Positions 1 to 64,000 of a DNA stretch of 64,000 nt are shown here, one piece after another. Made by a program: the position numbers and the translations under genes. The DNA is taken from the NCBI GenBank assembly GCA_016200045.1, contig JACQFN010000018.1:1-64000 (forward strand), in the 5' to 3' direction. How positions within the stretch are numbered: position 1 is the stretch's first letter; every line of letters starts with the position of its first letter. Origin of the DNA: Nitrososphaerota archaeon. GTDB taxonomy: Archaea; Thermoproteota; Nitrososphaeria; Nitrososphaerales; Gagatemarchaeaceae. Below the pieces are notes generated by a model. The model was not told where the DNA came from, did no database searches, and worked only from the letters and a program-made list of their open reading frames with translations.

Positions 1-2
1 AG

Positions 3-92
3 TATGGAAGGAGGACGAGCCTTGTCTTCCTCCATTCCGTAGCGTTCACCCTGCTCCTTGCCGCAGGGTTAGTGCTGTCCGGGCCTATCTGA
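3..92 (+). CDS. C-terminal end of an upstream gene, probably a membrane protein (partial)
   Basis: An open frame enters from the left edge and stops at TGA 90-92. Its 29 codons end in a strongly hydrophobic stretch (SLVFLHSVAFTLLLAAGLVL), so it may be the last membrane segment of a protein truncated by the window. The next gene starts 9 bases later on the same strand, which fits an operon. Function cannot be judged from this fragment. Confidence 0.45.
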   Translation, partial: YGRRTSLVFLHSVAFTLLLAAGLVLSGPI

Positions 93-100
93 GGCTGGCC

Positions 101-727
101 TTGACCCGACAGTGGGCCGGGCTTGTTGCCGTCAGCGTATCGATACTCGTCCTCTTGCTCGTCCCGCAGGAGTTCTTCCTGGCGGCGACGTTCGGGTCCA
201 CCCTGACGATGCTCGGAGCGTCGAGGCTTGCCGGCGGCCTCCGAACGCGGGCACGGGTCCGGGTCCGACACCTGATAATTGGGCTTGTTTCTGCCGGGGC
301 GCTCTACGCGATCTTTTTCGCCGGCGCCTTCGCCATCAGGGAGTTCAGGCCGTTCGGCATTGACCAGGCGGCCGAGTCGGGGATCTACAGCCTGATAGCC
401 TCCCCTTCCAACCCGCTGACACTACAGCTTGCCGCCCTCTTCGTCGACGCGGCAGGGTTCGAGTCCTACTTCAGAGGGGTAGTGCAGAAGAAGCTGGAGC
501 CACGCCTCGGGGTCCTTGCGATACCTGCGGCCGCCCTCCTCGACGCCTCCCTTCACCTTGCCGCGTTCTACAGGTATGGAGGCGCCGCTTCGCTATGGGC
601 GGCCACGACGTTCGTCGCGGACGCCGGCTGGGGATTGACCTTCTACTTCTCCAAAAGCACCTTCGCGAGCTTTACGAGTCATCTGACCTGGGACGTCGTG
701 ATATTCATCCTTGAACCGATAATGTAG
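101..727 (+). CDS. CPBP (CAAX/Abi) family intramembrane protease-like protein
   Basis: The 208-residue protein is very hydrophobic, with about six membrane segments. The second half carries the CPBP pattern: E121-S-Y-F-R125-G, then H152 in SLHLAAF, then H194 with D198 in SHLTWD. The family usually starts its first motif with two glutamates (EExxxR); here the first is Phe120, so one of the paired acids is missing. CPBP proteins are membrane proteases or scaffolds involved in prenyl-protein processing or bacteriocin immunity. The substrate here is unknown. The start is TTG, 9 bases after the preceding gene, so the two are probably co-transcribed. Family membership is likely, activity uncertain. 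Confidence 0.7.
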   Translation: MTRQWAGLVAVSVSILVLLLVPQEFFLAATFGSTLTMLGASRLAGGLRTRARVRVRHLIIGLVSAGALYAIFFAGAFAIREFRPFGIDQAAESGIYSLIASPSNPLTLQLAALFVDAAGFESYFRGVVQKKLEPRLGVLAIPAAALLDASLHLAAFYRYGGAASLWAATTFVADAGWGLTFYFSKSTFASFTSHLTWDVVIFILEPIM

Positions 728-737
728 CACTCGAAAC

Positions 738-748
738 CAATAATATCT
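738..748 (+). promoter_or_regulatory. TATA-like promoter of the thiolase-like/AACS/DUF35 operon
   Basis: CAATAATATCT is centred about 27 bases before the GTG start at 771, the spacing expected for an archaeal TATA box driving a leaderless transcript. Confidence 0.5.
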
Positions 749-770
749 CGAACCCGTTGGCGACGACGAC

Positions 771-1913
771 GTGCATGAAGGGGTAGGCGTCGTCGGGGTC
801 GGATACGAAGGCTTCCGGCCGGCCATCACCGACATCTCGACAAGAGAGCTCATGTTCGAGGCGGCGTCGAAGGCCTACGCTGACGCAGGGGTCGACCCCC
901 GCAAGGAGGTCGGTTCGTTCATCTGCTGCACCGAAGACCTGTGGGAAGGATGGAGCATCACAGATGAAATGGTCCCCGACCAAGTGGGAGGGGCAAGGCG
1001 TCCGGTCTGCACGATACCCGGGGACGGAATAGTCGGGATAGGTCACGCGGTCATGCACATCAGGGCAGGGGTGGCGGAGGTCGTCGCGGTAGAAGCGCAC
1101 AGCAAGGTCGCCGACGTGCTGGACAAGCGCGCGGTGGAGAATCTCGCACTGGACCCTGCGTTCCACAGGGTGGCGGGGGCAGACGCAGATGTCCTGGCAG
1201 GGCTGGAGATGAGCGCGTTCATGGAGGCGAGCGGGTTCGGGCGGGACGACATTAGCAGAGCCGTTGCTTTCGAAAAGAGGAGCGCAATGAGGAACAGCAG
1301 GGCGAGCTACGGTGGCATTTTCGGGACCAAGGAGGTGAGCGGGGCCGACGCGGTGGCGGACCCCCTGAGGAGGTTCGACAAGTCCGAGTTCGCGGAAGGC
1401 GGGGTAGTGATAGTTCTAGCGTCGGACGCATGGATAAGACGGCATCACGCCGAAGCCGTCTCTGTCGATGGGGTCGCCTGGAGGTCCTCCACCCCGTGGC
1501 AGGACGGAGGCGAGGTGTCCTTCTCCAGGTACGCCAGGGACTGCTTTGCGTCGGTGAAGAAACAGTCCGGGGGTGAGGGGTTCGGGTCGTTTGACGTGGC
1601 TGAAATAGACGACACATACTCGTACAAGCTCCTCCAGCATCTGCTGTCAATTGGGGTGGGAAACGAAGAAACGCGGGAGTACTCGACCGGGAAGCGAGGG
1701 AACCTCAACCCTAGCGGGGGTTCGCTCGGATGCGGGAACCTGATCGAAGCGAACGGCCTTCACAAGGTTTTGGAGTGCGTCTTGCAGTTGAGGGGGAAGG
1801 CCGGGGGAAACCAGGTCAAAAGAGCGAGGAGCGCGCTCTCAGTTTCGTGGAGAGGGCATCCTACAGGGTCCGGGGCGGCCATAGCGCTGTCGGAGGGAGG
1901 GAACGGAAGGTGA
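771..1913 (+). CDS. Thiolase-fold protein 1 lacking the canonical Cys and His
   Basis: A 380-residue protein of the SCP-x/archaeal thiolase superfamily. The N-terminal GVGVVGVGYEG strand and the C-terminal NPSGGSLGCG block with the following QLRGKAG helix are typical of the fold. In active thiolases the last block reads GHP with a catalytic His; here it is GNL. The nucleophilic Cys would precede a Gly-rich turn. By hand alignment that position is Pro, and the only nearby Cys (RPVCTIPGDG) lies about three residues upstream. Proteins of this fold without Cys/His that need a DUF35 partner include the steroid side-chain retro-aldolases of the Ltp2 type, so C-C lyase activity is as plausible as thiolysis. 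The gene overlaps the next by 4 bases, implying translational coupling. Start GTG, supported by the TATA spacing. Confidence 0.8.
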   Translation: MHEGVGVVGVGYEGFRPAITDISTRELMFEAASKAYADAGVDPRKEVGSFICCTEDLWEGWSITDEMVPDQVGGARRPVCTIPGDGIVGIGHAVMHIRAGVAEVVAVEAHSKVADVLDKRAVENLALDPAFHRVAGADADVLAGLEMSAFMEASGFGRDDISRAVAFEKRSAMRNSRASYGGIFGTKEVSGADAVADPLRRFDKSEFAEGGVVIVLASDAWIRRHHAEAVSVDGVAWRSSTPWQDGGEVSFSRYARDCFASVKKQSGGEGFGSFDVAEIDDTYSYKLLQHLLSIGVGNEETREYSTGKRGNLNPSGGSLGCGNLIEANGLHKVLECVLQLRGKAGGNQVKRARSALSVSWRGHPTGSGAAIALSEGGNGR

Positions 1914-3067
1914 GGAGAGTCGCAGTGATCGGGGCAGGGATGACGAAGTTCAGGCGAAGGATGCTCGAGACCGGCAGGGAGCTGTCGTTCGAGGCGAGCC
2001 GGATGGCCATGGACTCGGCCGGGATGGAAATGAAGGACGTCGAATCGGTGGTGATGGGAACTGCCCCGGACGCGTTCGACGGGGTGCACATGAAAGGAGA
2101 GTATCTCATGGACGGCGCGGGGGGGACTAACCTTCCGTACAGCAGGGTCTACGTGGGGGGCGGGACCGGGGTATTCGTCCCGGTCGCGGGATGGTGGCAC
2201 GTGGCCTCGGGGATGTTCGACACCTGCCTTGTCGTCGGGGAGGAGAAAATGTCGCCGCTGAGGCCGCACCCCCAATACGCGTTCTGGAGCATCTTCGACC
2301 ACACTATCGAGAGGCCTCTCGGGGTCACCCTCCTTTGGATTTTCTCACTCGAAATGCGAAGGTACATGGCGGTCCACAAAGTCAAGGAGGAGGACATCGC
2401 ACTGGTGTCGGTGAAGAACAAGGGGAACGCAATGGACCACCCTTGCGCCCAGATACCCGGCAGGATCACGGTCGATGACGTGATGAAGAGCGAACCCATC
2501 TGCCTCCCGGTGAAGAGGCTCGACGTCTCCCCGACGTCTGACGGGGCGGCCGCGGTCATGCTCGCATCGGAGGACGTGGCCAGGAAGTACACGGACGACC
2601 CGGTCTGGATAGACGGGGTTGGATGGAACGTGGACACGCAATACTGGACCAACAGAGACCTGTACTATCCGAGGTACGTCGAAGAGGCGGCGAGGATGGC
2701 TTACCGGATGGCGAAGGTCGACAACCCGAGGAAGCAGATAGACTTCGCCGAGGTATACGACCCGTTCGACTACAAGGAGCTGCACCATCTGGAGGGGGTC
2801 CTCCTGGCCGACAAGGGCGGGGCTCCGAAGCTGACCAGGGACGGGGTCACTCAGAGGGACGGGGACCTTCCGGTGAACCCATCAGGCGGTTTGCTAGGGG
2901 TAGGGAACCCGATAGCAGCGGCGGGGACCATGAAGGTCTGCGAACTCTTCTGGCAGCTCAGGGGGGAGGCCGGGAAGAGACAGGTCAAGAAAGAGGTCAA
3001 TCGAGGACTCGCGCAGGCCTGGGGGGACTTGCTCCAGGTTGGAACGGTAATTACGATGAAGAGGTAG
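1910..3067 (+). CDS. Thiolase-fold protein 2 lacking the canonical Cys and His
   Basis: A 385-residue second member of the same superfamily. The GTG start (RRVAVIGAGMTKF) overlaps the previous stop codon; a longer open frame begins at 1730, but only the sequence after 1910 matches the family. The segment usually containing the nucleophile reads VYVGGGTG, with Gly where Cys is expected. The C-terminal block reads NPSGGLLGVGNPIAAAG, with Asn replacing the catalytic His of GHPxGATG. The conserved acidic/aromatic segment VYDPFDYKELHHLEG is present. Both proteins of the pair have lost the same two residues, which argues for a heteromeric enzyme or aldolase rather than random decay. The acetoacetyl-CoA synthetase follows in the same orientation. 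Confidence 0.8.
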   Translation: MRRVAVIGAGMTKFRRRMLETGRELSFEASRMAMDSAGMEMKDVESVVMGTAPDAFDGVHMKGEYLMDGAGGTNLPYSRVYVGGGTGVFVPVAGWWHVASGMFDTCLVVGEEKMSPLRPHPQYAFWSIFDHTIERPLGVTLLWIFSLEMRRYMAVHKVKEEDIALVSVKNKGNAMDHPCAQIPGRITVDDVMKSEPICLPVKRLDVSPTSDGAAAVMLASEDVARKYTDDPVWIDGVGWNVDTQYWTNRDLYYPRYVEEAARMAYRMAKVDNPRKQIDFAEVYDPFDYKELHHLEGVLLADKGGAPKLTRDGVTQRDGDLPVNPSGGLLGVGNPIAAAGTMKVCELFWQLRGEAGKRQVKKEVNRGLAQAWGDLLQVGTVITMKR

Positions 3068-3090
3068 CTCCAGAAACACTGGGAACACAA

Positions 3091-5046
3091 ATGCGACCTG
3101 GCAGGATACTATGGGAGCCCGACGAGAAAAGGAAGAGGTCCGCCAACATCACGAAATTCTCCGACTGGCTGACCAGGCGGGGGAGGCACTTCGGGGGCTA
3201 CGGGGAGATGTGGGAGTGGTCGACGACCGACATCGGAGGGTTCTGGACCTCAGTGTGGGAGTACTTTGACGTGGTCTCCGAGGGGGGGCGCGGCCTGGCG
3301 CTTGGCAAAAGAGAGATGCCCGGGGCCGACTGGTTCCCTGGGGCGAGACTGAACTTCGCCCGGCACGTGTTCCGACAACGGCGCGGTGGAGAAGGGGTCG
3401 TCGCGATCAACGAGGAAGGGTCGAGGGTCGGAGTCTCGTGGAGGAAGCTCGAGGAGCAGACCGGCGCACTTGCCCGTCATCTCAAGGAAACGGGGGTGGT
3501 CAAGGGTGACACCGTCGCGGCCTACCTCCCCAACTCCGCAGAAGCGGTGGTGGGGTTCCTGGCCTGCGCCAGCATCGGTGCGGTCTGGACGGCGTGCTCT
3601 CCAGACTTCGGCGCCCAGGCGGTACTTGACAGGCTGACCCAGGCCGACCCGAAGGTTCTCCTGACCGTTGACCGCTACAGATACGGCGGCAGGACGTACG
3701 ACAGAGGCGAAGAGGTCCGCAAGGTAGCGGGCGCCTTGCGAGGACTGAGGGAGGTCGTCACAATCGGAGCCCCCGCAGACGTGCCCAGCGGAAGGGGGAC
3801 CGAGTGGGAGGACGCCGTTTCAGGAAATCATCGGTTGGAGTTCGAGGAAGTGCCATTCTCCCACCCTCTTTGGGTGGTCTACTCTTCTGGAACGACCGGG
3901 CTCCCGAAACCGATTGTCCACGGGCACGGGGGCATACTCCTGGAGCATCTGAAGGAGCTTTCGTTTCACAACGACCTGCGGGACGGGGACCGGTTCTTCT
4001 GGTTCACGACGACGGGGTGGATGATGTGGAACTATCTGGTAGGCGGACTCCTGCACGGGGCGACCGCAGTGCTCTTCGACGGGAGCCCTGGGTTCCCCAG
4101 CATGACGCGCCTCTGGGACATGGCTGAATCGGAAAGGCTGACATTCCTTGGGGTGAGTGCGGCGTACATCTCCGCATGCATGAAGTCTCGGACTTCGCCC
4201 GGCACGACGCATCGCCTGCGGGAGCTGAGAGGGGTGGGTTCGACCGGGTCCCCGCTGACTTCGGACGGGTTCGAGTGGGTGTACGGCAATGTGAAGGAAG
4301 ACCTCTGGCTGGCTTCGCTGAGCGGAGGCACAGACGTCTGCACCGCCTTCGTGGGGGGGAACCCCACCCTCCCGGTGCGCTCGGGGGAACTGCAGTGCAG
4401 AAGCCTGGGTGCGAAGGTCGAGGCCTTCGACGAGTGGGGAAGGCCTGTGGTGGAACAGATGGGGGAACTTGTGGTCACGGAGCCGATGCCCAGCATGCCG
4501 CTCTTCCTTCTCGGGGACCCTGACGGGCTCAGGTACAGGGAGAGCTACTTCGAGAAGTTTCCCGGAGTGTGGAGGCACGGAGACTGGATAACCATCACCG
4601 ACCGCGGGACGTGCGTCATCTTCGGGCGGTCCGACGCGACGATAAAGAGGTCCGGGGTAAGGATAGGCACGAGCGAGATCTACAGGTCGGTCGAGTCGAT
4701 CCCCGAGGTGGCGGACAGCCTTGCAATAGACGCTGAAGCCGGTGATAGGGGAGAGATGCTGCTCTTCGTGGTGACCCGCAAGGGGGCTGACCTCGACCAG
4801 GGGCTGATAGACAGGATCAAGTCGAAGATAAGGGAAGACTTATCCCCGAGGTACGTCCCGGACCGTGTTGTCGCGATACCCTCGGTCCCCAGGACCCTTA
4901 GCGGCAAGAAGCTTGAAGTCCCGGTCAAGAGGGTCTTCATGGGCGAGGATCCCTCGAAGGCGTTCAACAGAGAGTCCCTCCAGAACCCAGACGCGGTAGA
5001 CTTCCTAGTCAGCCTGGCCAGACAGATGAGAGGCGCAAAAACTTGA
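3091..5046 (+). CDS. Acetoacetyl-CoA synthetase (AMP-forming)
   Basis: The 651-residue length is normal for acetoacetyl-CoA synthetase (EC 6.2.1.16), which forms acetoacetyl-CoA from acetoacetate, CoA and ATP. Visible motifs: the phosphate-binding loop YSSGTTGLPKP at about residues 262-272, TTTGWMMWN of the acetyl/acetoacetyl-CoA synthetase branch, SGGTD, WRHGDWITITDRG, and the C-terminal SGKKLEVPVK loop with the catalytic lysine. The N-terminal ACS-type domain (SVWEYFDV, PGADWFPGARLNFARH) is complete. The frame is open upstream to 2623, but that part overlaps thiolase-like protein 2; ATG 3091 begins 23 bases after the preceding stop. Context suggests acetoacetyl-CoA, or an analogous 3-oxoacyl-CoA, is made here and used by the adjacent thiolase-fold/DUF35 proteins. 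Propionyl or other short acyl substrates cannot be excluded. Confidence 0.88.
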   Translation: MRPGRILWEPDEKRKRSANITKFSDWLTRRGRHFGGYGEMWEWSTTDIGGFWTSVWEYFDVVSEGGRGLALGKREMPGADWFPGARLNFARHVFRQRRGGEGVVAINEEGSRVGVSWRKLEEQTGALARHLKETGVVKGDTVAAYLPNSAEAVVGFLACASIGAVWTACSPDFGAQAVLDRLTQADPKVLLTVDRYRYGGRTYDRGEEVRKVAGALRGLREVVTIGAPADVPSGRGTEWEDAVSGNHRLEFEEVPFSHPLWVVYSSGTTGLPKPIVHGHGGILLEHLKELSFHNDLRDGDRFFWFTTTGWMMWNYLVGGLLHGATAVLFDGSPGFPSMTRLWDMAESERLTFLGVSAAYISACMKSRTSPGTTHRLRELRGVGSTGSPLTSDGFEWVYGNVKEDLWLASLSGGTDVCTAFVGGNPTLPVRSGELQCRSLGAKVEAFDEWGRPVVEQMGELVVTEPMPSMPLFLLGDPDGLRYRESYFEKFPGVWRHGDWITITDRGTCVIFGRSDATIKRSGVRIGTSEIYRSVESIPEVADSLAIDAEAGDRGEMLLFVVTRKGADLDQGLIDRIKSKIREDLSPRYVPDRVVAIPSVPRTLSGKKLEVPVKRVFMGEDPSKAFNRESLQNPDAVDFLVSLARQMRGAKT

Positions 5047-5077
5047 AAAGCGAAACGGGGAGGTCAGCAGGCAGAGC

Positions 5078-5584
5078 TTGAGCTCGAAGATCAAAGAATA
5101 CAGGGGGACCGAAATCGGGCTCGACGAAGTGAAGGCCGGGAAGTACCTGTTCACGAACTATGACACGGTCCTCAGATACTCCTGGACCTCCGGGGTGGCG
5201 ATCAGCAGGTTCCTGAGCGGCCTGAAGGAGGGCCAGCTTTGGGCGAGGAAGTGCAACAACTGCGGAAGGACGCTGATTCCGCCTCGCATGTACTGCGAGG
5301 AGTGTTACAGGCCGACTGACGAATGGGTGAGGGTGAAGGACACAGGGACGGTGAACACCTTCTCGATTAGCTATGTGAACAACGACGCCAGCAGGAGGAA
5401 GAAGCCGATCCTGGTCTCAGTGATAGACATCGACGGAGCATCTCCGGGGATGGGGATCCTGCATCTGCTCGGGGGCGTAGAGCCCAAGAAGGTCCGCGTA
5501 GGGATGAAGGTCAAGGCAGTCTGGAAGAAGAAGTCTGAGCGAGAGGGCGCTATCACGGACATCGACCACTTTGAACCCGCGTAG
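5078..5584 (+). CDS. DUF35 zinc-ribbon/OB-fold protein, partner of the thiolase-like pair
   Basis: A 168-residue DUF35 (ChsH2-C/archaeal acyl-CoA-associated) protein. A zinc ribbon with all four cysteines, C59, C62, C73 and C76 (CNNCG, then PPRMYCEEC), is followed by an OB-fold domain. DUF35 proteins bind thiolases and thiolase-like aldolases. In archaeal mevalonate synthesis one bridges thiolase and HMG-CoA synthase; in steroid degradation one supports the Ltp2 aldolase. Position as the last gene of the thiolase-like/AACS operon suggests it bridges those proteins. Start TTG, preceded by a GGAGGT sequence about 14 bases upstream. Confidence 0.85.
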   Translation: MSSKIKEYRGTEIGLDEVKAGKYLFTNYDTVLRYSWTSGVAISRFLSGLKEGQLWARKCNNCGRTLIPPRMYCEECYRPTDEWVRVKDTGTVNTFSISYVNNDASRRKKPILVSVIDIDGASPGMGILHLLGGVEPKKVRVGMKVKAVWKKKSEREGAITDIDHFEPA

Positions 5585-5598
5585 GGGAGGAACGGAGC

Positions 5599-5964
5599 TT
5601 GTCGAGGGAAGGGCGTAATCACCAAGGAAAAATTGGAACAGAAATTCAAGAAGAGGCTGAAGACTTGATATCTGATTCGAAACCGTCGAAGGAGCATCGC
5701 GAAATGTGGTGGTTCCTTGTCTTCATGCCTTTGTTTTTTCTGGGAGTGGGAGTGTATGGGGTGGCAGACTATCTCTCAGGCGAATTCCTTGCAGACCAAT
5801 CTCCTCTGATTTCCGATTTGCCATACGCTCTCATGATTCCACATTTCTTGTTCCTCAACCAAGTTTGGATTGACCTTACGTGGTCTGGGTCAGAGATCAA
5901 AGAGCGAAGAGGCGAATCGAATCTGGGAGGGCTCCACAATGACCCTCTCCTTTGCGTGCAGTGA
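5599..5964 (+). CDS. Small two-helix membrane protein, unrecognised
   Basis: A 121-residue open frame starting at TTG 5599, 14 bases after the DUF35 stop; ATG 5704 is an alternative start. Two hydrophobic segments follow a charged N-terminus: one from MWWFLVFMPLFFLGVGVYGV, the other around ALMIPHFLFLNQVWIDL. I do not recognise a family. The stretch 5600-6000 is visibly richer in A+T than its surroundings, which may mean recent acquisition or weak coding constraint. A real but fast-evolving gene is more likely than not, with limited certainty. Confidence 0.45.
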   Translation: MSREGRNHQGKIGTEIQEEAEDLISDSKPSKEHREMWWFLVFMPLFFLGVGVYGVADYLSGEFLADQSPLISDLPYALMIPHFLFLNQVWIDLTWSGSEIKERRGESNLGGLHNDPLLCVQ

Positions 5965-5990
5965 AGTTAACAGAATCCATCCAAGATTCT

Positions 5991-6000
5991 CCTTAAATAC
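5991..6000 (+). promoter_or_regulatory. TATA-like box upstream of the helicase gene
   Basis: CCTTAAATAC lies about 110 bases before the helicase start. If transcription begins about 26 bases downstream, the mRNA carries a leader of roughly 80 bases, unlike the leaderless genes around it. Confidence 0.4.
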
Positions 6001-6104
6001 CAATCCGAGCTCGGGACTCTCACAAGCAAGTCTGCGTTTGACGACTCGGAAAGCGCCGCGGTTCTGATTCTCGACGGGGATACTGCTGATGGAACAACAC
6101 AAGA

Positions 6105-7328
6105 TTGAGCACCTTTGAAGAAATGCAGCTGGACCCGACGATCCTGAAAGGGATCTCGCGGATGGGATACGGGAAGCCTTTCCCCATCCAGGAGCGGTCG
6201 ATAGGCCCGCTGCTCAAAGGGTCGGACGTAATCGGCCAGGCGAAGACGGGGTCGGGGAAGACCGCCGCCTTTTCGATACCGCTGCTTGAGTCTGTGGACC
6301 CCAGGGTCAGGATGGTCCAGGCCCTGGTACTAGCCCCCACTCGCGAGCTGGCAGTCCAGATCACAGCCGAAATGAGAAGGATCGGTGAGTTCACGGGGGC
6401 CAAGGTCGCGACCACTTACGGCGGCCAATCGATCAACGTCCAGAGGGAAGCGCTCGTCCACGGCGTGCACGTCGTCGTCGGGACCCCCGGGAGGGTGATC
6501 GACATGATCGAGAGGCGGTGGCTGGACCTCCGCGCGGCAAGGTTCGTGGTCCTCGACGAGGCAGACACCATGCTCGACATGGGTTTCATCGAAGACGTAG
6601 AGTTCATCCTCTCCACGACCCCTGAACACAAGCAGATGGCGCTCTTTTCTGCGACGATGCCGTTCAGGATAACGGAGCTGGCGCGCAAGTACATGAATGA
6701 CCCAGTGAAGATTCTCGCAGACCCGGACGAGCCGTCCGTCGAGACCCTCGACCAATACTACGCGTCCGTCAGCCAGCAGGACAAGCTCGTGCTGCTTACC
6801 GACCTCCTGCAAAAAGAGAGGCCGTCGAGCGCGATAATATTCTGCAGGACGAAGTACGGGGCCCACAGGCTGGCAGGGGACCTCGACAGGAGGGGTTTCG
6901 ATGCGGTCCCGCTGCACGGCAACTTGAGCCAGCATCAGAGAGACCATCACATGAACGTCTTCAGGAAAGGGCACGTCGACCTTTTGGTCGCCACCGACGT
7001 TGCGAGCAGGGGCATAGACATCTCTCAGGTGGCGTGGGTCGTGAACTTCGACATTCCCATGGACCCGTTGCTGTATTTCCACAGGGTAGGAAGGACCGCG
7101 AGGGCGGGGCGCGCGGGGAAGGCGATCTCGTTCGTCTCTAGGGAGGAGCATCCCGACTTCGCCAGGATATTGAAGATGACGAAGGCCCCGATTAACCCTC
7201 TGAGGCCGGAGGACCGGACTGTCGTCTTCCAACTTGCCGGGGGCGGGGGAGACCGAGGGGGGTATCGAAGAGGGCCTAGGCGCGGGCACAGGAAGTTCGG
7301 CAGGCCCGCCTGGAAAAAGTACCGGTAG
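6105..7328 (+). CDS. DEAD-box ATP-dependent RNA helicase
   Basis: A 407-residue helicase with every core motif in order: Q motif (GYGKPFPIQ, 21-29), Walker A AKTGSGKT (46-53), PTREL, TPGR, DEAD in VLDEADTMLD, SAT, then the second RecA domain with HGNLSQHQRD, VATDVASRGID and HRVGRTARAG. The C-terminus is a short Gly/Arg-rich tail (from about residue 380) likely to bind RNA non-specifically. Such proteins unwind short RNA duplexes in ribosome assembly or cold adaptation. Start TTG at 6105. A long untranslated leader is inferred from the distance to the nearest TATA-like sequence. Confidence 0.93.
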   Translation: MSTFEEMQLDPTILKGISRMGYGKPFPIQERSIGPLLKGSDVIGQAKTGSGKTAAFSIPLLESVDPRVRMVQALVLAPTRELAVQITAEMRRIGEFTGAKVATTYGGQSINVQREALVHGVHVVVGTPGRVIDMIERRWLDLRAARFVVLDEADTMLDMGFIEDVEFILSTTPEHKQMALFSATMPFRITELARKYMNDPVKILADPDEPSVETLDQYYASVSQQDKLVLLTDLLQKERPSSAIIFCRTKYGAHRLAGDLDRRGFDAVPLHGNLSQHQRDHHMNVFRKGHVDLLVATDVASRGIDISQVAWVVNFDIPMDPLLYFHRVGRTARAGRAGKAISFVSREEHPDFARILKMTKAPINPLRPEDRTVVFQLAGGGGDRGGYRRGPRRGHRKFGRPAWKKYR

Positions 7329-7400
7329 CCGGCCCGAATGGGCGCCGCCTGGAATCTACAAACGATAGGGAGATAAAACGCTCCTCGGGAGGGTTCTTGA

Positions 7401-7862
7401 TTGCCGCTCGGGGAGAGGGTCGTAAGGGTCGACGAACTCAGGGCGTGGACCGACCAGATTCCTTTCCGTTACGAGTACACGGCCGGGGTGGCGGGGGAGA
7501 AGTTCCTCCGCGGGCTTCAGCAGGGAAAGGTCCTTGCTGCGAACTGCGAGAAGTGCGGCAAGAAGTACATCCCTCCGCGGATGTACTGCGTCGACGACTT
7601 CGCCGAGATCAAGCAGTTCAGGCCTGTAAAGGGGTCAGGCCGGGTCGCCGCGTTGGCCAGAAGCTACTACGACCTCGAAGGAAACAAGAGGCATACCCCG
7701 AAAACTTTCGTTTTCATCTCCTTCGACGGGGTAGAAGGCGGGCTCATCCACTATGGAATGGGGGAAGGCCTGAAGATCGGGACTGGCGTTATCCCCAAGT
7801 TCAGGCCAGCGTCGAAGAGAAAGTGGACCGTGCTTGACATCGAAGGCTTTGTGAAGGCGTAG
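7401..7862 (+). CDS. DUF35 OB-fold protein with an incomplete zinc ribbon
   Basis: A 153-residue DUF35 protein, clearly related to the one at 5078 (shared PPRMYC segment and OB fold). The zinc ribbon has C49, C52 and C63, but the fourth ligand is Asp66 (CVDD). Zinc may be bound with Asp or lost. A TATA-like GATAAAAC lies about 30 bases before the TTG start and GGGAGGGT precedes the start. It is a separate transcription unit between the helicase and ilvE. The likely role is as an acyl-CoA/thiolase partner, perhaps for the canonical thiolase gene 1 kb downstream. Confidence 0.78.
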   Translation: MPLGERVVRVDELRAWTDQIPFRYEYTAGVAGEKFLRGLQQGKVLAANCEKCGKKYIPPRMYCVDDFAEIKQFRPVKGSGRVAALARSYYDLEGNKRHTPKTFVFISFDGVEGGLIHYGMGEGLKIGTGVIPKFRPASKRKWTVLDIEGFVKA

Positions 7863-8780
7863 TCAGGCCTTCACGCGGGTGAGCCAGCCTTCGTACCGTT
7901 TCTCTTTTCCGTGGGTCGCCTTTCCGTAGAGCTTCTGAAGCTTGTCGGTGATGGACCACTCCCCGTTACCTACCTTCCTTCCATCGACCTCGCGGATCTT
8001 GGCGACCCCGACGGCCGTCCCGCTGAAAAAGAGCTCGTCTGAAGTGTACAGCTCCTCCTTGGTCGAATCATTCCTGTAGAACTTCACGTCCAAGTCTTGC
8101 GCGAATTGGATGATTGTGTCTCTTGTGATTCCCCTCAGTATACCGGAACTTGCCGGAGGGGTGCTCAAGATGCCGTCCTTCACCCTGAAGATGTTCTCCC
8201 CCGGTCCTTCTGCCACCACCCCGTGACTGTTGAGGAGTATCGCCTCGTCGTACCCGGCTGCTATGGCCTCCATCTTGGCGAGGGCGGAATTCGCGTAGTT
8301 GGCGGCACACTTCGCCTGCAGGGGAAGCGCCCTGGAATCTATCCTCACCCAGCTCGAGACCGTCGCCCTCACCCCTCTTTCGGTCGCATCCCTTCCCAGG
8401 TAGGGGCCCCACTCCCACGACGCAACTGCGACTGAGATCTTGTTCTTCAGAGGGTTCAGTCCCATCTCCCCGTATGAAGTGAAGGCTATGGGGCGGAGGT
8501 AGGACTCCGCCTTTCCGTTCAGGCGTATCTGGTCCTTGCACGCTTCTTCAATCTCTTTTCCTGTGTACCCGAGGTCCATCCTGTAGATCTTCGCGCTGTT
8601 GAGGAAGCGCTCGATGTGTTCCTTCAGCCTGAATATCGCAGGTCCTTTCGAAGTGGAAAAACACCGAATCCCCTCGAAGATGGAGTACCCGTAGTGGAGC
8701 CCGTGGGTCAGGACATGGACCTTGGCGTCGCGCCAGTCAACAAACTTCCCGTCCATCCAGATTTTCTTGAGCTCGCGCAT
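7863..8780 (-). CDS. ilvE: Branched-chain amino acid aminotransferase
   Basis: A 305-residue fold-type IV PLP aminotransferase that interconverts Leu/Ile/Val and their 2-oxo acids using 2-oxoglutarate. The N-terminal KIWMDGKFVDWRDAKVHVLT, the GLHYGYSIFEGIR substrate region, the PLP lysine region QAKCAANYANS and the GENIF motif are all present. A longer open frame starts at 8837, but ATG 8780 gives the normal N-terminus and lies about 30 bases after a TATA-like CCTAAATAGC on this strand. The gene is divergent from the thiolase at 8877 and abuts the DUF35 gene stop. Valine/isoleucine catabolism would supply acyl-CoA for the neighbouring thiolase and acyl-CoA ligase. Confidence 0.92.
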   Translation of the reverse strand: MRELKKIWMDGKFVDWRDAKVHVLTHGLHYGYSIFEGIRCFSTSKGPAIFRLKEHIERFLNSAKIYRMDLGYTGKEIEEACKDQIRLNGKAESYLRPIAFTSYGEMGLNPLKNKISVAVASWEWGPYLGRDATERGVRATVSSWVRIDSRALPLQAKCAANYANSALAKMEAIAAGYDEAILLNSHGVVAEGPGENIFRVKDGILSTPPASSGILRGITRDTIIQFAQDLDVKFYRNDSTKEELYTSDELFFSGTAVGVAKIREVDGRKVGNGEWSITDKLQKLYGKATHGKEKRYEGWLTRVKA

Positions 8781-8842
8781 AGCCCGAATTTGGGCCCCTA
8801 GCCCGATGCTATTTAGGGATACGGCTTGTAAAATCAACGAGC

Positions 8843-8852
8843 CGTTTATTAT
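8843..8852 (+). promoter_or_regulatory. TATA-like box of the thiolase gene
   Basis: CGTTTATTAT is centred about 29 bases before ATG 8877. It argues for ATG 8877 rather than the upstream TTG 8859, which would fall too close to the box. Confidence 0.5.
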
Positions 8853-8876
8853 CGCCGATTGCCGACGCCGAGCCCG

Positions 8877-10052
8877 ATGCCGCGGCCCGTGATTCTTTCT
8901 GCGTGCAGGACCCCGATAGGAAAGTTTGGCAAGAGCCTTGTTGGCGTTGGTGCACCCACGCTAGGGGGGGCCGTCATCAAGGAGGCCCTGAAGCGAGCAA
9001 AGGCCGGCGTCTCCGAGGTCGACGAAGTTCTCATGGGAAACGTCGTGTCTGCCGGATTGGGCCAGCACCCTGCCAGGCAGGCCGCGATTCACGCCGGGAT
9101 ACCCTATGAAGTGGGTTCGGTCACGATAAACAAGGTCTGCGGGTCGGGCCTGAAGGCAGTGATGCTCGCGGCGCAATCGATCAAGGCTGGAGACCAGGAC
9201 CTGGCCGTGGCCGGAGGGATGGAGAGCATGAGCAACGCGCCTTACATCGTCAAGGGGGCGAGGTGGGGCCTGAAGTTCGGCGACGCGAGGATGCTCGACG
9301 ACATGATACTCGACGGCCTCTGGGACGCGTACCACGAGTACCACATGGGGATCACGGGGGAGCTTATCGCGAAGAAGTTCAGGATAACGCGAAAGGAGGC
9401 GGACGAGTTCGCCTTCTCGAGCCACACGAAGGCTGCCAGGGCAACTGAACGAGGCCATTTTGCGGAAGAGATCGTGAAGTTCCAGGTTGAACGGGAAGGA
9501 GACGTGACGGAATTCTCGGCCGACGAATGCGTCCGAGGAGACACGACGATGGAGAAACTTGCGAAACTGAGCCCCGTCTTCAAGGCGGGGGGCGTACTCA
9601 CCGCAGGCAATTCTTCGCAGCTGAGCGACGGGGCCTCAGCCCTCGTTGTCGCCTCTGAGGAGGAAGCAGACAGACTAGGCGTGAAGCCGATCGCAAGAAT
9701 CGTTGCCTACGCGACTGGGGGACTGGAGCCAGCGCGCGTGATGGAGGCGCCCATCCCAACCACGAAAGCGCTCTTGAAGAGTTCGGGGATGACGGTCTCG
9801 GACATCGACATGTTCGAGCACAACGAGGCGTATTCGACTGCGTCGATCGCGGTCAGAAGGGCGCTGGGGGTGGAGGAGTCGAAGTTCAACGTGAGCGGAG
9901 GGGCCGTGGCGCTGGGGCATCCCATAGGGTGCAGCGGGGCCCGAGTCCTGACCACGCTCATCTACGGCCTAAAGAGGACGGGGAAGCATAGGGGACTCGC
10001 TACCCTCTGTCTGGGGGGAGGGAACGCGGTCTCTATGATTGTCGAGGCCTAG
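8877..10052 (+). CDS. Acetyl-CoA C-acetyltransferase (canonical thiolase)
   Basis: A 391-residue degradative/biosynthetic-type thiolase with every catalytic element: VILSACRTPIGKF at the N-terminus, nucleophile C88 in NKVCGSG, the GGMESMSN helix, H348 in GHPIGCSG and the second cysteine C378 in CLGGGN. It cleaves or forms acetoacetyl-CoA or longer 3-oxoacyl-CoA. It differs strikingly from the Cys/His-less pair at 771-3067. The start at ATG 8877 is chosen from the TATA spacing and family length. Its end overlaps the convergent acyl-CoA ligase gene by 20 bases. Confidence 0.93.
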   Translation: MPRPVILSACRTPIGKFGKSLVGVGAPTLGGAVIKEALKRAKAGVSEVDEVLMGNVVSAGLGQHPARQAAIHAGIPYEVGSVTINKVCGSGLKAVMLAAQSIKAGDQDLAVAGGMESMSNAPYIVKGARWGLKFGDARMLDDMILDGLWDAYHEYHMGITGELIAKKFRITRKEADEFAFSSHTKAARATERGHFAEEIVKFQVEREGDVTEFSADECVRGDTTMEKLAKLSPVFKAGGVLTAGNSSQLSDGASALVVASEEEADRLGVKPIARIVAYATGGLEPARVMEAPIPTTKALLKSSGMTVSDIDMFEHNEAYSTASIAVRRALGVEESKFNVSGGAVALGHPIGCSGARVLTTLIYGLKRTGKHRGLATLCLGGGNAVSMIVEA

Positions 10053-11706
10053 TCTCGCGAAGGACTCTCTTCAGGACTTTGCCGGGGAGGGACTTCGGTA
10101 TTTCCGAGACGAATTCCACGCTCTTCGGGACCTTGTACTTGGCGATCTTCTCTGCGCAGAAGGCGATGACGTTCCTCTCCGAGGTCGGCTTCGCTCCTCC
10201 CTTCAGCACCACGAACGCCTTGACGGCCTCCCCGCTGAAGCTGTCGGGCATCCCGACGACCGCGGCGTCCCTGATGGACGGATGCTCGAAGAGGACCTCC
10301 TCGACGTCCCTTGGGTACACCTTCTCTCCCGCGACGTTGATCATGTCCTTTTTCCTGTCTAGAATGTAGAAGTAGCCGTCCTCGTCCATCTTGCCGATGT
10401 CCCCTGTAAGGAACCACCCGTTGTGGAACGCGGACTTCGTCTCGCCGGGCTGGTTCCAGTATCCGCTCATCACCTGCGGGCCCCTGACCACTATCTCGCC
10501 GACAGACCCGACGGGAAGGAAACTGTCGGGGTCGTCAACCCCGACGACCGCCGCATCAGTCTCGGGGAAGGGTATCCCGACCGAACCGTCCTTCACTTCT
10601 CCCGAGACTACCGGATTGCAGTGAGTCAGGGCGCTGGTCTCCGAAAGACCGTATCCCTCCACGAGCTTCCCCCCGGTGAGCTCGATGAACCTCCTCCTGG
10701 CCGCGGCGGGAAGGGCCGACCCTCCTGACACGCAGACTCTGACGGACCTGAGGTCGAACTTCGTCGCCTTCGGGTTGCTGTTGATCGCGATGTACATGGC
10801 CGGGACGCCGCAGAATATCGTCGCCTTCTGTCGCTGAACGGTCTTCATCACTTCTTCCACGTGGAACCGAGGAAGGAGGAGTATCCGGGCCCCCACATAC
10901 ACCGGTATCGTGAGGTTCGCCACCCCACCGTACACGTGGAAAAGGGGGAGGACCGCGAGGAATACGTCCTTCTCGCTGAGGGGGAGGAAGCTGGTCCCCC
11001 GGACGGTCATTGAATAGACGTTGAAGTGGGTGAGCATCGCCCCCTTCGAGATTCCCGTGGTTCCGCCCGTGTACTGTAGTATCGCGAGGTCGCGGAGAGG
11101 GTCGACGGCGACGGGCTCGACAGGTTTGGCCGAATCGATGAGCGCAACGAAGTCGAGGGTGTCTTTCCGGTCCTTCCTCTTGACGCCTGCCAGCCCCGAG
11201 AGGGACCGCTTGAGTCCAGGGAGGAAGTCAGTGACGCTGGTCGTGACCACGTGTCTGAGCGGCAGGTCAGGGCGGGACACTTCGAGGCTGGCGTAGAGGT
11301 CGGTCCCTCTGACGATGTCCTTGCTCGCTATGACCACATCTGACCCTGAATCGCGGAGCTGGTGTTCGAGCTCCCCGGGCTTGTAGAGCGGGTTGCAGGC
11401 GACGACGACCGCCCCCGCCTCCAGAATCCCGAAGTACGCTATGACAAACTGGGGAACATTGGGGAGGAAAATGGCGACGCGGTCTCCCTTTCTGACGCCC
11501 AGGCCCCCCAGGGCAGACGCGAACTTCGAGGCCAGGTCGTCGGTGCCCTTGTAAGAGAGCGTCCGGCCGCCGTAGCTGATGCAAGGAAAATCCGGGTGTG
11601 CCCGTGCAGAGTCGCGAAGCAGTGAATGCAGGGGCTTGTTTTCGGCAGGACCCATCGGGATGGTGGCCTGGGCCTGGACCCTCGCCCAGGGGCGTTCAAT
11701 TTCCAT
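10033..11706 (-). CDS. Long/medium-chain acyl-CoA synthetase (AMP-forming)
   Basis: A 557-residue FadD-like ligase that activates fatty acids to acyl-CoA through an acyl-adenylate. Visible motifs: QYTGGTTGISKGAMLTH phosphate loop, GYGLSET, the LTGDIGKMDEDGYFYILDR signature, AGEKVYPRDVEE, and PKSLPGKVLKR with the catalytic lysine near the C-terminus. The ATG start is clear. It converges with the thiolase. Together with ilvE and the DUF35 gene it suggests fatty or branched-chain acid oxidation, although no acyl-CoA dehydrogenase or hydratase is in the window. Confidence 0.9.
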   Translation of the reverse strand: MEIERPWARVQAQATIPMGPAENKPLHSLLRDSARAHPDFPCISYGGRTLSYKGTDDLASKFASALGGLGVRKGDRVAIFLPNVPQFVIAYFGILEAGAVVVACNPLYKPGELEHQLRDSGSDVVIASKDIVRGTDLYASLEVSRPDLPLRHVVTTSVTDFLPGLKRSLSGLAGVKRKDRKDTLDFVALIDSAKPVEPVAVDPLRDLAILQYTGGTTGISKGAMLTHFNVYSMTVRGTSFLPLSEKDVFLAVLPLFHVYGGVANLTIPVYVGARILLLPRFHVEEVMKTVQRQKATIFCGVPAMYIAINSNPKATKFDLRSVRVCVSGGSALPAAARRRFIELTGGKLVEGYGLSETSALTHCNPVVSGEVKDGSVGIPFPETDAAVVGVDDPDSFLPVGSVGEIVVRGPQVMSGYWNQPGETKSAFHNGWFLTGDIGKMDEDGYFYILDRKKDMINVAGEKVYPRDVEEVLFEHPSIRDAAVVGMPDSFSGEAVKAFVVLKGGAKPTSERNVIAFCAEKIAKYKVPKSVEFVSEIPKSLPGKVLKRVLRETRPRQS

Positions 11707-11813
11707 CTGACTACCTCTTTCAGCGAATAGTCTCTTAAAGCGTATCAGTGTTCCAAGGGTCGAGGCAACTTTCGGGTTTACGCTTAAGTATCGTAGGGAA
11801 GGAAATCTGCTTC

Positions 11814-12944
11814 ATGGCGGAGACAGGGGACCCTGCGCGTTATCTCATTCTGTGCGTCGACAGGGACGACGACCTGGGGTCAAAGGCAAGAGTCCAGACA
11901 CCAGTGACGGGGAGGGAAGCCGTGTTAGCCGCAGCTACGAAGCTGGCGCTGGCCGACCCGGAGGAAGCGGACAGCAACGCGATATTCTCGGCAGTCAAGA
12001 AGTTGGACGAGCTGAAGAGGCAGGGGAAGGACTGCGAGGTCGCCGTCGTGTGCGGGGACACGGACAGAGGGTTCGAGGCGGACAGGACGGTGAGCAGAGA
12101 GGTTGAGGCGGTTCTCAAGACCGGGAGGTTCGACGGAATAGTGTTCATCTCCGACGGAGGTGACGACGAACAGGTCATCCCGGTCCTGCAAGGCCTGAGG
12201 CCCATTGTGTCGGTGCAGCGAGTCGCGGTCAAGCACAGCCAGACGGTGGAGGAGACCTACCAGGTCCTCGGGAGGTACCTCCGAGTGCTCGTCTTCGACC
12301 CACACTACTCCCGCTGGAGCCTGGGCGTCCCGGGGCTCATCCTCATCATCGCAGGTATCCTGATCATCTCACACCTTGTGTTCGAGGCGTACCTTGTAAC
12401 CCTCCTCATTCTCGGGGGCGCTTTCATCATCAGGGGTTTCAGCATCGACAGGACGGTGGCCGGGCTCCTCCGCAGGGGGCCCTACGGTTACATCAGGCTG
12501 TTTTCGATGGGGATGAGCGTACTGATCATCCTCGTCGGGGCGTTCACCGGGAACGGGGTGATGCTCAGGCAGGACCCTTCCGACGTGGCGAGGGTCGCAA
12601 GCAACCCCGAGGAGCTGCTGTCCGTCGGCGCCAAGCTGGCCGGGTTCTTCATCAGCGGTAGCCTCGTCCTGGTCTGGGCAGGTGTGGGGGTCTACTCGAC
12701 CGGAGCCCTCCTCTCCCACCTGGCGAGAGACAGCATCAGGTGGAGGCGGGACGGGCTCGTCTTGCTGATGCTTGCGATCTCCTACATACCTGTCCTGACC
12801 TTCTCCGAGTATCTGATTAGCGGGACGGCGGAGTCGAGCTACTCCCTGATCTCCGTAGTACTGGTGGCGCTCGCAGTCGTTTTCCTGCTGACCACCGCAC
12901 TCTACCCCCGGATAAGGACAAGATCGAGCGTCGAGCCGGTGTAG
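11814..12944 (+). CDS. DUF373 family membrane protein
   Basis: A 376-residue protein. The soluble N-terminal part (residues 1 to about 155) contains LILCVDRDDDLG, VVCGDTDRG and FISDGGDDEQV, typical of archaeal DUF373. The rest has about six membrane helices. The family is widespread in archaea but its function is unknown; the acidic loops suggest metal or nucleotide binding. ATG 11814 is preferred over the upstream in-frame start at 11748, because a TATA-like CGCTTAAGTA sits about 27 bases before it. The cis-prenyltransferase gene starts 3 bases after its stop, so the two are likely co-transcribed and may share a role at the membrane. Confidence 0.8.
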   Translation: MAETGDPARYLILCVDRDDDLGSKARVQTPVTGREAVLAAATKLALADPEEADSNAIFSAVKKLDELKRQGKDCEVAVVCGDTDRGFEADRTVSREVEAVLKTGRFDGIVFISDGGDDEQVIPVLQGLRPIVSVQRVAVKHSQTVEETYQVLGRYLRVLVFDPHYSRWSLGVPGLILIIAGILIISHLVFEAYLVTLLILGGAFIIRGFSIDRTVAGLLRRGPYGYIRLFSMGMSVLIILVGAFTGNGVMLRQDPSDVARVASNPEELLSVGAKLAGFFISGSLVLVWAGVGVYSTGALLSHLARDSIRWRRDGLVLLMLAISYIPVLTFSEYLISGTAESSYSLISVVLVALAVVFLLTTALYPRIRTRSSVEPV

Positions 12945-12947
12945 GGA

Positions 12948-13730
12948 TTGCTCGAGTCGGCGCTCAGGCTGACCGGGGTCTACAGGTTCTACGAGCGGAG
13001 GCTTCAGTCCCGGGTCGAGAAGGACGAGGTACCGGGGCATATCGGGATTATACTGGACGGGAACAGGAGGTGGGCATCGAGCATGGGGGTGTCCGAAGGA
13101 ATAGGGCACGTAGAAGGTGCGAACCGGGCCGAGGAGCTCCTTGACTGGTGTCACGAGCTAAAGATAAGGACGGTGACCCTCTACGTCCTTTCGACAGAGA
13201 ACCTCGACAGGACTCCGGAGGAGCTCAGGGACCTTTTCCGTCTGATCGAGGCCAGGCTCAACCGCCTCCTTACGGACGAGAGGATAGTCAGGTACCAGGT
13301 GAGGGTGAAGGCGATCGGCCAACTGGACCTGCTCCCGGACTCCATCCGCGCACTGTTGACCGCCGTAGAGCGGAAGACCGAGGGCTACCAGGAGCATTAC
13401 CTGAACATCGCAGTCGCGTATGGGGGGAGGGCGGAGATAACCGACATGGTCCGCTCCGTGGCACAGGATGTCAAGGATGGAAGGCTGTCTCCCGAGGCGA
13501 TAACCGAAGACACGGTGTCCAAGCGCCTTTACACCTCTTATCTGCCCAACCAGGAGCCGGACCTGATCATCAGGACCTCCGGTGAGGAGAGGATGAGCGG
13601 GTTCATGCTTTGGCAGGGCGCCTACTCGGAGCTCGTCTTCGTCGATGTTTTCTGGCCGTCTTTCAGGAAGATCGACCTTATGCGGGCGATACTCACTTAC
13701 CAGAGGAGGACTCGGAGGCATGGAAAGTGA
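12948..13730 (+). CDS. uppS: cis-Polyprenyl diphosphate synthase (UppS/dehydrodolichyl type)
   Basis: A 260-residue cis-prenyltransferase that elongates farnesyl/geranylgeranyl diphosphate with isopentenyl diphosphate, giving the long polyprenyl carrier for N-glycosylation. Seen: ILDGNRRWA with metal ligand D37, LYVLSTENLDR, YGGRAEI, and the RTSGEERMSGFMLWQ block followed by YSELVFVDVFWP. Start TTG, 3 bases after the DUF373 gene. The product would serve surface glycan assembly, consistent with the Asn-rich extracellular proteins and sugar nucleotidyltransferase elsewhere in the window. Confidence 0.92.
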   Translation: MLESALRLTGVYRFYERRLQSRVEKDEVPGHIGIILDGNRRWASSMGVSEGIGHVEGANRAEELLDWCHELKIRTVTLYVLSTENLDRTPEELRDLFRLIEARLNRLLTDERIVRYQVRVKAIGQLDLLPDSIRALLTAVERKTEGYQEHYLNIAVAYGGRAEITDMVRSVAQDVKDGRLSPEAITEDTVSKRLYTSYLPNQEPDLIIRTSGEERMSGFMLWQGAYSELVFVDVFWPSFRKIDLMRAILTYQRRTRRHGK

Positions 13731-13772
13731 GCAACAACCGTTATAACGCATCCGAAGCCAGGTCCCTTTAGG

Positions 13773-14192
13773 ATGAAGGTCAGCTTGGGCACTTTCAAAG
13801 ACAACGGGGAGGAGCTCGTCACCTTTCTCGAACCGAGGTTGGGCACAAAGCCCTCCCTCTCAGGGGACTCTGTCGAAATCGAAGACGACTCGGTGAGGAA
13901 GGGGGTGAAGCCGAGGCACGTGAAGACCTACATCAAGAGATTCTTGTACATGAAGGGGGCCAGGAAGAACTATCGGGTCTTCGTCGCGGGGAAGGAACTG
14001 AGGATTCAGGAGATAGAGGTGGGAGAGGAGAAGGAGGAAGAAACGAAGGAGGCGCTCAAGCAAGAACCTGAAGCCACGCGGGAAGAGAAAGCCGCTGCCG
14101 AGACGAAGGAAGAGGAGCCTGCTAAGGAGGCGAAGCCCAAGAAGGCTGCGAAGAAGCCACGGGCAAAGAAGAAGGCCGCCGAAGACGCCTAA
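13773..14192 (+). CDS. Ribosomal protein L22e family
   Basis: A 139-residue protein. The first 90 residues match the eukaryote/archaeal L22e pattern: SLGTFKDNGEELVTFLEPRL, a VEIEDDSV strand, then RHVKTYIKRFLYMKGARKNY and FVAGKELRIQEIEV. A Lys/Glu/Ala-rich tail follows from about residue 90, as is common for archaeal ribosomal proteins. It is a 60S-type large-subunit protein and supports a TACK-like lineage. TATA-like GTTATAACGC lies about 29 bases before the ATG. The last codons overlap the convergent gene by 4 bases. Confidence 0.75.
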   Translation: MKVSLGTFKDNGEELVTFLEPRLGTKPSLSGDSVEIEDDSVRKGVKPRHVKTYIKRFLYMKGARKNYRVFVAGKELRIQEIEVGEEKEEETKEALKQEPEATREEKAAAETKEEEPAKEAKPKKAAKKPRAKKKAAEDA

Positions 14193-14590
14193 GACTCGAC
14201 ACTCCCTCTGCCCTTTCTAGCCTTCCTGCGCCAGGCGGTCTTGATCAAGACTCTGAGATAGTTCCTGGACTCACGAAGGGCCTTCAGGGACCTCGTGAAA
14301 TCGCCGAGCGCAAACTCCTCCGAGCCTGCTTCGAGGTTTTTCAGGGCGAAGCGGAGGGCCTGCCTCTCGTCCGGGACCGAGTACATCTTGGAACTGATGA
14401 ACCGGCCGGGGCTCTCCTCGTCGATCTCGACGCGAATGAAGAACACGCTCTTCTCCACCAGCAGGTAAGCGCCCCAGACGTCGTTTACTTGTCCTGACGT
14501 GAGTTCCCCAGACACGGCGGGAAGAACTTTCAGGATTTTCACTTTCGCGTTCCGGAGGTCGGACGAAGTCTCCTCTCTCCAGGCTACCAC
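14189..14590 (-). CDS. Conserved-looking small protein, unrecognised
   Basis: A 133-residue soluble protein with a GTG start and a TATA-like GCCTAAATCC about 27 bases upstream, so it appears to be expressed alone. It has an alpha/beta N-terminal half (KVKILKVLPAVSGEL, YLLVEKSVFFIRVEIDEE), a helical middle and a very basic C-terminus (IKTAWRRKARKGRG) that could contact nucleic acid. I recognise no family. Confidence 0.6.
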   Translation of the reverse strand: MVAWREETSSDLRNAKVKILKVLPAVSGELTSGQVNDVWGAYLLVEKSVFFIRVEIDEESPGRFISSKMYSVPDERQALRFALKNLEAGSEEFALGDFTRSLKALRESRNYLRVLIKTAWRRKARKGRGSVES

Positions 14591-14693
14591 GCGTCCGATC
14601 CGCGGCTGGTGGATTTAGGCTGGGGGATTTCCACGCGACTCGGATTTTCGGCTGCTCAAACTTATATTCATCAGACCAAGGGCGGTTTCAGAT

Positions 14694-15371
14694 TTGCCGA
14701 AGAAGGACGAGCAGAGGATCGGCGGGGCGTGTTACGTTGAACTCGAATCGCTTCTCGAGCTGGGCCGGCTTTCGTGCGCGCTGGAGCGAGCGCCTTTCCC
14801 ACTGTTCGCGTTCAGGGAGGGAAGGTCGACCCGCGTGGCTGCGCAGGCCGACCTGTTCATGGGGACCCCCGTGTTCTACTACTTCGACACTTCCAAGATC
14901 GACGAGTTCCTCGCTTATCGGATAAGCGGGGAGGGTGAGGAGGTCCAGCTCGTGAACTCGGCGAACAACGCATCATACCTCTACGCCCCCGTAATCAGGA
15001 TCGAGAAGATGCCGGCACAGCTCGCGGCGAAGAAGGAGTTCCCGGACAGGTTCATGTCCGTGGCCGTGGAGAACATTCCGAGCCTCGTCAAAGTAGGGGC
15101 CTACAAGACGCTGTTTGAGGAGCCTCCGCTCCCGCTCTTCGCGTTCAAGGAGGGGGAGGCCTGGGTCTTGGGTACGTTCGCCCGCATCGACGACTACGAG
15201 GAGGCGTCCATCTTCTTCTACACCCACATCCACGAGGAGCCCTCCGGTTTCCTGAGGTACTCGTACGACAAGATAACGGAGACCACTTTCGTAAAGCGGA
15301 CAGACGAGCCTGGCTTCCACTACATCAAGGTCGTCAAGCTAGCTCTGCCGCACCCGCTGGTTCAGTTCTGA
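14694..15371 (+). CDS. Internally duplicated protein of unknown function
   Basis: A 225-residue soluble protein made of two similar halves. The first has ELGRLSCALERAPFPLFAFREG (about residues 21-42), then PVFYYFD and FLAY. The second has VGAYKTLFEEPPLPLFAFKEG (about 136-156), then SIFFYTH and FLRY. Each half thus has a PLFAF(R/K)EG turn, a shared Ala-Asp/Ile-Asp segment, an aromatic FFY strand and an FL-Y end. No family is recognised. TATA-like CTTATATTCA lies about 29 bases before the TTG start. The end overlaps the convergent Nudix gene by 10 bases. A ligand-binding dimer-like fold is possible but unproven. Confidence 0.65.
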   Translation: MPKKDEQRIGGACYVELESLLELGRLSCALERAPFPLFAFREGRSTRVAAQADLFMGTPVFYYFDTSKIDEFLAYRISGEGEEVQLVNSANNASYLYAPVIRIEKMPAQLAAKKEFPDRFMSVAVENIPSLVKVGAYKTLFEEPPLPLFAFKEGEAWVLGTFARIDDYEEASIFFYTHIHEEPSGFLRYSYDKITETTFVKRTDEPGFHYIKVVKLALPHPLVQF

Positions 15372-15796
15372 GCGTTCTCGACGATCCGGGCCTGAAGGAA
15401 ATGCTCGGCCTCCTCGAGGGTCATCCGCGAATTGTCGTAGGAGGCCTTCTGTCTCGCCTGTTCGTATGGGAACCACCCGTACCCCTGATGCTCGAATGAA
15501 ATCTTGACTCCTGCCTCTTCCGTCCTGGCGAGGAGATATACGACCTCCTTGTGCACGTTCTTCCCTTCCCGCCGGTAGAAGTACTCGACTACCCTGCGGA
15601 AGCCCGGGACGACGGAGATGTCCTTCAGGCCCGTCTCCTCTCCGACCTCCCTCAACACGGTCTGGAGCTCGCTCTCCCCTTTCTCCACGTTTCCCTTCGG
15701 AAAGTCCCAGCGACTCGCGTTCTGGAGCAGGAGATAGACCCTGCGGTCGCTCGCGGGATGTCTGAAGACCACCGCTCCGGCAGATCGCTCTTCCAT
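15362..15796 (-). CDS. Nudix hydrolase, Ap4A hydrolase-like
   Basis: A 144-residue Nudix protein. The box is complete: G-N-V-E-K-G-E, then LREVGEETGL with the metal-binding REVGEE core. WDFPKGNVEKGE and the small size fit diadenosine tetraphosphate hydrolases and related house-cleaning enzymes. A GTG at 15814 is also in frame, but ATG 15796 gives a normal N-terminus and sits about 26 bases below a TATA-like ACTAATAATC on this strand. Confidence 0.88.
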   Translation of the reverse strand: MEERSAGAVVFRHPASDRRVYLLLQNASRWDFPKGNVEKGESELQTVLREVGEETGLKDISVVPGFRRVVEYFYRREGKNVHKEVVYLLARTEEAGVKISFEHQGYGWFPYEQARQKASYDNSRMTLEEAEHFLQARIVENAQN

Positions 15797-15924
15797 GTCC
15801 TCTGAATCCCTCACACCGATTATTAGTGTTCCGCAGTCTGTCGGGATCCAGCGGGGTGGCAGGCAGTTGGCGAGGCCCCGCCCTGAAAACCGTTTTATAG
15901 TAATTTTATGGCGGTATAATTGGA

Positions 15925-16986
15925 TTGGGCAGGATCAGGGTCGCGATGGCCGGGGTCGGAAACTGCGCGTCCGCAATCGTCCAGGGGGTCAGATACTACT
16001 CCGAGAAGGGGAGTGGCGACGGTCTGACCTACTGGAAGGTAGGGAAGTACACCCCTGAAGACATCGAGTTCGTGGCCGCGTTCGACGTTTCGGCGAAGAA
16101 GGTCGGATTGGACCTTTCTCGCGCCATCTTCCAGGCTCCGAACAACACGGCGAAGATATGCGACGTCCCAAAGATGGGGGTCGAGGTCAAGAAAGGGCCC
16201 GTCCTCGACGGCCTGGGGAAGTACCTGAAGGACGTGGTCCCCCTGGCGTCGAGGCGAGAATCAGACGTGGTGGAAGAGCTCGACAGGAGCGGAGCGGAGA
16301 TGCTCGTGAACTATCTCCCGGTGGGGAGCACCAGGGCGTCTCACGCATACGCGGAGGCGGCGATCGAATCCGGGGTCGGGTTCGTGAATGCGATTCCGGT
16401 CTTCATCGCGTCGGAATCAAGATGGGCTGGTCGCTTTTCGAAGGCGAAGCTCCCGTGCGCCGGAGACGACGTCATGAGCCAGCTCGGGGCGACCGTGCTT
16501 CACAAGACCATGGTGAAACTCGCAGTGGACCGCGGGGTGAAGGTCGACGAGACCTACCAGCTCAACATCGGCGGGGACACCGACTTCCTGAACATGCTCG
16601 AGGAGACCAGGCTCAAGGACAAGCGGGAGAGCAAGACGAGCGCGGTCCGTGCCATGTCACCGTACGAGGTCCCGACCAGGATCGGGCCCAGCGACTACGT
16701 CCCGTTCCTCAAGAACGACAAGGTCTGCTACATCTGGCTCAAGGGGAAATACTTCGGCGGGGCAGTGGTGAAGGTGGACGTGAAGCTTCACGTGATCGAC
16801 GCCTACGACAGCGGAGGAGTGATGGTCGACGCGATCAGGGGGACGAGGATCGCGCTTGACAGGGGTGTGCGCGGCCAGCTCACGAGCGTTTCCGCTTTCT
16901 GTTTCAAGCATCCTCCAATCCAGATGCCCTACCCGGAAGCGAAGACGGCTTTCGAGGAGTTCAGCTCTGGACGGCGGGAGAGGTAG
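15925..16986 (+). CDS. ino1: myo-Inositol-1-phosphate synthase
   Basis: A 353-residue enzyme converting glucose-6-phosphate to 1L-myo-inositol-1-phosphate with NAD, the first step to archaeal phosphatidylinositol (archaetidylinositol) lipids and some compatible solutes. Seen: the NAD-binding GVGNCASA at residues 10-17, NYLPVGSTRASHAYAEAA, NAIPVFIAS, the catalytic lysine region GDDVMSQLGATVLHKTMV and LNIGGDTDFLNM. Start TTG, with TATA-like CGTTTTATAG about 29 bases upstream. The C-terminal codons overlap the convergent surface-protein gene by 26 bases. Confidence 0.92.
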   Translation: MGRIRVAMAGVGNCASAIVQGVRYYSEKGSGDGLTYWKVGKYTPEDIEFVAAFDVSAKKVGLDLSRAIFQAPNNTAKICDVPKMGVEVKKGPVLDGLGKYLKDVVPLASRRESDVVEELDRSGAEMLVNYLPVGSTRASHAYAEAAIESGVGFVNAIPVFIASESRWAGRFSKAKLPCAGDDVMSQLGATVLHKTMVKLAVDRGVKVDETYQLNIGGDTDFLNMLEETRLKDKRESKTSAVRAMSPYEVPTRIGPSDYVPFLKNDKVCYIWLKGKYFGGAVVKVDVKLHVIDAYDSGGVMVDAIRGTRIALDRGVRGQLTSVSAFCFKHPPIQMPYPEAKTAFEEFSSGRRER

Positions 16987-19666
16987 TCTCGGCCCTGCTA
17001 CGGATGTAGAAGGCCGCAGCCAGAAGGACGACGAACACGATAGCTGTGGGAATCAGGTATCTCGTGGTCACGTTCTCCCCGATTACTATGCCTCCGGTAT
17101 CCACGGTCCCATCGACGACCGTCCCGCTATAGGAGAAGGAGAGTTTGGCGGAATCGAACGGTATCCCTATCCCGGAGCCTGACGCTCCCGACGCTGATGC
17201 GACAAAGGTCCCGCGAGGCTGGATCGAGTCCGTGTGCACGAGAAGAGTCCCGGACGAGGCGCTCGAGTTCTGGAACTGGGAAAGAGAGAGGCCCGACGGT
17301 ATCGGAAGCGTTAGCGTCACGTCGGATATCGTCACGTTGGACGGGTTTGTGACCGTAACGATCAGGTTGAACGATGCTCCCTCAGTTGGGCTTACCGGAG
17401 ACGAAGTTATCTTCGCGGACGCCGGGGTGAAGATTGTAACGTCTGGCCCGTTCCATTCCTCCACGAAGTTGTTCCCCCCGAAGAAGAACGAGGCTATGAC
17501 CGGGGAGGACTGCGAGGTCCCGTACTCTTCCAGCGCCTTGACGGTGTAGACGAAGGAGACGTCTTCCCCGGTCTTCACTTCCGTCTTCGACCCGCTCAGA
17601 GTACCTGTCCCCGAGAGCCTGTCGAATGCGTCGACCGAGGTAGTCACCGACGAATTGTGCAAAGGCGATGGGCCGAAGTTCTTCGCCGTGACATTGACCT
17701 GCGCGCTCATCCCCGGGAACAACCCATTCGGGGAGAAGCTCTTCGAAAGGACAACTCCGGACGGGGCGGCGACCGCGTTGGACGATCCCGTCAGGTTGAA
17801 CTTGGATGACGACCAATGGCTGGAGAGCGGAGCGATGATGTAGTTCCTCGGATTGGTCGGATTGAACTTCATGTATGTGGTCTCGGCCTTCGCCGCGCCT
17901 AACGAGGCGTACCGGAGCGAGACGGAGCCGCCCGAGCAGGAGATGCCGGTGCCTGAGCTGTTGCCGCATGGGAGTCCCTCCGGGAGATGTCCGACGGCTA
18001 GGAACGACGTACCGTTTACCGTCCCCTCGTTAACCACGGTGAAGGCGAGGGTCAGGTTGGTTCCCGCCCCGTTCTGGAGTGGTGACACGAGGGCGGCGAC
18101 CGTGGTAGTGAGGAACGCCAACCTCATCGAGGAATGCGAGAAGACCAGCGGGAAGTAGTTGGTAGTGGCGTTCATGGAGACCCCGGCAAGGGTCTTGTAG
18201 GTCACGAAGTAGTCCTTCGTGCCGTTCACGACATTCATCCCTGGCGAGGTCTCCGAGATGTCGAAGGATGAGTTCCCACCTGGGATGATCCCACTGACGG
18301 AGTGGCCGTTCGCCTCAATAGAAAGCGCGGTCTGGGTCCCCACGTTCTTTACCGTGAACTTCAACGTCTGCGTTCCTCCGACCGGTGTCCCGTAACCCCT
18401 GCCGGAAGTAACGTAGGTAAGGATGAGCGGACCGGGGACTCCCAGAGAGATTTGCAGCGGGTTCAGGATTGCGTGCCCGTGGAAGGTGTCGACCCCGACC
18501 ACATACCGGTACCGCACGATTGCGGGAGGAATGGTCATGTACTCAGATGCGTTCCCGGTGTATTGTAGGACGTATGTGGGGGACGTCGAGTCGCCGCCCT
18601 CGAGGTCCTGGACCGAGACCGAAGAGTTGCCGCCTACCAAGCTGAATCCCTTGCCCTGCCACCAGTTGTCATCCAGGGTGATGTCGGTGAGCGGCGAGGA
18701 GCCCGACGGGTTTGTGAGCGAAATGGAAATGGAGACGTTCTGACCGTTTGTAACGTACCCGGTGTCGACCACCCTGTGGGCCAGAAGCTGGGGCGGAGTC
18801 GAAACCGCCGTAATGTTCAGGCTGGGGACTTTGTGTCCTGGAGGAAGCGAAAGGGAGTAGCTTGCGGAGAATGGGGAGGTAGATATGGCGATGGTCGCGG
18901 CGTCTGTGGAATTGATGATTGAGTCAAGGAACTTCAGGTGAACGGTGGAAGAAGTGCTCATGGTGGAGCTTCCGATGGAAGAGTTCGAGCTCCCGAAGAG
19001 CGCTGCAATGTCCACCGCGTTGTTCGAGTTCAGGCCCTTATTGGAGATCGACCCCAGAGCCATGGACCGTGAGAACCCGGACAGTGTCCTCTGACCGCCG
19101 ACGACCACCATCGGCGACAACAGTTTCAGGAAGCTGGTGGCGGATAACGAGGAGGCGAACCCCTTCGCTGACGACGGAAGCATTGTAAGCAACGTCTTAG
19201 GGACTACGGAGTTGAACGTAAGCGGGCTGTAGAACTCGAACACACCCGACCCGTTGGAGAATGATTTCAGGGAAGTCAGAAGGTAGGCATCCAGAGCAGT
19301 GGCTGCTGAAGCCGCGTCCCCGTAGGAGTTCGCACCTACCGTGAGGAACAGGCCCTCCGACGGGACGAAGGGAACGGGGACCAGGTCATAACCGTTCTCG
19401 CCGAACACCTGGAAGTCCGAAACCCAGGAGTCGGTCTTGATCGCGGTTACGTTGTAGAAGGTCACCCCGGGGATCGCCTCGAGGGCCGACAGGTGGCTGG
19501 AAGCGTTGATTCCTCCGAACGAAAGCCACCAGAGGGCGTTTGTCCCGGCGAAGTACGCGTCGAAGTGCTCTGAATAGGTGCCTGCAGCGGTGGCCTCACG
19601 CATAGGCACGGTAGCGAACAGCATCGTAGCGAGAATAAGAATTGCTAGAAGCTTGACGTGCTTCAA
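16961..19666 (-). CDS. Large secreted surface protein with C-terminal membrane anchor
   Basis: A 901-residue protein with an N-terminal signal peptide (KLLAILILATMLFATVPM), an extracellular region rich in Ser, Thr, Asn and Gly, and a C-terminal anchor (YLIPTAIVFVVLLAAAFYIR). The middle and C-terminal parts hold several CARDB/DUF11-like beta-sandwich repeats, recognisable by FTVKNVGTQT, FTVVNEGTVNG, VNVTAKNFGPSP and VTVTNPSNVTISDV. Many N-x-S/T sequons suggest N-glycosylation. The N-terminal 270 residues form a separate unrecognised domain. It is probably a cell-envelope structural or adhesion protein. TTG start 19666 lies about 30 bases after a TATA-like TTTTATAGAC in the gap downstream of radA, so it has its own promoter. 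Confidence 0.75.
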   Translation of the reverse strand: MKHVKLLAILILATMLFATVPMREATAAGTYSEHFDAYFAGTNALWWLSFGGINASSHLSALEAIPGVTFYNVTAIKTDSWVSDFQVFGENGYDLVPVPFVPSEGLFLTVGANSYGDAASAATALDAYLLTSLKSFSNGSGVFEFYSPLTFNSVVPKTLLTMLPSSAKGFASSLSATSFLKLLSPMVVVGGQRTLSGFSRSMALGSISNKGLNSNNAVDIAALFGSSNSSIGSSTMSTSSTVHLKFLDSIINSTDAATIAISTSPFSASYSLSLPPGHKVPSLNITAVSTPPQLLAHRVVDTGYVTNGQNVSISISLTNPSGSSPLTDITLDDNWWQGKGFSLVGGNSSVSVQDLEGGDSTSPTYVLQYTGNASEYMTIPPAIVRYRYVVGVDTFHGHAILNPLQISLGVPGPLILTYVTSGRGYGTPVGGTQTLKFTVKNVGTQTALSIEANGHSVSGIIPGGNSSFDISETSPGMNVVNGTKDYFVTYKTLAGVSMNATTNYFPLVFSHSSMRLAFLTTTVAALVSPLQNGAGTNLTLAFTVVNEGTVNGTSFLAVGHLPEGLPCGNSSGTGISCSGGSVSLRYASLGAAKAETTYMKFNPTNPRNYIIAPLSSHWSSSKFNLTGSSNAVAAPSGVVLSKSFSPNGLFPGMSAQVNVTAKNFGPSPLHNSSVTTSVDAFDRLSGTGTLSGSKTEVKTGEDVSFVYTVKALEEYGTSQSSPVIASFFFGGNNFVEEWNGPDVTIFTPASAKITSSPVSPTEGASFNLIVTVTNPSNVTISDVTLTLPIPSGLSLSQFQNSSASSGTLLVHTDSIQPRGTFVASASGASGSGIGIPFDSAKLSFSYSGTVVDGTVDTGGIVIGENVTTRYLIPTAIVFVVLLAAAFYIRSRAETTSPAVQS

Positions 19667-19718
19667 GTGAGTCTCGGAAGGCCGCCCCCGATGTCTATAA
19701 AACCGTTGGTTCCTTCAA

Positions 19719-22208
19719 CTACTTCTTGCGCGTGGTTTCCTCTGCGGGATCGTCGACCCCCTTGTCGTTCAAGATGAACACTGCGTCCCTCTCCGGGTGA
19801 TACGGGCTGTCAACCATTCTTGCGACCCGGTTCTTCCCTGCCTTACGAAGGTAGATCCGATAGGTGCTGGTGTGGGCGACCACGTGCCCGCCGGTCGGTC
19901 TCGAGGGGTCCCCGAAGAAGGTGTCTGGTGCCGATTGGACCTGGTTCGTTACTACGACGGCCACGTTATACACCTCCGCGATTCTGAGGAGCTGGTGCAT
20001 GAACTTGTTAAGCCTCTGCTGTCTTTCGGCCAGTGTCCCCCTGCCCAGGAACTCGGCCCTGTAGTGTGCCACCGCGCTGTCAAGGACGACGAGCTTCAGC
20101 TTGTTGGGCTCGATCACCCTCCCCAGGTCTTTCACGATTAGCTCCTGGTGGGCGCTGTTGTATGCGCGTGCTACTGTGATCTTTGAGAGGACCTTGTTTG
20201 AATCCATCCCCCTGGCTTCAGCTATCTCTGCTATCCTCTCGGGTCTGAACGTTCCTTCGGTGTCGATGTACACTGCCCCGGCGTCGAGTCCGCCCTCCTC
20301 TCTCGGCAGTTGGGCCATGACGCAGAGCGTATGGCAGATTTGCGAATTGTGCATGATGGTCGGCAGATTGCCTCCAACGAAGGCGTGTTTGCTGGGGACT
20401 GAGAAGTCGTAAACGTAGCCGTCAAACCTTCCCGCCTTCACATCGGTGACAGTGTCCCAGTCGAACTTCGAAGCCTCGCTTACCGTGGTGACGGCGGACT
20501 TCAGGAGTGATATCTTGTTGGAGATCTCCTTGATCAGAGCTTGCCGGACTTCGGTGGCTCGTCTGGCCGGCACTCCTCTCCTGAGATAATTGTTGACTCC
20601 GGGCTTCGAGAGGCCGAGAGCCGGGCCAACTCTGTTGAAGGGAAAGGCGAGCGACAAGGCAAGACTGTGGAATGCGCCCGCCTCATCGATTGGGCATTCC
20701 CTTGCCGCCGAGAGATTTGCCTCAAGTCGGGTGACCTGTTCCTCGAGGAATGCCCGGGCCCTTTCCAGGACGGGCTCAGACAGCCCCTTGTCGCTGTAGG
20801 AGCTCCTTGTGAACACTTCGTAGAGGGTTCCGCCAGCATCGATTGGCCCGACCCTCCTAGTATGCCAACGGCTGCTCGTGACTCCTGTGGAATAGATCTT
20901 TCGCAAATACCTACCGAGCGGGACCCCAAACCTAGTGTTTCGGACCCGCGCCGGGGCCTCCTTAGTCACGAGTGGGAGTGTCGCCAGCTTTAGTCTGTCC
21001 TTTCCGCTCACTCGGAGCCGGTAATGGTCGCCTGTCACCACTTTCTTAATCGAGAACGAGGAGCCCATGCCAAGTCGGACGAGCAGATACGCGACGTCTT
21101 CGATGAGCCTCCTGCTGTTCGACGAGACTTCAAGACCGTGCGCCCCGACCCATCCATCGCCCTCGACATATCCCGCGATGAACTGCCTGACAATTTCCTC
21201 GCTGCCGTTGAGGATTTCGTCGGGGACGAACTTCGTGTACGAATTCGAACCGACGAGTCCCTTCAGGACTTCCTTGACCGGGGTGCGCAGGAGCACGACA
21301 TAGGCTGAGCCTTTCATCCTGATCGAAGGCCTGAAACCGTACCGCCTTTCGAGGTACGCGGTGAGCCAGTCGACCAATGCCTTGTCTGAGTTCGTTATTG
21401 AGAGAGGGTTTGACGTGCCTTCTGCCACAAAGAAGCCGATGAAGAAGGCGTCATCTGGGCGGATAGCGTCATGAGCGGTGATTGAGATTCCCTTCGGGAC
21501 CGCGATTGACTGACCAGCGGTCAGTGATGCGGCGTTGACCCATTCGATCCCGTTCGCTGTGATAGTCAGAAACTTGTGCATCCCCGCAGCGTCAATCGCT
21601 CTGCCTCTCTCGGTTCTGATTTCGAAGATTGTGTTTGTCCTTTCCCGGTAAACGTAATCTGCGAGTGTGGGCGTTCCATCATAGCCAATGACCTTGACCG
21701 TGGAGACCGGGACCACGAAGCCTTCCCCGAATGGAGTCTCACCGTTCATTCCTCTGTACTTCTCATAGACCTCGTCGATCCTTTGCAGATGGAACGCTTC
21801 ATCGTTCGTGTAAGCAACTTTCGTGTCGCCGCTCACACACTTTCCGCTCCCGAATTCGCCGTAAAATTCCGTCATCGCCCAGGACTCGATCCCTCCTCCC
21901 AGCAGGTCGTCGAGGTTCTTCGACCCGGTTGAGACTCTGTCGATCGCCTTCCTCTTCACCAACAGATCGGCCGCGTTGATGAAGTCGGGCTCCAGCCTGT
22001 TGAGTTCGACGAGTTTCTTTCTCGCCTTGTTGTTCAGCTCCACAGCCTTTGATACGTCGATGTCCACTGCGTCGGCGATATCCATGGGACCGGCGGTGGC
22101 CAGGTCGAGTATCGTGTAGATCCCTGCATCGTGAAGTTTCTGTTTGGTTGCCGGCCCGACCCCGGGAAGGGTGTCGAGTTCGAGCTCAGCGTCAGTTTCA
22201 GGCAACAA
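19719..22208 (-). CDS. radA: RadA recombinase precursor containing an intein
   Basis: An 829-residue precursor. Residues 1-123 are the RadA N-terminus: a helix-hairpin-helix (LDTLPGVGPATKQKL), then the Walker A start GEFGSGK. Residues 124-621 are an intein. Residues 622-829 continue the recombinase with SQICHTL, FIDTEGTF-like YIDTEGTFRPERI, VVLDSAVAHYRAEF, TNQVQSAPD and the PTGGHVVAHTSTYRIYLRK region. Splicing restores GEFGSGKSQ and a mature protein of 331 residues, the normal RadA size. RadA forms the nucleoprotein filament for homologous strand exchange. Start TTG, with TATA-like GCTTAATTAG about 25 bases upstream. Without splicing the ATP-binding loop is split, so activity depends on the intein. 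Confidence 0.96.
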   Translation of the reverse strand: MLPETDAELELDTLPGVGPATKQKLHDAGIYTILDLATAGPMDIADAVDIDVSKAVELNNKARKKLVELNRLEPDFINAADLLVKRKAIDRVSTGSKNLDDLLGGGIESWAMTEFYGEFGSGKCVSGDTKVAYTNDEAFHLQRIDEVYEKYRGMNGETPFGEGFVVPVSTVKVIGYDGTPTLADYVYRERTNTIFEIRTERGRAIDAAGMHKFLTITANGIEWVNAASLTAGQSIAVPKGISITAHDAIRPDDAFFIGFFVAEGTSNPLSITNSDKALVDWLTAYLERRYGFRPSIRMKGSAYVVLLRTPVKEVLKGLVGSNSYTKFVPDEILNGSEEIVRQFIAGYVEGDGWVGAHGLEVSSNSRRLIEDVAYLLVRLGMGSSFSIKKVVTGDHYRLRVSGKDRLKLATLPLVTKEAPARVRNTRFGVPLGRYLRKIYSTGVTSSRWHTRRVGPIDAGGTLYEVFTRSSYSDKGLSEPVLERARAFLEEQVTRLEANLSAARECPIDEAGAFHSLALSLAFPFNRVGPALGLSKPGVNNYLRRGVPARRATEVRQALIKEISNKISLLKSAVTTVSEASKFDWDTVTDVKAGRFDGYVYDFSVPSKHAFVGGNLPTIMHNSQICHTLCVMAQLPREEGGLDAGAVYIDTEGTFRPERIAEIAEARGMDSNKVLSKITVARAYNSAHQELIVKDLGRVIEPNKLKLVVLDSAVAHYRAEFLGRGTLAERQQRLNKFMHQLLRIAEVYNVAVVVTNQVQSAPDTFFGDPSRPTGGHVVAHTSTYRIYLRKAGKNRVARMVDSPYHPERDAVFILNDKGVDDPAEETTRKK
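20346..21839 (-). mobile_element. RadA intein with LAGLIDADG homing endonuclease
   Basis: A 498-residue intein inserted between Lys and Ser of the RadA P-loop. It begins with Cys (CVSGDTKVAY, block A), has a block B-like GMHKFLTI and ends in VYDFSVPSKHAFVGGN...MHN followed by Ser+1, so all splicing residues (C1, penultimate His, terminal Asn, Ser+1) are present. The endonuclease has two LAGLIDADG motifs, FIGFFVAEG (intein residues 133-141, Glu in place of Asp) and FIAGYVEGDG (220-229). A helix-turn-helix-like stretch (VGPALGLSKPGVNNYLRRG) lies between the endonuclease and the C-terminal splicing part. It looks active for splicing and possibly for homing. Confidence 0.95.
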
Positions 22209-22242
22209 TTTCGACCGACCCTTTCCCCTAATTAAGCCTGCA

Positions 22243-23547
22243 CTAGGGAGAGATGCGCGAAACTGTTCTAGGAAAAAGACTCGCAGACCTGATGTGCTTT
22301 AGACCTGCGATCCAGCGGGTCGTTCGCTCGACCCCGATGCCGAACCCGGCGTGCGGGGGCATTCCGTACTTCCTGAGCTCAAGATACCAAGAGAAAGCCG
22401 AGGAAGGGAGGTCCTGCGACTCGATCCTCTTCATCAGGTCTGCCTGGTCGTGGATCCTCTGTCCCCCGGTGGCAAGCTCTCCGACCCCCTCCGGGGCGAT
22501 TAGGTCGGCCGAACGCGTGACCTTCGGCCGGTCTGGGTAGGTCATGTGGTAGAACGCCCTCGCAGAGAGGGGGTAGTCGGTGATGAAGAAGGGGCTCTCT
22601 TGGCTGAGGCTAATCGCGCGCTCCGCCTCGGCCCCGATGTCGTCTCCCCACTCGAAACCGAACCCCTTCTTCTCGGCAATCTCCCTCGCTTCATCATAGG
22701 TCACCCGTGGAAGCGGCAGAGAGAACTCCTTGAGCGTCCTCCCTAGGGTCCTGAGCTCCGCCTGGCGCCTCTCGAGGACCCTGCGGGTCATCGAGCTGAG
22801 GAGCCCCTCCATCACCGCCAGGTTGTCTTCCTGGTCTGCGAAAGCCTGCTCCGCCTCGATCATCCAGAATTCGGTGAGATGCTTGTTCGTCTTGGACTTC
22901 TCTGCCCTGAAGGCAGGCTGGTAGATCCAGACCTTCTGCAAGGCGGCAAGAGAGGCCTCTTCGTAGAACTGGGCACTCTGGCTGAGGTAGGCTTCCTTTC
23001 CGAAGTACTCGACCGGGAAGAGGGTCGAGCCCCCTTCTACGGCCGCCTGGACGAAGGTCGGTGCGCTGATGAGCGAGAATCCGTTGTCCCTGAAGAAGTC
23101 GAAGGCCGCCCCGATTACCTCTGCCCTCACCTTCATCGCCGCTATCGCCTTCGGGCCCCTTATGCTGAGGTGGCGCTTATCGAACAGGAATGAACGGGAC
23201 TTCACGGCCGTCTTGGTTATCGGCCACGGCTCTGCCCTTGAAACTACCTCGAACTCGACGGAGGAGACCTCCTTTCCGCCTGGTGCCCTCCTGTCGTCCT
23301 TCACCGTCCCCCTTACCACAACCGCCGATTCCATCGTAACTGACTTCGCCTCCTCGAAGGAAGCTGGCTCCGTCAACCCTTTCTTGGCGGAGATTTGTAT
23401 GAACCCGGTGCCGTCCCTGAGCAAGACGAAGATGAGTCCTCCGACCGTGTGCTTTCGGGCCGCCCAGCCTCTGAGCTCGACGTCTGAATCGGAGTCTCCA
23501 GAGAGGACTCTGGCCGCCGTCGAGCGTTTGAAGTCCCTCCCGGTCAT
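22243..23547 (-). CDS. asnS: Asparaginyl-tRNA synthetase (class II, AspRS/AsnRS family)
   Basis: A 434-residue class IIb synthetase with N-terminal OB anticodon-binding domain (VELRGWAARKHTVGGLIFVLLRD) and catalytic domain. AsnRS-like features: SQFYEE-type motif SQSAQFYEEA, FRAEKSKTNKHLTEFWMIEAE (AspRS usually has FRAE-H-T-RHL-E instead), and the motif 3 end GFGIGVERTTRWIAGLKHIR followed by FPRTVSRISP, close to the FPRTPNRIYP of AsnRS. It charges tRNA-Asn. A non-discriminating AspRS is the main alternative. ATG start; an RNA polymerase-proximal TTCTTAGGC lies about 26 bases upstream. It sits 35 bases before radA on the same strand. Confidence 0.82.
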   Translation of the reverse strand: MTGRDFKRSTAARVLSGDSDSDVELRGWAARKHTVGGLIFVLLRDGTGFIQISAKKGLTEPASFEEAKSVTMESAVVVRGTVKDDRRAPGGKEVSSVEFEVVSRAEPWPITKTAVKSRSFLFDKRHLSIRGPKAIAAMKVRAEVIGAAFDFFRDNGFSLISAPTFVQAAVEGGSTLFPVEYFGKEAYLSQSAQFYEEASLAALQKVWIYQPAFRAEKSKTNKHLTEFWMIEAEQAFADQEDNLAVMEGLLSSMTRRVLERRQAELRTLGRTLKEFSLPLPRVTYDEAREIAEKKGFGFEWGDDIGAEAERAISLSQESPFFITDYPLSARAFYHMTYPDRPKVTRSADLIAPEGVGELATGGQRIHDQADLMKRIESQDLPSSAFSWYLELRKYGMPPHAGFGIGVERTTRWIAGLKHIRSASLFPRTVSRISP

Positions 23548-23590
23548 GCAGCGAGGTAGAAGTTCTGGTGCCTAAGAACGATGCGGTCTG

Positions 23591-23605
23591 CTTTAACGGT
23601 TAAAG
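23591..23605. repeat. Perfect 7-bp inverted repeat between divergent genes
   Basis: CTTTAACGGTTAAAG has seven-base arms around a single G. It lies between asnS (minus) and the ThiI-like gene (plus). Its right arm is about 20-25 bases before the TTG at 23622, so it may be a TATA element and/or an operator. Confidence 0.4.
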
Positions 23606-23621
23606 GAGCCTTTCCACTCCT

Positions 23622-24596
23622 TTGACTCGGTTGACTGAAGCGACGATGGTGAAGTGGACAGGGGCCGGGAGGATCGCGGACCTCCGAAGGTCGGTCAGGA
23701 GGACCCTCGCGGCCCACGGCGCGGTTGGAAGCGTCGAAGAAGGGAGCTCGTGGCTCCTGGTCCGCGGTAGGGACCCTGTCCGGTTCGCCCATGTTCTTCA
23801 GAACCAGCCGGGGGTCGAATGGATCGCGGTCGGAGTTTCTGCCTCCTCGGCCGGCGGGCTGAAAGAAGCCGCCGGCGTCCTTGCAAGAAAGTACCTCGGA
23901 CGGCGCAAGAGGTTCTCGGTCGTCGCGCAGGTGGACGACGGTTCGTCTCTTCCTTCCGACCTCTCCGCCGCGTTGGGTTTCGCCGTCCTGGACGCCGTCC
24001 ACGGCGTGAGGATAGACGAGGCAGCTCCCGATGTCGTCTTCCGAGCGATTCAGGACAGAAAGTACGGAGCGGTGGGGGTCCAGATGCGCGTGGGGGAGGG
24101 CGGGATTCCGACCGGGGGTTCCAAGGCGTGGTGTCTGGTTTCGGGGGGGATGCACAGCTCTGTCGTCGCGTGGAAGGCGCTGCTGATGGGATACCGTCTC
24201 GAGATGGTCCATGCGAAGGTCGACGATGAAAGCGTAAGGGCGGTGGCAAGGCTGTATGCCGAGCTCTCGAACCGGGCCGACCCAACGGCACTGCACCTCA
24301 CCGTGCTCAAGGGCGGGGACAGGTTGGGCAGCCTTGCAAGAAACTCCGCGAAAAAACGGCCGGTCTTCGGAGGTTTCCACCTAGGAGGAGGCGAGGTTCC
24401 CTCCCTTCTCGAGAGGGTCGAGCGACCGCTCTATCTCCTCACCGAGGAGGAGTTCAGAGGGACGTTCTCCGCGCTCTCGTTCAAGGATGACGCGAGGGCC
24501 GGCCAGTGGGAATCAGGGAGGGGAGCCCGGGCAGGCCGACTCGCGTTTGGGGGCAAGAGGGCTGACACAAGTCAGGTCATTGACGGGCTCAGATGA
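23622..24596 (+). CDS. Degenerate ThiI-like (THUMP/PP-loop) paralogue
   Basis: A 324-residue protein resembling tRNA 4-thiouridine synthetase ThiI. Residues 40-150 follow a THUMP-like layout (SSWLLVRGRDPVRFAHVLQN, VLARKYLGRRKRFSVVAQVDD, AVGVQMRVGEGGIP), and CLVSGGMHSSVVAWKALLMGY aligns with the PP-loop. The adenylation motif SGGxDS is altered to SGGMHSS (174-180): the Asp is His. The C-terminal part is shorter than ThiI and lacks the cysteine-containing motif seen in the intact ThiI at 28862. It may bind tRNA without thiolating it, or use a different chemistry. Start TTG; last 8 bases overlap the convergent glycosyltransferase gene. Confidence 0.65.
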   Translation: MTRLTEATMVKWTGAGRIADLRRSVRRTLAAHGAVGSVEEGSSWLLVRGRDPVRFAHVLQNQPGVEWIAVGVSASSAGGLKEAAGVLARKYLGRRKRFSVVAQVDDGSSLPSDLSAALGFAVLDAVHGVRIDEAAPDVVFRAIQDRKYGAVGVQMRVGEGGIPTGGSKAWCLVSGGMHSSVVAWKALLMGYRLEMVHAKVDDESVRAVARLYAELSNRADPTALHLTVLKGGDRLGSLARNSAKKRPVFGGFHLGGGEVPSLLERVERPLYLLTEEEFRGTFSALSFKDDARAGQWESGRGARAGRLAFGGKRADTSQVIDGLR

Positions 24597-25743
24597 CCGC
24601 GCCTTCTAGTTCTCTCAGGATCTCCTTCTTGGCATCGAAGCTCGAAGCGAAGTGGGCCAGCTTGTTCACCATCACTCTTGACCTTCCGCCAAGAAGTTCC
24701 TCAAACGAAGCCTCCACCGCCTCCGGCGTGAGAGCGTCCTGCTCGAGTCTCTTCGAAATCCCGAGCCGTTCGGCCTTCTCCGCGTTCCCTTCCTGTTCCG
24801 GCTGGTTCGGGATGGGGACGAGAAGGGAGGGCTTCCTGGCCATGATCGCCTGGCAGATGGTGCCGTGCCCCGCCCTGGAGACGACGATGTCCGCCGCGCC
24901 GAAGTAGAACTCCGGAATCGCGCACCAACCGTAGAACCACCCTCCCGCAAACCTGGATGCTTCGTGTCCAGAGGATGGCGACCCGCCGGTCACCACGATC
25001 GCGTACCGCCGGGCAAGGGATCGGCTGAATTCCAGGGCCCTCTTCACCATCGCGCTCCTTGTCCCGGGAGGACCAGAAACCTGCCAGAACACCTTTGGGC
25101 GCTTGTCCGACGCGAACTCGACCGCGGCAAGGTCAGGTTCGGCCCGGCCGGATACTCCGAGGAAGCCCACGTATTTTGTCTTGGCGACGTTGCTCCCCCA
25201 AAGGTTTCTTTCGCTGATGGTGTAGGGTGGGGGTAGGTCGGGGAGGAACACCTCTCGGCTCAGCTCCCAGAGCCTCCCCATCGCGGTCGAGGTCCCGAAT
25301 GACAGGAGCCTCATGGCCGGACCATCGCCATCCCCGCTCCCGCCCAGGTTGAGCTGGTTGAGGACTGTAAAGGCAGGCACCCTGACGAGCCTTGAAGCCA
25401 GCAGGGTGGGGAGGGCCGAGTCGCTTAGGACAACCGACGGGCCGAAGCGGATGATGTTCGAACTCTCGAGCGCAACCTGACGATAGGTCCGAGATATCAG
25501 GGCGGGAGTCGATGCGAGCGTCTGCTTGACTGAGAACCCGCCGCTATCCGTGTACTTGACGTCGGCAAGAGGGAGGAGGTTGCACTTGTACCCGGACCGC
25601 CCTATCAGCCCTGCGACCTCCCCGGAACTGGAGAACTCCACCACGTCTCCCCTTTTGGTGAGCTCTGAAGCGACCTCGAGCATCCGGCTGGCATGGCCGA
25701 GGCCTGACCCGAAACAGCCGATGTACACTTTCAGTCCCAACAC
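24589..25743 (-). CDS. Glycosyltransferase, GT28/MurG-like
   Basis: A 384-residue GT-B glycosyltransferase. The N-terminal GCFGSGLGHASRMLEVASEL and C-terminal VSRAGHGTICQAIMARKPSL with VPIPNQPEQEGNA are typical nucleotide-sugar and acceptor loops of the MurG/UDP-GlcNAc transferase-like family. The protein likely moves a hexose from a UDP-sugar to a lipid or glycan acceptor at the inner membrane face. Start GTG, 3 bases after the AMMECR1 gene stop, so they form an operon with Mut7-C and TyrRS upstream. The sugar cannot be told from sequence. Confidence 0.8.
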   Translation of the reverse strand: MLGLKVYIGCFGSGLGHASRMLEVASELTKRGDVVEFSSSGEVAGLIGRSGYKCNLLPLADVKYTDSGGFSVKQTLASTPALISRTYRQVALESSNIIRFGPSVVLSDSALPTLLASRLVRVPAFTVLNQLNLGGSGDGDGPAMRLLSFGTSTAMGRLWELSREVFLPDLPPPYTISERNLWGSNVAKTKYVGFLGVSGRAEPDLAAVEFASDKRPKVFWQVSGPPGTRSAMVKRALEFSRSLARRYAIVVTGGSPSSGHEASRFAGGWFYGWCAIPEFYFGAADIVVSRAGHGTICQAIMARKPSLLVPIPNQPEQEGNAEKAERLGISKRLEQDALTPEAVEASFEELLGGRSRVMVNKLAHFASSFDAKKEILRELEGAVI

Positions 25744-25746
25744 CGC

Positions 25747-26346
25747 TCAGCGGCTTACCCTTACCGCTCCCCCGCGCGGCTCAGTCTCCACGAAGACTTC
25801 GGCTTCGAACGATTCTACCGTGGTGCGCGGGTCGAGCCAAGCGTCAGGAGGGAGGCCAGCCTTCATGCATGCCTGGGCGAGGAATTCCGACTGGTTCATC
25901 CCGTGTTCCGTCGCGACCTGGGGGAAGAGGAGGCCGCTGGTCTGGCCATCGGACACCACGAGACCATCCAACCCGATTCTCACCCTAGATGGCATGTCCG
26001 ACCTGGGGTCGCTCACAATGACTGACGGGGGAGTGAGCACGCTCACCTCCATGATCACCGTCCCGAGTTCCTCGGCCCTCAGAGGAGGGAACCTGGGGTC
26101 TTGCGAGGCCGCAGCAACTGCCGCTTCGCACACGGCTTCTCCGAGTTTGAGTACCGGAAGGGGAAAACCGACGCATCCTCTGAGGTTGTCCGGGCCCGAT
26201 GAGGCAAGGGTGATGGTCACGAAGGCACCGCGCTTCTCCTCCATGTAGGGTGACGCAGCAGGAACGGAGACTCCCCTCCCGAGGACCCAATCCTCCACGG
26301 CAGAACGGGCGAGCTTGACCAGGGCTTCGCCTTCGGTTTCCGTCAA
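25747..26346 (-). CDS. AMMECR1 domain protein
   Basis: A 199-residue protein of the AMMECR1/TIGR00296 family, with the hallmark LRGCVGF segment, DPRFPPLRAEEL and the C-terminal FLAQACMKAGLPPDAW. Family members occur in most archaea; their biochemical role is unknown, and some neighbour MEMO-type dioxygenases. TTG start, 13 bases after the Mut7-C stop, and 3 bases before the glycosyltransferase. Confidence 0.88.
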   Translation of the reverse strand: MTETEGEALVKLARSAVEDWVLGRGVSVPAASPYMEEKRGAFVTITLASSGPDNLRGCVGFPLPVLKLGEAVCEAAVAAASQDPRFPPLRAEELGTVIMEVSVLTPPSVIVSDPRSDMPSRVRIGLDGLVVSDGQTSGLLFPQVATEHGMNQSEFLAQACMKAGLPPDAWLDPRTTVESFEAEVFVETEPRGGAVRVSR

Positions 26347-26359
26347 AGCCAGTTGATGT

Positions 26360-26911
26360 TCACCCCTCCTTCGATGGAAGCCGGCTTCCGAACGACCTTA
26401 ACTTTTTCCAGTGGCTCCCCTTCCAGTAATGCCGGCCGCATCCCGAGCATCTGAAGAACTTCCGATGCCTCGCGAATACTCTCGGAGGTACCCTTCCGAC
26501 GACTTCCGCCCTCCCTACAACCTGAAGTCCCCCGCCGCACAGCGAACAGAGAGGGACCCCCCTCGTTATCCTGAGTCCCAATGGCCCTGCCGCGAGCAAG
26601 ACAGACGATAGCCTGCGGCCGTCGCTCGGCCCTCTAACGAGGACGGCGGGGATGTGCCTGGCGCGTGCGGTCTCTGCGAGAGACCTGTCTGCGGTCAGGA
26701 TTACCCGCCTCTCACGTCTTGCGACCTCTATGATCCCCTGGTCACCGCCCAGCCGGTAGTAGGAGGCATCTAGGCCGAGAATCCTGAGCTTCCGGGCGAA
26801 CGAACCCAACATGGCGTCCACGACGAACCTCGGATCGGCGTCTAAGTCGGGGGCGCCTGGGAAATTCTGTATGGTCAGGCCGCTATCTCGTCGTTTCAGC
26901 GTTCTTGACAA
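26360..26911 (-). CDS. Mut7-C (PIN-like) RNase/zinc-ribbon protein
   Basis: A 183-residue Mut7-C family protein. FVVDAMLGSFARKLRILGLD and VILTADRSLAETA form the PIN-like nuclease part with acidic residues. The C-terminal zinc ribbon has CSLCGG and CSGCGRHYWKGSHW. Likely an RNase; the target is unknown. TTG 26911 is used, which overlaps the TyrRS end by 29 bases; the first 30 residues are unlike the family, so GTG 26821 or another nearby initiation site is possible. Confidence 0.82.
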   Translation of the reverse strand: MSRTLKRRDSGLTIQNFPGAPDLDADPRFVVDAMLGSFARKLRILGLDASYYRLGGDQGIIEVARRERRVILTADRSLAETARARHIPAVLVRGPSDGRRLSSVLLAAGPLGLRITRGVPLCSLCGGGLQVVGRAEVVGRVPPRVFARHRKFFRCSGCGRHYWKGSHWKKLRSFGSRLPSKEG

Positions 26912-27971
26912 CTTGGTAGAGCTTCTTTGCAGCTGGGTCCCTCTCGAAGTGCTCCCTGATGGGGGAGATTATCCTGTCCAGCGATTCCGCAACCCCCTTC
27001 TTCAGGTCAGCCGGGTGGAGCGAGCCGTCCCGGAACGCCCTTGCCAGCTCGTCGTAGGACGAAAACTCCGTGTTGCCTCCGTACTTCGCGGCCCTTTCTA
27101 TCCCGAGAGATTTCGCCTTCCTGAATATGATGTAGCGACAGTACTCGATGAGTACGTTCCCCTCGAGCACCTTGGGGGGGCAGTACGCGGAGTTGATCTT
27201 GGAAAGAATCCTGTCACTGCTGTCGTGCACGAAAATCGAGGTCTCCGGTTTGCTCTTGCTCATCTTGCTGGATATCTGGCGGTCGATCTCCCCGCTCTCG
27301 TCGTACCCTTCGGGGTCCTTGTTCCCCTGGAGGCCTATCAGCATGTGATGGTGGACGGCAACCGGCTTCTTCCACTTCATCTTCTCCGCGACCTCCCTCG
27401 CGAGGATGTTCGCCCGCCTCTGGTCGAGGCCGAGCTGGCAGATGTCGACGTCGAGCCAGAAAATGTCAGCGACCTGCATCATCGGGTAGAGGAGCTGCGC
27501 GGTCTGGATGAGGTCCCTGGAGGTCCTTCCCATGATCGTGATTGCCCGCTGGGTCCTGGCGAGGGTAGAGTTCTGGGCGACAGCGATGACCTTCTTCCAG
27601 TACTCCTCGTCGGCGGCTGCTTCACTCGTCCACAGGACCTCAACCTTGCTCATGTCCACTCCTGCTGCCTTCCATACTTCGACGAAGTACTTCCCCACCT
27701 GCTGGATCATTTCAAGGTCCCCGCCCATCTTGTTGTTTACCCAGCCGAACCAGTCGGCGATCCAGAGCTTCATTCTCACACCGGCCTTTAGCAGGTCGTC
27801 AACGAGGATTGGCCTGAGCACACCGAAGGGCAGGTGCGCGAGCCCGCTCGGTTCGAACCCGTCATACGCAGTTGGATGGTCGTTCGTTTCGAGGAGGGTC
27901 CTGAGCTCTCTCTCGGTTATGATCTCCTCTCCCACGCCCTTGATGTACTGGAGCCGGTCTTCTAGGTCCAC
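26883..27971 (-). CDS. tyrS: Tyrosyl-tRNA synthetase (archaeal type)
   Basis: A 362-residue class I synthetase. It has AYDGFEPSGLAHLPFG (HIGH-equivalent), a MQVADIFWLDVDICQLGLDQR region typical of TyrRS and the KMSKSKP loop. It charges tRNA-Tyr, whose intron-rich gene lies about 3 kb away. A longer open frame begins at 28115 but runs into the next gene; GTG 27971 (VDLEDRLQYIKG) gives a normal N-terminus and lies about 27 bases after a TATA-like GGTTTTATCG. Confidence 0.92.
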   Translation of the reverse strand: MDLEDRLQYIKGVGEEIITERELRTLLETNDHPTAYDGFEPSGLAHLPFGVLRPILVDDLLKAGVRMKLWIADWFGWVNNKMGGDLEMIQQVGKYFVEVWKAAGVDMSKVEVLWTSEAAADEEYWKKVIAVAQNSTLARTQRAITIMGRTSRDLIQTAQLLYPMMQVADIFWLDVDICQLGLDQRRANILAREVAEKMKWKKPVAVHHHMLIGLQGNKDPEGYDESGEIDRQISSKMSKSKPETSIFVHDSSDRILSKINSAYCPPKVLEGNVLIEYCRYIIFRKAKSLGIERAAKYGGNTEFSSYDELARAFRDGSLHPADLKKGVAESLDRIISPIREHFERDPAAKKLYQVVKNAETTR

Positions 27972-28008
27972 GGCTGAGGCCTCCCGCGCCCTCGGCCGAT
28001 AAAACCGT

Positions 28009-28452
28009 TCAAGTCTGGCGTCTCTGGAGGGAAAGGGCAGCGACTGCGAGCCCGAAGGTGAAGACTGCAAGGCCCTGATGCGCTGCAACGAGAAGTGCTT
28101 CTTCCTGTCCGACAATCACCGCCCCTCCGAGGAGCACCTGGGCGAACAGCAAGATGGAAGCGGCGATGAGAGTCCGCCTAACTCCTGTGGAAGCTGCCGG
28201 GTCCCTAAGGTACAGAGCCGTGGTGACGAAAAGTAGGAGCGTAGACAGCGCAGCGAGTATCCTGTGCATGTACTCGGCTACAGGGCCCAACTCGAGCGGA
28301 GGGAAGGCACCTCCCAGGCAGCCAGGCCAGTCCCTTGGGAGTTCCGTCCCGCACTTGTCCCCGAAGCCGGCGACGGTCACGTAGGCACCGACTACTATCG
28401 CCATGAAGATAGACGCTATCGTGAGGAACAGCAGAATCTGCTTTCCCTGCAA
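28009..28452 (-). CDS. ctaA: Half-size heme A synthase (CtaA/COX15-like)
   Basis: A 147-residue protein with four membrane helices, matching one half of bacterial CtaA. It has VVGAYVTVAGFGDKCG with a second Cys in WPGCLG (a disulfide-type pair on the outer side), the heme-ligand region EYMHRILA and a second His in VAAHQGLAVF. Heme A synthase oxidises heme O to heme A. Short four-helix forms occur in archaea and could act as homodimers, so this is not a fragment. TTG start with TATA-like CCTTAAAGG about 28 bases upstream. With ctaB (30170) it indicates an A-type heme-copper oxidase, encoded outside the window. Confidence 0.85.
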   Translation of the reverse strand: MQGKQILLFLTIASIFMAIVVGAYVTVAGFGDKCGTELPRDWPGCLGGAFPPLELGPVAEYMHRILAALSTLLLFVTTALYLRDPAASTGVRRTLIAASILLFAQVLLGGAVIVGQEEALLVAAHQGLAVFTFGLAVAALSLQRRQT

Positions 28453-28494
28453 TACTTTTGGGCCGTCTCGGTTGACCTTTAAGGAGTTCTAGGG

Positions 28495-28824
28495 CTACCT
28501 GACCAAACCGTCAATCTTGGTCTTGAATACGGCAGACGGGACTGCTCCGATCACGATGTCCTCTACTTTCCCTTTGGCGAAAAGCATCACGGTCGGGATG
28601 CTCATTATTCCGAACTGGGCGGCCAGTTCCTGGTTGTCATCCGTGTCGATCTTCACGAACTTCACCTTTCCGTCGTACTCCTTGGAGAGTTGATCCATTA
28701 TCGGGGTGATAACCCTGCAGGGTCCGCACCAGTCGGCATAGAAGTCGACCACGACCGGCTTTTCCGATTTCACTACCTCTTCCTGGAAGCTCGTTCCGCT
28801 TATCTTCTGGACTGTCTCACTCAT
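28495..28824 (-). CDS. trxA: Thioredoxin
   Basis: A 109-residue thioredoxin with the redox motif W32-C33-G-P-C36, the buried VVDFYADW strand and cis-proline segment IPTVMLF. It is a general dithiol reductant. It lies between ctaA and ThiI on the same strand; thiol supply for heme A synthase or ThiI is a plausible context-based role. Confidence 0.95.
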   Translation of the reverse strand: MSETVQKISGTSFQEEVVKSEKPVVVDFYADWCGPCRVITPIMDQLSKEYDGKVKFVKIDTDDNQELAAQFGIMSIPTVMLFAKGKVEDIVIGAVPSAVFKTKIDGLVR

Positions 28825-28861
28825 TCACTGTCATTATCGACGGTGGAACTTCCCGCTTATA

Positions 28862-30121
28862 TTATTGTCTCACGTTCGAGGCATGGAGCGGTTCCCCCGG
28901 CTCTCCGGGGATGACTCCTGCGCTGACGCCCATTTCCTTGAGCGGAGAAGCCTTGAGCGAACCGGTAGCAGGGTCGAACGAGACAAGGGTGGCGGCGTCG
29001 ACAGATTCTCTCGCAAGCTGATCGAAGGCGAGACGCTCCGCGAATTGGGAAATCAATTCTCTCTTCGCCCGAGTCTTTGGATGCCTTGTTACGATCGCGC
29101 AGCAGTCTTTGTACTCCTCGAGCGAGACTTCGTATGTCCCGATCTTCCTGGCGAGCTGGATGACTTCCTCCTTGTCGTATGCCAGGAGGGGCCTGAGGAT
29201 CGGGAGCGAGGAGCCCTCGTCGAATACCCCGAGGTTCCAGACGGTCTGGGAGGCTGCCTGGGCCAGGCAGTCCCCGGTCGAAATGGCGGAGGCGCCGAAC
29301 TTCGCGGCGAGCGACTCCGCGGTCACACGCATGAAGCGTCTGAACAAGGACGGCTCCAGGTCTCCTGGGACCCCCGTAGTCGCTATCTGATACTGCGCAA
29401 ACGGGACCAGGACCACCGTGCTCTTGCCAGAGTAGTCTGAGAGCCGCCTGACCTCCTTGATGACCTTGCTCTTGATGGCGTATTCCGGGGTCGGCGCGAG
29501 GTAGAAATGAAGGTAGACGGGTCTGCATCCTCGCTTCATCATGAGCCAAGCTGCAACCGGGGAGTCTATCCCCCCCGAGAATAGGTGGAGCACCCTGCCG
29601 GAGGTGCCCACGGGAAGGCCACCCGGGCCCCTTGACTTCGAGGAATAGACCATGGCCATTCCCTTCAACACGTCGACGTTGACGGCTAGATCCGGCTCCG
29701 AGAGGCTTACCGTCCTTCCCGTCCTCGACACGACGTCCCCCCCGAGCCTTGTCGCCAGTTCCTGGGAGCCGATTGGAAAGGATTTGTCGGTCCTCCGGGC
29801 GGTTATCCTGAACGTCCCTCCGGGATGAGACTCCGCGCGCGCCACAACCTCCTCCCTGATGCTGTCGTATTCGGAGGGGACGATCGAGGCACGGGCGAAC
29901 CATGCCACCCCGAACACCTTGGCGATTCGTTCCTCCGCGTCTGACTCATCCCCTTCGAAATCCAAGACTAGCCTTCCTTCGCTTTCATGGACAGCGACCT
30001 TTCCTACCTGCGCCAGCGCCCTTCTCAGGTTGTATCTGAGCAGGCGCGCGAACACGGGCCTGTTCTTCCCTTTCAGCGCGATTTCCGAATAGTGCACGAC
30101 ATACGTTGACTTCATCTTCAT
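28862..30121 (-). CDS. thiI: tRNA 4-thiouridine synthetase ThiI (archaeal form)
   Basis: A 419-residue protein with a ferredoxin-like/THUMP N-terminus (HYSEIALKGKNR, then FRITARRTDKSFP and LGGDVVSRTG), an intact PP-loop SGGIDSP (182-188), STGDCLAQAASQT and EYKDCCAIV near residue 335. It lacks the C-terminal rhodanese domain of the E. coli enzyme, as most archaeal forms do. It likely makes s4U8 in tRNA using the CC pair. A second, degenerate copy lies at 23622. ATG start with TATA-like GCATTTATCA about 26 bases upstream. Confidence 0.93.
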   Translation of the reverse strand: MKMKSTYVVHYSEIALKGKNRPVFARLLRYNLRRALAQVGKVAVHESEGRLVLDFEGDESDAEERIAKVFGVAWFARASIVPSEYDSIREEVVARAESHPGGTFRITARRTDKSFPIGSQELATRLGGDVVSRTGRTVSLSEPDLAVNVDVLKGMAMVYSSKSRGPGGLPVGTSGRVLHLFSGGIDSPVAAWLMMKRGCRPVYLHFYLAPTPEYAIKSKVIKEVRRLSDYSGKSTVVLVPFAQYQIATTGVPGDLEPSLFRRFMRVTAESLAAKFGASAISTGDCLAQAASQTVWNLGVFDEGSSLPILRPLLAYDKEEVIQLARKIGTYEVSLEEYKDCCAIVTRHPKTRAKRELISQFAERLAFDQLARESVDAATLVSFDPATGSLKASPLKEMGVSAGVIPGEPGEPLHASNVRQ

Positions 30122-30169
30122 TCTCCCTTCAATCGAGGGCGGTGATAAATGCTGCCCGTCCTGCGGAGT

Positions 30170-31057
30170 CTACACGAGGACCGAGACCATCGCGGCGATG
30201 AAGATTACGGCGAGGTAAGGGCTGGAGAACTTGAACGCCAGCCAGGCGTTGTCCTTGGTAGGAGACCTGAGAAGCTTGATGTTGGTCAAGAGAAGCGCAC
30301 CGTCGAATACGACGGCAACCCCCAGGTAGAGGAGAAGACCAACCCCGCTCAGAAAGAACGAGAACATCAGGCTCACGGGTATCAGAAGCAGGGTGTTCGC
30401 GACGATGTAGCGGGAGGCAGCCCTGGGGCCAACTAGGGATGGGAGCATGGGGATGCCCACGGCCGAATAGTCCTCGTCTGTGATTACGGCAAGGCTCCAG
30501 AAGTGGGTCGGGGTCCAGACGAAGACAAGGGCGGCAAGGATCCATGCGATTATTGAGCTCTCCAGCGTCACTGCATACCAGCCCGCCAAGGCCGCGCAGC
30601 TCCCTGCGAACCCGCCGAGGACTATGTTCCAACTAGTCCTGGGTTTCAGCCAGATCGTGTAGACTGGGACGTAGACGAAGGCCCCGAGCGCGATGAAGGC
30701 TGTCGAAACCAGGTTGACGGTGAGGAATGCGGTCCCGACCCCGAGGAAAAGCAGCCCGAACCCCACGAAGAGCGCGTGTGACGCAGGGACGATTCGGTGC
30801 GAGGGAAGGGGCCTGCTCCGAGTCCTCCTCATTTGAGAATCGATTCCGATCTCCAGGTAGCTGTTGAGCGCGAGCGCCCCGGCCGACGCCAAGGCGCCCC
30901 CGAGGAGGACCCCGATCAAGACGCCTGTGTCAGGGACGGTCTTGTGGGCGACCAAGTTCGTCGAGACCACAGCCGACCCGAGCGCCACCATCACGAGAAG
31001 CGGGACTATCTTGGGCTTCGTAAGCGCGACGTAGTCGGAAAAGGTAGCGCGGACCAT
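30170..31057 (-). CDS. ctaB: Protoheme IX farnesyltransferase (heme O synthase)
   Basis: A 295-residue polytopic UbiA-family prenyltransferase with NSYLEIGIDSQMRRTRSRPL (N/D-x-M-x-RTRxRP), YTIWLKPRTSWNIVLGG, and DEDYSAVGIPMLP, specific for CtaB/COX10. It adds farnesyl to heme b, giving heme O for CtaA. TATA-like CAAAATACG lies about 29 bases before the ATG. Confidence 0.94.
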   Translation of the reverse strand: MVRATFSDYVALTKPKIVPLLVMVALGSAVVSTNLVAHKTVPDTGVLIGVLLGGALASAGALALNSYLEIGIDSQMRRTRSRPLPSHRIVPASHALFVGFGLLFLGVGTAFLTVNLVSTAFIALGAFVYVPVYTIWLKPRTSWNIVLGGFAGSCAALAGWYAVTLESSIIAWILAALVFVWTPTHFWSLAVITDEDYSAVGIPMLPSLVGPRAASRYIVANTLLLIPVSLMFSFFLSGVGLLLYLGVAVVFDGALLLTNIKLLRSPTKDNAWLAFKFSSPYLAVIFIAAMVSVLV

Positions 31058-31110
31058 TTCGGCCCGTTACGTCCGCGTCGCGTATTTTGGCTTTGCTTTT
31101 CCTGCGGAAA

Positions 31111-31121
31111 CCCTTAAGAAA
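31111..31121 (+). promoter_or_regulatory. TATA-like promoter of the tRNA-Tyr gene
   Basis: CCCTTAAGAAA lies about 28 bases before the first base of the mature tRNA. Confidence 0.5.
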
Positions 31122-31166
31122 TCTCAGGGGGTCGCGCGTTCGTCCCGCGGTAGCTCAGCCTGGTAG

Positions 31167-31182
31167 AACCAGAGGTGCCAAA
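31167..31182 (+). other. tRNA-Tyr intron 1, in the D-stem
   Basis: Sixteen bases between tRNA positions 22 and 23. UGGU (31161-31164) pairs with GCCA (31177-31180) as the 4-bp central helix. Three-base bulges AG/A and AA/A hold the cut sites, and an ACC-AGA-GGT hairpin closes the intron. Removal restores D-stem GAGC. Confidence 0.85.
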
Positions 31183-31197
31183 AGCTTCCGGCTGTAG

Positions 31198-31242
31198 AGG
31201 TCGGCCATCGGCTGACCCGTCCAGCCTATTCAGGCAACAGTG
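31198..31242 (+). other. tRNA-Tyr intron 2, anticodon loop 37/38
   Basis: Forty-five bases at the canonical archaeal position. CUGU (31192-31195) pairs with ACAG (31237-31240), giving bulges AG/A and TG/A. The intron also carries an 8-bp hairpin, 31199-31206 with 31210-31217. Confidence 0.9.
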
Positions 31243-31264
31243 ACCGGAGTGTCGTCGGCTCGAA

Positions 31265-31287
31265 AGGCGCTTGAATGCGCCCGGAGG
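31265..31287 (+). other. tRNA-Tyr intron 3, T-loop 59/60
   Basis: Twenty-three bases. A GGCGC/GCGCC hairpin (31266-31270 with 31277-31281) closes it; central helix CTCG with CGGA has three pairs and one C-A mismatch, so the motif is relaxed and the boundaries could shift by a base. Confidence 0.75.
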
Positions 31288-31371
31288 TCCGACCCGCGGG
31301 ACTTCAGAGGCAAGGGTTATTCCCCTCGGGGGTCAGCAACCCATATTGAGGGAGAAGTTCACCCATCTCTC

Positions 31372-31560
31372 ATGAAGTTTTGGATCCCGGCCGCCGTCCT
31401 CGTCCTCGCGGCTGCGGCGTTCGTGCTGTTCTACACTCTCGCGACCGCGGAAAAAGAGGGGGCATCCTCATTTGGGCTCGTCAACCTGGTGGGTCTTGCG
31501 ACGGTTGTCTTGGGGATTACCGCGGCCTTCGTCATGCTGAGGCGGGCATCGCCCCCGTAG
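31372..31560 (+). CDS. Two-helix small membrane protein
   Basis: A 62-residue protein of two membrane segments: IPAAVLVLAAAAFVLFYTLA and GLVNLVGLATVVLGITAAFV, joined by a short charged turn and ending in MLRRASPP. ATG 31372 is chosen from a TATA-like CCATATTGAG about 27 bases upstream; an open frame extends to 31240 but overlaps the tRNA. Unrecognised. It may be an accessory subunit of a membrane complex. Confidence 0.6.
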   Translation: MKFWIPAAVLVLAAAAFVLFYTLATAEKEGASSFGLVNLVGLATVVLGITAAFVMLRRASPP

Positions 31561-32550
31561 TCATTTCTTGTCGTAAAGGTGACAGGCCACAAAGTGACCG
31601 GGGCTCCTTTCCACTAGAGCGGGCTCATCGACTCTGCACCTCTCAAAGACAAAGGGGCACCTGGTATGGAACCTGCAAGCCGGTGGCGGGTTGATGGCGC
31701 TGGGGATGTCGCCGGGGACCATCAGCCTCTCCCGCTTGCGTTCCGGGTCGGGGACGGGGACGGAGGAGATTAGCGCCTTCGTGTATGGGTGCATCGGATT
31801 CACGAAGGTGTCTTGCCTGCTCCCCCGTTCTACGATTTGGCCAAGATACATTATCGCCACGTTGTCTGAGAAGTATTTCGCGATAGCGAGGTCGTGGGTT
31901 ATGATGAGCATCGTCAGGTCGAGCTCCTGCTTGAGCTCGAGGATGAGCTTCAGGATTTGGGCCCTGACCGAGACGTCCAGCATGGCGACCGGTTCGTCAG
32001 CGACCAGGTAGACTGGGTCGAGCACCAGGGCCCGGGCGATTACGACCCTCTGGCGCTGTCCCCCGCTGAGCTCGTGAGGAAAGCGGGAGTAGAACTCTTC
32101 AGCCGGCAAGAGCCCTACTCGCTCCATTATCTTCAAGGCCCTCTCTTTCTGGTCGCTGACACTCCCCAGTCTGTTGAATTCCAGTGGCTGCCGGATGGCC
32201 TCGCCTATGGTGATCCTGGGATTGAGGGCCGCCGTCGGGTCCTGATACACCATCTGGGCAGACCTTCGGAACGATTCTAGGTCCTTGTCTTTGAAGGACG
32301 CGACTTCCTTACCATTGAACGTGACTGAGCCCGAAGAGGGAAGATGCACCCTGAGGGTCAGTTTGCCGAAGGTAGTCTTCCCGCTCCCGCTTTCGCCCAC
32401 TAGGGCCAGGACGGTCCCCTTCTCGACCCCTATGGTGACGTCGTCGACCGCGCGGAGAAAGCGCTCCCTCTTCCCCAGGACCCCCTCGAGCAGGCTTCTC
32501 CTCACTGGGAAGTACTTCTTGAGGCGCTTCGCCTCCACGAGGTATGTCAC
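31561..32550 (-). CDS. Oligopeptide ABC transporter ATPase, OppF/DppF-like
   Basis: A 329-residue ABC ATPase: Walker A GESGSGKTT, QDPTAALNPR Q-loop, signature LSGGQRQR and Walker B YLVADEPVAMLD. The C-terminal oligopeptide-transporter domain (PPPACRFHTRCPF, then CHLYDKK) carries several cysteines typical of this subfamily. GTG 32550 overlaps the preceding gene's TGA by 4 bases; a longer frame to 32670 runs into that gene. It is the last gene of the peptide importer operon. Confidence 0.92.
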   Translation of the reverse strand: MTYLVEAKRLKKYFPVRRSLLEGVLGKRERFLRAVDDVTIGVEKGTVLALVGESGSGKTTFGKLTLRVHLPSSGSVTFNGKEVASFKDKDLESFRRSAQMVYQDPTAALNPRITIGEAIRQPLEFNRLGSVSDQKERALKIMERVGLLPAEEFYSRFPHELSGGQRQRVVIARALVLDPVYLVADEPVAMLDVSVRAQILKLILELKQELDLTMLIITHDLAIAKYFSDNVAIMYLGQIVERGSRQDTFVNPMHPYTKALISSVPVPDPERKRERLMVPGDIPSAINPPPACRFHTRCPFVFERCRVDEPALVERSPGHFVACHLYDKK

Positions 32551-33512
32551 TTTTCCTTCCCCGCATACAGGTGACAAGCCACGAGGTGTCCTGGTTCCAC
32601 CTCTGTCAGCACGGGAGCTTCGACCCGGCACCTTGCGAACGCGAACGGACACCTCGGCACGAACTGGCATCCTACGCGGGGTTTCGTAAGGTCAGGGGGA
32701 GACCCCGGGATGGATTCCAGCGAAGCAGACTCTGCCTCGATGTTGGGGACCAGCTTCAGGAGCAGCTGGGTGTAAGGGAATAGCGGGCTTCTGAATATCG
32801 TCCTGGCGTCGGCGAGCTCCATTATTTCCCCAGCGTACATGATGGCGATCCTGTCCGCGACCTCTGCGACAACCCCTAGGTTGTGGGTAACCAACAGCAT
32901 CGATAGGTCTGTCTTTGCCTTGAGCCGGCCTATCAGGTCAAGGATCTGGGCTTCGATTATGACATCCAGGGAGGTGGTAGGTTCGTCGGCTACCAGTACC
33001 TTGGGGTCGAGGGCCAGCGCCAGGCCGATCATCACCCTCTGTTTGAGCCCCCCGCTGAGCTGGTGAGGATAGTCCTTCATTCTGTCCTCGGGGACGCCGA
33101 GGTCGCTCAGAATCTGCCTGCACTTTGCGACCGCCTCTTCCTTGCTCGTCTCAGGTTGATGGGCTCGAATGGCTTCGACAAAGTGATCTTTCACACGCTT
33201 GACCGGGTTCAATGAAGTGGTGGGGTCCTGGAAGACCATCGCGATCTCCCTTCCTCGAATCTTCCTGAGTTCCTTGTCACCCAGAGTCAGGATCTCCTTG
33301 CCGTCCAACTTGACGCTCCCTCTCACGACCTTCCCAGGACGAGGGACGAGTCTGGCGAGCGCGAAGCCAAGGGTGGTCTTTCCGCAGCCGGATTCCCCAA
33401 CGAGTCCCAGGGTCTCGCGTTTTGCCAGGCTGAAAGAGGCGTCTCTTACGGCCCTCAGCTCCCCTTTCTGCGTGAAGTAGCTGACGCTCAGGTGCGAGAC
33501 TTCGAGAGACAA
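32547..33512 (-). CDS. Oligopeptide ABC transporter ATPase, OppD/DppD-like
   Basis: A 321-residue ABC ATPase with GESGCGKTT, QDPTTSLNPV, LSGGLKQR (a slight variant of the signature) and VLVADEPTTSLD, plus the same Cys-containing C-terminal domain (VGCQFVPRCPF, CHLYAG). It pairs with OppF to drive peptide import. It starts 2 bases after the oppC stop. Confidence 0.92.
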   Translation of the reverse strand: MSLEVSHLSVSYFTQKGELRAVRDASFSLAKRETLGLVGESGCGKTTLGFALARLVPRPGKVVRGSVKLDGKEILTLGDKELRKIRGREIAMVFQDPTTSLNPVKRVKDHFVEAIRAHQPETSKEEAVAKCRQILSDLGVPEDRMKDYPHQLSGGLKQRVMIGLALALDPKVLVADEPTTSLDVIIEAQILDLIGRLKAKTDLSMLLVTHNLGVVAEVADRIAIMYAGEIMELADARTIFRSPLFPYTQLLLKLVPNIEAESASLESIPGSPPDLTKPRVGCQFVPRCPFAFARCRVEAPVLTEVEPGHLVACHLYAGKEK

Positions 33513-33514
33513 CG

Positions 33515-34426
33515 CTATCTCCTAAGCTTGGGATTCCAGACTTCCCCCAGCCCCTCTCCTATCAGGGTGAAGCCGGCCGCCAGCAGGACTATCATCATGC
33601 CTGGGAAGAACCAAGCCCACCATGCACCGGAGAGGAACAGCGTCTTCCCGTAATAGATGTCCCACCCCCAGTCGGGGAGGACTCCCGCAAGGGGGACGCC
33701 GAGGCCAAGGTATGTGAGCCCGGCCTCGGTTAGAACCGCGTCGGCCACGTTAATCGACCCGATCACTGCAATGGATGGGATCACGTTGGGAAGTATCTGA
33801 CGGAAGAGGACATGAGGCGTCCGCGCGCCTGCGACCTTCACCGCCTCCACGAAAGGGTACTCCTTCAGGGAGAGGACCTGGCTTCTCACGACCCTGAAGT
33901 ACGAAGGAATGTAGACGACCGCAATCGAAATGGCAAGATTCACGACACCGGTCCCCAGGACTGAGGCGATCGCGATGGCTAGGACGAGTCCCGGGAAGGC
34001 GTAGAGACTGTCCATTGCGAGAGAAGCCGCCCTGTCCCACAGGCCGGAAACATAACCCGCGAAGAGTCCGAGAGGGACCCCGACTGCCAGGCATATCAAC
34101 ACTGACAGGATCGCCACCTGGATCATGGTCGAGCCTCCGTAGAGCATGTGAGTGAATATGTCCTCACCCAGCTGGTTTGTTCCCATGATGTTCTTTGGGC
34201 TGGGAGGGACCGCACAGAGCTTCCCCGCCGCGCAGTTCACCGCTGCCAGGTTGGGGTTGTAGGGGTAGTATATTCCGGAATACGCAAGGAATGTCGTCAA
34301 GACCATCATGGTAACTAGGACGATTATCATCCCCGACCCCAGGACAACCATCTTCCCTCCCGCCCCCTCCTTACGCAATTTCAGGAACGCAAATATCCTG
34401 AAACGACCCTCAGATTCTCGTTCCAT
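33515..34426 (-). CDS. Peptide ABC transporter permease, OppC/DppC-like
   Basis: A 303-residue permease of the binding-protein-dependent transport family with about six helices. NQLGEDIFTHMLYGG and the EAA loop KVAGARTPHVLFRQILPN are visible; the latter contacts the ATPases. It lies between oppB and oppD in the operon. Confidence 0.92.
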   Translation of the reverse strand: MERESEGRFRIFAFLKLRKEGAGGKMVVLGSGMIIVLVTMMVLTTFLAYSGIYYPYNPNLAAVNCAAGKLCAVPPSPKNIMGTNQLGEDIFTHMLYGGSTMIQVAILSVLICLAVGVPLGLFAGYVSGLWDRAASLAMDSLYAFPGLVLAIAIASVLGTGVVNLAISIAVVYIPSYFRVVRSQVLSLKEYPFVEAVKVAGARTPHVLFRQILPNVIPSIAVIGSINVADAVLTEAGLTYLGLGVPLAGVLPDWGWDIYYGKTLFLSGAWWAWFFPGMMIVLLAAGFTLIGEGLGEVWNPKLRR

Positions 34427-34435
34427 TCCACTCGC

Positions 34436-35482
34436 CTAGTATTTTATCCTCGGGTCCAGGTAGGCGTACAGCACGTCAATGACCAGGCTGACCAGTGCGA
34501 CGAGAAGCCCGAAAAAGATCACCGCGCCTTGGATGGCGGTGTAGTCATACCCCTCGATGCTCCTGTATAGATAGGTCCCGAGTCCTCCCCAGGCGAACGT
34601 CGTCTCCGTCAGGATGGCCCCGCCGAGGAGCGCTGCGAACTGAAGCCCAAGGACCGTCAGGATCGGGAGGAGCGCGTTCCTCAGGCCGTAGGAGTAAAGG
34701 ACGGTCCTTTCCTTCAGTCCCCTGCCCCTTGCAGCGGTAACGAAATCCTGGCCCAGGACGTCGACCATGTTGCTCCTCGTTATCCTGATGAACACTCCGG
34801 ACAGGGCTATTCCGAGAGTGAGAGACGGGAGGACCAGGTGTCGGGCGGCGTCGAGGAACTGGGAGAGGCTCCCCCCCAACAGGGCGTCGACGGTGTACAG
34901 TCCGGTCTGGAGATGCACCCCAAAAAATTCGCCCCCCTGCGGGGCGTCTCCAGCGGAGATCCTCCCCGTCGCCGGAAGTAGCGAGTGACCCAGCTCGTTG
35001 GGGTAAATCGCAAATAGGTACTGAAGGATTAGTCCGAGGAAGAATACTGGGATCGCATATGATACGATCCCGAACGCCCGAATAGATGTGTCTCCCACGC
35101 TGGCATACTTGCTGGATGCCCTCGCGCCTAGGAGCACCCCCACCAGGACAGCCACGATTATCGAGTAGAGGGTGAGTTCGAGTGTGGCGGGAAAAGCCGA
35201 AAAGATCTGCTCTGAAACCGGCTGGTAGTTCGAGAATGCGATTCCGAGGTTTCCCCTCAGAAGACCCGCCATGTAGTCAAGGTATTGGAGGTGGATCGGC
35301 TTGTCCATTCCCAGGATGTGACGGACCTGCTCAACCGCCTGAGGGTTTACCTGCTTCCCGAAATGAAGTAACACTGGGTCCCCGGGAAGGACCCTAACGA
35401 TGAGGAAAACGATCGTGGTCAGAATCACGAGCATCGGAACGGTGAGAATCGCTCTGGTTGCGACATAGGCCTTCAGGCCCAA
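34436..35482 (-). CDS. Peptide ABC transporter permease, OppB/DppB-like
   Basis: A 348-residue permease with the N-terminal VRVLPGDPVLLHFG segment of DppB, the ARGRGLKERTVLYSYGLRNA EAA loop and a C-terminal FGLLVALVSLVIDVLYAYLDPRIKY end typical of the family. It follows the binding protein by 42 bases. Confidence 0.92.
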   Translation of the reverse strand: MGLKAYVATRAILTVPMLVILTTIVFLIVRVLPGDPVLLHFGKQVNPQAVEQVRHILGMDKPIHLQYLDYMAGLLRGNLGIAFSNYQPVSEQIFSAFPATLELTLYSIIVAVLVGVLLGARASSKYASVGDTSIRAFGIVSYAIPVFFLGLILQYLFAIYPNELGHSLLPATGRISAGDAPQGGEFFGVHLQTGLYTVDALLGGSLSQFLDAARHLVLPSLTLGIALSGVFIRITRSNMVDVLGQDFVTAARGRGLKERTVLYSYGLRNALLPILTVLGLQFAALLGGAILTETTFAWGGLGTYLYRSIEGYDYTAIQGAVIFFGLLVALVSLVIDVLYAYLDPRIKY

Positions 35483-35524
35483 GAAAACTCGGGAAGAGGG
35501 AAGCCCGAATTAAGGGTTCCCTCT

Positions 35525-37234
35525 CTATGTGACAGTTTCTGTGATTGTGTACATCCTGAATATCAGGGTGACGTCGAGGAATATTCCCCCGACGCTTGTC
35601 TTCGCCACGACCCCGCAGCAGTTGGCGCCGCCCTGGTAGAGCGGGACCATCGGGACGTCGACGGCCGAGAGATCTTGGATTTGCTGGTAGAGTGATGATG
35701 CCTGTGACTGTGAAGTCGAGCCGATCGCCTGACCAATCAGGTCATTCATTGCTGTATTGTTGTAACCGTCGTTGAGCCATGAAGAACCACTGGCCTGGAA
35801 GAAAGGCTGGGTGTAGTCGAACGGGTCGATGAAGTCAGGGTACCAGCCCATGATGAACATCTGCATGCTCCCCGCTCTCCTCTGCGCCCTGTAGGTCCCC
35901 CAGTCTGTGTGCTGCAGGTTCACGGAAATCACTCCGGTCGCTTCGAGGCTCCGCTTCAGCACCACAGCCTGATCGCCGCTTTGAGGGTAGTGACCAGAGC
36001 TCTCGTACCAGAGGTCCACGGTCAACTTGTTGGTCGAGTTGTAACCCGCGTCTCCAAGAAGCTGCTGTGCCTGCGCGATGTTCGTGTCCCCGTAGGCAGT
36101 CTTGAACACGTCAGAGTGGTATGCCATCCCCAGTGGTACCTGTGAGTAAAGCGGCGTCGCCGTGCCAAGGAAGACAGTATTGATGAGATCCGTCCTGTTT
36201 AGCGCGGCAGCTATTCCCTGCCTGACGGAAGTGTTGTTCATGGGAGCGATGTGCTGGTTCAGGACGAGGTATTGGATGAACGCGCCGGGACTCGAGTATA
36301 CCTTCAGTCCCGCGTTGGATTGGAATGAGCCGATGTCAGACGAGGTGAATTGTCTGTACCCGAAGTCGACATCTCCGGCACTTACTGCGGCAGCAAGTGC
36401 AGTGGCGTCAGTGAAGAATCTGATGATTATGTGCTGCGTCTTGGGGAAAGCCGGGTAGTTCCAGTAGTTGGGGTTTGCGTCGAACTTCATTTCAGACTCG
36501 ACGTTCCCCTGCCTGGTCCACTCGGTAAGGTTGTACGGCCCGAGCCCGAACGGATTACCCGATTCAGGGTGGCCTGAAGAGAAGTTCAGCACGCTGTTCG
36601 CGGAGACCCTCCAAGGGTCCACCGGGTACATCGCACTAAAGGTCAGGAGGCCAAGGAATGGAGCGAATGTAGACTTGAGGTGGAAAACGACCGCCGTTGA
36701 GTTCGGAGTATCGACGTGGTCGATGATGCTGCCAATCCCGATTCCTGCGAACGGCCCGTCAGGATCGTTGAGGGCAATGCCCCTGTCGACACTGAACTTC
36801 ACCGCCGTCGAATTGAATGGGTGACCATCGTCGAACTTCAGCCCCGACCTCAGTATGAAGGTGTAGGTCAGGCCGTCCGAGCTGATCGACCAGCTGGTCG
36901 CCAACGCAGGCTTCATCGCTGTAGGACTCGTGTCGGTTGTCCCTGGAGCGAAGTCAATCAGAGGGGCACCGAGGTTTATGGAGAGCCAGCTCCCTGAGAA
37001 ATAGTCGTACGCCCTTGCGGGGTCAGTACAGGCACACTCGAGAGAGTCAGTGCTTCCAATGACAATCGTGTCTTTGTATTGTGCTGTCGTGGTCGTTGGT
37101 GATGTTGTTCCAGTTCCTGACGACGGATAGTAGTAGTATGCTACAGCCCCGGCGAGGACGATGATGACGAGTATGATAACGACTTGAACAGTCGAAATTG
37201 CTTTGGAAATTCCTGTTTTCGTTGAATTACGCAT
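35525..37234 (-). CDS. Peptide/solute-binding protein (SBP family 5) with pilin-like N-terminus
   Basis: A 569-residue family 5 extracellular solute-binding protein. The N-terminus is short and charged (RNSTKTGISKAIST), then one hydrophobic helix (VQVVIILVIIVLAGAVAYYYY) and a Ser/Thr linker, resembling class III (prepilin-like) signal peptides of archaeal binding proteins rather than a lipobox. Mature-domain features include a DPARAYDYFSG start, YTFILRSGLKFDDGHPFNS and DLWYESSGHYPQSGDQ. It delivers oligopeptides or related compounds to OppBCDF. TATA-like TTTTTTATAATC lies about 37 bases before the ATG. Confidence 0.9.
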   Translation of the reverse strand: MRNSTKTGISKAISTVQVVIILVIIVLAGAVAYYYYPSSGTGTTSPTTTTAQYKDTIVIGSTDSLECACTDPARAYDYFSGSWLSINLGAPLIDFAPGTTDTSPTAMKPALATSWSISSDGLTYTFILRSGLKFDDGHPFNSTAVKFSVDRGIALNDPDGPFAGIGIGSIIDHVDTPNSTAVVFHLKSTFAPFLGLLTFSAMYPVDPWRVSANSVLNFSSGHPESGNPFGLGPYNLTEWTRQGNVESEMKFDANPNYWNYPAFPKTQHIIIRFFTDATALAAAVSAGDVDFGYRQFTSSDIGSFQSNAGLKVYSSPGAFIQYLVLNQHIAPMNNTSVRQGIAAALNRTDLINTVFLGTATPLYSQVPLGMAYHSDVFKTAYGDTNIAQAQQLLGDAGYNSTNKLTVDLWYESSGHYPQSGDQAVVLKRSLEATGVISVNLQHTDWGTYRAQRRAGSMQMFIMGWYPDFIDPFDYTQPFFQASGSSWLNDGYNNTAMNDLIGQAIGSTSQSQASSLYQQIQDLSAVDVPMVPLYQGGANCCGVVAKTSVGGIFLDVTLIFRMYTITETVT

Positions 37235-37345
37235 GGTTTTTTCTGTGGCGGGTGCGGGTCGGGCAGATTATAAAAAAGTTGCACGGAAGCCCGGAGAAAG
37301 GAGAAAACCCTTAAGAGTTCTAGCAGGACCTGGGGGAAGGACAGC

Positions 37346-37810
37346 TTGGACACTGAGTTTCTCGGCCTGTCATTCGTATTCATCCTGATCGGGGTCGCCG
37401 GTATCGCCCTCTTCTACGGCCCTATGAACGCGGCCGGAGATTCGTGCTATTGTTTGATACCCAGTCCGGAACCTGGTGCCGCGCAGGGGACCTCCAGTAT
37501 CTTCCTCGCCCTCGGACTCATGTTCTTCCCAATGGGGTTAATGAAAGGCGGTCTTCCTTCCTTCAGGAGGCCCACCGTCGCCGTTCCAGTCTCGACGGGC
37601 GCGCAGACGAAGGTCGTTGCCCCCGCCGTTGTGTCTAGTGGCGGATTGGTAGCCCTAGGGGTCGCGCTCGTGGTGATCGGAATCGACTTCATCCTGGTGC
37701 CGGGGTTCCTGGTCCTGAAAGACTTGCTTTACGAAGCCGGGGGTGCCGGGGTCACAGGGATAGGGATTGCATTCCTTCTCTGGGGAATCCGGAGACCAAA
37801 GTCCGCCTAG
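37346..37810 (+). CDS. Four-helix membrane protein, unrecognised
   Basis: A 154-residue protein with about four membrane segments (LGLSFVFILIGVAGIALFYG; IFLALGLMFFPMGLM; LVALGVALVVIGIDFILVPG; GVTGIGIAFLLWGI). A Cys-x-Cys in the first loop (DSCYCLIP) may bind metal or form a disulfide. TTG start, divergent from the peptide-binding gene and followed by L13e. No family recognised. Confidence 0.6.
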   Translation: MDTEFLGLSFVFILIGVAGIALFYGPMNAAGDSCYCLIPSPEPGAAQGTSSIFLALGLMFFPMGLMKGGLPSFRRPTVAVPVSTGAQTKVVAPAVVSSGGLVALGVALVVIGIDFILVPGFLVLKDLLYEAGGAGVTGIGIAFLLWGIRRPKSA

Positions 37811-37856
37811 GCGACGGCAGAGGAACCGTTTTTATCCGAATTCACGGGAGGGTTGA

Positions 37857-38252
37857 TTGGACTTGAGCTCAAGGCGAAAGACCAAGGGGTCGAAGGAAAA
37901 GGAAACCATGACGGATGCCCAACCGAAGATCGTCAGCCCCTCGGGAAGGATGCCTTCACCGAAAGTCAACACGCGTCATAACGGAGGGATGGTTACGAGA
38001 GCGGCGCGTGGGTTCTCGCTGACCGAGCTTGAGGCCGCGGGGATCGATGTCCGCCATGCCAGGAGCTTCCGGCTCCCGGTCGACCCCTTCAGGAGGTCAT
38101 CCGTGGGTCCTAACGTGGAGGGACTGAAGACGTGGTACGTCCCTGGGAAAGCTGCTCCCGCCGAGGCAACGCAAGCGCCGGAGAAGAAGCCTCATGTGGG
38201 GAAGAAGACCCGCACGAAGAAGGCACCGCGAAAGAAGCCGACGAAGCCCTAA
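37857..38252 (+). CDS. Ribosomal protein L13e
   Basis: A 131-residue protein. The core (RHNGGMVTRAARGFSLTELE, then AGIDVRHARSFRLPVDPFRRSSVGPNVEGLK) matches L13e, a large-subunit protein of eukaryotes and some archaea. A lysine-rich tail follows. TTG 37857 is about 26 bases after TATA-like CGTTTTTATC. L13e, like L22e, supports a TACK-type affiliation. Confidence 0.82.
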   Translation: MDLSSRRKTKGSKEKETMTDAQPKIVSPSGRMPSPKVNTRHNGGMVTRAARGFSLTELEAAGIDVRHARSFRLPVDPFRRSSVGPNVEGLKTWYVPGKAAPAEATQAPEKKPHVGKKTRTKKAPRKKPTKP

Positions 38253-39160
38253 CGGTTCCTGGACAGCATGTACAGATACTGCTGGGCGTAGCCCGCATTT
38301 GCCCCGAAGTAATCTCTCATCGACTTGGAGAGCTTCGAGTACTCGGGGGCGGTCAGCTTTTTCTGCGCCGACGAACCCAGCTTCTTTCTCAGACTTCTCC
38401 CCATCAGCGCGGGATAGAACCTTGCTATTGCTCTGGCCACCCAGACGTCTATCGGGAAGGCCTCGTCCTTCCCGCCCGAGAAGAGCAGAGCGCAGTCCGC
38501 GACCTTTGGGCCCACCCCTAGCAGGACCTTCTCCCCGTAGATTTTCGAAGTGAGTGCCCTTCGAGCGTCCTCGTATCCCATCGAGTAGACAGAGTCGAAG
38601 TCAATCGACCCATCGTCGACCGCCTCCGCCACTTGCCTTAGGAACCGAGCCCTGTAGCCCAGACCGCAGCTCCGGAGCTTCGAGGCCTTGGCCCTTCGGA
38701 TAGCTTCCGGGCTGGGGAAGGAGTGGTATGGAAGGCCTTCGAATTCCAGGGGCTCTCCGAACACGGAGCTGACCTTCTCGACCATCGCCCTGATTCGCGG
38801 GATGTTTGAGTTCGTCGCGAGGACGAAGGATGCGAGGCACTCCCACCTTTCCTGCCTGACCAGCTTGAGCCCGTAGAACTTCTGGATTGCCTCCCTTTCC
38901 ACGTCGTCCTTCATGATTGAGGCGAGGACGACCGTGAGGTCCTCGTCGAGCCTGAAGTAATTCCTGACAAACGAGCTGTCGAGACGGTCTGAACTCGATG
39001 CGCACCTCAAGACCCCTCCTTCCTGCCGCACTTTCAGAATCCCCCCGGGAACGACTCCGTACCACCATTCCCCCCTGTTCTCCCACCTGAATACCTGTCC
39101 GCTCTCAAGCGTGTAGTCGAGGTTGAAGGGAGATTCTAGCCCGATGGTGAACTCGATCAG
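38249..39160 (-). CDS. ogg: OGG1-type 8-oxoguanine DNA glycosylase, apparent non-canonical start
   Basis: A HhH-GPD glycosylase. The catalytic region LLGVGPKVADCALLF contains the Schiff-base Lys, followed by the Asp in FPIDVWVAR; GLGYRARFL and LATNSNIPRI match OGG1 as well. A GTG at 39031 would remove the conserved N-terminus. The same frame upstream encodes PFNLDYTLESGQVFRW, the family's hallmark, but contains no ATG, GTG or TTG before a TGA at 39172-39170. CTG 39160 is the best candidate start. It sits about 29 bases after a TATA-like GGATAATACC. The protein removes 8-oxoguanine from oxidised DNA. Confidence 0.85.
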   Translation of the reverse strand: MIEFTIGLESPFNLDYTLESGQVFRWENRGEWWYGVVPGGILKVRQEGGVLRCASSSDRLDSSFVRNYFRLDEDLTVVLASIMKDDVEREAIQKFYGLKLVRQERWECLASFVLATNSNIPRIRAMVEKVSSVFGEPLEFEGLPYHSFPSPEAIRRAKASKLRSCGLGYRARFLRQVAEAVDDGSIDFDSVYSMGYEDARRALTSKIYGEKVLLGVGPKVADCALLFSGGKDEAFPIDVWVARAIARFYPALMGRSLRKKLGSSAQKKLTAPEYSKLSKSMRDYFGANAGYAQQYLYMLSRNR

Positions 39161-39243
39161 TACGAGCTTTCAAGGCGCTCCGGCGGTATTATCCTTTGCC
39201 CGAACAGACATTTCAAATACGGTCCGCCGCTCTCCGGGCCTCA

Positions 39244-40575
39244 ATGGGCCGGACCCATCCTTGGAGAGGTGCGTCCTCAAAGGAGATTTTCGAGCGGGCG
39301 AAGCAGGTCTTCGCCGGGGGTGTCAACCACAACGCGAGGTACTTTCGTCCCTATCCAATCGCTGTGGCAAGGGCAAGGGGGGAGAACATCTGGGACGAGG
39401 ACGGGAACAGGTACGTCGACTATTGGATGGGCCACATGGCGTTGTTGCTTGGCCACTCGCCCGAGGTCGTAGTCAGAGCCCTGAGAAGTCAGCTGCCGAA
39501 CGGGACGCACTTCGGGACCTCGAGCAGGCTTTCGGTCGAGCTCGGGGAGGAGATTCAGGAGACGGTCCCCTGCGCCGAGATGATGAGGTTCTGCAACACC
39601 GGAGCCGAAGCCACGATGTACCTGGTCAGGCTCGCGCGGGCTTTCACAAGGAAGAGGGTCGTAGTCAAGATCACGGGAGGGTGGCACGGGTACAACACCG
39701 ACCTCAACGTGGGAGTCCGGCCCCCGTTCGACAGGGTGGAGGGGAAGGGGATCCTTCCGGAAGAACAGGCGCACATCAGGGCCGCCCGGTTCAACGACCT
39801 GGACTCTGCCGAAAGGGCCCTCAAGCAGGCGAGGGGGGACGCGGCTGCGATATTCCTCGAGCCGGTCCTCGGGGCCGGAGGGTGCATCCCTGCCGAGAAG
39901 AAATACCTGTCTGGCCTCAGAGACCTGGCGGACAGGTCCGGGTGCCTTCTGGCCTTTGACGAGATCATCACGGGTTATAGGGTTGCCTTTGGGGGGGCGC
40001 AGGAGCGCTACGGGGTCCGACCCGACCTTGCGTCTCTTGGGAAGGTGGTCGGAGGGGGGCTCCCGATCGGGGTGGTCTGCGGGTCCAAAGACATACTCTC
40101 GCGGGCCGACCCATCGAGAAAGACCGGGTTTGTTTCCATCGGCGGAGGCACGTTCTCGGAGAACCCCCTTACCATGACGGCGGGCTTGGCTACCTTGCGC
40201 TACCTAAGGAAGAACAGGACTCGGCTGTATCCGAGACTAGAGAAGTTTGGATCAGCCCTCAGGAAAGGGGTGGACCGAGCGTTCTCCCAAGCGGGGGTGG
40301 AAGCCCACACGACCGGGTTGGGGTCGCTCTTCATGACCCATTTCGGTCCCCTGCCTGCGAATGCCGAAGACTCAGCCAAAGACGACGCCGGGAGGGGCCA
40401 TGATTATGCCATCGGGATGATCGGCTCGGGGGTCTTCCTTCTCCCGGGGCACCCGGGAGGAATATCGGCCGCTCACAAGGAACGCGACATCGACGACTTC
40501 GTGACCAAAAGCAGGAATCTGGCGTTGAAATGGGCCGGAAGAAGGCAAAATGGGAAAGCGAAGGTCACTTGTTGA
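39244..40575 (+). CDS. Class III aminotransferase, glutamate-1-semialdehyde aminomutase-like
   Basis: A 443-residue PLP enzyme. FAGGVNHNARYF, HGTHFGTSS-like NGTHFGTSSRLSVEL, FCNTGAEATMYLVRLAR, TGGWHGYNTD, LAFDEIITGYR, and the PLP lysine in LGKVVGGGLPIG all match the GSAM/HemL branch. In HemL the N-terminus usually reads GGVNSPVRAF, here GGVNHNARYF. It could be a true GSAM (tetrapyrrole synthesis) or a related omega-aminotransferase. ATG 39244 is supported by TATA-like TTTCAAATAC about 28 bases upstream. No other hem gene of the early pathway is adjacent, though ctaA/ctaB are in the window. Confidence 0.82.
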   Translation: MGRTHPWRGASSKEIFERAKQVFAGGVNHNARYFRPYPIAVARARGENIWDEDGNRYVDYWMGHMALLLGHSPEVVVRALRSQLPNGTHFGTSSRLSVELGEEIQETVPCAEMMRFCNTGAEATMYLVRLARAFTRKRVVVKITGGWHGYNTDLNVGVRPPFDRVEGKGILPEEQAHIRAARFNDLDSAERALKQARGDAAAIFLEPVLGAGGCIPAEKKYLSGLRDLADRSGCLLAFDEIITGYRVAFGGAQERYGVRPDLASLGKVVGGGLPIGVVCGSKDILSRADPSRKTGFVSIGGGTFSENPLTMTAGLATLRYLRKNRTRLYPRLEKFGSALRKGVDRAFSQAGVEAHTTGLGSLFMTHFGPLPANAEDSAKDDAGRGHDYAIGMIGSGVFLLPGHPGGISAAHKERDIDDFVTKSRNLALKWAGRRQNGKAKVTC

Positions 40576-41173
40576 CCTTCGACAATCGTGAGTCCACGTC
40601 GGACCAGTTGACGACGTTCCACCATGCTTCGACGTACTTTGCCCTATCGTTCCAGTACTGGAGGTAGTATGCATGCTCCCAGACGTCCAGACCGAGCAAT
40701 ATCGTCATCTGGGCCAGATGCATGAAGTTCTGCTTCTCGACCTGTGTCAAGACAAGTGAGTCTGTCCAAGGGTCGTGCAGAAGGAGCGCCCATCCGCTCC
40801 CCTCCACGGTCTTTGCGGCGTCGCTGAACTGTGCCTTGAATTTGTCGAACCCTCCGAAGTCGCGGCTTATCCAGTCCCCGACAGCCCCGCCCGGCGACCC
40901 CCCGGCCTTTCCGGGAGGTGCCATGTTGGGCCAGAAAATCGAGTGCAGGATGTGCCCGTCGACGTTGAAGCTGTAGTCCCTAAGGACCGCCCTGACGTCT
41001 ATCTGCATCTCTCCGTTCCGGGCCTTTTCGAGCTTCTCGAGGGCCGCATTGGCACCCGTGACGTACGCCTGGTGGTGCTTGTCGTGGTGGAGTTTCATTA
41101 TCTGCTCTGAGATGTGGGGCTCCAGGGCCTTGTAGTCGTATGGAAGTGGTGGAAGTGAGTAGGTTTTCGCCAT
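40565..41173 (-). CDS. sod: Superoxide dismutase, Fe/Mn type
   Basis: A 202-residue SOD. The metal ligands are visible: H29 in LHHDKHHQAY, the His in NVDGHILHSIFWPN, and Asp and His in LDVWEHAYY. It disproportionates superoxide to oxygen and peroxide. ATG with TATA-like ATTTTTACG about 27 bases upstream. The end overlaps the convergent aminotransferase by 11 bases. Confidence 0.95.
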   Translation of the reverse strand: MAKTYSLPPLPYDYKALEPHISEQIMKLHHDKHHQAYVTGANAALEKLEKARNGEMQIDVRAVLRDYSFNVDGHILHSIFWPNMAPPGKAGGSPGGAVGDWISRDFGGFDKFKAQFSDAAKTVEGSGWALLLHDPWTDSLVLTQVEKQNFMHLAQMTILLGLDVWEHAYYLQYWNDRAKYVEAWWNVVNWSDVDSRLSKVNK

Positions 41174-41213
41174 GAAACAGGGACAACTCCCTCCGCGTAA
41201 AAATGTTGCTGAG

Positions 41214-41879
41214 CTACACCGTAATCGAAGGCTTCGCCCTCTTCGCCTTCTCCCAGTCGTCGAGGAACCGCTTGAGCCCCGAGTCGGTCAGGGGGTGCTG
41301 CATCATCTTCTCCATGATATCCGGAGGCATCGTCGAGATGTCGGCGCCTATCTTCGCGGCCTCGAGAACGTGCTGTGGGTGCCTGATGCTCCCGACGAGG
41401 ACCTGCGCCTTCAGGCCATAGTTCTTCTTTATCGCCACCAGGTCCTCGACGACCTCCATCCCCCTCTGGCCGATGTCGTCAAGGCGCCCGATGAACGGGC
41501 TGATGTAGGACGCCCCGGCCTTCGCAGCGAGAAGCCCCTGGTTTGCCGAAAAGACGAGGGTAACGTTCACCGGGACTCCGAGCGAGGACACGGTCTTCGT
41601 TGCCTTCAGGCCCTCCGGGATGACCGGGATCTTTACGACAACGTTCGTCGCCAGCCTGGAGAGTTGCTTCGCCTCGCTTACCATCCCGTCGTGGTCTGTG
41701 CTGACTACCTCGGCGCTGACTGGCCCGTTCACTTCCCTGCAGATCGTCTTGATTATTTCCTCGAACTCCCCTGGCTCCTTTGAAACCAGCGTCGGGTTTG
41801 TGGTCACGCCGTCCACCAGTCCCATCTGGTTCAGCTTGCGAATCCAGCCGATATTCGCTGTGTCCAGGTAGAGTTTCAA
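41214..41879 (-). CDS. Transaldolase (small TalC/MipB subfamily)
   Basis: A 221-residue class I aldolase. KLYLDTANIGWIRKLNQ and VDGVTTNPTLVSK are typical, VVVKIPVIPEGLKA contains the Schiff-base lysine, and ASYISPFIGRLDD follows. It transfers a dihydroxyacetone unit from sedoheptulose-7-phosphate, or acts as a fructose-6-phosphate aldolase. TTG with its own TATA-like CTTTAATATC about 28 bases upstream, separate from the transketolase operon. Confidence 0.92.
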   Translation of the reverse strand: MKLYLDTANIGWIRKLNQMGLVDGVTTNPTLVSKEPGEFEEIIKTICREVNGPVSAEVVSTDHDGMVSEAKQLSRLATNVVVKIPVIPEGLKATKTVSSLGVPVNVTLVFSANQGLLAAKAGASYISPFIGRLDDIGQRGMEVVEDLVAIKKNYGLKAQVLVGSIRHPQHVLEAAKIGADISTMPPDIMEKMMQHPLTDSGLKRFLDDWEKAKRAKPSITV

Positions 41880-41913
41880 CTTCGGTCAAAGCCGAAGATT
41901 TTGATATTAAAGC

Positions 41914-42858
41914 CTACCGTCTCATCTTGATGACCGTTTCGGCAGCCTCTGCGACGTGTGAAGATGTCAGCCCGTACTTCTTCAGCAGGGCGGGCGCATC
42001 CCCGCTCTCCCCGAAGGTGTCCATCACCCCGACCCGCTTCATGGGCGTGGGTCTCTTCTCGCCGAGGACCTCCGCCACTGCAGAGCCCATTCCCCCAAGG
42101 ACGTTGTGCTCCTCGGCAGTGACTACGCAGCCGCACTTCTCCGCGAACCTAGTGACGGTTTCAGAGTCGATTGGTTTCACCGTGTGAAGGTCGATCACGG
42201 ACGCCGAAGTCCCTCCACTCCTGAGCGACTCCGCCGCCTTGACCGCCTCGGGGACCATGATGCCGTTGGCGAATATCGCGACATCCCCACCTTCCATCAG
42301 CACTTTGGCCTTCCCGAACTCGTACTCGAACCCGCCCTCGTACACTATCTGCGTGGTGGGCCTGGTCAGCCTGACGTAAAACGGCCCTGGGATGTCGGCG
42401 ATCTTGATTATCGTCGACTTCGTCGAGACCGAGTCGGCCGGGACAACGACCCTCATTCTAGGGATGGCGCGCATTATCGCCACGTCCTCCACCTGCTGGT
42501 GCGAGGCGCCGTCTGGGCCGACCGAAATCCCTCCGTGAGAGCAGACGATCTTCACGTCCAGGTTGGGGTAGGCGATGTTGTTCCTGATCTGGTCGACGCA
42601 CTTCCCGGGGACGAATATCGCATAGGTCCCCGCATACGCTGTTTTTCCCGAGAGCGCGAAGCCTGCGGCGACCCCGACCAAGTTCTGTTCGGCGATTCCC
42701 ATGTTGAAGAACCGCTCGGGGAATTTTCCCTGAAAGACCCCGGACTTCAGGGAGCCTGTCGTGTCGGCCCCCAGTACGACAACGTTCGGATGCGTCGAAC
42801 CGAGCTCTAGCAGCGCCTCCCCGTAGGCGTCCCTCATCGTCCCAGTTTTCGAAAGCAT
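41914..42858 (-). CDS. Transketolase C-terminal subunit
   Basis: A 314-residue subunit comprising the pyrimidine-binding and C-terminal domains of transketolase: VVLGADTTGS, ERFFNMGIAEQNLVG, CSHGGISVGPDGASHQQVED, and a C-terminal VVTAEEHNVLGGMGS. Two-part transketolases are normal in archaea. ATG 42858 shares a base with the epimerase TGA; a longer frame to 43368 is an artefact running through the epimerase gene. Confidence 0.94.
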   Translation of the reverse strand: MLSKTGTMRDAYGEALLELGSTHPNVVVLGADTTGSLKSGVFQGKFPERFFNMGIAEQNLVGVAAGFALSGKTAYAGTYAIFVPGKCVDQIRNNIAYPNLDVKIVCSHGGISVGPDGASHQQVEDVAIMRAIPRMRVVVPADSVSTKSTIIKIADIPGPFYVRLTRPTTQIVYEGGFEYEFGKAKVLMEGGDVAIFANGIMVPEAVKAAESLRSGGTSASVIDLHTVKPIDSETVTRFAEKCGCVVTAEEHNVLGGMGSAVAEVLGEKRPTPMKRVGVMDTFGESGDAPALLKKYGLTSSHVAEAAETVIKMRR

Positions 42859-43544
42859 CAAGTTGCCTTCACCGCCAAGTTTGCCCTTTCCCTGAGATGG
42901 GATATGGCCTGGACCGGGTCCTTCTTCGAGTAGACGCCTGCACCGGCGACAAGGACATTCCCACCCCTCTTGACCACTTCGTGCACGTTTTCGGGTTCCA
43001 CCCCCCCGTCGATTTCGATGTCCGTCCGCACCCCCTCTTCGGAAAAAAGGGAGCGTATCCTTTCCAGCTTCGGCATGACCGACATGTCCATGCTCTGACC
43101 GCTGAACCCCGGGTTCACTGTCATCACGACGAGGGCGCCGAGGTCGGAGATTCTCTCGACGGCCCATCCAGGGAGCTCCGTGAAAGGCTTGACGGCGAGG
43201 CCGATTTCCTTCCCTTTTCTGAGGGCGAGCGCGTGGAGCTCTTCGAACTTGCGTCCGTCGAGCACTTCGGCGTGAAAGGTCAGGAGGTCTGACCCGGCAT
43301 CGAGGAACTTCTCCGCGTACTTCGACGGCTCTTCGATCATGAGGTGGGTGTCGAACTTCAGGTCGCACCTTCTCCGCAGATCCTTCACCGTCCCGGGACC
43401 GAACGTTATGTTTGGAGCGAAGTGGCCGTCAATGACGTCGAGGTGGACCTGATCGGCTCCCCCTTCTACACAGATGTCAACCGCCCTCCCCAGGTCGCCC
43501 AGGTCCCACGCGAGGACCGAAGGTGCGATGCGAATCTGGTTCAA
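42858..43544 (-). CDS. rpe: Ribulose-phosphate 3-epimerase
   Basis: A 228-residue TIM-barrel enzyme with APSVLAWDLGDLG, HLDVIDGHFAPNITFGP (metal/catalytic residues), HLMIEEPSKY, VNPGFSGQ and EIDGGVEPENV. It interconverts ribulose-5-phosphate and xylulose-5-phosphate. It is inserted between the two transketolase genes, an arrangement that ensures co-expression. TTG start. Confidence 0.94.
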   Translation of the reverse strand: MNQIRIAPSVLAWDLGDLGRAVDICVEGGADQVHLDVIDGHFAPNITFGPGTVKDLRRRCDLKFDTHLMIEEPSKYAEKFLDAGSDLLTFHAEVLDGRKFEELHALALRKGKEIGLAVKPFTELPGWAVERISDLGALVVMTVNPGFSGQSMDMSVMPKLERIRSLFSEEGVRTDIEIDGGVEPENVHEVVKRGGNVLVAGAGVYSKKDPVQAISHLRERANLAVKAT

Positions 43545-43548
43545 CCTA

Positions 43549-44367
43549 TCACTTCAGTTCGCTCAGTACGGCCGACAGCTTGTCCTTGGCTGGGGCTGTA
43601 CCATGGTACTGTGGGGACCACTCCATGAACGAGATCCCTTTCCCTTTCACGGTGTGGGCGATTATTACCGTGGGCCTGTTCCTGGTGCTCGCTGCGAGCT
43701 CGAACCCGTCCAGGAGCTGGGAGAAGTCATACCCATCCACCTCGATAACGTTCCAGTTGAAGGCCCGCCACTTCGCGGCGAGTGGTTCTATCGGCATGAT
43801 CTGTTCGGTCAGACCGTCCTGCTGTATGCCGTTCCTGTCCACGATGGCCGTGAGGTTGTCCAGCCTGAACTTCGAAGCCGACATCGCAGCCTCCCATATC
43901 TGGCCTTCCTGTTGCTCCCCGTCGCCCATCAGGACATAAGTCCTGTAGTTCTTCTTGTCCACCTTTGCAGCGAGCGAGGTCCCCACCCCCAGGGAGAGCC
44001 CGATCCCTTCAGAGCCGGCGGGAGCTTCCACTCCCGGGATCCCCATCGACGGATGACCCTGTAGCCTCGACCCCATCTTGCGGAGGGTCATCAGCTCCTC
44101 GACTGGAAAGTAGCCGGCCTGCGCGAGTATCGCGTAAAGCAGCGGGGCCGCATGACCCTTGCTGAGGAAGAACCTGTCCCTGTCCGGCCATACGGGGTTC
44201 TTCGGGTCGTACCGCATCACATGGAAATAAAGGCCGACCAGAAGCTCCACGGCTGAGAGGGACCCCCCCGGGTGCCCCGACCCGGCCTCTGCAAGGCTCT
44301 CGAGAATGAGCTTGCGCGTGTTCCGCGCCGTCTCCTTGAGCCTGATTACTTCCTGTGCGGCTTCCAC
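43549..44367 (-). CDS. Transketolase N-terminal subunit
   Basis: A 272-residue ThDP-binding domain: SGHPGGSLSAVELLVGLY, SKGHAAPLLYAIL, and the ThDP motif GDGEQQEGQIWEA with N in IVDRNG. With the C-terminal subunit it moves two-carbon units among pentose and heptose phosphates. Its GTG overlaps the sugar-kinase TAG by one base. Confidence 0.94.
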   Translation of the reverse strand: MEAAQEVIRLKETARNTRKLILESLAEAGSGHPGGSLSAVELLVGLYFHVMRYDPKNPVWPDRDRFFLSKGHAAPLLYAILAQAGYFPVEELMTLRKMGSRLQGHPSMGIPGVEAPAGSEGIGLSLGVGTSLAAKVDKKNYRTYVLMGDGEQQEGQIWEAAMSASKFRLDNLTAIVDRNGIQQDGLTEQIMPIEPLAAKWRAFNWNVIEVDGYDFSQLLDGFELAASTRNRPTVIIAHTVKGKGISFMEWSPQYHGTAPAKDKLSAVLSELK

Positions 44368-45407
44368 TATCTCCTCACCGGGGCCTGGACTATCCGCCGG
44401 ACGAAGTCGTCGGTCTTTTCGGTCCTTGCCTCCAGGTCATGGAACGAGAGGGTCGCCGCCCTCGGAAGCTCGCTCCTTGCTTGCCCCGCGACGTCGCTGA
44501 GAACGGAAGCCTGGTACGCATTTCCCCCCGACGCCACGGCCAGGGCGAAGACGCCCGTCATGGCGTCCCTCACGCCGACCTTGCTGAACAGGTTCTTCCT
44601 CCCCCCCATCGGAGGAAAGAGCGTCACGTTATCCTTGTCGAAGAGCGTCACGCCCGACTCGCCCCGGGTGACCAGGATAGCCTTGCAGTCAAGCCTGCTG
44701 AGCAGGTTCACGCCCATGTTCCTGAGGCTAGTGTCGTTGACGATGGCCATCCCTGTGGCGTGGGCCGCTTCCTCGAGGTTCGACTTGATGTAGGTGACAC
44801 CAGAGAAGTCGAGGTAGTGGTGCATCTTCGGCTGCCCGACCACAATCTTGCCCGCGGCGTGGGCGGCGGCCACAAGGCCCCCAATGAGGTGGCTCGTGAT
44901 GGAGCCCCTGTCGTAGTCCGATACTATGACGCAGTCTACCCCCTCTATCTGCGGCTCGGCTTCAACCAGGAGGCGTTTCGCGATAGGGAGTGGGACGTCC
45001 CTACGGTCCTCCCTGTCTATCCTGAGCGTGTGGAATGTGTTGACCATTATCCACGTGCGAAGGGGGGTCGGCCTCGACGAGTCGGTGAGGACCCCACTGC
45101 TCGTCACGCCGCTCCTCGAGAATTCTGACTTCAGCCAGCTCCCATACTCGTCCGACCCGACCAGGCCGACCAGGCTCACCGAAGCCCCCAAAGAGACGAG
45201 TTCCCTTGAAAGGTTCGCCGCTCCTCCCGGGAGGAAGGTCTCGCCGACGTAGTCTCCTGCGGGTACGGGCGCCTCCCTGGCGAGCTTGCGGGCGGCGACC
45301 TCGACGAACCTGCTGACGATCAGGTCGCCCACGACCAGAACCTTTCTGCCCTGGAAATGGCGAAGGAGGTCCGCCAGCCTCCCCTTGTCCACCGTTTCCA
45401 GCGGCAT
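44367..45407 (-). CDS. PfkB/ribokinase-family sugar kinase, HldE (RfaE) domain I-like
   Basis: A 346-residue PfkB kinase. The N-terminus resembles heptose-7-phosphate kinase: VLVVGDLIVSRFVEVAARKL, REAPVP, GGAAN (61-65) and SLVGLVGSDEYG. SDYDRGSI and ILVTRGESGVTLF also align. In the ATP/anion-hole motif GAGD the sequence reads GVRD (278-281), keeping the catalytic Asp but replacing a Gly with Arg. It heads the transketolase/epimerase operon, which makes sedoheptulose-7-phosphate, the precursor of heptose phosphates. A heptose or other sugar-phosphate kinase role is inferred; substrate not proven. Confidence 0.78.
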   Translation of the reverse strand: MPLETVDKGRLADLLRHFQGRKVLVVGDLIVSRFVEVAARKLAREAPVPAGDYVGETFLPGGAANLSRELVSLGASVSLVGLVGSDEYGSWLKSEFSRSGVTSSGVLTDSSRPTPLRTWIMVNTFHTLRIDREDRRDVPLPIAKRLLVEAEPQIEGVDCVIVSDYDRGSITSHLIGGLVAAAHAAGKIVVGQPKMHHYLDFSGVTYIKSNLEEAAHATGMAIVNDTSLRNMGVNLLSRLDCKAILVTRGESGVTLFDKDNVTLFPPMGGRKNLFSKVGVRDAMTGVFALAVASGGNAYQASVLSDVAGQARSELPRAATLSFHDLEARTEKTDDFVRRIVQAPVRR

Positions 45408-45446
45408 CCTTTTTCGAACTCGCGTTTTTGAGCGGGCCTAATAAGG

Positions 45447-45962
45447 TTAGGGAGGCGGATTCTCGCCGATTCTCTTGCGCTCTGCCTTCCACTTTTCTCC
45501 GAGCAGCTGTTCTATCACGACCACAGCCTTCTTCACCTCACGGTCCAATGCCAGAGGGTCGTATCCTTTGGGAGGGGGGAAGTCGAGGAACTTTTGGTTC
45601 TGGTCCATGTTGACGAAGTCCTTACTTGCCTCGTAGATTGACATCAGGGCCCTCCCGTCGAGCCGTTCGAGCTCTGACTTCCAGCTGTGGTGGAAACCCT
45701 TGTCGGAAACGAACGTCAGTTTCATGTCCCCGTCTGCTTCCTTTCTCACGTCCTCCCAGAACACCTTGTCAAAATCCCCTGCGGCGACCTCCCCCGATTC
45801 CAACTTGGCCTTGTAAGCCGTTATGAGGCGAGAAACGGTCGCTGGGTCGGTTTCAAAGTGAGCGGCAATCTTCTCGTCTGGGAGCCCGAGCTGCGCCAGG
45901 TAGTAACACCCCTCCTGCAGGACGTCCTCGGCTATGTCGGGATGAGTGTTCTTCGTCACCAC
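45447..45962 (-). CDS. Helix-turn-helix-containing protein, unrecognised
   Basis: A 171-residue soluble protein. Residues 10-53 look like a DNA-binding helix-turn-helix (AQLGLPDEKIAAHFETDPAT, VSRLITAYKAKL). The rest has DFDKVFWEDVRKEADGDMKL, GFHHSWKSELERLDGRALMS and a Pro/Gly-rich end. I recognise no family. TATA-like CTTTATACG lies about 27 bases before two consecutive GTG start codons. It may regulate the neighbouring exporter or pentose-phosphate operon. Confidence 0.6.
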   Translation of the reverse strand: MVTKNTHPDIAEDVLQEGCYYLAQLGLPDEKIAAHFETDPATVSRLITAYKAKLESGEVAAGDFDKVFWEDVRKEADGDMKLTFVSDKGFHHSWKSELERLDGRALMSIYEASKDFVNMDQNQKFLDFPPPKGYDPLALDREVKKAVVVIEQLLGEKWKAERKRIGENPPP

Positions 45963-45994
45963 TAGGACTCCGGCCCTCTCGTGCGTATAAAGCC

Positions 45995-48955
45995 CTAGGG
46001 CGCCTCTTCAGCGTCTTTCTTGAAGAGTGAGTGCGACCGGTTGAGGTAGGGTATCGGGCTGAACCAGTTCCACCTCCCCATCGTCGACATTACCGCAGGC
46101 ACCAGGTACGTCCTCACCACCAGCGCATCAATCAGGATGGAGAACGCAAAGGCGAACCCCATCTGTTTGAGGAGCAGGTCGCTGGAGAGCATCAGGGCCC
46201 CGAGGGAGCCGGCCAGGATCACGGCTGCGGCGGTTATTATCCCCCCGGTCTGTTCGATTGCCCTGACTATTGCCTCGTCGAGTCTCCCGCCCTTTGTCGC
46301 CTCTTCCCTGACCCTCGTAAGTATGAAGACGTTGTAGTCCATCCCGAGGCCGAGCAGAGTGACGAAAAGGAAGAAGGGGGTGATGAAGAGGATTTGATAA
46401 TCGAAGTACGCCTGGAAGACCAGTTTCGTCGCTGCGAGCGTCCAAACGATGCTCATCAGCACGGAAAGAACTGCGAACACGGGGAGGAAGAGAGAGCCCA
46501 GAACTACAAGCAGGACCAGGGCGACCCCCACCGCGACGAGCGGGACCACAGAATCGAACTGGGAGTCGAACACATTCTTCGTGTCGAGTATTGACCCGGA
46601 GGCTCCGCCCACGAGCAGGCCGACGAAGCTCCCTGACGCCGACCCGCGATTGTCGTACGTCCCGTGAAGGTAGTTGCGGATCTCCTGGGCGTCGCTGATT
46701 GCACGGGTCGAATAAGGGTCAATCCCGAAGTTCACAGTCAACAGCGCGGTCCTGTTGTCTTTGCCGATCCCCTGGAGCATCGCCGAGAATGTCCTCGCCT
46801 GTCGCGGGTCGGAGAAGTCTGCGCTCAAATCGATGGGGCTCCCGAAAGGTCTCGCCGGCCCGGTGACGTTCCTGATGTCCGGGTGACCGGCCAGGTATGA
46901 GGACATCGCGCCTATTGTCGCCATTTCGCTGTCGTTGAAGGAGTGCCCTATCACTACCGGGCTCTCGAAGGTAAGAACGACGTAGGTGGGAAAGAGTCTA
47001 CCCCCGCCGAAGGCGCTGGTCAGATGGTCGGACACGGACACGGACTCGAGGCTTGCAGGGGCGGCCGAGAGAAAGTCGTATGTCGGCGTCGTCGTGGAAT
47101 ATACGTAGAGCGCGGGAGCGGAGACAAGGGCGGCAACGACGATAAGGGCCTTCGCGTTCTTGACGGCGAATATCCCCGTCCTAGAGAAGTAACCTCTCTT
47201 CGCCTCGAGCTTGGTCAGGACTCCCGAAGCGTACCGTGCGAACCTCTGCCCGGAGTAGGGCCAGAATGCCCTGCCACCTACGACCCCGATGATCGCCGGG
47301 ACCATTGTGAGGGCGACTAGAAGTGCGACTCCGACGCCGAGGCCTACGACCAGCCCCATGGTCTTCAGAAAGACTATCGAGGTCAGACCTAGCGCCAGGA
47401 ATGAGATGATGACGGTCGCTCCGCTCGTCGTGATGCTTTCCCCGGCCCAAGTGACTGAGATCTCCACCGCTTCCTGGACAGAAAGGCCCCTTACGCGCTC
47501 TTCTCTGTACCTGGCGAGGACGAAGACGCTGTAGTCAGTCCCCACCCCTATCAGAACGGTGAGCAGAACAGTCGGAATCGTGAAGTCGACCTTCGCTATG
47601 TACGAGGACACAACTACAATGAAGACCTGTGCAATCCCGAGGGCCACCCCGATGGTCCCGAGAGTGATGAACGGGGTCAGGATTGAGCGGAAGAACAGCC
47701 CAGTCGCGACGATCAAGAGCACTATCGTGACCGGGAGGATCAGGTCAAGGTCAGCCCGCGTGGATTCTCCGAAGTCGTAGTTGATTGCGTCCTGGCCCGT
47801 GACCTCGGCCGACAGGTTACCGGAGGATTGTCCGTTTCTCGTCAGCGAGTCTTGAACGACGGAGCGGACTTCTAGCATGTTCGCGGTGGAAGACCTGTCG
47901 AATCCGAGGGATACCAGGGTCGTGTCACCTGACGGAGAAACGAAAGAGGATACGAGCGTAGAAAGGCCGGGGTCCGCGCCGAATTTTCCCGGATCCCGTA
48001 CGATGTTCCCGGCAAGTTCGTCGCGTGTCGAGTTGGAGAAATCCACCCCGAGGCCCATTGCGTTCCGGACGAATGTCGGGGTGAACGAAGTGTTGTTCGA
48101 AAGGAAGCCGACGGCGAAGTCAGTCAATTCCGGCGGCGGAATAGAGCCGTTCTTCGAGATGAATTCGTCGAGCGTGAAGAAACCCACCACATCTCGCCCG
48201 AAAGAGGCCGATGCGCTCGTTGAGTCGCCGAGGTATTCCACGTCAGCTTCGTGGGCCGAAACGGTGGACCTCTCCGAGAAGTTCAGGGAAGCGGTCCGCT
48301 GATCTACCCAGCTGTCTGACCAGGACGAGTTGAAGAATCCAAGCAGCCGGGAAGAGTATAGGCGGAAGGCGGTGGCGTTTGCGGCGGAGAGTGCGGCGTA
48401 TGTGCCGTTGTAGGCCAGAGAGTTAGAAGCAGTTATGTCGTTGGTGTTGGCGAACGCCTGTTCCCAAATGCTCAGGTAGAGAGAAGGGACTCCTAGCAGC
48501 AGATGCGCCGTTGAGTTTGCGCCCCTGAGAGTGGCATATCCTCCGTCGTTGGCCCCCTCTATCGCCGAGTAAAGTCGTGAGAAGACGTCGACGGTCTGGT
48601 TCAGGCCTGTGATTCTGGAGTCTGTCCTCAGAGACGAAACCATGTCCCGGACAAGGGTTTGGGTCGACTCGGATGAGACGTTGCCCGCCGAGATGACGAC
48701 CAGCAGCGAGCTGTTGGGGACTGTCCTGCTGAACTCAGCCGCGATGAGGTCCTGGGCTCTGACTGACTCCAACTGGTTTCCCGCGGAAGATCCCTGCTGA
48801 AGAGACGTCGAACTCCCCGCCTGCGAGATTATCGGGACGAGTGCGACCAGAGCGATGATCCAGGCGGCTATGACCAGCCTCCGGCGCCTGTAGACGAACC
48901 CCCCGAGCCTCCTGAACGGGGCCGACCTGGGGCTCCTGGAACCTTCTAGGCTCAA
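45995..48955 (-). CDS. MMPL/RND-superfamily membrane exporter
   Basis: A 986-residue protein with the twofold RND plan: an N-terminal helix (RRRLVIAAWIIALVALVPII), a large external loop, six helices, a second external loop and six more helices. The two proton-relay helices show GVGTDYSVFVLARYREE and GLGMDYNVFILTRVREE, the MMPL signatures. It probably exports lipids or envelope precursors using the ion gradient. TTG start with TATA-like TTCAAATAGG about 26 bases upstream. It is not obviously coupled to its neighbours. Confidence 0.92.
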   Translation of the reverse strand: MSLEGSRSPRSAPFRRLGGFVYRRRRLVIAAWIIALVALVPIISQAGSSTSLQQGSSAGNQLESVRAQDLIAAEFSRTVPNSSLLVVISAGNVSSESTQTLVRDMVSSLRTDSRITGLNQTVDVFSRLYSAIEGANDGGYATLRGANSTAHLLLGVPSLYLSIWEQAFANTNDITASNSLAYNGTYAALSAANATAFRLYSSRLLGFFNSSWSDSWVDQRTASLNFSERSTVSAHEADVEYLGDSTSASASFGRDVVGFFTLDEFISKNGSIPPPELTDFAVGFLSNNTSFTPTFVRNAMGLGVDFSNSTRDELAGNIVRDPGKFGADPGLSTLVSSFVSPSGDTTLVSLGFDRSSTANMLEVRSVVQDSLTRNGQSSGNLSAEVTGQDAINYDFGESTRADLDLILPVTIVLLIVATGLFFRSILTPFITLGTIGVALGIAQVFIVVVSSYIAKVDFTIPTVLLTVLIGVGTDYSVFVLARYREERVRGLSVQEAVEISVTWAGESITTSGATVIISFLALGLTSIVFLKTMGLVVGLGVGVALLVALTMVPAIIGVVGGRAFWPYSGQRFARYASGVLTKLEAKRGYFSRTGIFAVKNAKALIVVAALVSAPALYVYSTTTPTYDFLSAAPASLESVSVSDHLTSAFGGGRLFPTYVVLTFESPVVIGHSFNDSEMATIGAMSSYLAGHPDIRNVTGPARPFGSPIDLSADFSDPRQARTFSAMLQGIGKDNRTALLTVNFGIDPYSTRAISDAQEIRNYLHGTYDNRGSASGSFVGLLVGGASGSILDTKNVFDSQFDSVVPLVAVGVALVLLVVLGSLFLPVFAVLSVLMSIVWTLAATKLVFQAYFDYQILFITPFFLFVTLLGLGMDYNVFILTRVREEATKGGRLDEAIVRAIEQTGGIITAAAVILAGSLGALMLSSDLLLKQMGFAFAFSILIDALVVRTYLVPAVMSTMGRWNWFSPIPYLNRSHSLFKKDAEEAP

Positions 48956-49007
48956 TGGAAGGCTGCCGAGAGAACCCTATTTGAATCTGTACGGGTCTTG
49001 GAGGCCT

Positions 49008-49319
49008 CTATCTTCCTCTTACAAAGAGGAACCCCTCTACCTCTTTGATCTCGTAGAGCGGTTCGTTGGCGAGCGGTTCGTCGAAAATCCCCTTCCCTGT
49101 CTTCAGGTCCCAGACCGTCCCGTGGCCGGCGCAGGTCACGGTCGTGTCAGAGAGGGTTCCCTCCGACAGGTCCCACTGTTCGTGCTTGCATATCGCCCCG
49201 ACTCCGTAGAATTTTCCCTCGACGTTGGCGATGAGGATATCTTCTCCGTCGACAGATATGGTCATCATTGTCCCCGGAGGAACCTTGGACGATTCGACGG
49301 CCTTCGCGAATTCGCGCAT
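49008..49319 (-). CDS. Rieske [2Fe-2S] ferredoxin
   Basis: A 103-residue soluble Rieske protein with C44-K-H46 and C63-A-G-H66, the two halves of the cluster site. It lacks a membrane helix, so it is a ferredoxin-type electron carrier rather than a cytochrome bc subunit. ATG with TATA-like GCGTTTATCC about 27 bases upstream. Confidence 0.93.
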   Translation of the reverse strand: MREFAKAVESSKVPPGTMMTISVDGEDILIANVEGKFYGVGAICKHEQWDLSEGTLSDTTVTCAGHGTVWDLKTGKGIFDEPLANEPLYEIKEVEGFLFVRGR

Positions 49320-49390
49320 GCCTGGCTCGCAACGCGTCGCTCGGATAAACGCTTTTCCCAGATTAACGGATAGTTACAGTTTGCAACAGC

Positions 49391-50092
49391 CTACCCTGCC
49401 GTAGTTGGTCGCAGTGTATCTTCTATCTCCTTCAGGTCTTTGATCGAATCTATGAAGAACCATTCTCCATAGTGTGGGTAGGATACGAGCTCCCCGTGAG
49501 TGACAAGCTTTGGGAAGGTCTCCCGCTCGATGTCCCCGGTCTCCGGGAGCGATTTCAGGATCCTCCTCGGGCTTAGGATGTAGACCCCTCCGTTGATCCA
49601 GACGTCGGGGAAGGCAGGCTTTTCCTCGAACCCCCTGACCATCCGGAGCTTGTCAATCTTTACCACCCCGAACCGCGACCTGTAGGGGACAACCAGCATT
49701 GATGCGGTCATCTCGCCCGCCTGCCGGTGTGCATCGACCATTCTGTGCAGCGGCAGGTCGGTGATGATGTCCCCGTTCGTGACCACGAACAGGTCTTCGC
49801 CCCCAGCCTGTGATATCGCCATCTTGATCGCACCGCCGGTCCCGAGAGGCTCCTGTTCTACGGAATAGGTGATGGGTACGCCACCGTAGCTTGTCCCGAA
49901 GTGCTCCTTCAGTCGCTCCCACTTGTAGCCGCATGCGAAGATCACCTGCTCCATCTGGGTTTCCTTGGCCAGCCACTCGAGCTGATACTCCGCGATTGGC
50001 TTTCTGCTTACTTCTATCAGCGCCTTCGGTCTGTCATCGGTCAGTGGCCTCAGCCTCATTCCGAGGCCGCCGGCGAGGACGATCGCTTTCAT
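49391..50092 (-). CDS. Sugar-1-phosphate nucleotidyltransferase
   Basis: A 233-residue NTP_transferase protein: KAIVLAGGLGMRLRPLTDDRPKAL at the N-terminus (shown here only as the family's GGxGxRLRPLT, PKAL signature), then QEPLGTGGAI and VTNGDIITD. The length fits guanylyltransferases acting on mannose-1-phosphate or D-glycero-D-manno-heptose-1-phosphate (HddC). The HldE-like kinase 4 kb away makes the heptose possibility worth considering. A GGAGGA sequence 11 bases before the ATG and a TATA-like box about 54 bases upstream suggest a short leadered mRNA, unlike most neighbours. Confidence 0.88.
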   Translation of the reverse strand: MKAIVLAGGLGMRLRPLTDDRPKALIEVSRKPIAEYQLEWLAKETQMEQVIFACGYKWERLKEHFGTSYGGVPITYSVEQEPLGTGGAIKMAISQAGGEDLFVVTNGDIITDLPLHRMVDAHRQAGEMTASMLVVPYRSRFGVVKIDKLRMVRGFEEKPAFPDVWINGGVYILSPRRILKSLPETGDIERETFPKLVTHGELVSYPHYGEWFFIDSIKDLKEIEDTLRPTTAG

Positions 50093-50196
50093 TGCCTAAG
50101 GATTCCTCCGCCGGGCATGAACCGACGCGCGCTTGGTTCGTGATAAATACTTTCGGGGCTTGGAGGCGTGGGTGCGGAGTAAACAGTGGTATCTCG

Positions 50197-50209
50197 TAAA
50201 AACAAAAGG
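50197..50209 (-). terminator. T-rich terminator after the S-layer-like gene
   Basis: On the minus strand CCTTTTGTTTTTA begins 17 bases after the gene end, the kind of oligo-T tract that terminates archaeal transcription. Confidence 0.5.
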
Positions 50210-50225
50210 AGAGAAGGCTGTATGT

Positions 50226-52937
50226 TTAGGACAGCCTTCTGATGAGTACTGCTAGAACTAGGACTAGGGTGATTGCCGCGAGAACAGCGACTACGAGGAC
50301 GTAGGTCTGTTCGGCCTGTACCGCGCTCAGAATGCTGTTAGCAGTCGAGCCGATACCTGACACTCCGCTCACTGAATTCTTGATGCTTGAGACATCGCTT
50401 CCGATGCTCGTGACTGAACTCTTGATGCTTGAGACGTCGGACTTGACCGAGCTGAGGTCGGACTGGATGCTGGATAGTGTGGTCTGAGCGCTTGTCGCCC
50501 AGGAGTTGATTGAGTTGACCGTTGTCTGGATGTCGCCCACTGTGGACGATAGGGTGTTGACGCTTGTCTGCAACGCTGTGACCTCAGAGTCGATCGTCGA
50601 CAGTGAGGACTGGATGCTTGACAGGGAGTCGCCAATGCTGCTGAGCGTCGCTGTGATGCTGTTGAGGGTCGCGGTCATGCTTGTCAGCATGCTCGCGATC
50701 GGGTCGCCGTCTGTGTTCACTGTGAAGAGTGCTGTTGCATCCGGACCATAGCTTCCGGCCGAGAGGACCGCATCAACGCCCGTCAGGGAGATGACGTGGA
50801 GCCCTGGTCTGAAGCCAGCGCCCGTGAAAGTGAGGTTGAGGAGACCGAGGTTGTCGGGTGTGACTAGGCCGTGCAGGAATGCTGAAGTGAGGTTGGTGCT
50901 GCTGCCACCGCCACCACCGCCGCCGCCGCCAAAGTGGCAGACGTGGCCTGTGATTCTTGGGCATGGAGTGGTTGTGATGTTGACTCCTGTGCTTGCGAAT
51001 AGGAAGGTTGTGGAGAAGTCTGCCTGCTGGTTGTCAATGTCTACCGAGTAGAACACTCCTGGGATGAACCCTTCACCGACTGCCACGACCTCCTGGCCGT
51101 AGTTGGCGCTGAAGTTCCCTGGAATGACAACGAAGCTTGGCAGGACTGTGAACGCAGCTGTCGCGACGGGGAAAACGCCTTCGCAGGACATTTCTTCCTC
51201 GAACGACTCTACGGTCTCACTGACGCACCCACCGCCGTGGTTAGGTACGACTGATTCGCAGAGTGGGGATGTTCCGCTGCAGATGCCGTACCCTACGTCA
51301 TAGAAGTCAACCTCGTCAGCGCGCCAAGCGGTGACGTTGTGGTCGCCTCCGTATGTCTCTGGGACGGGGAAAGTGACTGTGGTGTTGAACTGGCCGTCGG
51401 TCCCGGTCGTACCGTTCGCGACGTTGAATTCCAGGTCGTCACCGAATGAAGTTCCGTTCCAGTAGAGGAGGATTAGCTTGCCGGCTGGGAACCCGTAGGC
51501 GGACACAGTGACCGTCGTGCTTGGGTTGCTCGCTGTTCCTTCGAATGGATTGAGGATGAGTGTTGGGTTCATGCAGATGAGGAATGTGTAGGCGACTCCG
51601 TTGGAGACCACCTTCACAGTGTGAGTGCCGATGACCAAGTTCGTAGGTACGGTCAGATTGACTCCGAACCACCCTGGCTTCGCTGATGAATTTCCAGCTG
51701 TCGTGCTGGACGGGGTCAGTGCGTGGAAGCCTGTCGAGGTGCTGTTAGACACCCAGAAGGTGACGTTCCCACCCCATGTCCACCAGTTGCCTGCCAGCCA
51801 CAGCGTGCCTGTGGCAAAGACCGGGACTCCGAATGTGCCGCCTGTGCACGATGGCTGCGGTATGATCGGTGCGATCCCTGTGTCGTTGCCATAGTACGAA
51901 CCTGCAGTGTTGTTGACGACGAGGTCGCCGCGCTGGTTGAAGGAGATCACTTGCGTGAACACCCTCGACTTTTCAGTGAAAACGGCCGGCGTGGCCGGTG
52001 GGGCGATGTTCGCCATCAATGTGTGCGGGTACGTGTGCTTCACTGCCTTGATTGTGATTGGGTCATTGAACGGTCCGCCGGTCGGATTGACCGCCTGCTT
52101 GGTGTCGATCATGTTGAATGTGTAGTTGAAGTAACCGTTGGAGGTTGTGTCAACGCTCGTCTGCCACTGGCCTGCCTTCGCTGAAGCTCCGCCAGCTGGC
52201 CATGCGTGGAAGGTGTACGAATAGTTCAGGTCGATCAGGATGCTCGGGGTGAATCCGCCGCCCATCACCTGGACTGGCCTGTTGGCTGGCCCTGATGTTG
52301 GGTTCAGGCGAATGCCTGGAGCAATTGTGATGTACTGAAGGGCTGCGACGGCAGTGCCGTCCCAGACCTTGATGAACTTGAATCCTCCTGCGATTTGGAT
52401 TGGAAGTGGTCCCTCAACGACCTTGCAGCCTGGTACGCAGATGCCGGTGGAAGTCGTCGTGCCGATATAGTACGTCCCGTTCTGCTCAACGACCCCGACC
52501 AGAGCTGTCGCCAATGAAGACACAAGGAAGGAGCCCGCATACTTTATGTCACCTGGACTAAGCAACGAGAATCCGTCCTTGCTAAGATAGAGGTTGAACT
52601 GCGCACCCGAGAAGGTGACCAGGTTGGTCGCCCCCACGGAGAAGAAGATTGTTAGGTTGCCGCAGTTAGCAGGCGTACCGCAGCCAAGATTGTCAACCAT
52701 CGCCCCCAAGTTGCCCGCTGTCCCGTTGACGAACGTGGTGGCTACTGTTGGCGAAGCGACAACTGGCGCGGCGTCAGGACCTGTCTGATGAACTACACCT
52801 AACTTCGGGGCGCCTCCTGCGATGCCGTAAACGGCAGCCACAGGGATCGTCGCCACGATAGCTGAAATGAGAAGAAGTGCGAGTAGAGTGCTAGTGCTAA
52901 GTTTTCTTACTTGAGATATACTCTTGTGAGTATACAT
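50226..52937 (-). CDS. S-layer-like surface protein with coiled-coil stalk
   Basis: A 903-residue protein with signal peptide (TLLALLLISAIVATIPVAAVYG), a beta-rich external region, a Gly9 tract at about residues 667-676, a long Ser/Thr heptad coiled coil (about 742-875) and a C-terminal membrane helix (YVLVVAVLAAITLVLVLAVLIRR). This is the plan of an archaeal S-layer stalk/anchor protein. Its codon use favours T at the third position in comparison with neighbours, and the promoter is the strongest in the window, both signs of high expression. It has many N-x-S/T sequons. The T-rich terminator follows. Whether it is the main lattice protein or the stalk cannot be judged. Confidence 0.8.
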   Translation of the reverse strand: MYTHKSISQVRKLSTSTLLALLLISAIVATIPVAAVYGIAGGAPKLGVVHQTGPDAAPVVASPTVATTFVNGTAGNLGAMVDNLGCGTPANCGNLTIFFSVGATNLVTFSGAQFNLYLSKDGFSLLSPGDIKYAGSFLVSSLATALVGVVEQNGTYYIGTTTSTGICVPGCKVVEGPLPIQIAGGFKFIKVWDGTAVAALQYITIAPGIRLNPTSGPANRPVQVMGGGFTPSILIDLNYSYTFHAWPAGGASAKAGQWQTSVDTTSNGYFNYTFNMIDTKQAVNPTGGPFNDPITIKAVKHTYPHTLMANIAPPATPAVFTEKSRVFTQVISFNQRGDLVVNNTAGSYYGNDTGIAPIIPQPSCTGGTFGVPVFATGTLWLAGNWWTWGGNVTFWVSNSTSTGFHALTPSSTTAGNSSAKPGWFGVNLTVPTNLVIGTHTVKVVSNGVAYTFLICMNPTLILNPFEGTASNPSTTVTVSAYGFPAGKLILLYWNGTSFGDDLEFNVANGTTGTDGQFNTTVTFPVPETYGGDHNVTAWRADEVDFYDVGYGICSGTSPLCESVVPNHGGGCVSETVESFEEEMSCEGVFPVATAAFTVLPSFVVIPGNFSANYGQEVVAVGEGFIPGVFYSVDIDNQQADFSTTFLFASTGVNITTTPCPRITGHVCHFGGGGGGGGGSSTNLTSAFLHGLVTPDNLGLLNLTFTGAGFRPGLHVISLTGVDAVLSAGSYGPDATALFTVNTDGDPIASMLTSMTATLNSITATLSSIGDSLSSIQSSLSTIDSEVTALQTSVNTLSSTVGDIQTTVNSINSWATSAQTTLSSIQSDLSSVKSDVSSIKSSVTSIGSDVSSIKNSVSGVSGIGSTANSILSAVQAEQTYVLVVAVLAAITLVLVLAVLIRRLS

Positions 52938-52964
52938 TATTTTCAGGAAAAGCCTCCTGTGTCC

Positions 52965-52975
52965 CGTATATAAGC
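52965..52975 (-). promoter_or_regulatory. Strong TATA box of the S-layer-like gene
   Basis: GCTTATATACG on the minus strand is centred about 33 bases before the ATG. It is the closest match to the archaeal TATA consensus in the window. An AGGAGGC between box and start probably lies upstream of the transcript start. Confidence 0.6.
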
Positions 52976-53220
52976 ACGAAGGACGAATTGTCTATTTTCT
53001 CCTTATTCGGGCGTTCCAATAGGTAGATTGAGGCTCCCTTGGTAGAAAACGGCCGTTCTCCCCCCTTTCTTCCTCCTTTCATTGGGAAATCTTGGTTCCG
53101 CTAGAAATGGAGCCTGATTCTTTCCCTTCAGGGGACTTAGGGATGGTTTCGGAAGTAGAGGCTTTGCGTGAGCACCTATGGAATTTCAATCCTAAGGGGC
53201 CGGACCCTGCCGATCCGACT

Positions 53221-53724
53221 CTACTTTTGCCCGACCAGATACGACTTCGTTTTCGACCTGTTCATTTCGAAAACGCTCCATGAGCCAAGAAGAACACCGA
53301 GCCCGCCGAATAGATACTCTCCCGAATTCATAACCAGCAGACCAAACACGAGAATCGCACCGCCGTAGGCAATTCCGGGAATGCGAACCCATCCCTCGGC
53401 GCGCGACAGGCCATAGGCGACGACGATTCCAGCTATCCCCAGTGCGGCGAAAATCAGTCCGTAGTACGTCCCCCCGCGGATCCCCAGGAAAAACACCAGG
53501 ACACCAATGGCAAGGAGGAAAACTCCCGCTATGAGGTCAGCTATCAGCGTGAGCGAGATGTGCGCAGGCCTTTTGCTCTTCTGCACCACATACTGGACGG
53601 GCTGGTTCGACACGACCTGTGCCTGCGGAACCGGCTGGCCAAGTTGGGGTTGCGGTGCGCCGCATTCAGGACAGAATTTCAGACCCCGCGAAATCTCTTT
53701 TCCGCAGTTGGAGCAGAAGGGCAA
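53221..53724 (-). CDS. Zinc-ribbon, four-helix membrane protein
   Basis: A 167-residue protein. The N-terminal zinc ribbon PFCSNCGKEISRGLKFCPEC has four Cys. A Gln/Pro/Val linker follows, then about four membrane segments (LIADLIAGVFLLAIGVLVFF onward) and a short tail. Such zinc-ribbon membrane proteins are common in archaea and uncharacterised. TTG start, in a locally A+T-rich area. Confidence 0.75.
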   Translation of the reverse strand: MPFCSNCGKEISRGLKFCPECGAPQPQLGQPVPQAQVVSNQPVQYVVQKSKRPAHISLTLIADLIAGVFLLAIGVLVFFLGIRGGTYYGLIFAALGIAGIVVAYGLSRAEGWVRIPGIAYGGAILVFGLLVMNSGEYLFGGLGVLLGSWSVFEMNRSKTKSYLVGQK

Positions 53725-53800
53725 CCGTGGACGAATCCACCGAAGTAATTAGTTAAGTCTATTGGGGCTGAATCTGCTCTTTAAGAATTGAATTCCCGTA

Positions 53801-53815
53801 AACGACGTAGTCGTT
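53801..53815. repeat. 6-bp inverted repeat after the G1 protease gene
   Basis: AACGACGTAGTCGTT has six-base arms and a three-base loop and begins 11 bases beyond the protease stop on the minus strand. It could be a small transcript-end hairpin. It lacks a clear following T-tract. Confidence 0.35.
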
Positions 53816-53825
53816 GGATTGGGTT

Positions 53826-54620
53826 CTAGGGTCCTGAGCTTTTCCAGGCTACTGTGAAACTTGTCCCGTCAGGGGACAGAGCTGAGGGCTGCGCCTTCAC
53901 CGCTCCTCCCGATTGGGAAACCATTGTAATGGTCTGAACGTTCGCCCCGAAGCCTGAAATCTTCTGAGTCACTCCCCCGACCGTAGCGAAGTTCGTCGAA
54001 GATATCCCGGTGTAGTCCAGTCCGAACTTGACAGTCCCGAAGTTGGCGAGCGGCAGTATTCCGCCGCTGGAAGAGGGCGCTTCAGCAATCCATTCCGCAG
54101 ATGACTTTTGTGCGCTGTTGAGCCTCGCGTTCTTGCTGAAGGTTTGTCCCGTCGTCACGTCGGTTATCGTGACGATAAACGTCCTGCCGGACACCTTCAC
54201 CTCGGCCGTGATCACGTCACCTGGGTGAATGTTCTGGATTGCATAGAACGCAGGGTGGGGGTAGAACTCGTACCACGCGTAATAGGTCGGAAGCCCTCCT
54301 TGGCAGTCTGAATCGGTCCCGGTCTGTTCGACCGTCCCGCTGTTGAACCCGTCAATCCCGACCCAGAAGGACGAATACTGGTTCGTCGAGGTACACTCTC
54401 CCTGGATTGCTGGTACGATCCATGAACCTTTCACGTCGGTGACCGATCCCGTCGACCCGGTGACGGCGTACCCGCTCCAGTTCGTGCTAGAGAAGTTTCC
54501 AGCCCTGACGTTTGACCGGGCGACTACAGCAGTGGTCGTCGGGACGGCCAGCGCGAAGATCGGCAAGACAAGAAAACTAATTATGACTGCGCTGAACGCA
54601 AGCCTTGCCCTTGGATGCAA
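53826..54620 (-). CDS. Secreted G1 (eqolisin) family acid protease
   Basis: A 264-residue protein beginning with a signal peptide (RLAFSAVIISFLVLPIFALA). The mature part matches peptidase G1: NWSGYAV, SFWVGIDGF, Q99 in VEQTGTDSD and E176 in SSAEWIAEAP, the Gln/Glu catalytic pair. YYAWYEFYP and ITDVTTGQTF are also typical. G1 enzymes are pepstatin-insensitive proteases active at low pH, best known from fungi and found in some acidophilic prokaryotes. TTG 54620 is chosen over ATG 54674, because a TATA-like CCCTTAAATACAA is about 27 bases above 54620. It lies beside an S53 acid protease remnant. Confidence 0.85.
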   Translation of the reverse strand: MHPRARLAFSAVIISFLVLPIFALAVPTTTAVVARSNVRAGNFSSTNWSGYAVTGSTGSVTDVKGSWIVPAIQGECTSTNQYSSFWVGIDGFNSGTVEQTGTDSDCQGGLPTYYAWYEFYPHPAFYAIQNIHPGDVITAEVKVSGRTFIVTITDVTTGQTFSKNARLNSAQKSSAEWIAEAPSSSGGILPLANFGTVKFGLDYTGISSTNFATVGGVTQKISGFGANVQTITMVSQSGGAVKAQPSALSPDGTSFTVAWKSSGP

Positions 54621-54732
54621 CTGGGCGGTTGTTCCCGATGTTGTATTTAAGGGATGTCTACCCGGAGTCGACATTTCGCGCTTTTGTGAAAACCGTAGGG
54701 GAGGGGAACTCTCCCCCTCTCTCTAGTAGGGG

Positions 54733-56005
54733 TTAGGAAAGAGACGATGTAAGGTTCGCTACGTCGGGCGTGCCAAGACCGGTTGGTAAGTCCCAACCGG
54801 GTGTAGCCGCGTTGCCTGATGATGTGTACAGGAGGCTGTTGTTTCCGACAGTGATGTCATGGAAGTTGGGAGATCCCGCTCCGAGGCCGTAAAGGGCCGG
54901 GTTGGCGAAGCCTATCGGAGGCAACGCCGCGTTTGCCCTTGCCTGGTTCACGATGGCGAAGATGGCTGCCCACTGCGGAGACCCGGCGCTTGTCCCTCCG
55001 ACGAGGAACCATCCTCCGAGAAATCCGATCCTCACGAGGACGCCCCCGTCGATAGCCGCGTTGTAGGACACGTCGGATGTTGCCCTGGTCGATCCGCCCC
55101 AGAACCCGTTCTGGTATGACAGCCGTGCGAAGATCGAGCTCGCAGCGCCGCCCGTGGCGACGCCGAAGTCAAGCTCGTTCCACACCTGCTCGCCGCCGTA
55201 CCCAAGCACGGTGCAGTCGGGAGGGATTACCCTTCCAATGACACATGGTCCAGTATAGGTCGAAAGCCCGGAAGTGCAAGTCTGGCTGACGGCGCAGGTG
55301 GAGAGTGTCCCGGTCTCGTTGTAAGGAAGGCCCTGGGTCCCTCCGACGCCGGTTACGAGCGGGTCAGAGGCAGGGTAAAGGGCGTTCTGGACCGAGAAAC
55401 CATTGGTCGCACCGAAGTCACCTGCAGAGGCAAGCATGGTGATGCCGCGGGACGCCGCAGCAACGTAGTTCGCGTGGGCCTGCAGCAACTGGCCATTGTT
55501 GGCTATCGGGAGCATTTCGGGAATCCCGAAGCTCTGTGAGAAGATGCTGTTCGGATGGGCCGCGATCGCGGCCGCCTCGGCCGCATTGATTGCGTTCCCC
55601 GAATTGCTGGACGCGACCACGAGGACGATGTTCGCCCCTGGCGCCATCGCAGGTGCCCACTCGACGTCAAGCGACGTCTCTACCCCCAGTTCGCCGAGTC
55701 GTGTGACCCAGCGGTCGGAGGGGAGGGGCATCCGGCTGGTGAAGCTGGGCATTCAATTGTGAATGAAGGGGGGCCGGAAGGCCGAAGTAGGTGTCGAAGT
55801 GAGCCAGGTCCGCCGCTATGGTCGGGCTCCCGTAGGCGTCGACGATCACAATCGCCTGTCCCGAGGCGTTGAGGCCCGCCGGAAAGTCGTAAGCTTTACT
55901 GACGAACGAGGGTCCGGATGTGTTCAGGACATTTAAGTCGCATGGAACCGGAATCCCTTCCGCAAGGAGTCCTGTCGGCGTTTCCGCCCTTGACACCTTG
56001 GACAA
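54733..56005 (-). pseudogene. Frameshifted S53 (sedolisin) acid protease
   Basis: Two adjacent frames each hold part of a peptidase S53. The upstream part (frame through 56005 to about 55750) gives YDFPAGLNASGQAIVIVDAY and DTYFGLPAP. The downstream frame (55752 to 54733) gives ETSLDVEWAPAMAPGANIVL with the catalytic Glu and Asp, SAGDFGA, and the serine in VGGTSAGSPQWA with GTSAGSPQWAA. One base must be skipped between about 55680 and 55755 to join them. No prodomain or signal peptide is visible, and no clear start exists; 56005 (TTG) is only an estimated limit. It is either decayed or an assembly error. Confidence 0.8.
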
Positions 56006-56077
56006 CCAAGGACTCGCGATTGAAACATCGTCCTGGTTACCTATTCTTAAAAAGGGGGAGCGAAAACCGCGTCCAAC

Positions 56078-57340
56078 TTGTCGAAGCAAATCGCGCAGCA
56101 ATCTTCGGCCCCCGACCTGCTACCTAGGCAGCCTGAGGTGAACATCGGGACAAGCGGGCATGTGGACCATGGCAAGACGACGGTAACGCAGGCCATAACT
56201 GGGGTCTGGGCAAGCGCGCACAGCGAGGAACTGAAGAGGGGAATCACGATCAAGGTTGGTTATGCTGACGCGGCGTTCTACAAGTGCCCTCACACCCCGG
56301 CTCCTGCGGCGTATTCCACCAGCAAGCGGTGCCCGGTATGCGGGAGGGAGACACGCCTTCTAAGGGCCGTGAGCTTCGTGGATTGTCCGGGGCACGAAAG
56401 TCTGATGACCAACATGCTCGCGGGAGCGTTCCTGATGGACGGGGCCCTGCTGGTCATCGCGGCAAACGAGCCTGTCCCGAAGCCCCAGACGAGGGAGCAC
56501 CTGCAGGCCATGCAGATGCTCGGGATGGAGAAGATTGTCATCGCTCAGAACAAGATAGACCTTGTCACCAACGAGGAGGCGCAGAAGAACCACAAACAGA
56601 TCGAGAAGTTCGTGGAGAACACGGTGGCCGCGGACGCGCCGATAATCCCCATCTCGGCGCAGCAGAAGCTTAACATCGATGTCCTCATAGAGGCGCTCGA
56701 AGAGGCTATCCCCACTCCGAAGAGGGATGCGAAGGCGGACTCCCTGATGTACGTCGTCAGAAGCTTCGACGTGAACCGCCCGGGAAAAGAGATCGCGGAA
56801 CTTTCCGGAGGAGTCCTTGGTGGAAGCTTGGTCCGTGGGGAATTGAAGGTAGGACAGGAGGTGGAGCTGAAGCCCGGCATGGTCGATGAGAGGAGCGGAA
56901 AGTTTGTTCCAATCGTGACCAAGGTATCGGACCTGCAGACAGGGGCAGGGAAGACTGACAGGGTCGGGCCGGGGGGCCTGATCGCTGTCGGAACCCACCT
57001 AGACCCCACCTTCACGAAGAGCGACCAGATGGTCGGAAGCGTGATCGGCAAGCCCGGAACCCTCCCCCCCACCTGGGAGCATCTGACGCTCGATGTGAAT
57101 CTCTTTGAGACCGCGGTAGGCTCCGCGGAGCTTGTCAAGGTCGACAAGGTCAGGCTCTCGGAGAGCCTGCGTCTGAACCTCGGGACAGCTTCCTCCCAGG
57201 CTGTGGTGACCTCCGCAAGAGGCGAGGTCATTGAGGTCGACCTGAAGCGCCCCGTCGCGGTCGAAGCAGGAATGCGCGCCGCCATCAGCAGGAGGATTTC
57301 GGAGAGGTGGCGCCTGATCGGGTCGGGCGTACTCCGCTAG
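56078..57340 (+). CDS. Translation initiation factor aIF2 subunit gamma
   Basis: A 420-residue GTPase. G1 loop GHVDHGKT (27-34), DCPGHESLMTNMLAGA (G3), NKID (G4) and the C-terminal beta-barrels are complete. It delivers initiator tRNA to the small subunit. The zinc knuckle reads YKCPHT then KRCPVCG, so one of four usual Cys is missing. TTG start, TATA-like TTCTTAAAAAG about 28 bases upstream. Confidence 0.95.
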   Translation: MSKQIAQQSSAPDLLPRQPEVNIGTSGHVDHGKTTVTQAITGVWASAHSEELKRGITIKVGYADAAFYKCPHTPAPAAYSTSKRCPVCGRETRLLRAVSFVDCPGHESLMTNMLAGAFLMDGALLVIAANEPVPKPQTREHLQAMQMLGMEKIVIAQNKIDLVTNEEAQKNHKQIEKFVENTVAADAPIIPISAQQKLNIDVLIEALEEAIPTPKRDAKADSLMYVVRSFDVNRPGKEIAELSGGVLGGSLVRGELKVGQEVELKPGMVDERSGKFVPIVTKVSDLQTGAGKTDRVGPGGLIAVGTHLDPTFTKSDQMVGSVIGKPGTLPPTWEHLTLDVNLFETAVGSAELVKVDKVRLSESLRLNLGTASSQAVVTSARGEVIEVDLKRPVAVEAGMRAAISRRISERWRLIGSGVLR

Positions 57341-57715
57341 TTGCAGGAAGTCATCTTCGACAGCAGCTTCCTCATGGCGGTGGCCGAATCCCCGACCACC
57401 TGGTCCGATGACATCGCAGAGGCCGTCGGGAAGTTCAAACCAACGCTTCTGGACTGCGTCGTGAAGGAGTTGAGGGTACTTTCTTCGGGGCCCGGGAGGA
57501 GGGCGCGGATCGCGAAGGTGGCACTCCAGATCTCGGAAGGGTTCATAGTGATCCCGAACGGGGAGGCTGCCGTGGACGACGAAGTCGTTTCCGCTGCGAT
57601 CGGTAGGAAGGCGATCGTGGCTACCTCAGATTCAGACATGGCGGCTTCCCTTCTGAAGGCCAAGTTGAAGGTGGTGGGCCTGAGCTCCGGAAGGGTCAGG
57701 CTCTTCCAAGCCTGA
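57341..57715 (+). CDS. PIN-domain protein
   Basis: A 124-residue PIN nuclease-like protein. Acidic residues D7 (FDSSF), E43, D79/D80 and D97/D99 (TSDSDM) match the metal-binding set. It begins with TTG immediately after the aIF2-gamma stop, so they are translationally linked. PIN proteins in this spot are often linked to rRNA or tRNA processing; a toxin role is less likely because there is no antitoxin. Confidence 0.85.
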   Translation: MQEVIFDSSFLMAVAESPTTWSDDIAEAVGKFKPTLLDCVVKELRVLSSGPGRRARIAKVALQISEGFIVIPNGEAAVDDEVVSAAIGRKAIVATSDSDMAASLLKAKLKVVGLSSGRVRLFQA

Positions 57716-57754
57716 GCGAAATAGCGATAAAACGGTAGGGGGCGGGCTGGACCT

Positions 57755-58561
57755 GTGAACCGCCCCGAAATTGATGCAGGTGTCGAGACGGCCAGGATAA
57801 CCAAGTTCGTCAGGCGAGTCGTTCACGGGGCGGGTGCAAAAGGAGTCGTCGTAGGCCTGAGCGGCGGGATTGACAGCGCCGTCACAGGGGAGCTCTGCGT
57901 CCGGGCGCTAGGCCGACAGATGGTGCTTGCCATTCTCATGCCGTCTTCGCATACCGCGCCGCGCGACGTAAGGGACGCGAAGTGGCTTGCCGAAAGGTGG
58001 GGGGTCGAAGCCAAGACGGTCGGAATCGGGATGCTCGCGAGAGAATTTTCGGAGGGGGCCTCAATCAGGGGGACAAAGTTAGCGAAGGCCAACCTGCAGG
58101 CCAGGTTGCGGATGACCGTACTGTACTACTACGCCAACGCGACCGGTCGAATCGTCGCCGGGACGGGGGACAGGTCGGAGATCGAGCTTGGATATTTCAC
58201 GAAATTCGGTGATGGCGCCGCCGATTTCCTCCCCATCGCGCACCTGTACAAGACGCAGGTAGTCGCGCTCGCAAAGTTCCTAGGCATTCCAAGCGGCATC
58301 ACCTCCAAGCCCCCTTCCCCCGGCCTTTGGCCGCGACACAGGGCGACAGACGAACTCCCCGCAGGGTATGACGTGCTCGACCTGGTTCTGAAGAGTGCGA
58401 TTCGAGACCGCCTGTCCCCGGAAGCGGTCGCCAAGGAAGCGGGGGTCCCGGTCGGGCTGGTCAGAGAAGTGGTCAGGATGAACAAGAAGAGCGCGCACAA
58501 AAGGTCCCTCCCGATTTTCCTCGAGCCATTGCCGCGACTCCGGGATACCGTCGCCGGCTGA
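57755..58561 (+). CDS. nadE: NH3-dependent NAD+ synthetase
   Basis: A 268-residue amide-forming enzyme that converts deamido-NAD to NAD with ATP. PP-loop SGGIDSA (36-42) and GTGDRSEIELGYFTKFGDGA followed by LYKTQV are typical of NadE. GTG start, TATA-like GCGATAAAACGG about 26 bases upstream; thus a new transcription unit inside the translation/transcription cluster. Confidence 0.94.
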   Translation: MNRPEIDAGVETARITKFVRRVVHGAGAKGVVVGLSGGIDSAVTGELCVRALGRQMVLAILMPSSHTAPRDVRDAKWLAERWGVEAKTVGIGMLAREFSEGASIRGTKLAKANLQARLRMTVLYYYANATGRIVAGTGDRSEIELGYFTKFGDGAADFLPIAHLYKTQVVALAKFLGIPSGITSKPPSPGLWPRHRATDELPAGYDVLDLVLKSAIRDRLSPEAVAKEAGVPVGLVREVVRMNKKSAHKRSLPIFLEPLPRLRDTVAG

Positions 58562-58636
58562 TGCGACATGTCCTGAAACAGACGGATTGTACCGATACTG
58601 ATATACGTCGCATTGAAAGGGGCGTCGATAATATCC

Positions 58637-59221
58637 TTGTTTGAGCTTGCGAACCTAGAGGATGTAGTCCGCGTCCCTCCGGACAAGTTCGGTTCCCCGC
58701 TTGAGAAGGTGGCCCTCGAGCTCCTGAAGCTGAAGTATGAGAGCACGATCAACCCCGACCATGGGTACGTCGTGCTGGTCACCAAGGTCGAGGTCGACAA
58801 GGTGGGCAAGATCATAGCGGGTGACGGAGCCACCTACCACAGGGTGAAGTTCGAAGTGCTTTCTTTCTTCCCGCTGCGCCAGGAACTCGTGGAGGGAGAG
58901 ATTGTCGAGGTCACGGACTTCGGCGCATTCGTGAGGATAGGGCCAGCGGACGCCCTGCTCCATCTAAGCCAGATAATGGACGATTATCTCACGAGCGACG
59001 TGAAGTCCGGAATCATCACCGCGTCCCAGAGCAAGAGGACTTTGAGGGTCGGAAGCAAGGTCAGGGTCCGGATTACCGCAGTCAGCCTCGGTCACGGCAT
59101 CTCCATGGGGAAGATAGGTGTCACTTGCAGGCAGCCTTTTCTCGGTGCCTTGGAATGGATCGACGACGAGGTCGCGAAGGCTCAGAAACAGCGGAAGGCC
59201 GACGAGCGACCGGGCAAATAG
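58637..59221 (+). CDS. rpo7: RNA polymerase subunit E' (Rpo7)
   Basis: A 194-residue RPB7 homologue. FELANLEDVVRVPPDKFG is the N-terminal domain and VEGEIVEVTDFGAFVRIGPADALLHLSQI the S1 RNA-binding domain. It forms the stalk with Rpo4. A TTG at 58613 is also in frame; TTG 58637 gives the family's usual start and better spacing from TATA-like TGATATAC near 58602. Confidence 0.93.
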   Translation: MFELANLEDVVRVPPDKFGSPLEKVALELLKLKYESTINPDHGYVVLVTKVEVDKVGKIIAGDGATYHRVKFEVLSFFPLRQELVEGEIVEVTDFGAFVRIGPADALLHLSQIMDDYLTSDVKSGIITASQSKRTLRVGSKVRVRITAVSLGHGISMGKIGVTCRQPFLGALEWIDDEVAKAQKQRKADERPGK

Positions 59222-59230
59222 GGTCTGGCC

Positions 59231-59416
59231 TTGAGGGAACTCGCGTGCAGGAAGTGCAAGACGCTCACAACAGAAAAGACCTGCCCGAACGACGGTTCGA
59301 CGGAGTTGAGCAAAGAGTGGTCGGGCCTGATCATAGTGATAAACCCGGACCGTTCTCAGGTCGCCAAGACGCTTGGGATAACGAAGCAGGGAAGGTACGC
59401 GCTCAAGGTCAGCTAG
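59231..59416 (+). CDS. spt4: Transcription elongation factor Spt4 (RpoE'')
   Basis: A 61-residue protein partnering Spt5 to clamp RNA polymerase. It follows rpo7, the normal archaeal arrangement. Zinc ligands C6, C9 and C18 are present (ACRKC, CPNDG) but the fourth Cys is Asp21. LSKEWSGLIIVINPDRSQVA is typical. TTG start. Confidence 0.92.
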   Translation: MRELACRKCKTLTTEKTCPNDGSTELSKEWSGLIIVINPDRSQVAKTLGITKQGRYALKVS

Positions 59417-59421
59417 TCCAA

Positions 59422-59943
59422 TTGGGGATCGAGTACAGCCTACCTGAGTCGCTGAGACCCGTCCTGGCAAGACCCCTGGGGAGAATGTTCACGACGGACG
59501 AGGTGACGGGAGCCGAGTTTTTCGAGCTCGTGAGGACCGCTCCTATGCTCATCACCGTCGGGGACAGGGTGACAGAGACCGTTGGGAAGGCAGGGAGGGT
59601 CCCGGACGTTCAGGTCGTCGACGGGAGAGAGAACAGGAGGGATAGGATGCTCCCCGAGGTCCAGTTTTCAAGGCTAGTAAGAGTATCCAACCCGGCAGGC
59701 ACCATCACTCAGGAGGCAATCGAGGGACTGAAGGAGGCGTTCACCGGAAGCAAGCCGGTGAGGGTCCTGGTAGCCGGCGAAGAGGACCTGCTTGCGATCC
59801 TTGCCATTGCGCTGGCTCCCTTGTCCGCCTTGCTGCTTTACGGCCAGCCTCACGAAGGGATTGTAGCGGTGAAGGTCGGCTCAGACACGAAGTCAAGGAA
59901 CAGGGCTCTCCTCGAAACGATCGGAATCCCGGAATTGAGATAG
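59422..59943 (+). CDS. GTP-dependent dephospho-CoA kinase (DUF359)
   Basis: A 173-residue protein, 5 bases after Spt4. TTG 59422 (GIEYSLPESLRPVLARPLG) is the start; a longer frame to 59125 overlaps Spt4 in another frame. TVGDRVTETV, VDGRENRR and AGEEDLLAILAIALAP...YGQPHEGIVAV are the hallmarks of this archaeal kinase, the last step of coenzyme A synthesis. Confidence 0.9.
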   Translation: MGIEYSLPESLRPVLARPLGRMFTTDEVTGAEFFELVRTAPMLITVGDRVTETVGKAGRVPDVQVVDGRENRRDRMLPEVQFSRLVRVSNPAGTITQEAIEGLKEAFTGSKPVRVLVAGEEDLLAILAIALAPLSALLLYGQPHEGIVAVKVGSDTKSRNRALLETIGIPELR

Positions 59944-59988
59944 GTCCCGCGGAGGATTAATATCCTCGACCCCTCGGGGTGGGACGAA

Positions 59989-60333
59989 TTGCAGGTCAAG
60001 CTCAAATCTGAATCAAAGCTCCTTGAGAGGACCTACGTCGAAATGGAGGTCGAAGGGAAGGCTGGCGCGATATCGCGCAAGGACGCAATCGCTGCGGCTG
60101 CCGCGGAGCTCAACGTCCCCGCAGAAACGATCGGGCTCTTGAGACTCGAGCAGCAGTCCGGGACGAGGAACGTCCTGGGCAAGTTCTACGTGTATAGGAC
60201 CGAAGAGGCAAGGAAGCGCGTTCATCCGACGCACCTCGGGGAAAGGACGCTCGGCAATGAGGAGAGGGAGAAGCTCCGCCAGGCGAGGAAGAAGGCTGCC
60301 TCCCCAGCTCCAGCCGCAGAGGCGAAGAAGTAG
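59989..60333 (+). CDS. Ribosomal protein S24e
   Basis: A 114-residue small-subunit protein: KLKSESKLLERTYVEMEVE, an AAELNVPAETIGLLRLEQ segment, and GKFYVYRTEEARKRVHPTHL. An Ala/Lys-rich tail ends it. TTG, TATA-like GGATTAATATC about 28 bases upstream. Confidence 0.93.
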   Translation: MQVKLKSESKLLERTYVEMEVEGKAGAISRKDAIAAAAAELNVPAETIGLLRLEQQSGTRNVLGKFYVYRTEEARKRVHPTHLGERTLGNEEREKLRQARKKAASPAPAAEAKK

Positions 60334-60335
60334 GA

Positions 60336-60623
60336 TTGTCCAAGGCACCGGTCCGCCCCCCGGTTCCCGCGCCCGCCGCCCCTGCGCCCGCCATAGCGCC
60401 TGAGGCAGCGCCGGTGGAAGAGAAGAAACCAGAGAAGAAGCAGAAGCCGAAGGCCCCGAAAAGAAGGATACAGGTCCACAAGCTCTACAAGCTTGACGGG
60501 GCGAGCCTGACGAGGCTCAGGAAGGAGTGCCAGCGATGCGGCAGGGGGTACTTCATGGGCCAACACGGGAACAGGATGACCTGCGGCAACTGCGGTTACA
60601 CGACATACCAGTCGAAAGCCTAG
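60336..60623 (+). CDS. Ribosomal protein S27ae with Ala/Pro/Lys-rich N-terminus
   Basis: A 95-residue protein. The C-terminal zinc ribbon CQRCGRGYFMGQHGNRMTCG and NCGYTTY is S27ae. The first 45 residues are a repetitive Pro/Ala/Lys-rich extension (PVPAPAAPAPAIAPEAAP), unusual in length. It follows S24e by 2 bases and overlaps the convergent gene by 4. Confidence 0.92.
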   Translation: MSKAPVRPPVPAPAAPAPAIAPEAAPVEEKKPEKKQKPKAPKRRIQVHKLYKLDGASLTRLRKECQRCGRGYFMGQHGNRMTCGNCGYTTYQSKA

Positions 60624-62248
60624 CTGGCTGACGCGATTTCATCCTTCAGCATCCTGGACATTCCGGGCGTCATGAACGGCTGAAAGGGGAGCACGTACTT
60701 CTGGCTCGCCGCCTTCACGATTATGCTCTTTTCCCCTTTCGATGAATATGACTTCAAGAACGTCCTGGCCACCGACCGCATTGTGTTTTCCCTGTTGGAG
60801 AACTTGGCGGTGTAGTACAGGAACTCTGCCAGGTCCCAAGACCTGTCCCCCTTCGGGACGGCCTGCTCGAGGTCTGTCAATATGAGACCCCTCGAAGAGA
60901 CGACGACGTTCCCCGCCTTGGTGTCTCCAATCGCGAGGCCGGCAGCGTGGACCTTGGCGAGGAGCTCTCCGTACGCTGCCACCTCCGCAAGCCCCGACCC
61001 GCCCCCGCCCCTCATCAGGCCGTCGATTACAGTCGACAGAGTAGGTCCCCTTACGAATTCCTTCACCATTATCCTCTCCCCTGGAGCCACTGCGATCACC
61101 AAGGGTACCTCGACCCCAGAGGACCTGAGCCTGAGGGTCATATCGTACTCCCTCTCCAGCCGTGCGATCGGGGCCGTGCTGAACCTGTTGGCGGCGGCGG
61201 CCCAGACGCTGAGCAGGGCCCATTTCAGCGACCTGACGTCGGAGAAGCTTTTCACAACGACAGACTCCTCGCGCTCGCCTTCCCTGAAAGTGAGGACGGT
61301 GGTCGTGGAATACGGGTCCCCAAGGAACTTCTCAACCGTGGTGAACTGCTTGAAGCCGAGGAAGCCCCCGAGTTCCTTCTCCAACCTGGATGCGTCAGAG
61401 ATAACCCTCCCTTCACGGAGCCTGAGGAGCGACCTCGGACGCTCGAGGGCCGTCGGGGGGATGAAGTTCTCCCTCATCCTCCTGATTTTGGACTGGGCTT
61501 CTTTCCTGAAGACAGACAGCCCCACCCGGCCCGCATATCCGTGAATTGCATACTGGGTGACCCCCCGCGCGGTCAGGGAAAACAGGGACTGCACCGTTGT
61601 GAAGGCGTCTCCCTTCATCTTTTCGGGGACGACCCTCACCCCGTCGTCTTCGGCGACCAGGAAACCGCGGTTGACGAGAGTCGCCGCTGCTGTCCTGAAC
61701 CCTGCAACTGTGGCTCCCGTGTTTTCAATGGCTTTCGGTCCTCCGTAGGTCTGGACGTAGCTGTAGAGAGCCGGCGGATAGACTGCAGACCGTTTCTTCA
61801 GCTTGTCAAAGAGGAAGTATTCGTAGGGTATGGTGATGTGTGAGACGAACTCGCCGTAGTCGGAGGAGAGCGCGAGGAGGGCCTCGACGATCACCCGCCT
61901 CTTGTACTCCAATTCGACAGACCTGAAGAAGTCGGGATTGTCGAGCGGCTCGTACACGTTGAGGAACCGTCCAACCACGAACTCCCCGAGATAGGAGGTC
62001 CTTGCGTCCTCCCAAAGAAGGCCCTCGTCGACGACGAGCGCAGACAGCGCGACGGGCTCTGAGAGGTACCTGTAGCGCACGCCTTCTCCGAACTTCTTCG
62101 AGACGACAATCAGGTCGTAGTCCGAATCCGGCTTCGCGTAGCCAGCGACCTTGGACCCGTAAAGACAGGCGGCAACGATGGAAGACTTGTCAGCCAGTGA
62201 CGAGGCCACCCCAGCCAAGACCGTTCTCTCTTCGTTGCCGAGCGTCAT
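60620..62248 (-). CDS. Nucleotidyltransferase-Bud32/RIO-like kinase fusion
   Basis: A 542-residue two-domain protein. The N-terminal domain has a pol-beta nucleotidyltransferase motif: GSKVAGYAKPDSDYD (GS 31-32, D-S-D-Y-D 41-45). A helical middle (YSYVQTYGGPKAIENTGATV) may be a winged helix. The C-terminal domain resembles Bud32/RIO kinases, with the conserved Lys in VVVKSFSD, GDTKAGN from residue 441 in place of HGD..xxN, and DLEQA near 459 where DFG usually lies. ATG 62248 overlaps the HExxH gene's TGA. The pair could modify RNA or protein. The function is not known. Confidence 0.78.
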   Translation of the reverse strand: MTLGNEERTVLAGVASSLADKSSIVAACLYGSKVAGYAKPDSDYDLIVVSKKFGEGVRYRYLSEPVALSALVVDEGLLWEDARTSYLGEFVVGRFLNVYEPLDNPDFFRSVELEYKRRVIVEALLALSSDYGEFVSHITIPYEYFLFDKLKKRSAVYPPALYSYVQTYGGPKAIENTGATVAGFRTAAATLVNRGFLVAEDDGVRVVPEKMKGDAFTTVQSLFSLTARGVTQYAIHGYAGRVGLSVFRKEAQSKIRRMRENFIPPTALERPRSLLRLREGRVISDASRLEKELGGFLGFKQFTTVEKFLGDPYSTTTVLTFREGEREESVVVKSFSDVRSLKWALLSVWAAAANRFSTAPIARLEREYDMTLRLRSSGVEVPLVIAVAPGERIMVKEFVRGPTLSTVIDGLMRGGGGSGLAEVAAYGELLAKVHAAGLAIGDTKAGNVVVSSRGLILTDLEQAVPKGDRSWDLAEFLYYTAKFSNRENTMRSVARTFLKSYSSKGEKSIIVKAASQKYVLPFQPFMTPGMSRMLKDEIASAS

Positions 62249-62931
62249 CAGCTCATCTTCTCTTCTATCTGGGCGACCTTCCTCACCAGGGCCGGGTCGA
62301 ACCTCGCCGAAGAGACATCGTTCATTCCCAGTCGGACCACGTTCTCCTCTGGGGGGACCCATCTTATCGGCAGGCCCTTCCCCACCCACTCCTGTTCGAC
62401 CTTCTTGCTCAGCGCCGGGTCGACCAGGGTGTCCTTGAACTTCCTGCTGATCAGTGCCACGAGGGCCCGGTCGGAGAAGAGTAGCTTCGGTGGGACTGTC
62501 CTCCCGGGGTCCGCGAGGGCGGACCCGAAGAGGGTCGTCTCCTTCTCGTCGCTCGTCAAGTTCTTGGTGGTCATCCTCCTGACCAGGTCGACGTAATGCG
62601 TGAACTCGTGGGCGGCCACGGCTTCTATCGTTCCCTTAGTCCCGTAGGCGACGAGGGCGGCGCTGAACTGGACGAAGATGGACAAGGTCCCGCCGGCGGT
62701 TATGGGGACGACCCTCGCGAAGAGGACCCCCATCTGGCCGTATTCCACAGTCCCTTTCGACACGGGCAGTATCGGCTCAACATAGAACGGAGGGTACGGG
62801 AGACCGCTTGCCTTTTCCGTCCGGCGGACTCCTCCGACGACGTACTTCAGTCGGGTCCTGACCTTGGTGGCAATCTTCCTTGGGATTTTCTCTTGAGCCA
62901 CCGCCTGGTCAAGAAGGATCAGCGGGTCCAC
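62248..62931 (-). CDS. HExxH putative zinc metalloprotease-like protein
   Basis: A 227-residue protein with H108-E-F-T-H112 in AAHEFTHYVDLV, a zincin-type metal site. The third ligand cannot be assigned. There is no signal peptide, so the protein is probably cytoplasmic. It overlaps the kinase-fusion gene (TGATG), indicating coupled translation and likely joint function. Family not recognised. Confidence 0.7.
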   Translation of the reverse strand: MDPLILLDQAVAQEKIPRKIATKVRTRLKYVVGGVRRTEKASGLPYPPFYVEPILPVSKGTVEYGQMGVLFARVVPITAGGTLSIFVQFSAALVAYGTKGTIEAVAAHEFTHYVDLVRRMTTKNLTSDEKETTLFGSALADPGRTVPPKLLFSDRALVALISRKFKDTLVDPALSKKVEQEWVGKGLPIRWVPPEENVVRLGMNDVSSARFDPALVRKVAQIEEKMS

Positions 62932-62965
62932 GATTTTCGCGAGCCCCCCGGTGTCCTTAAGAGTT

Positions 62966-63424
62966 TTAGTCGGTGAGTTTGAAATTCACTGGCGGGATTC
63001 GTCTGGAGACTTCCATGAAGACCTCGGCGTGCATCACCCCTGGCAGTTTGCCAATGTTGTCGTACACGGCCTTGTGAAGCTCGTCAAGAGACCTCCCCTT
63101 AAGATTGATGATTACGTCGAACCTTCCAGTAACCTCCCTCATCAGCCTCACCCCCTCGACCTTTTCTATCTCATTCAGGACGGATTCCCTCTGCTTCGGG
63201 TCGATGTTCAAGCCTGCCAGAGCCCCCGCCCTGAATCCCAGGTTGTCCTCATTGACCTGGACGGTGAACCGCTCAATGACCCCGCGCTTCTGCAGGCGCT
63301 TTATCCTGCTGTATGTCACCGAGAGGTTCACCCCAAGCTGCTGGCTCAGCTTCGGGACTGAGACAGAGGCGTCAGCATACAGAGCCGACAAGATTTTCAT
63401 GTCTACCTCGTCCAATCTAGCCAA
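62966..63424 (-). CDS. Lrp/AsnC family transcriptional regulator
   Basis: A 152-residue regulator. An N-terminal helix-turn-helix (LSQQLGVNLSVTYSRIKRLQ) and a C-terminal RAM ligand-binding domain (VEGVRLMREVTGRFDVIINLKG). Such proteins sense amino acids. TTG 63424 or TTG 63415 may be the start. Confidence 0.92.
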   Translation of the reverse strand: MARLDEVDMKILSALYADASVSVPKLSQQLGVNLSVTYSRIKRLQKRGVIERFTVQVNEDNLGFRAGALAGLNIDPKQRESVLNEIEKVEGVRLMREVTGRFDVIINLKGRSLDELHKAVYDNIGKLPGVMHAEVFMEVSRRIPPVNFKLTD

Positions 63425-63491
63425 TCTGCCGCACCTTGTGCAAATATTGCAGCAGAGATATTTCTACTTTTTCGGCCCTGACAGGGTCTTC

Positions 63492-63869
63492 TCAGTTCTT
63501 GCCGCTGGCTTTAGGGGGCGCAGTTCCCCTTTCTGACCTAACTGCATTCACCTGGTAGACCTCCTCGCTGATGGTGTTCCCCCGGACCAGCTTCCGCTTC
63601 TTGAGCCCTTCGGTCTTTGAGGTCAGGCCCACCCCTCTTGTGAGAAGGATGTGCTTCTTCCCTCCTCCCGACACGTCGGCGCGCATGGGGAACCCCGCCC
63701 TGTCACTCCCCCCGGTAATCGTCACCTTTCCGGCCAGGCCGATGAGCGCCCCGTCGATTGTCTCGCCGATCTTGCGGCCGAGGAGAATCTGCGCGCTCGA
63801 GTCTTTCAGCTCGACCACCTCCGACTTCGTGGTGTTCCGGTCGGAGAGCACGAGCTTGAAATTTACCAT
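63492..63869 (-). CDS. Ribosomal protein S6e
   Basis: A 125-residue small-subunit protein: FKLVLSDRNTTKSEVVELKD, GRKIGETIDGALIGLAGKVT, ITGGSDRAGFPMRADVSGG and RGVGLTSKTEGLKKRKLVRG. ATG start with TATA-like AACTTATATC about 28 bases upstream. Confidence 0.95.
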   Translation of the reverse strand: MVNFKLVLSDRNTTKSEVVELKDSSAQILLGRKIGETIDGALIGLAGKVTITGGSDRAGFPMRADVSGGGKKHILLTRGVGLTSKTEGLKKRKLVRGNTISEEVYQVNAVRSERGTAPPKASGKN

Positions 63870-63904
63870 TCAGGGAAACCCGGCTTCGGCGCAGATATAA
63901 GTTC

Positions 63905-64000
63905 TCAGAAACCATAGAGGGGATCGGAGGTGGACCTTATCCTCACGATGTCGTTCAGGGCCTCCAGCTCGTCTTGTGACAAGGAACCGAGCAGCTTTGT
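63905..64000 (-). CDS. C-terminal fragment of a gene cut by the window edge
   Basis: An open frame of 31 codons enters from the right edge and stops at 63905. It is hydrophilic and helical (SLSQDELEALNDIVRIRSTS), ending DPLYGF. The stop is 35 bases before the S6e start. Too short to identify. Confidence 0.45.
   Translation of the reverse strand, partial: TKLLGSLSQDELEALNDIVRIRSTSDPLYGF

Follow-up and report, generated by a model that had tools for sequence, protein, structure and literature searches.

A tRNA-Tyr gene with three predicted introns in a soil thaumarchaeon, and a candidate pseudouridine guide module in its canonical intron

The window, a stretch of 64,000 nucleotides, carries on its forward strand (31144-31301) a tRNA-Tyr(GUA) gene for which a cloverleaf is obtained only once three segments have been excised. 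The question raised by this locus is whether all three segments are spliced introns, whether some of them stay in an unusual tRNA, or whether the gene has decayed. The original prediction had proposed introns at 31167-31182, 31198-31242 and 31265-31287, and every coordinate checks (Table 1). We put at about 95% the probability that tRNA-Tyr(GUA), whose sole copy found is this one, is made in this soil thaumarchaeon from a precursor of ~158 nt containing three bulge-helix-bulge (BHB) introns. The host probably belongs to Gagatemarchaeaceae or stands beside that family.

Table 1. Features of the tRNA-Tyr locus, with positions in the window.
Feature	Position	Strand	Details
Tyrosyl-tRNA synthetase (TyrRS)	26883-28115	-	NCBIfam NF006330 tyrosine--tRNA ligase, E 2.6e-115, above cut-off
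Box A (TATA)-like element CTTAAGAAAT	31113-31122	+	22-31 nt 5′ of the tRNA; putative promoter element
Exon 1	31144-31166	+	acceptor 5′ strand, U8-A9, D-stem 5′ strand, D-loop, G22
Intron 1 (22/23, D-stem), 16 nt	31167-31182	+	splice helix UGGU 31161-31164 / GCCA 31177-31180
Exon 2	31183-31197	+	A23-G37, anticodon GUA 31194-31196
Intron 2 (canonical 37/38), 45 nt	31198-31242	+	splice helix CUGU 31192-31195 / ACAG 31237-31240, 3-nt bulges
CAGCC in intron 2	31222-31226	+	complementary to exon nt 30-34 (GGCUG), beside U35; candidate 3′ guide element
ACA in intron 2	31237-31239	+	15 nt from CAGCC start (31222); within splice helix here; putative box ACA
Exon 3	31243-31264	+	A38-A59: anticodon-stem 3′ strand, variable loop, T-stem 5′ strand, T-loop CUCGAA
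Intron 3 (59/60, T-loop), 23 nt	31265-31287	+	splice helix CUCG 31259-31262 / CGGA 31282-31285, one mismatch
Exon 4	31288-31301	+	U60, T-stem and acceptor 3′ strands, A73

In the spliced molecule the acceptor stem is formed by CCCGCGG (31144-31150) and CCGCGGG (31294-31300), with A at the discriminator position (31301). The D-stem is GCUC/G-AGC (hyphens mark the junctions), the anticodon stem UCCGG/CCGGA closes the loop CUGUAG-A, and the T-stem GUCGG/CCGAC closes the loop CUCGAA-U, whose C54 is unusual. The identity features of tRNA-Tyr are all present (GUA anticodon, archaeal C1-G72 pair, A73), and folding of the spliced sequence gave a cloverleaf. The motif AAGAAAT, similar to the box A-like element, lies upstream of tRNA-Tyr in many relatives.

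The exon boundaries were also determined with a solver whose only input was the cloverleaf rules and the bulge-helix-bulge rule. It returned exactly the three proposed introns, with a score of 51.3; the top score among 150 shuffles of the interior that kept the dinucleotides was 37.2. A second shuffle, confined to the sequences of the D and T introns, attained the real score in 11 of 150 trials, so that the single sequence gives these two introns weak BHB support and it is the comparison with relatives that decides. Apparent introns of 10 nt proposed by the solver in tRNA-Leu were discarded, as they correspond to the long variable arms. Neither ARAGORN nor Rfam (gathering threshold or E<=10) reported anything at the tRNA-Tyr gene, presumably because of the introns; interruptions of this kind explain why standard tools miss such tRNAs.

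The central helices were as originally described, four base pairs with 3-nt bulges at the D-stem and 37/38 sites and one mismatch at the T-loop site: UGGU/GCCA pairs at 4/4 positions (one G-U), CUGU/ACAG at 4/4 and CUCG/CGGA at 3/4, with a C54.A mismatch. Folded alone, the 37/38 region adopted an exact BHB. The D region folded in isolation formed a competing hairpin (UGGU-AGA-ACCA) instead, which counts against the D intron. The D intron may slide by 1 nt (A31167 = A31183) with no change in the product. The T intron, which contains an internal hairpin (GGCGC/GCGCC), could in this genome also be placed 1 nt earlier, CUC then pairing with GAG in the fold; the register given in Table 1 is favoured by locus L039 and by L055, which lacks the intron (CUCGAAU).

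Matches to the gene were sought in 150 relatives, and a pattern scan of named genomes added further loci. Within the genus and the family of this organism almost every genome had a match, the matched contigs including Candidatus Gagatemarchaeum stordalenia (L118) and other Thaumarchaeota MAGs, and the mature sequence was essentially the same throughout. Among 78 distinct complete tRNA-Tyr genes, all of which have the canonical 37/38 intron, 30 carry both the D and the T insertion, nine the D insertion alone, six the T insertion alone and 33 neither. The genes without an insertion display the joined exons that were predicted. L067 lacks both introns, and L069 and L072 lack the D intron; these three loci read GGTAGAGC or GGCAGAGC at the D junction. 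Seven loci without the T intron (L046, L049, L055, L056, L064, L065 and L068) have the predicted T junction, their T-loop being CUCAAAU or CUCGAAU, so the unusual C54 occurs there as well. L038 and L046 share the D intron and differ in the T intron. The splice helices are conserved in register: the D helix has on average 3.95 of 4 pairs (n=39; slid controls <=2.41), the canonical helix 3.96 (n=78; <=2.06) and the T helix 3.33 (n=30; <=1.63). In the T helix R57 and its intron partner covary (A57-U, G57-C).

These comparisons bear directly on the two other ways of explaining the locus. If the canonical intron alone were real and the D and T segments were retained expansions of an unusual tRNA, the frequency with which shuffles reached the real score, the mismatch in the T helix and the alternative hairpin of the D region would all be accounted for. 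Retention would, however, disrupt both the D-stem and the T-loop; in ten relatives one or both segments are missing, with the exons joined precisely where predicted; and the helix register is conserved far above the slid controls. All this makes retention highly improbable. A decayed or invaded pseudogene, the real gene lying elsewhere or in an assembly gap, would agree with C54, with the imperfect T helix, with the silence of ARAGORN and Rfam, and with an assembly that is 96.9% complete. Against this, stem pairing after splicing is perfect, the assembly contains no second tRNA-Tyr(GUA), 31144-31301 being the single gene found, and the strong matches in nearly all relatives of the family, with their essentially unchanged mature sequence, are accompanied by compensating changes in the splice helix. 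Decay is thus largely refuted, and the chance left to it is very slim.

Removal of the three introns would proceed by the usual archaeal geometry: the 3′ end of each intron pairs over 4 bp with the exon directly 5′ of it, leaving two 3-nt bulges, an alpha2beta2 endonuclease would cut each bulge behind its second base, and the exons would be joined by a tRNA ligase. The assembly has a single PF01974 gene (E 3.2e-30; TIGR00324 above cut-off), the endonuclease alpha subunit, which over its full length is 42% identical to its closest solved relative, Aeropyrum pernix EndA (PDB 3p1z_B, E 8.6e-42). An insertion in an alpha loop, LGIPKPKDFEFDAPL, aligns with LDVEKPRGADFEGPL of A. pernix, and this loop is not found in beta; the loop lysine is present, as are the Y, H and K residues. 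We take the insertion to be the crenarchaea-specific loop with Lys44. The original prediction had called for a heteromeric endonuclease of broad specificity; the crenarchaeal-type alpha subunit was found, whereas beta was not found in this assembly. RfcL, which adjoins beta in genome G016, was likewise not found here. Most well-assembled relatives have two PF01974 genes (alpha and beta), and the joint absence of beta and its neighbour, both present in relatives, probably reflects an assembly gap. The enzyme appears to be of the crenarchaeal broad-specificity alpha2beta2 type, with a beta subunit that this organism presumably encodes.

Three introns in one tRNA gene have precedents in Thermoproteales, namely Pyrobaculum calidifontis tRNA-Glu and P. 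islandicum tRNA-Pro (PMC4390854). These genes resemble the present one in having three BHB introns at canonical and noncanonical sites and a heteromeric endonuclease; they differ in isotype and lineage, their hosts being hyperthermophiles and ours a soil organism, and here the intron sites are conserved across a family with single losses or gains. The host is not one of the Thermoproteales, from which multi-intron tRNAs were originally said to be mainly known, but a thaumarchaeon: multiple noncanonical tRNA introns, of the same type and in the same larger group, are on record for some Thaumarchaeota species in the accessible parts of PMC8450103 and PMC3218864. Those parts count introns, contain no description of this tRNA-Tyr that we found, and stop at a maximum of three, against the four predicted in some relatives of this organism. 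The three-intron tRNA-Tyr is a known kind of gene in a lineage where little of the kind has been described. Heavily interrupted tRNA genes are accordingly no speciality of hyperthermophilic Thermoproteales, since archaea that are common in soil and sea also inherit them stably, and the relatives with and without a given intron offer natural pairs for studying tRNA intron turnover.

Four introns were predicted in the tRNA-Tyr of seven genomes that belong to three further families of the order (G080, G087, G094 and G110; G048 and G074; G049), among whose named counterparts are ALOHA_A2.5_79, UBA223 and ATL. The loci are L078, L186, L180, L188, L225 and L253-L255 in family f14, L081 and L246 in f4, and L260 in f5; the count leaves out L071 (G035), L248 and L259, which gave no trustworthy parse, and L251, L252 and L256-L258, which are unparsed. 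The introns occupy the D-stem or anticodon stem, 37/38, 53/54 and 59/60, nearly all helices pair at 4/4 positions, and the mature sequence is essentially that of the other relatives. The tRNAscan-SE 2.0 paper (PMC8450103) puts the maximum for archaea at three introns in one tRNA gene. We found no paper on a tRNA with four introns in the open-licence literature, which is not proof of priority; the four introns predicted in these marine and other relatives exceed those of any tRNA gene in the open-licence literature searched. Three introns at other sites (37/38 + 53/54 + 59/60, or 22/23 + 37/38 + about 44/45) were seen in the tRNA-Tyr genes L138 and L222 of Bathyarchaeota and in L150, L152 and L210.

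The 3′ half of the 37/38 intron is conserved far beyond the needs of splicing. A module reaching from CAGCC to ACA (14-16 nt) recurs throughout the phylum, and its conservation does not wholly depend on splicing. Watson-Crick runs of at least 5 from nt 34, outside the splice strand, occurred in 67% of the de-replicated introns and in 15% of shuffles; CAGC with ACA at 14-16 nt was present in 36/52 against 4.5%, and in 16/52 against 1.7% with the ACA outside the splice helix, although the introns are homologous and these counts are not independent samples. Those 16 introns come from several lineages, Nitrosocaldus and Bathyarchaeota among them; their ACA lies outside the helix because a different strand serves for splicing. 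An earlier pairing test of CAGCC that allowed G-U was dropped, as hairpin letters match by chance, and was replaced by the Watson-Crick runs. In L305 the exon change G31->A is matched by CAGCC->UAGUC in the intron, and in L317 and L281, whose stems differ, the pairing is lengthened to 8 bp and 7 bp, respectively.

This pattern raises the possibility that, before it is spliced out, the intron also directs the formation of pseudouridine 35 as a minimal H/ACA-like guide acting in cis. CAGCC would pair with nt 30-34 of its own precursor and place U35 for Cbf5, the box ACA 14-16 nt downstream serving as a ruler; the precursor would then refold into the BHB form and be spliced. A distance of 14-16 nt from pocket to ACA is that of archaeal H/ACA guides (PMC7991803, PMC4652768), the present one being 15 nt, and the candidate guide is complementary to the flank of the target. 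No K-turn or K-loop, separate 5′ guide arm or lower stem was seen in this intron, which is therefore classed as H/ACA-like only and not as a member of the H/ACA family. Folding also placed CAGCC in a small hairpin, which speaks against a guide. By eye, K-turn-like GA/UGA surrounds the stem in several lineages, in the guide's favour; the ACA is missing from such lineages, which weighs the other way.

A homologue of TruD/aPus7 (PF01142) is encoded by the organism's own genome and in its order, which makes a guide unneeded there; most of the phylum has one too. The idea that a lack of TruD makes a guide necessary was accordingly discarded for this genome. No PF01142 match was found in the f22 genomes listed, nor in G165, G193 and G265 of f30, G165 being a single contig and 99% complete; the f22 and f30 genomes without a match keep the CAGCC-ACA module, which argues for a guide. 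On balance the guide function of this intron, which would add to the splicing model, is rather less probable than its absence, and the same tentative standing applies to the wider reading, in which the canonical tRNA-Tyr intron is a cis H/ACA-like guide in a large part of the Nitrososphaeria/Bathyarchaeia/Brockarchaeota side of the phylum and several relatives, marine and other, carry four introns in tRNA-Tyr.

Both elements of the proposal have counterparts. An archaeal tRNA-Trp intron carries a box C/D guide (Clouet d'Orval 2001, as cited in PMC11408192), a precedent for a canonical intron by which the tRNA it interrupts is modified; there it is methylation that is guided, whereas the candidate here is an H/ACA-like pseudouridine guide proposed from sequence. 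In Sulfolobales a trans-acting H/ACA sRNA makes pseudouridine 35 of pre-tRNA-Tyr (Muller 2009, as cited in PMC7991803 and PMC4652768); target and RNA guidance are alike, but that guide is a separate sRNA and the one proposed here a cis element borne by the intron. If correct, the proposal would give a reason for the phylum-wide retention of the intron and supply a pseudouridine counterpart of the tRNA-Trp intron guide. What goes beyond the known kind of gene are the relatives with four introns and the conserved module of the middle intron.

In the own genome many tRNA genes have one or two introns, which, like the nearby TyrRS gene, speaks for the splicing model; tRNA-Tyr is the only clear three-intron case. 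Two segments are removed in the parses of nine other tRNA genes (L017, L023, L030, L031, L235, L237, L238, L240 and L243); in tRNA-Ser some of the two-segment parses may represent the variable arm. A K-turn-like GA/UGA in the stem before CAGCC/UAGCU, resembling an archaeal H/ACA hairpin, with no ACA at the usual spacing, was noted in L281, L289-L295, L297 and L298. The TyrRS gene lies 3 kb from the tRNA-Tyr gene and belongs to a row of genes beside it (26883-31057): TyrRS, COX15-like, thioredoxin-like, ThiI-like and heme o synthase (CtaB), of which TyrRS and CtaB were tested. In G016 the beta/RfcL cluster is adjoined by an ORF (L113:7400-9637) that by eye resembles a Cdc6/Orc-type ATPase with an intein-like insertion.
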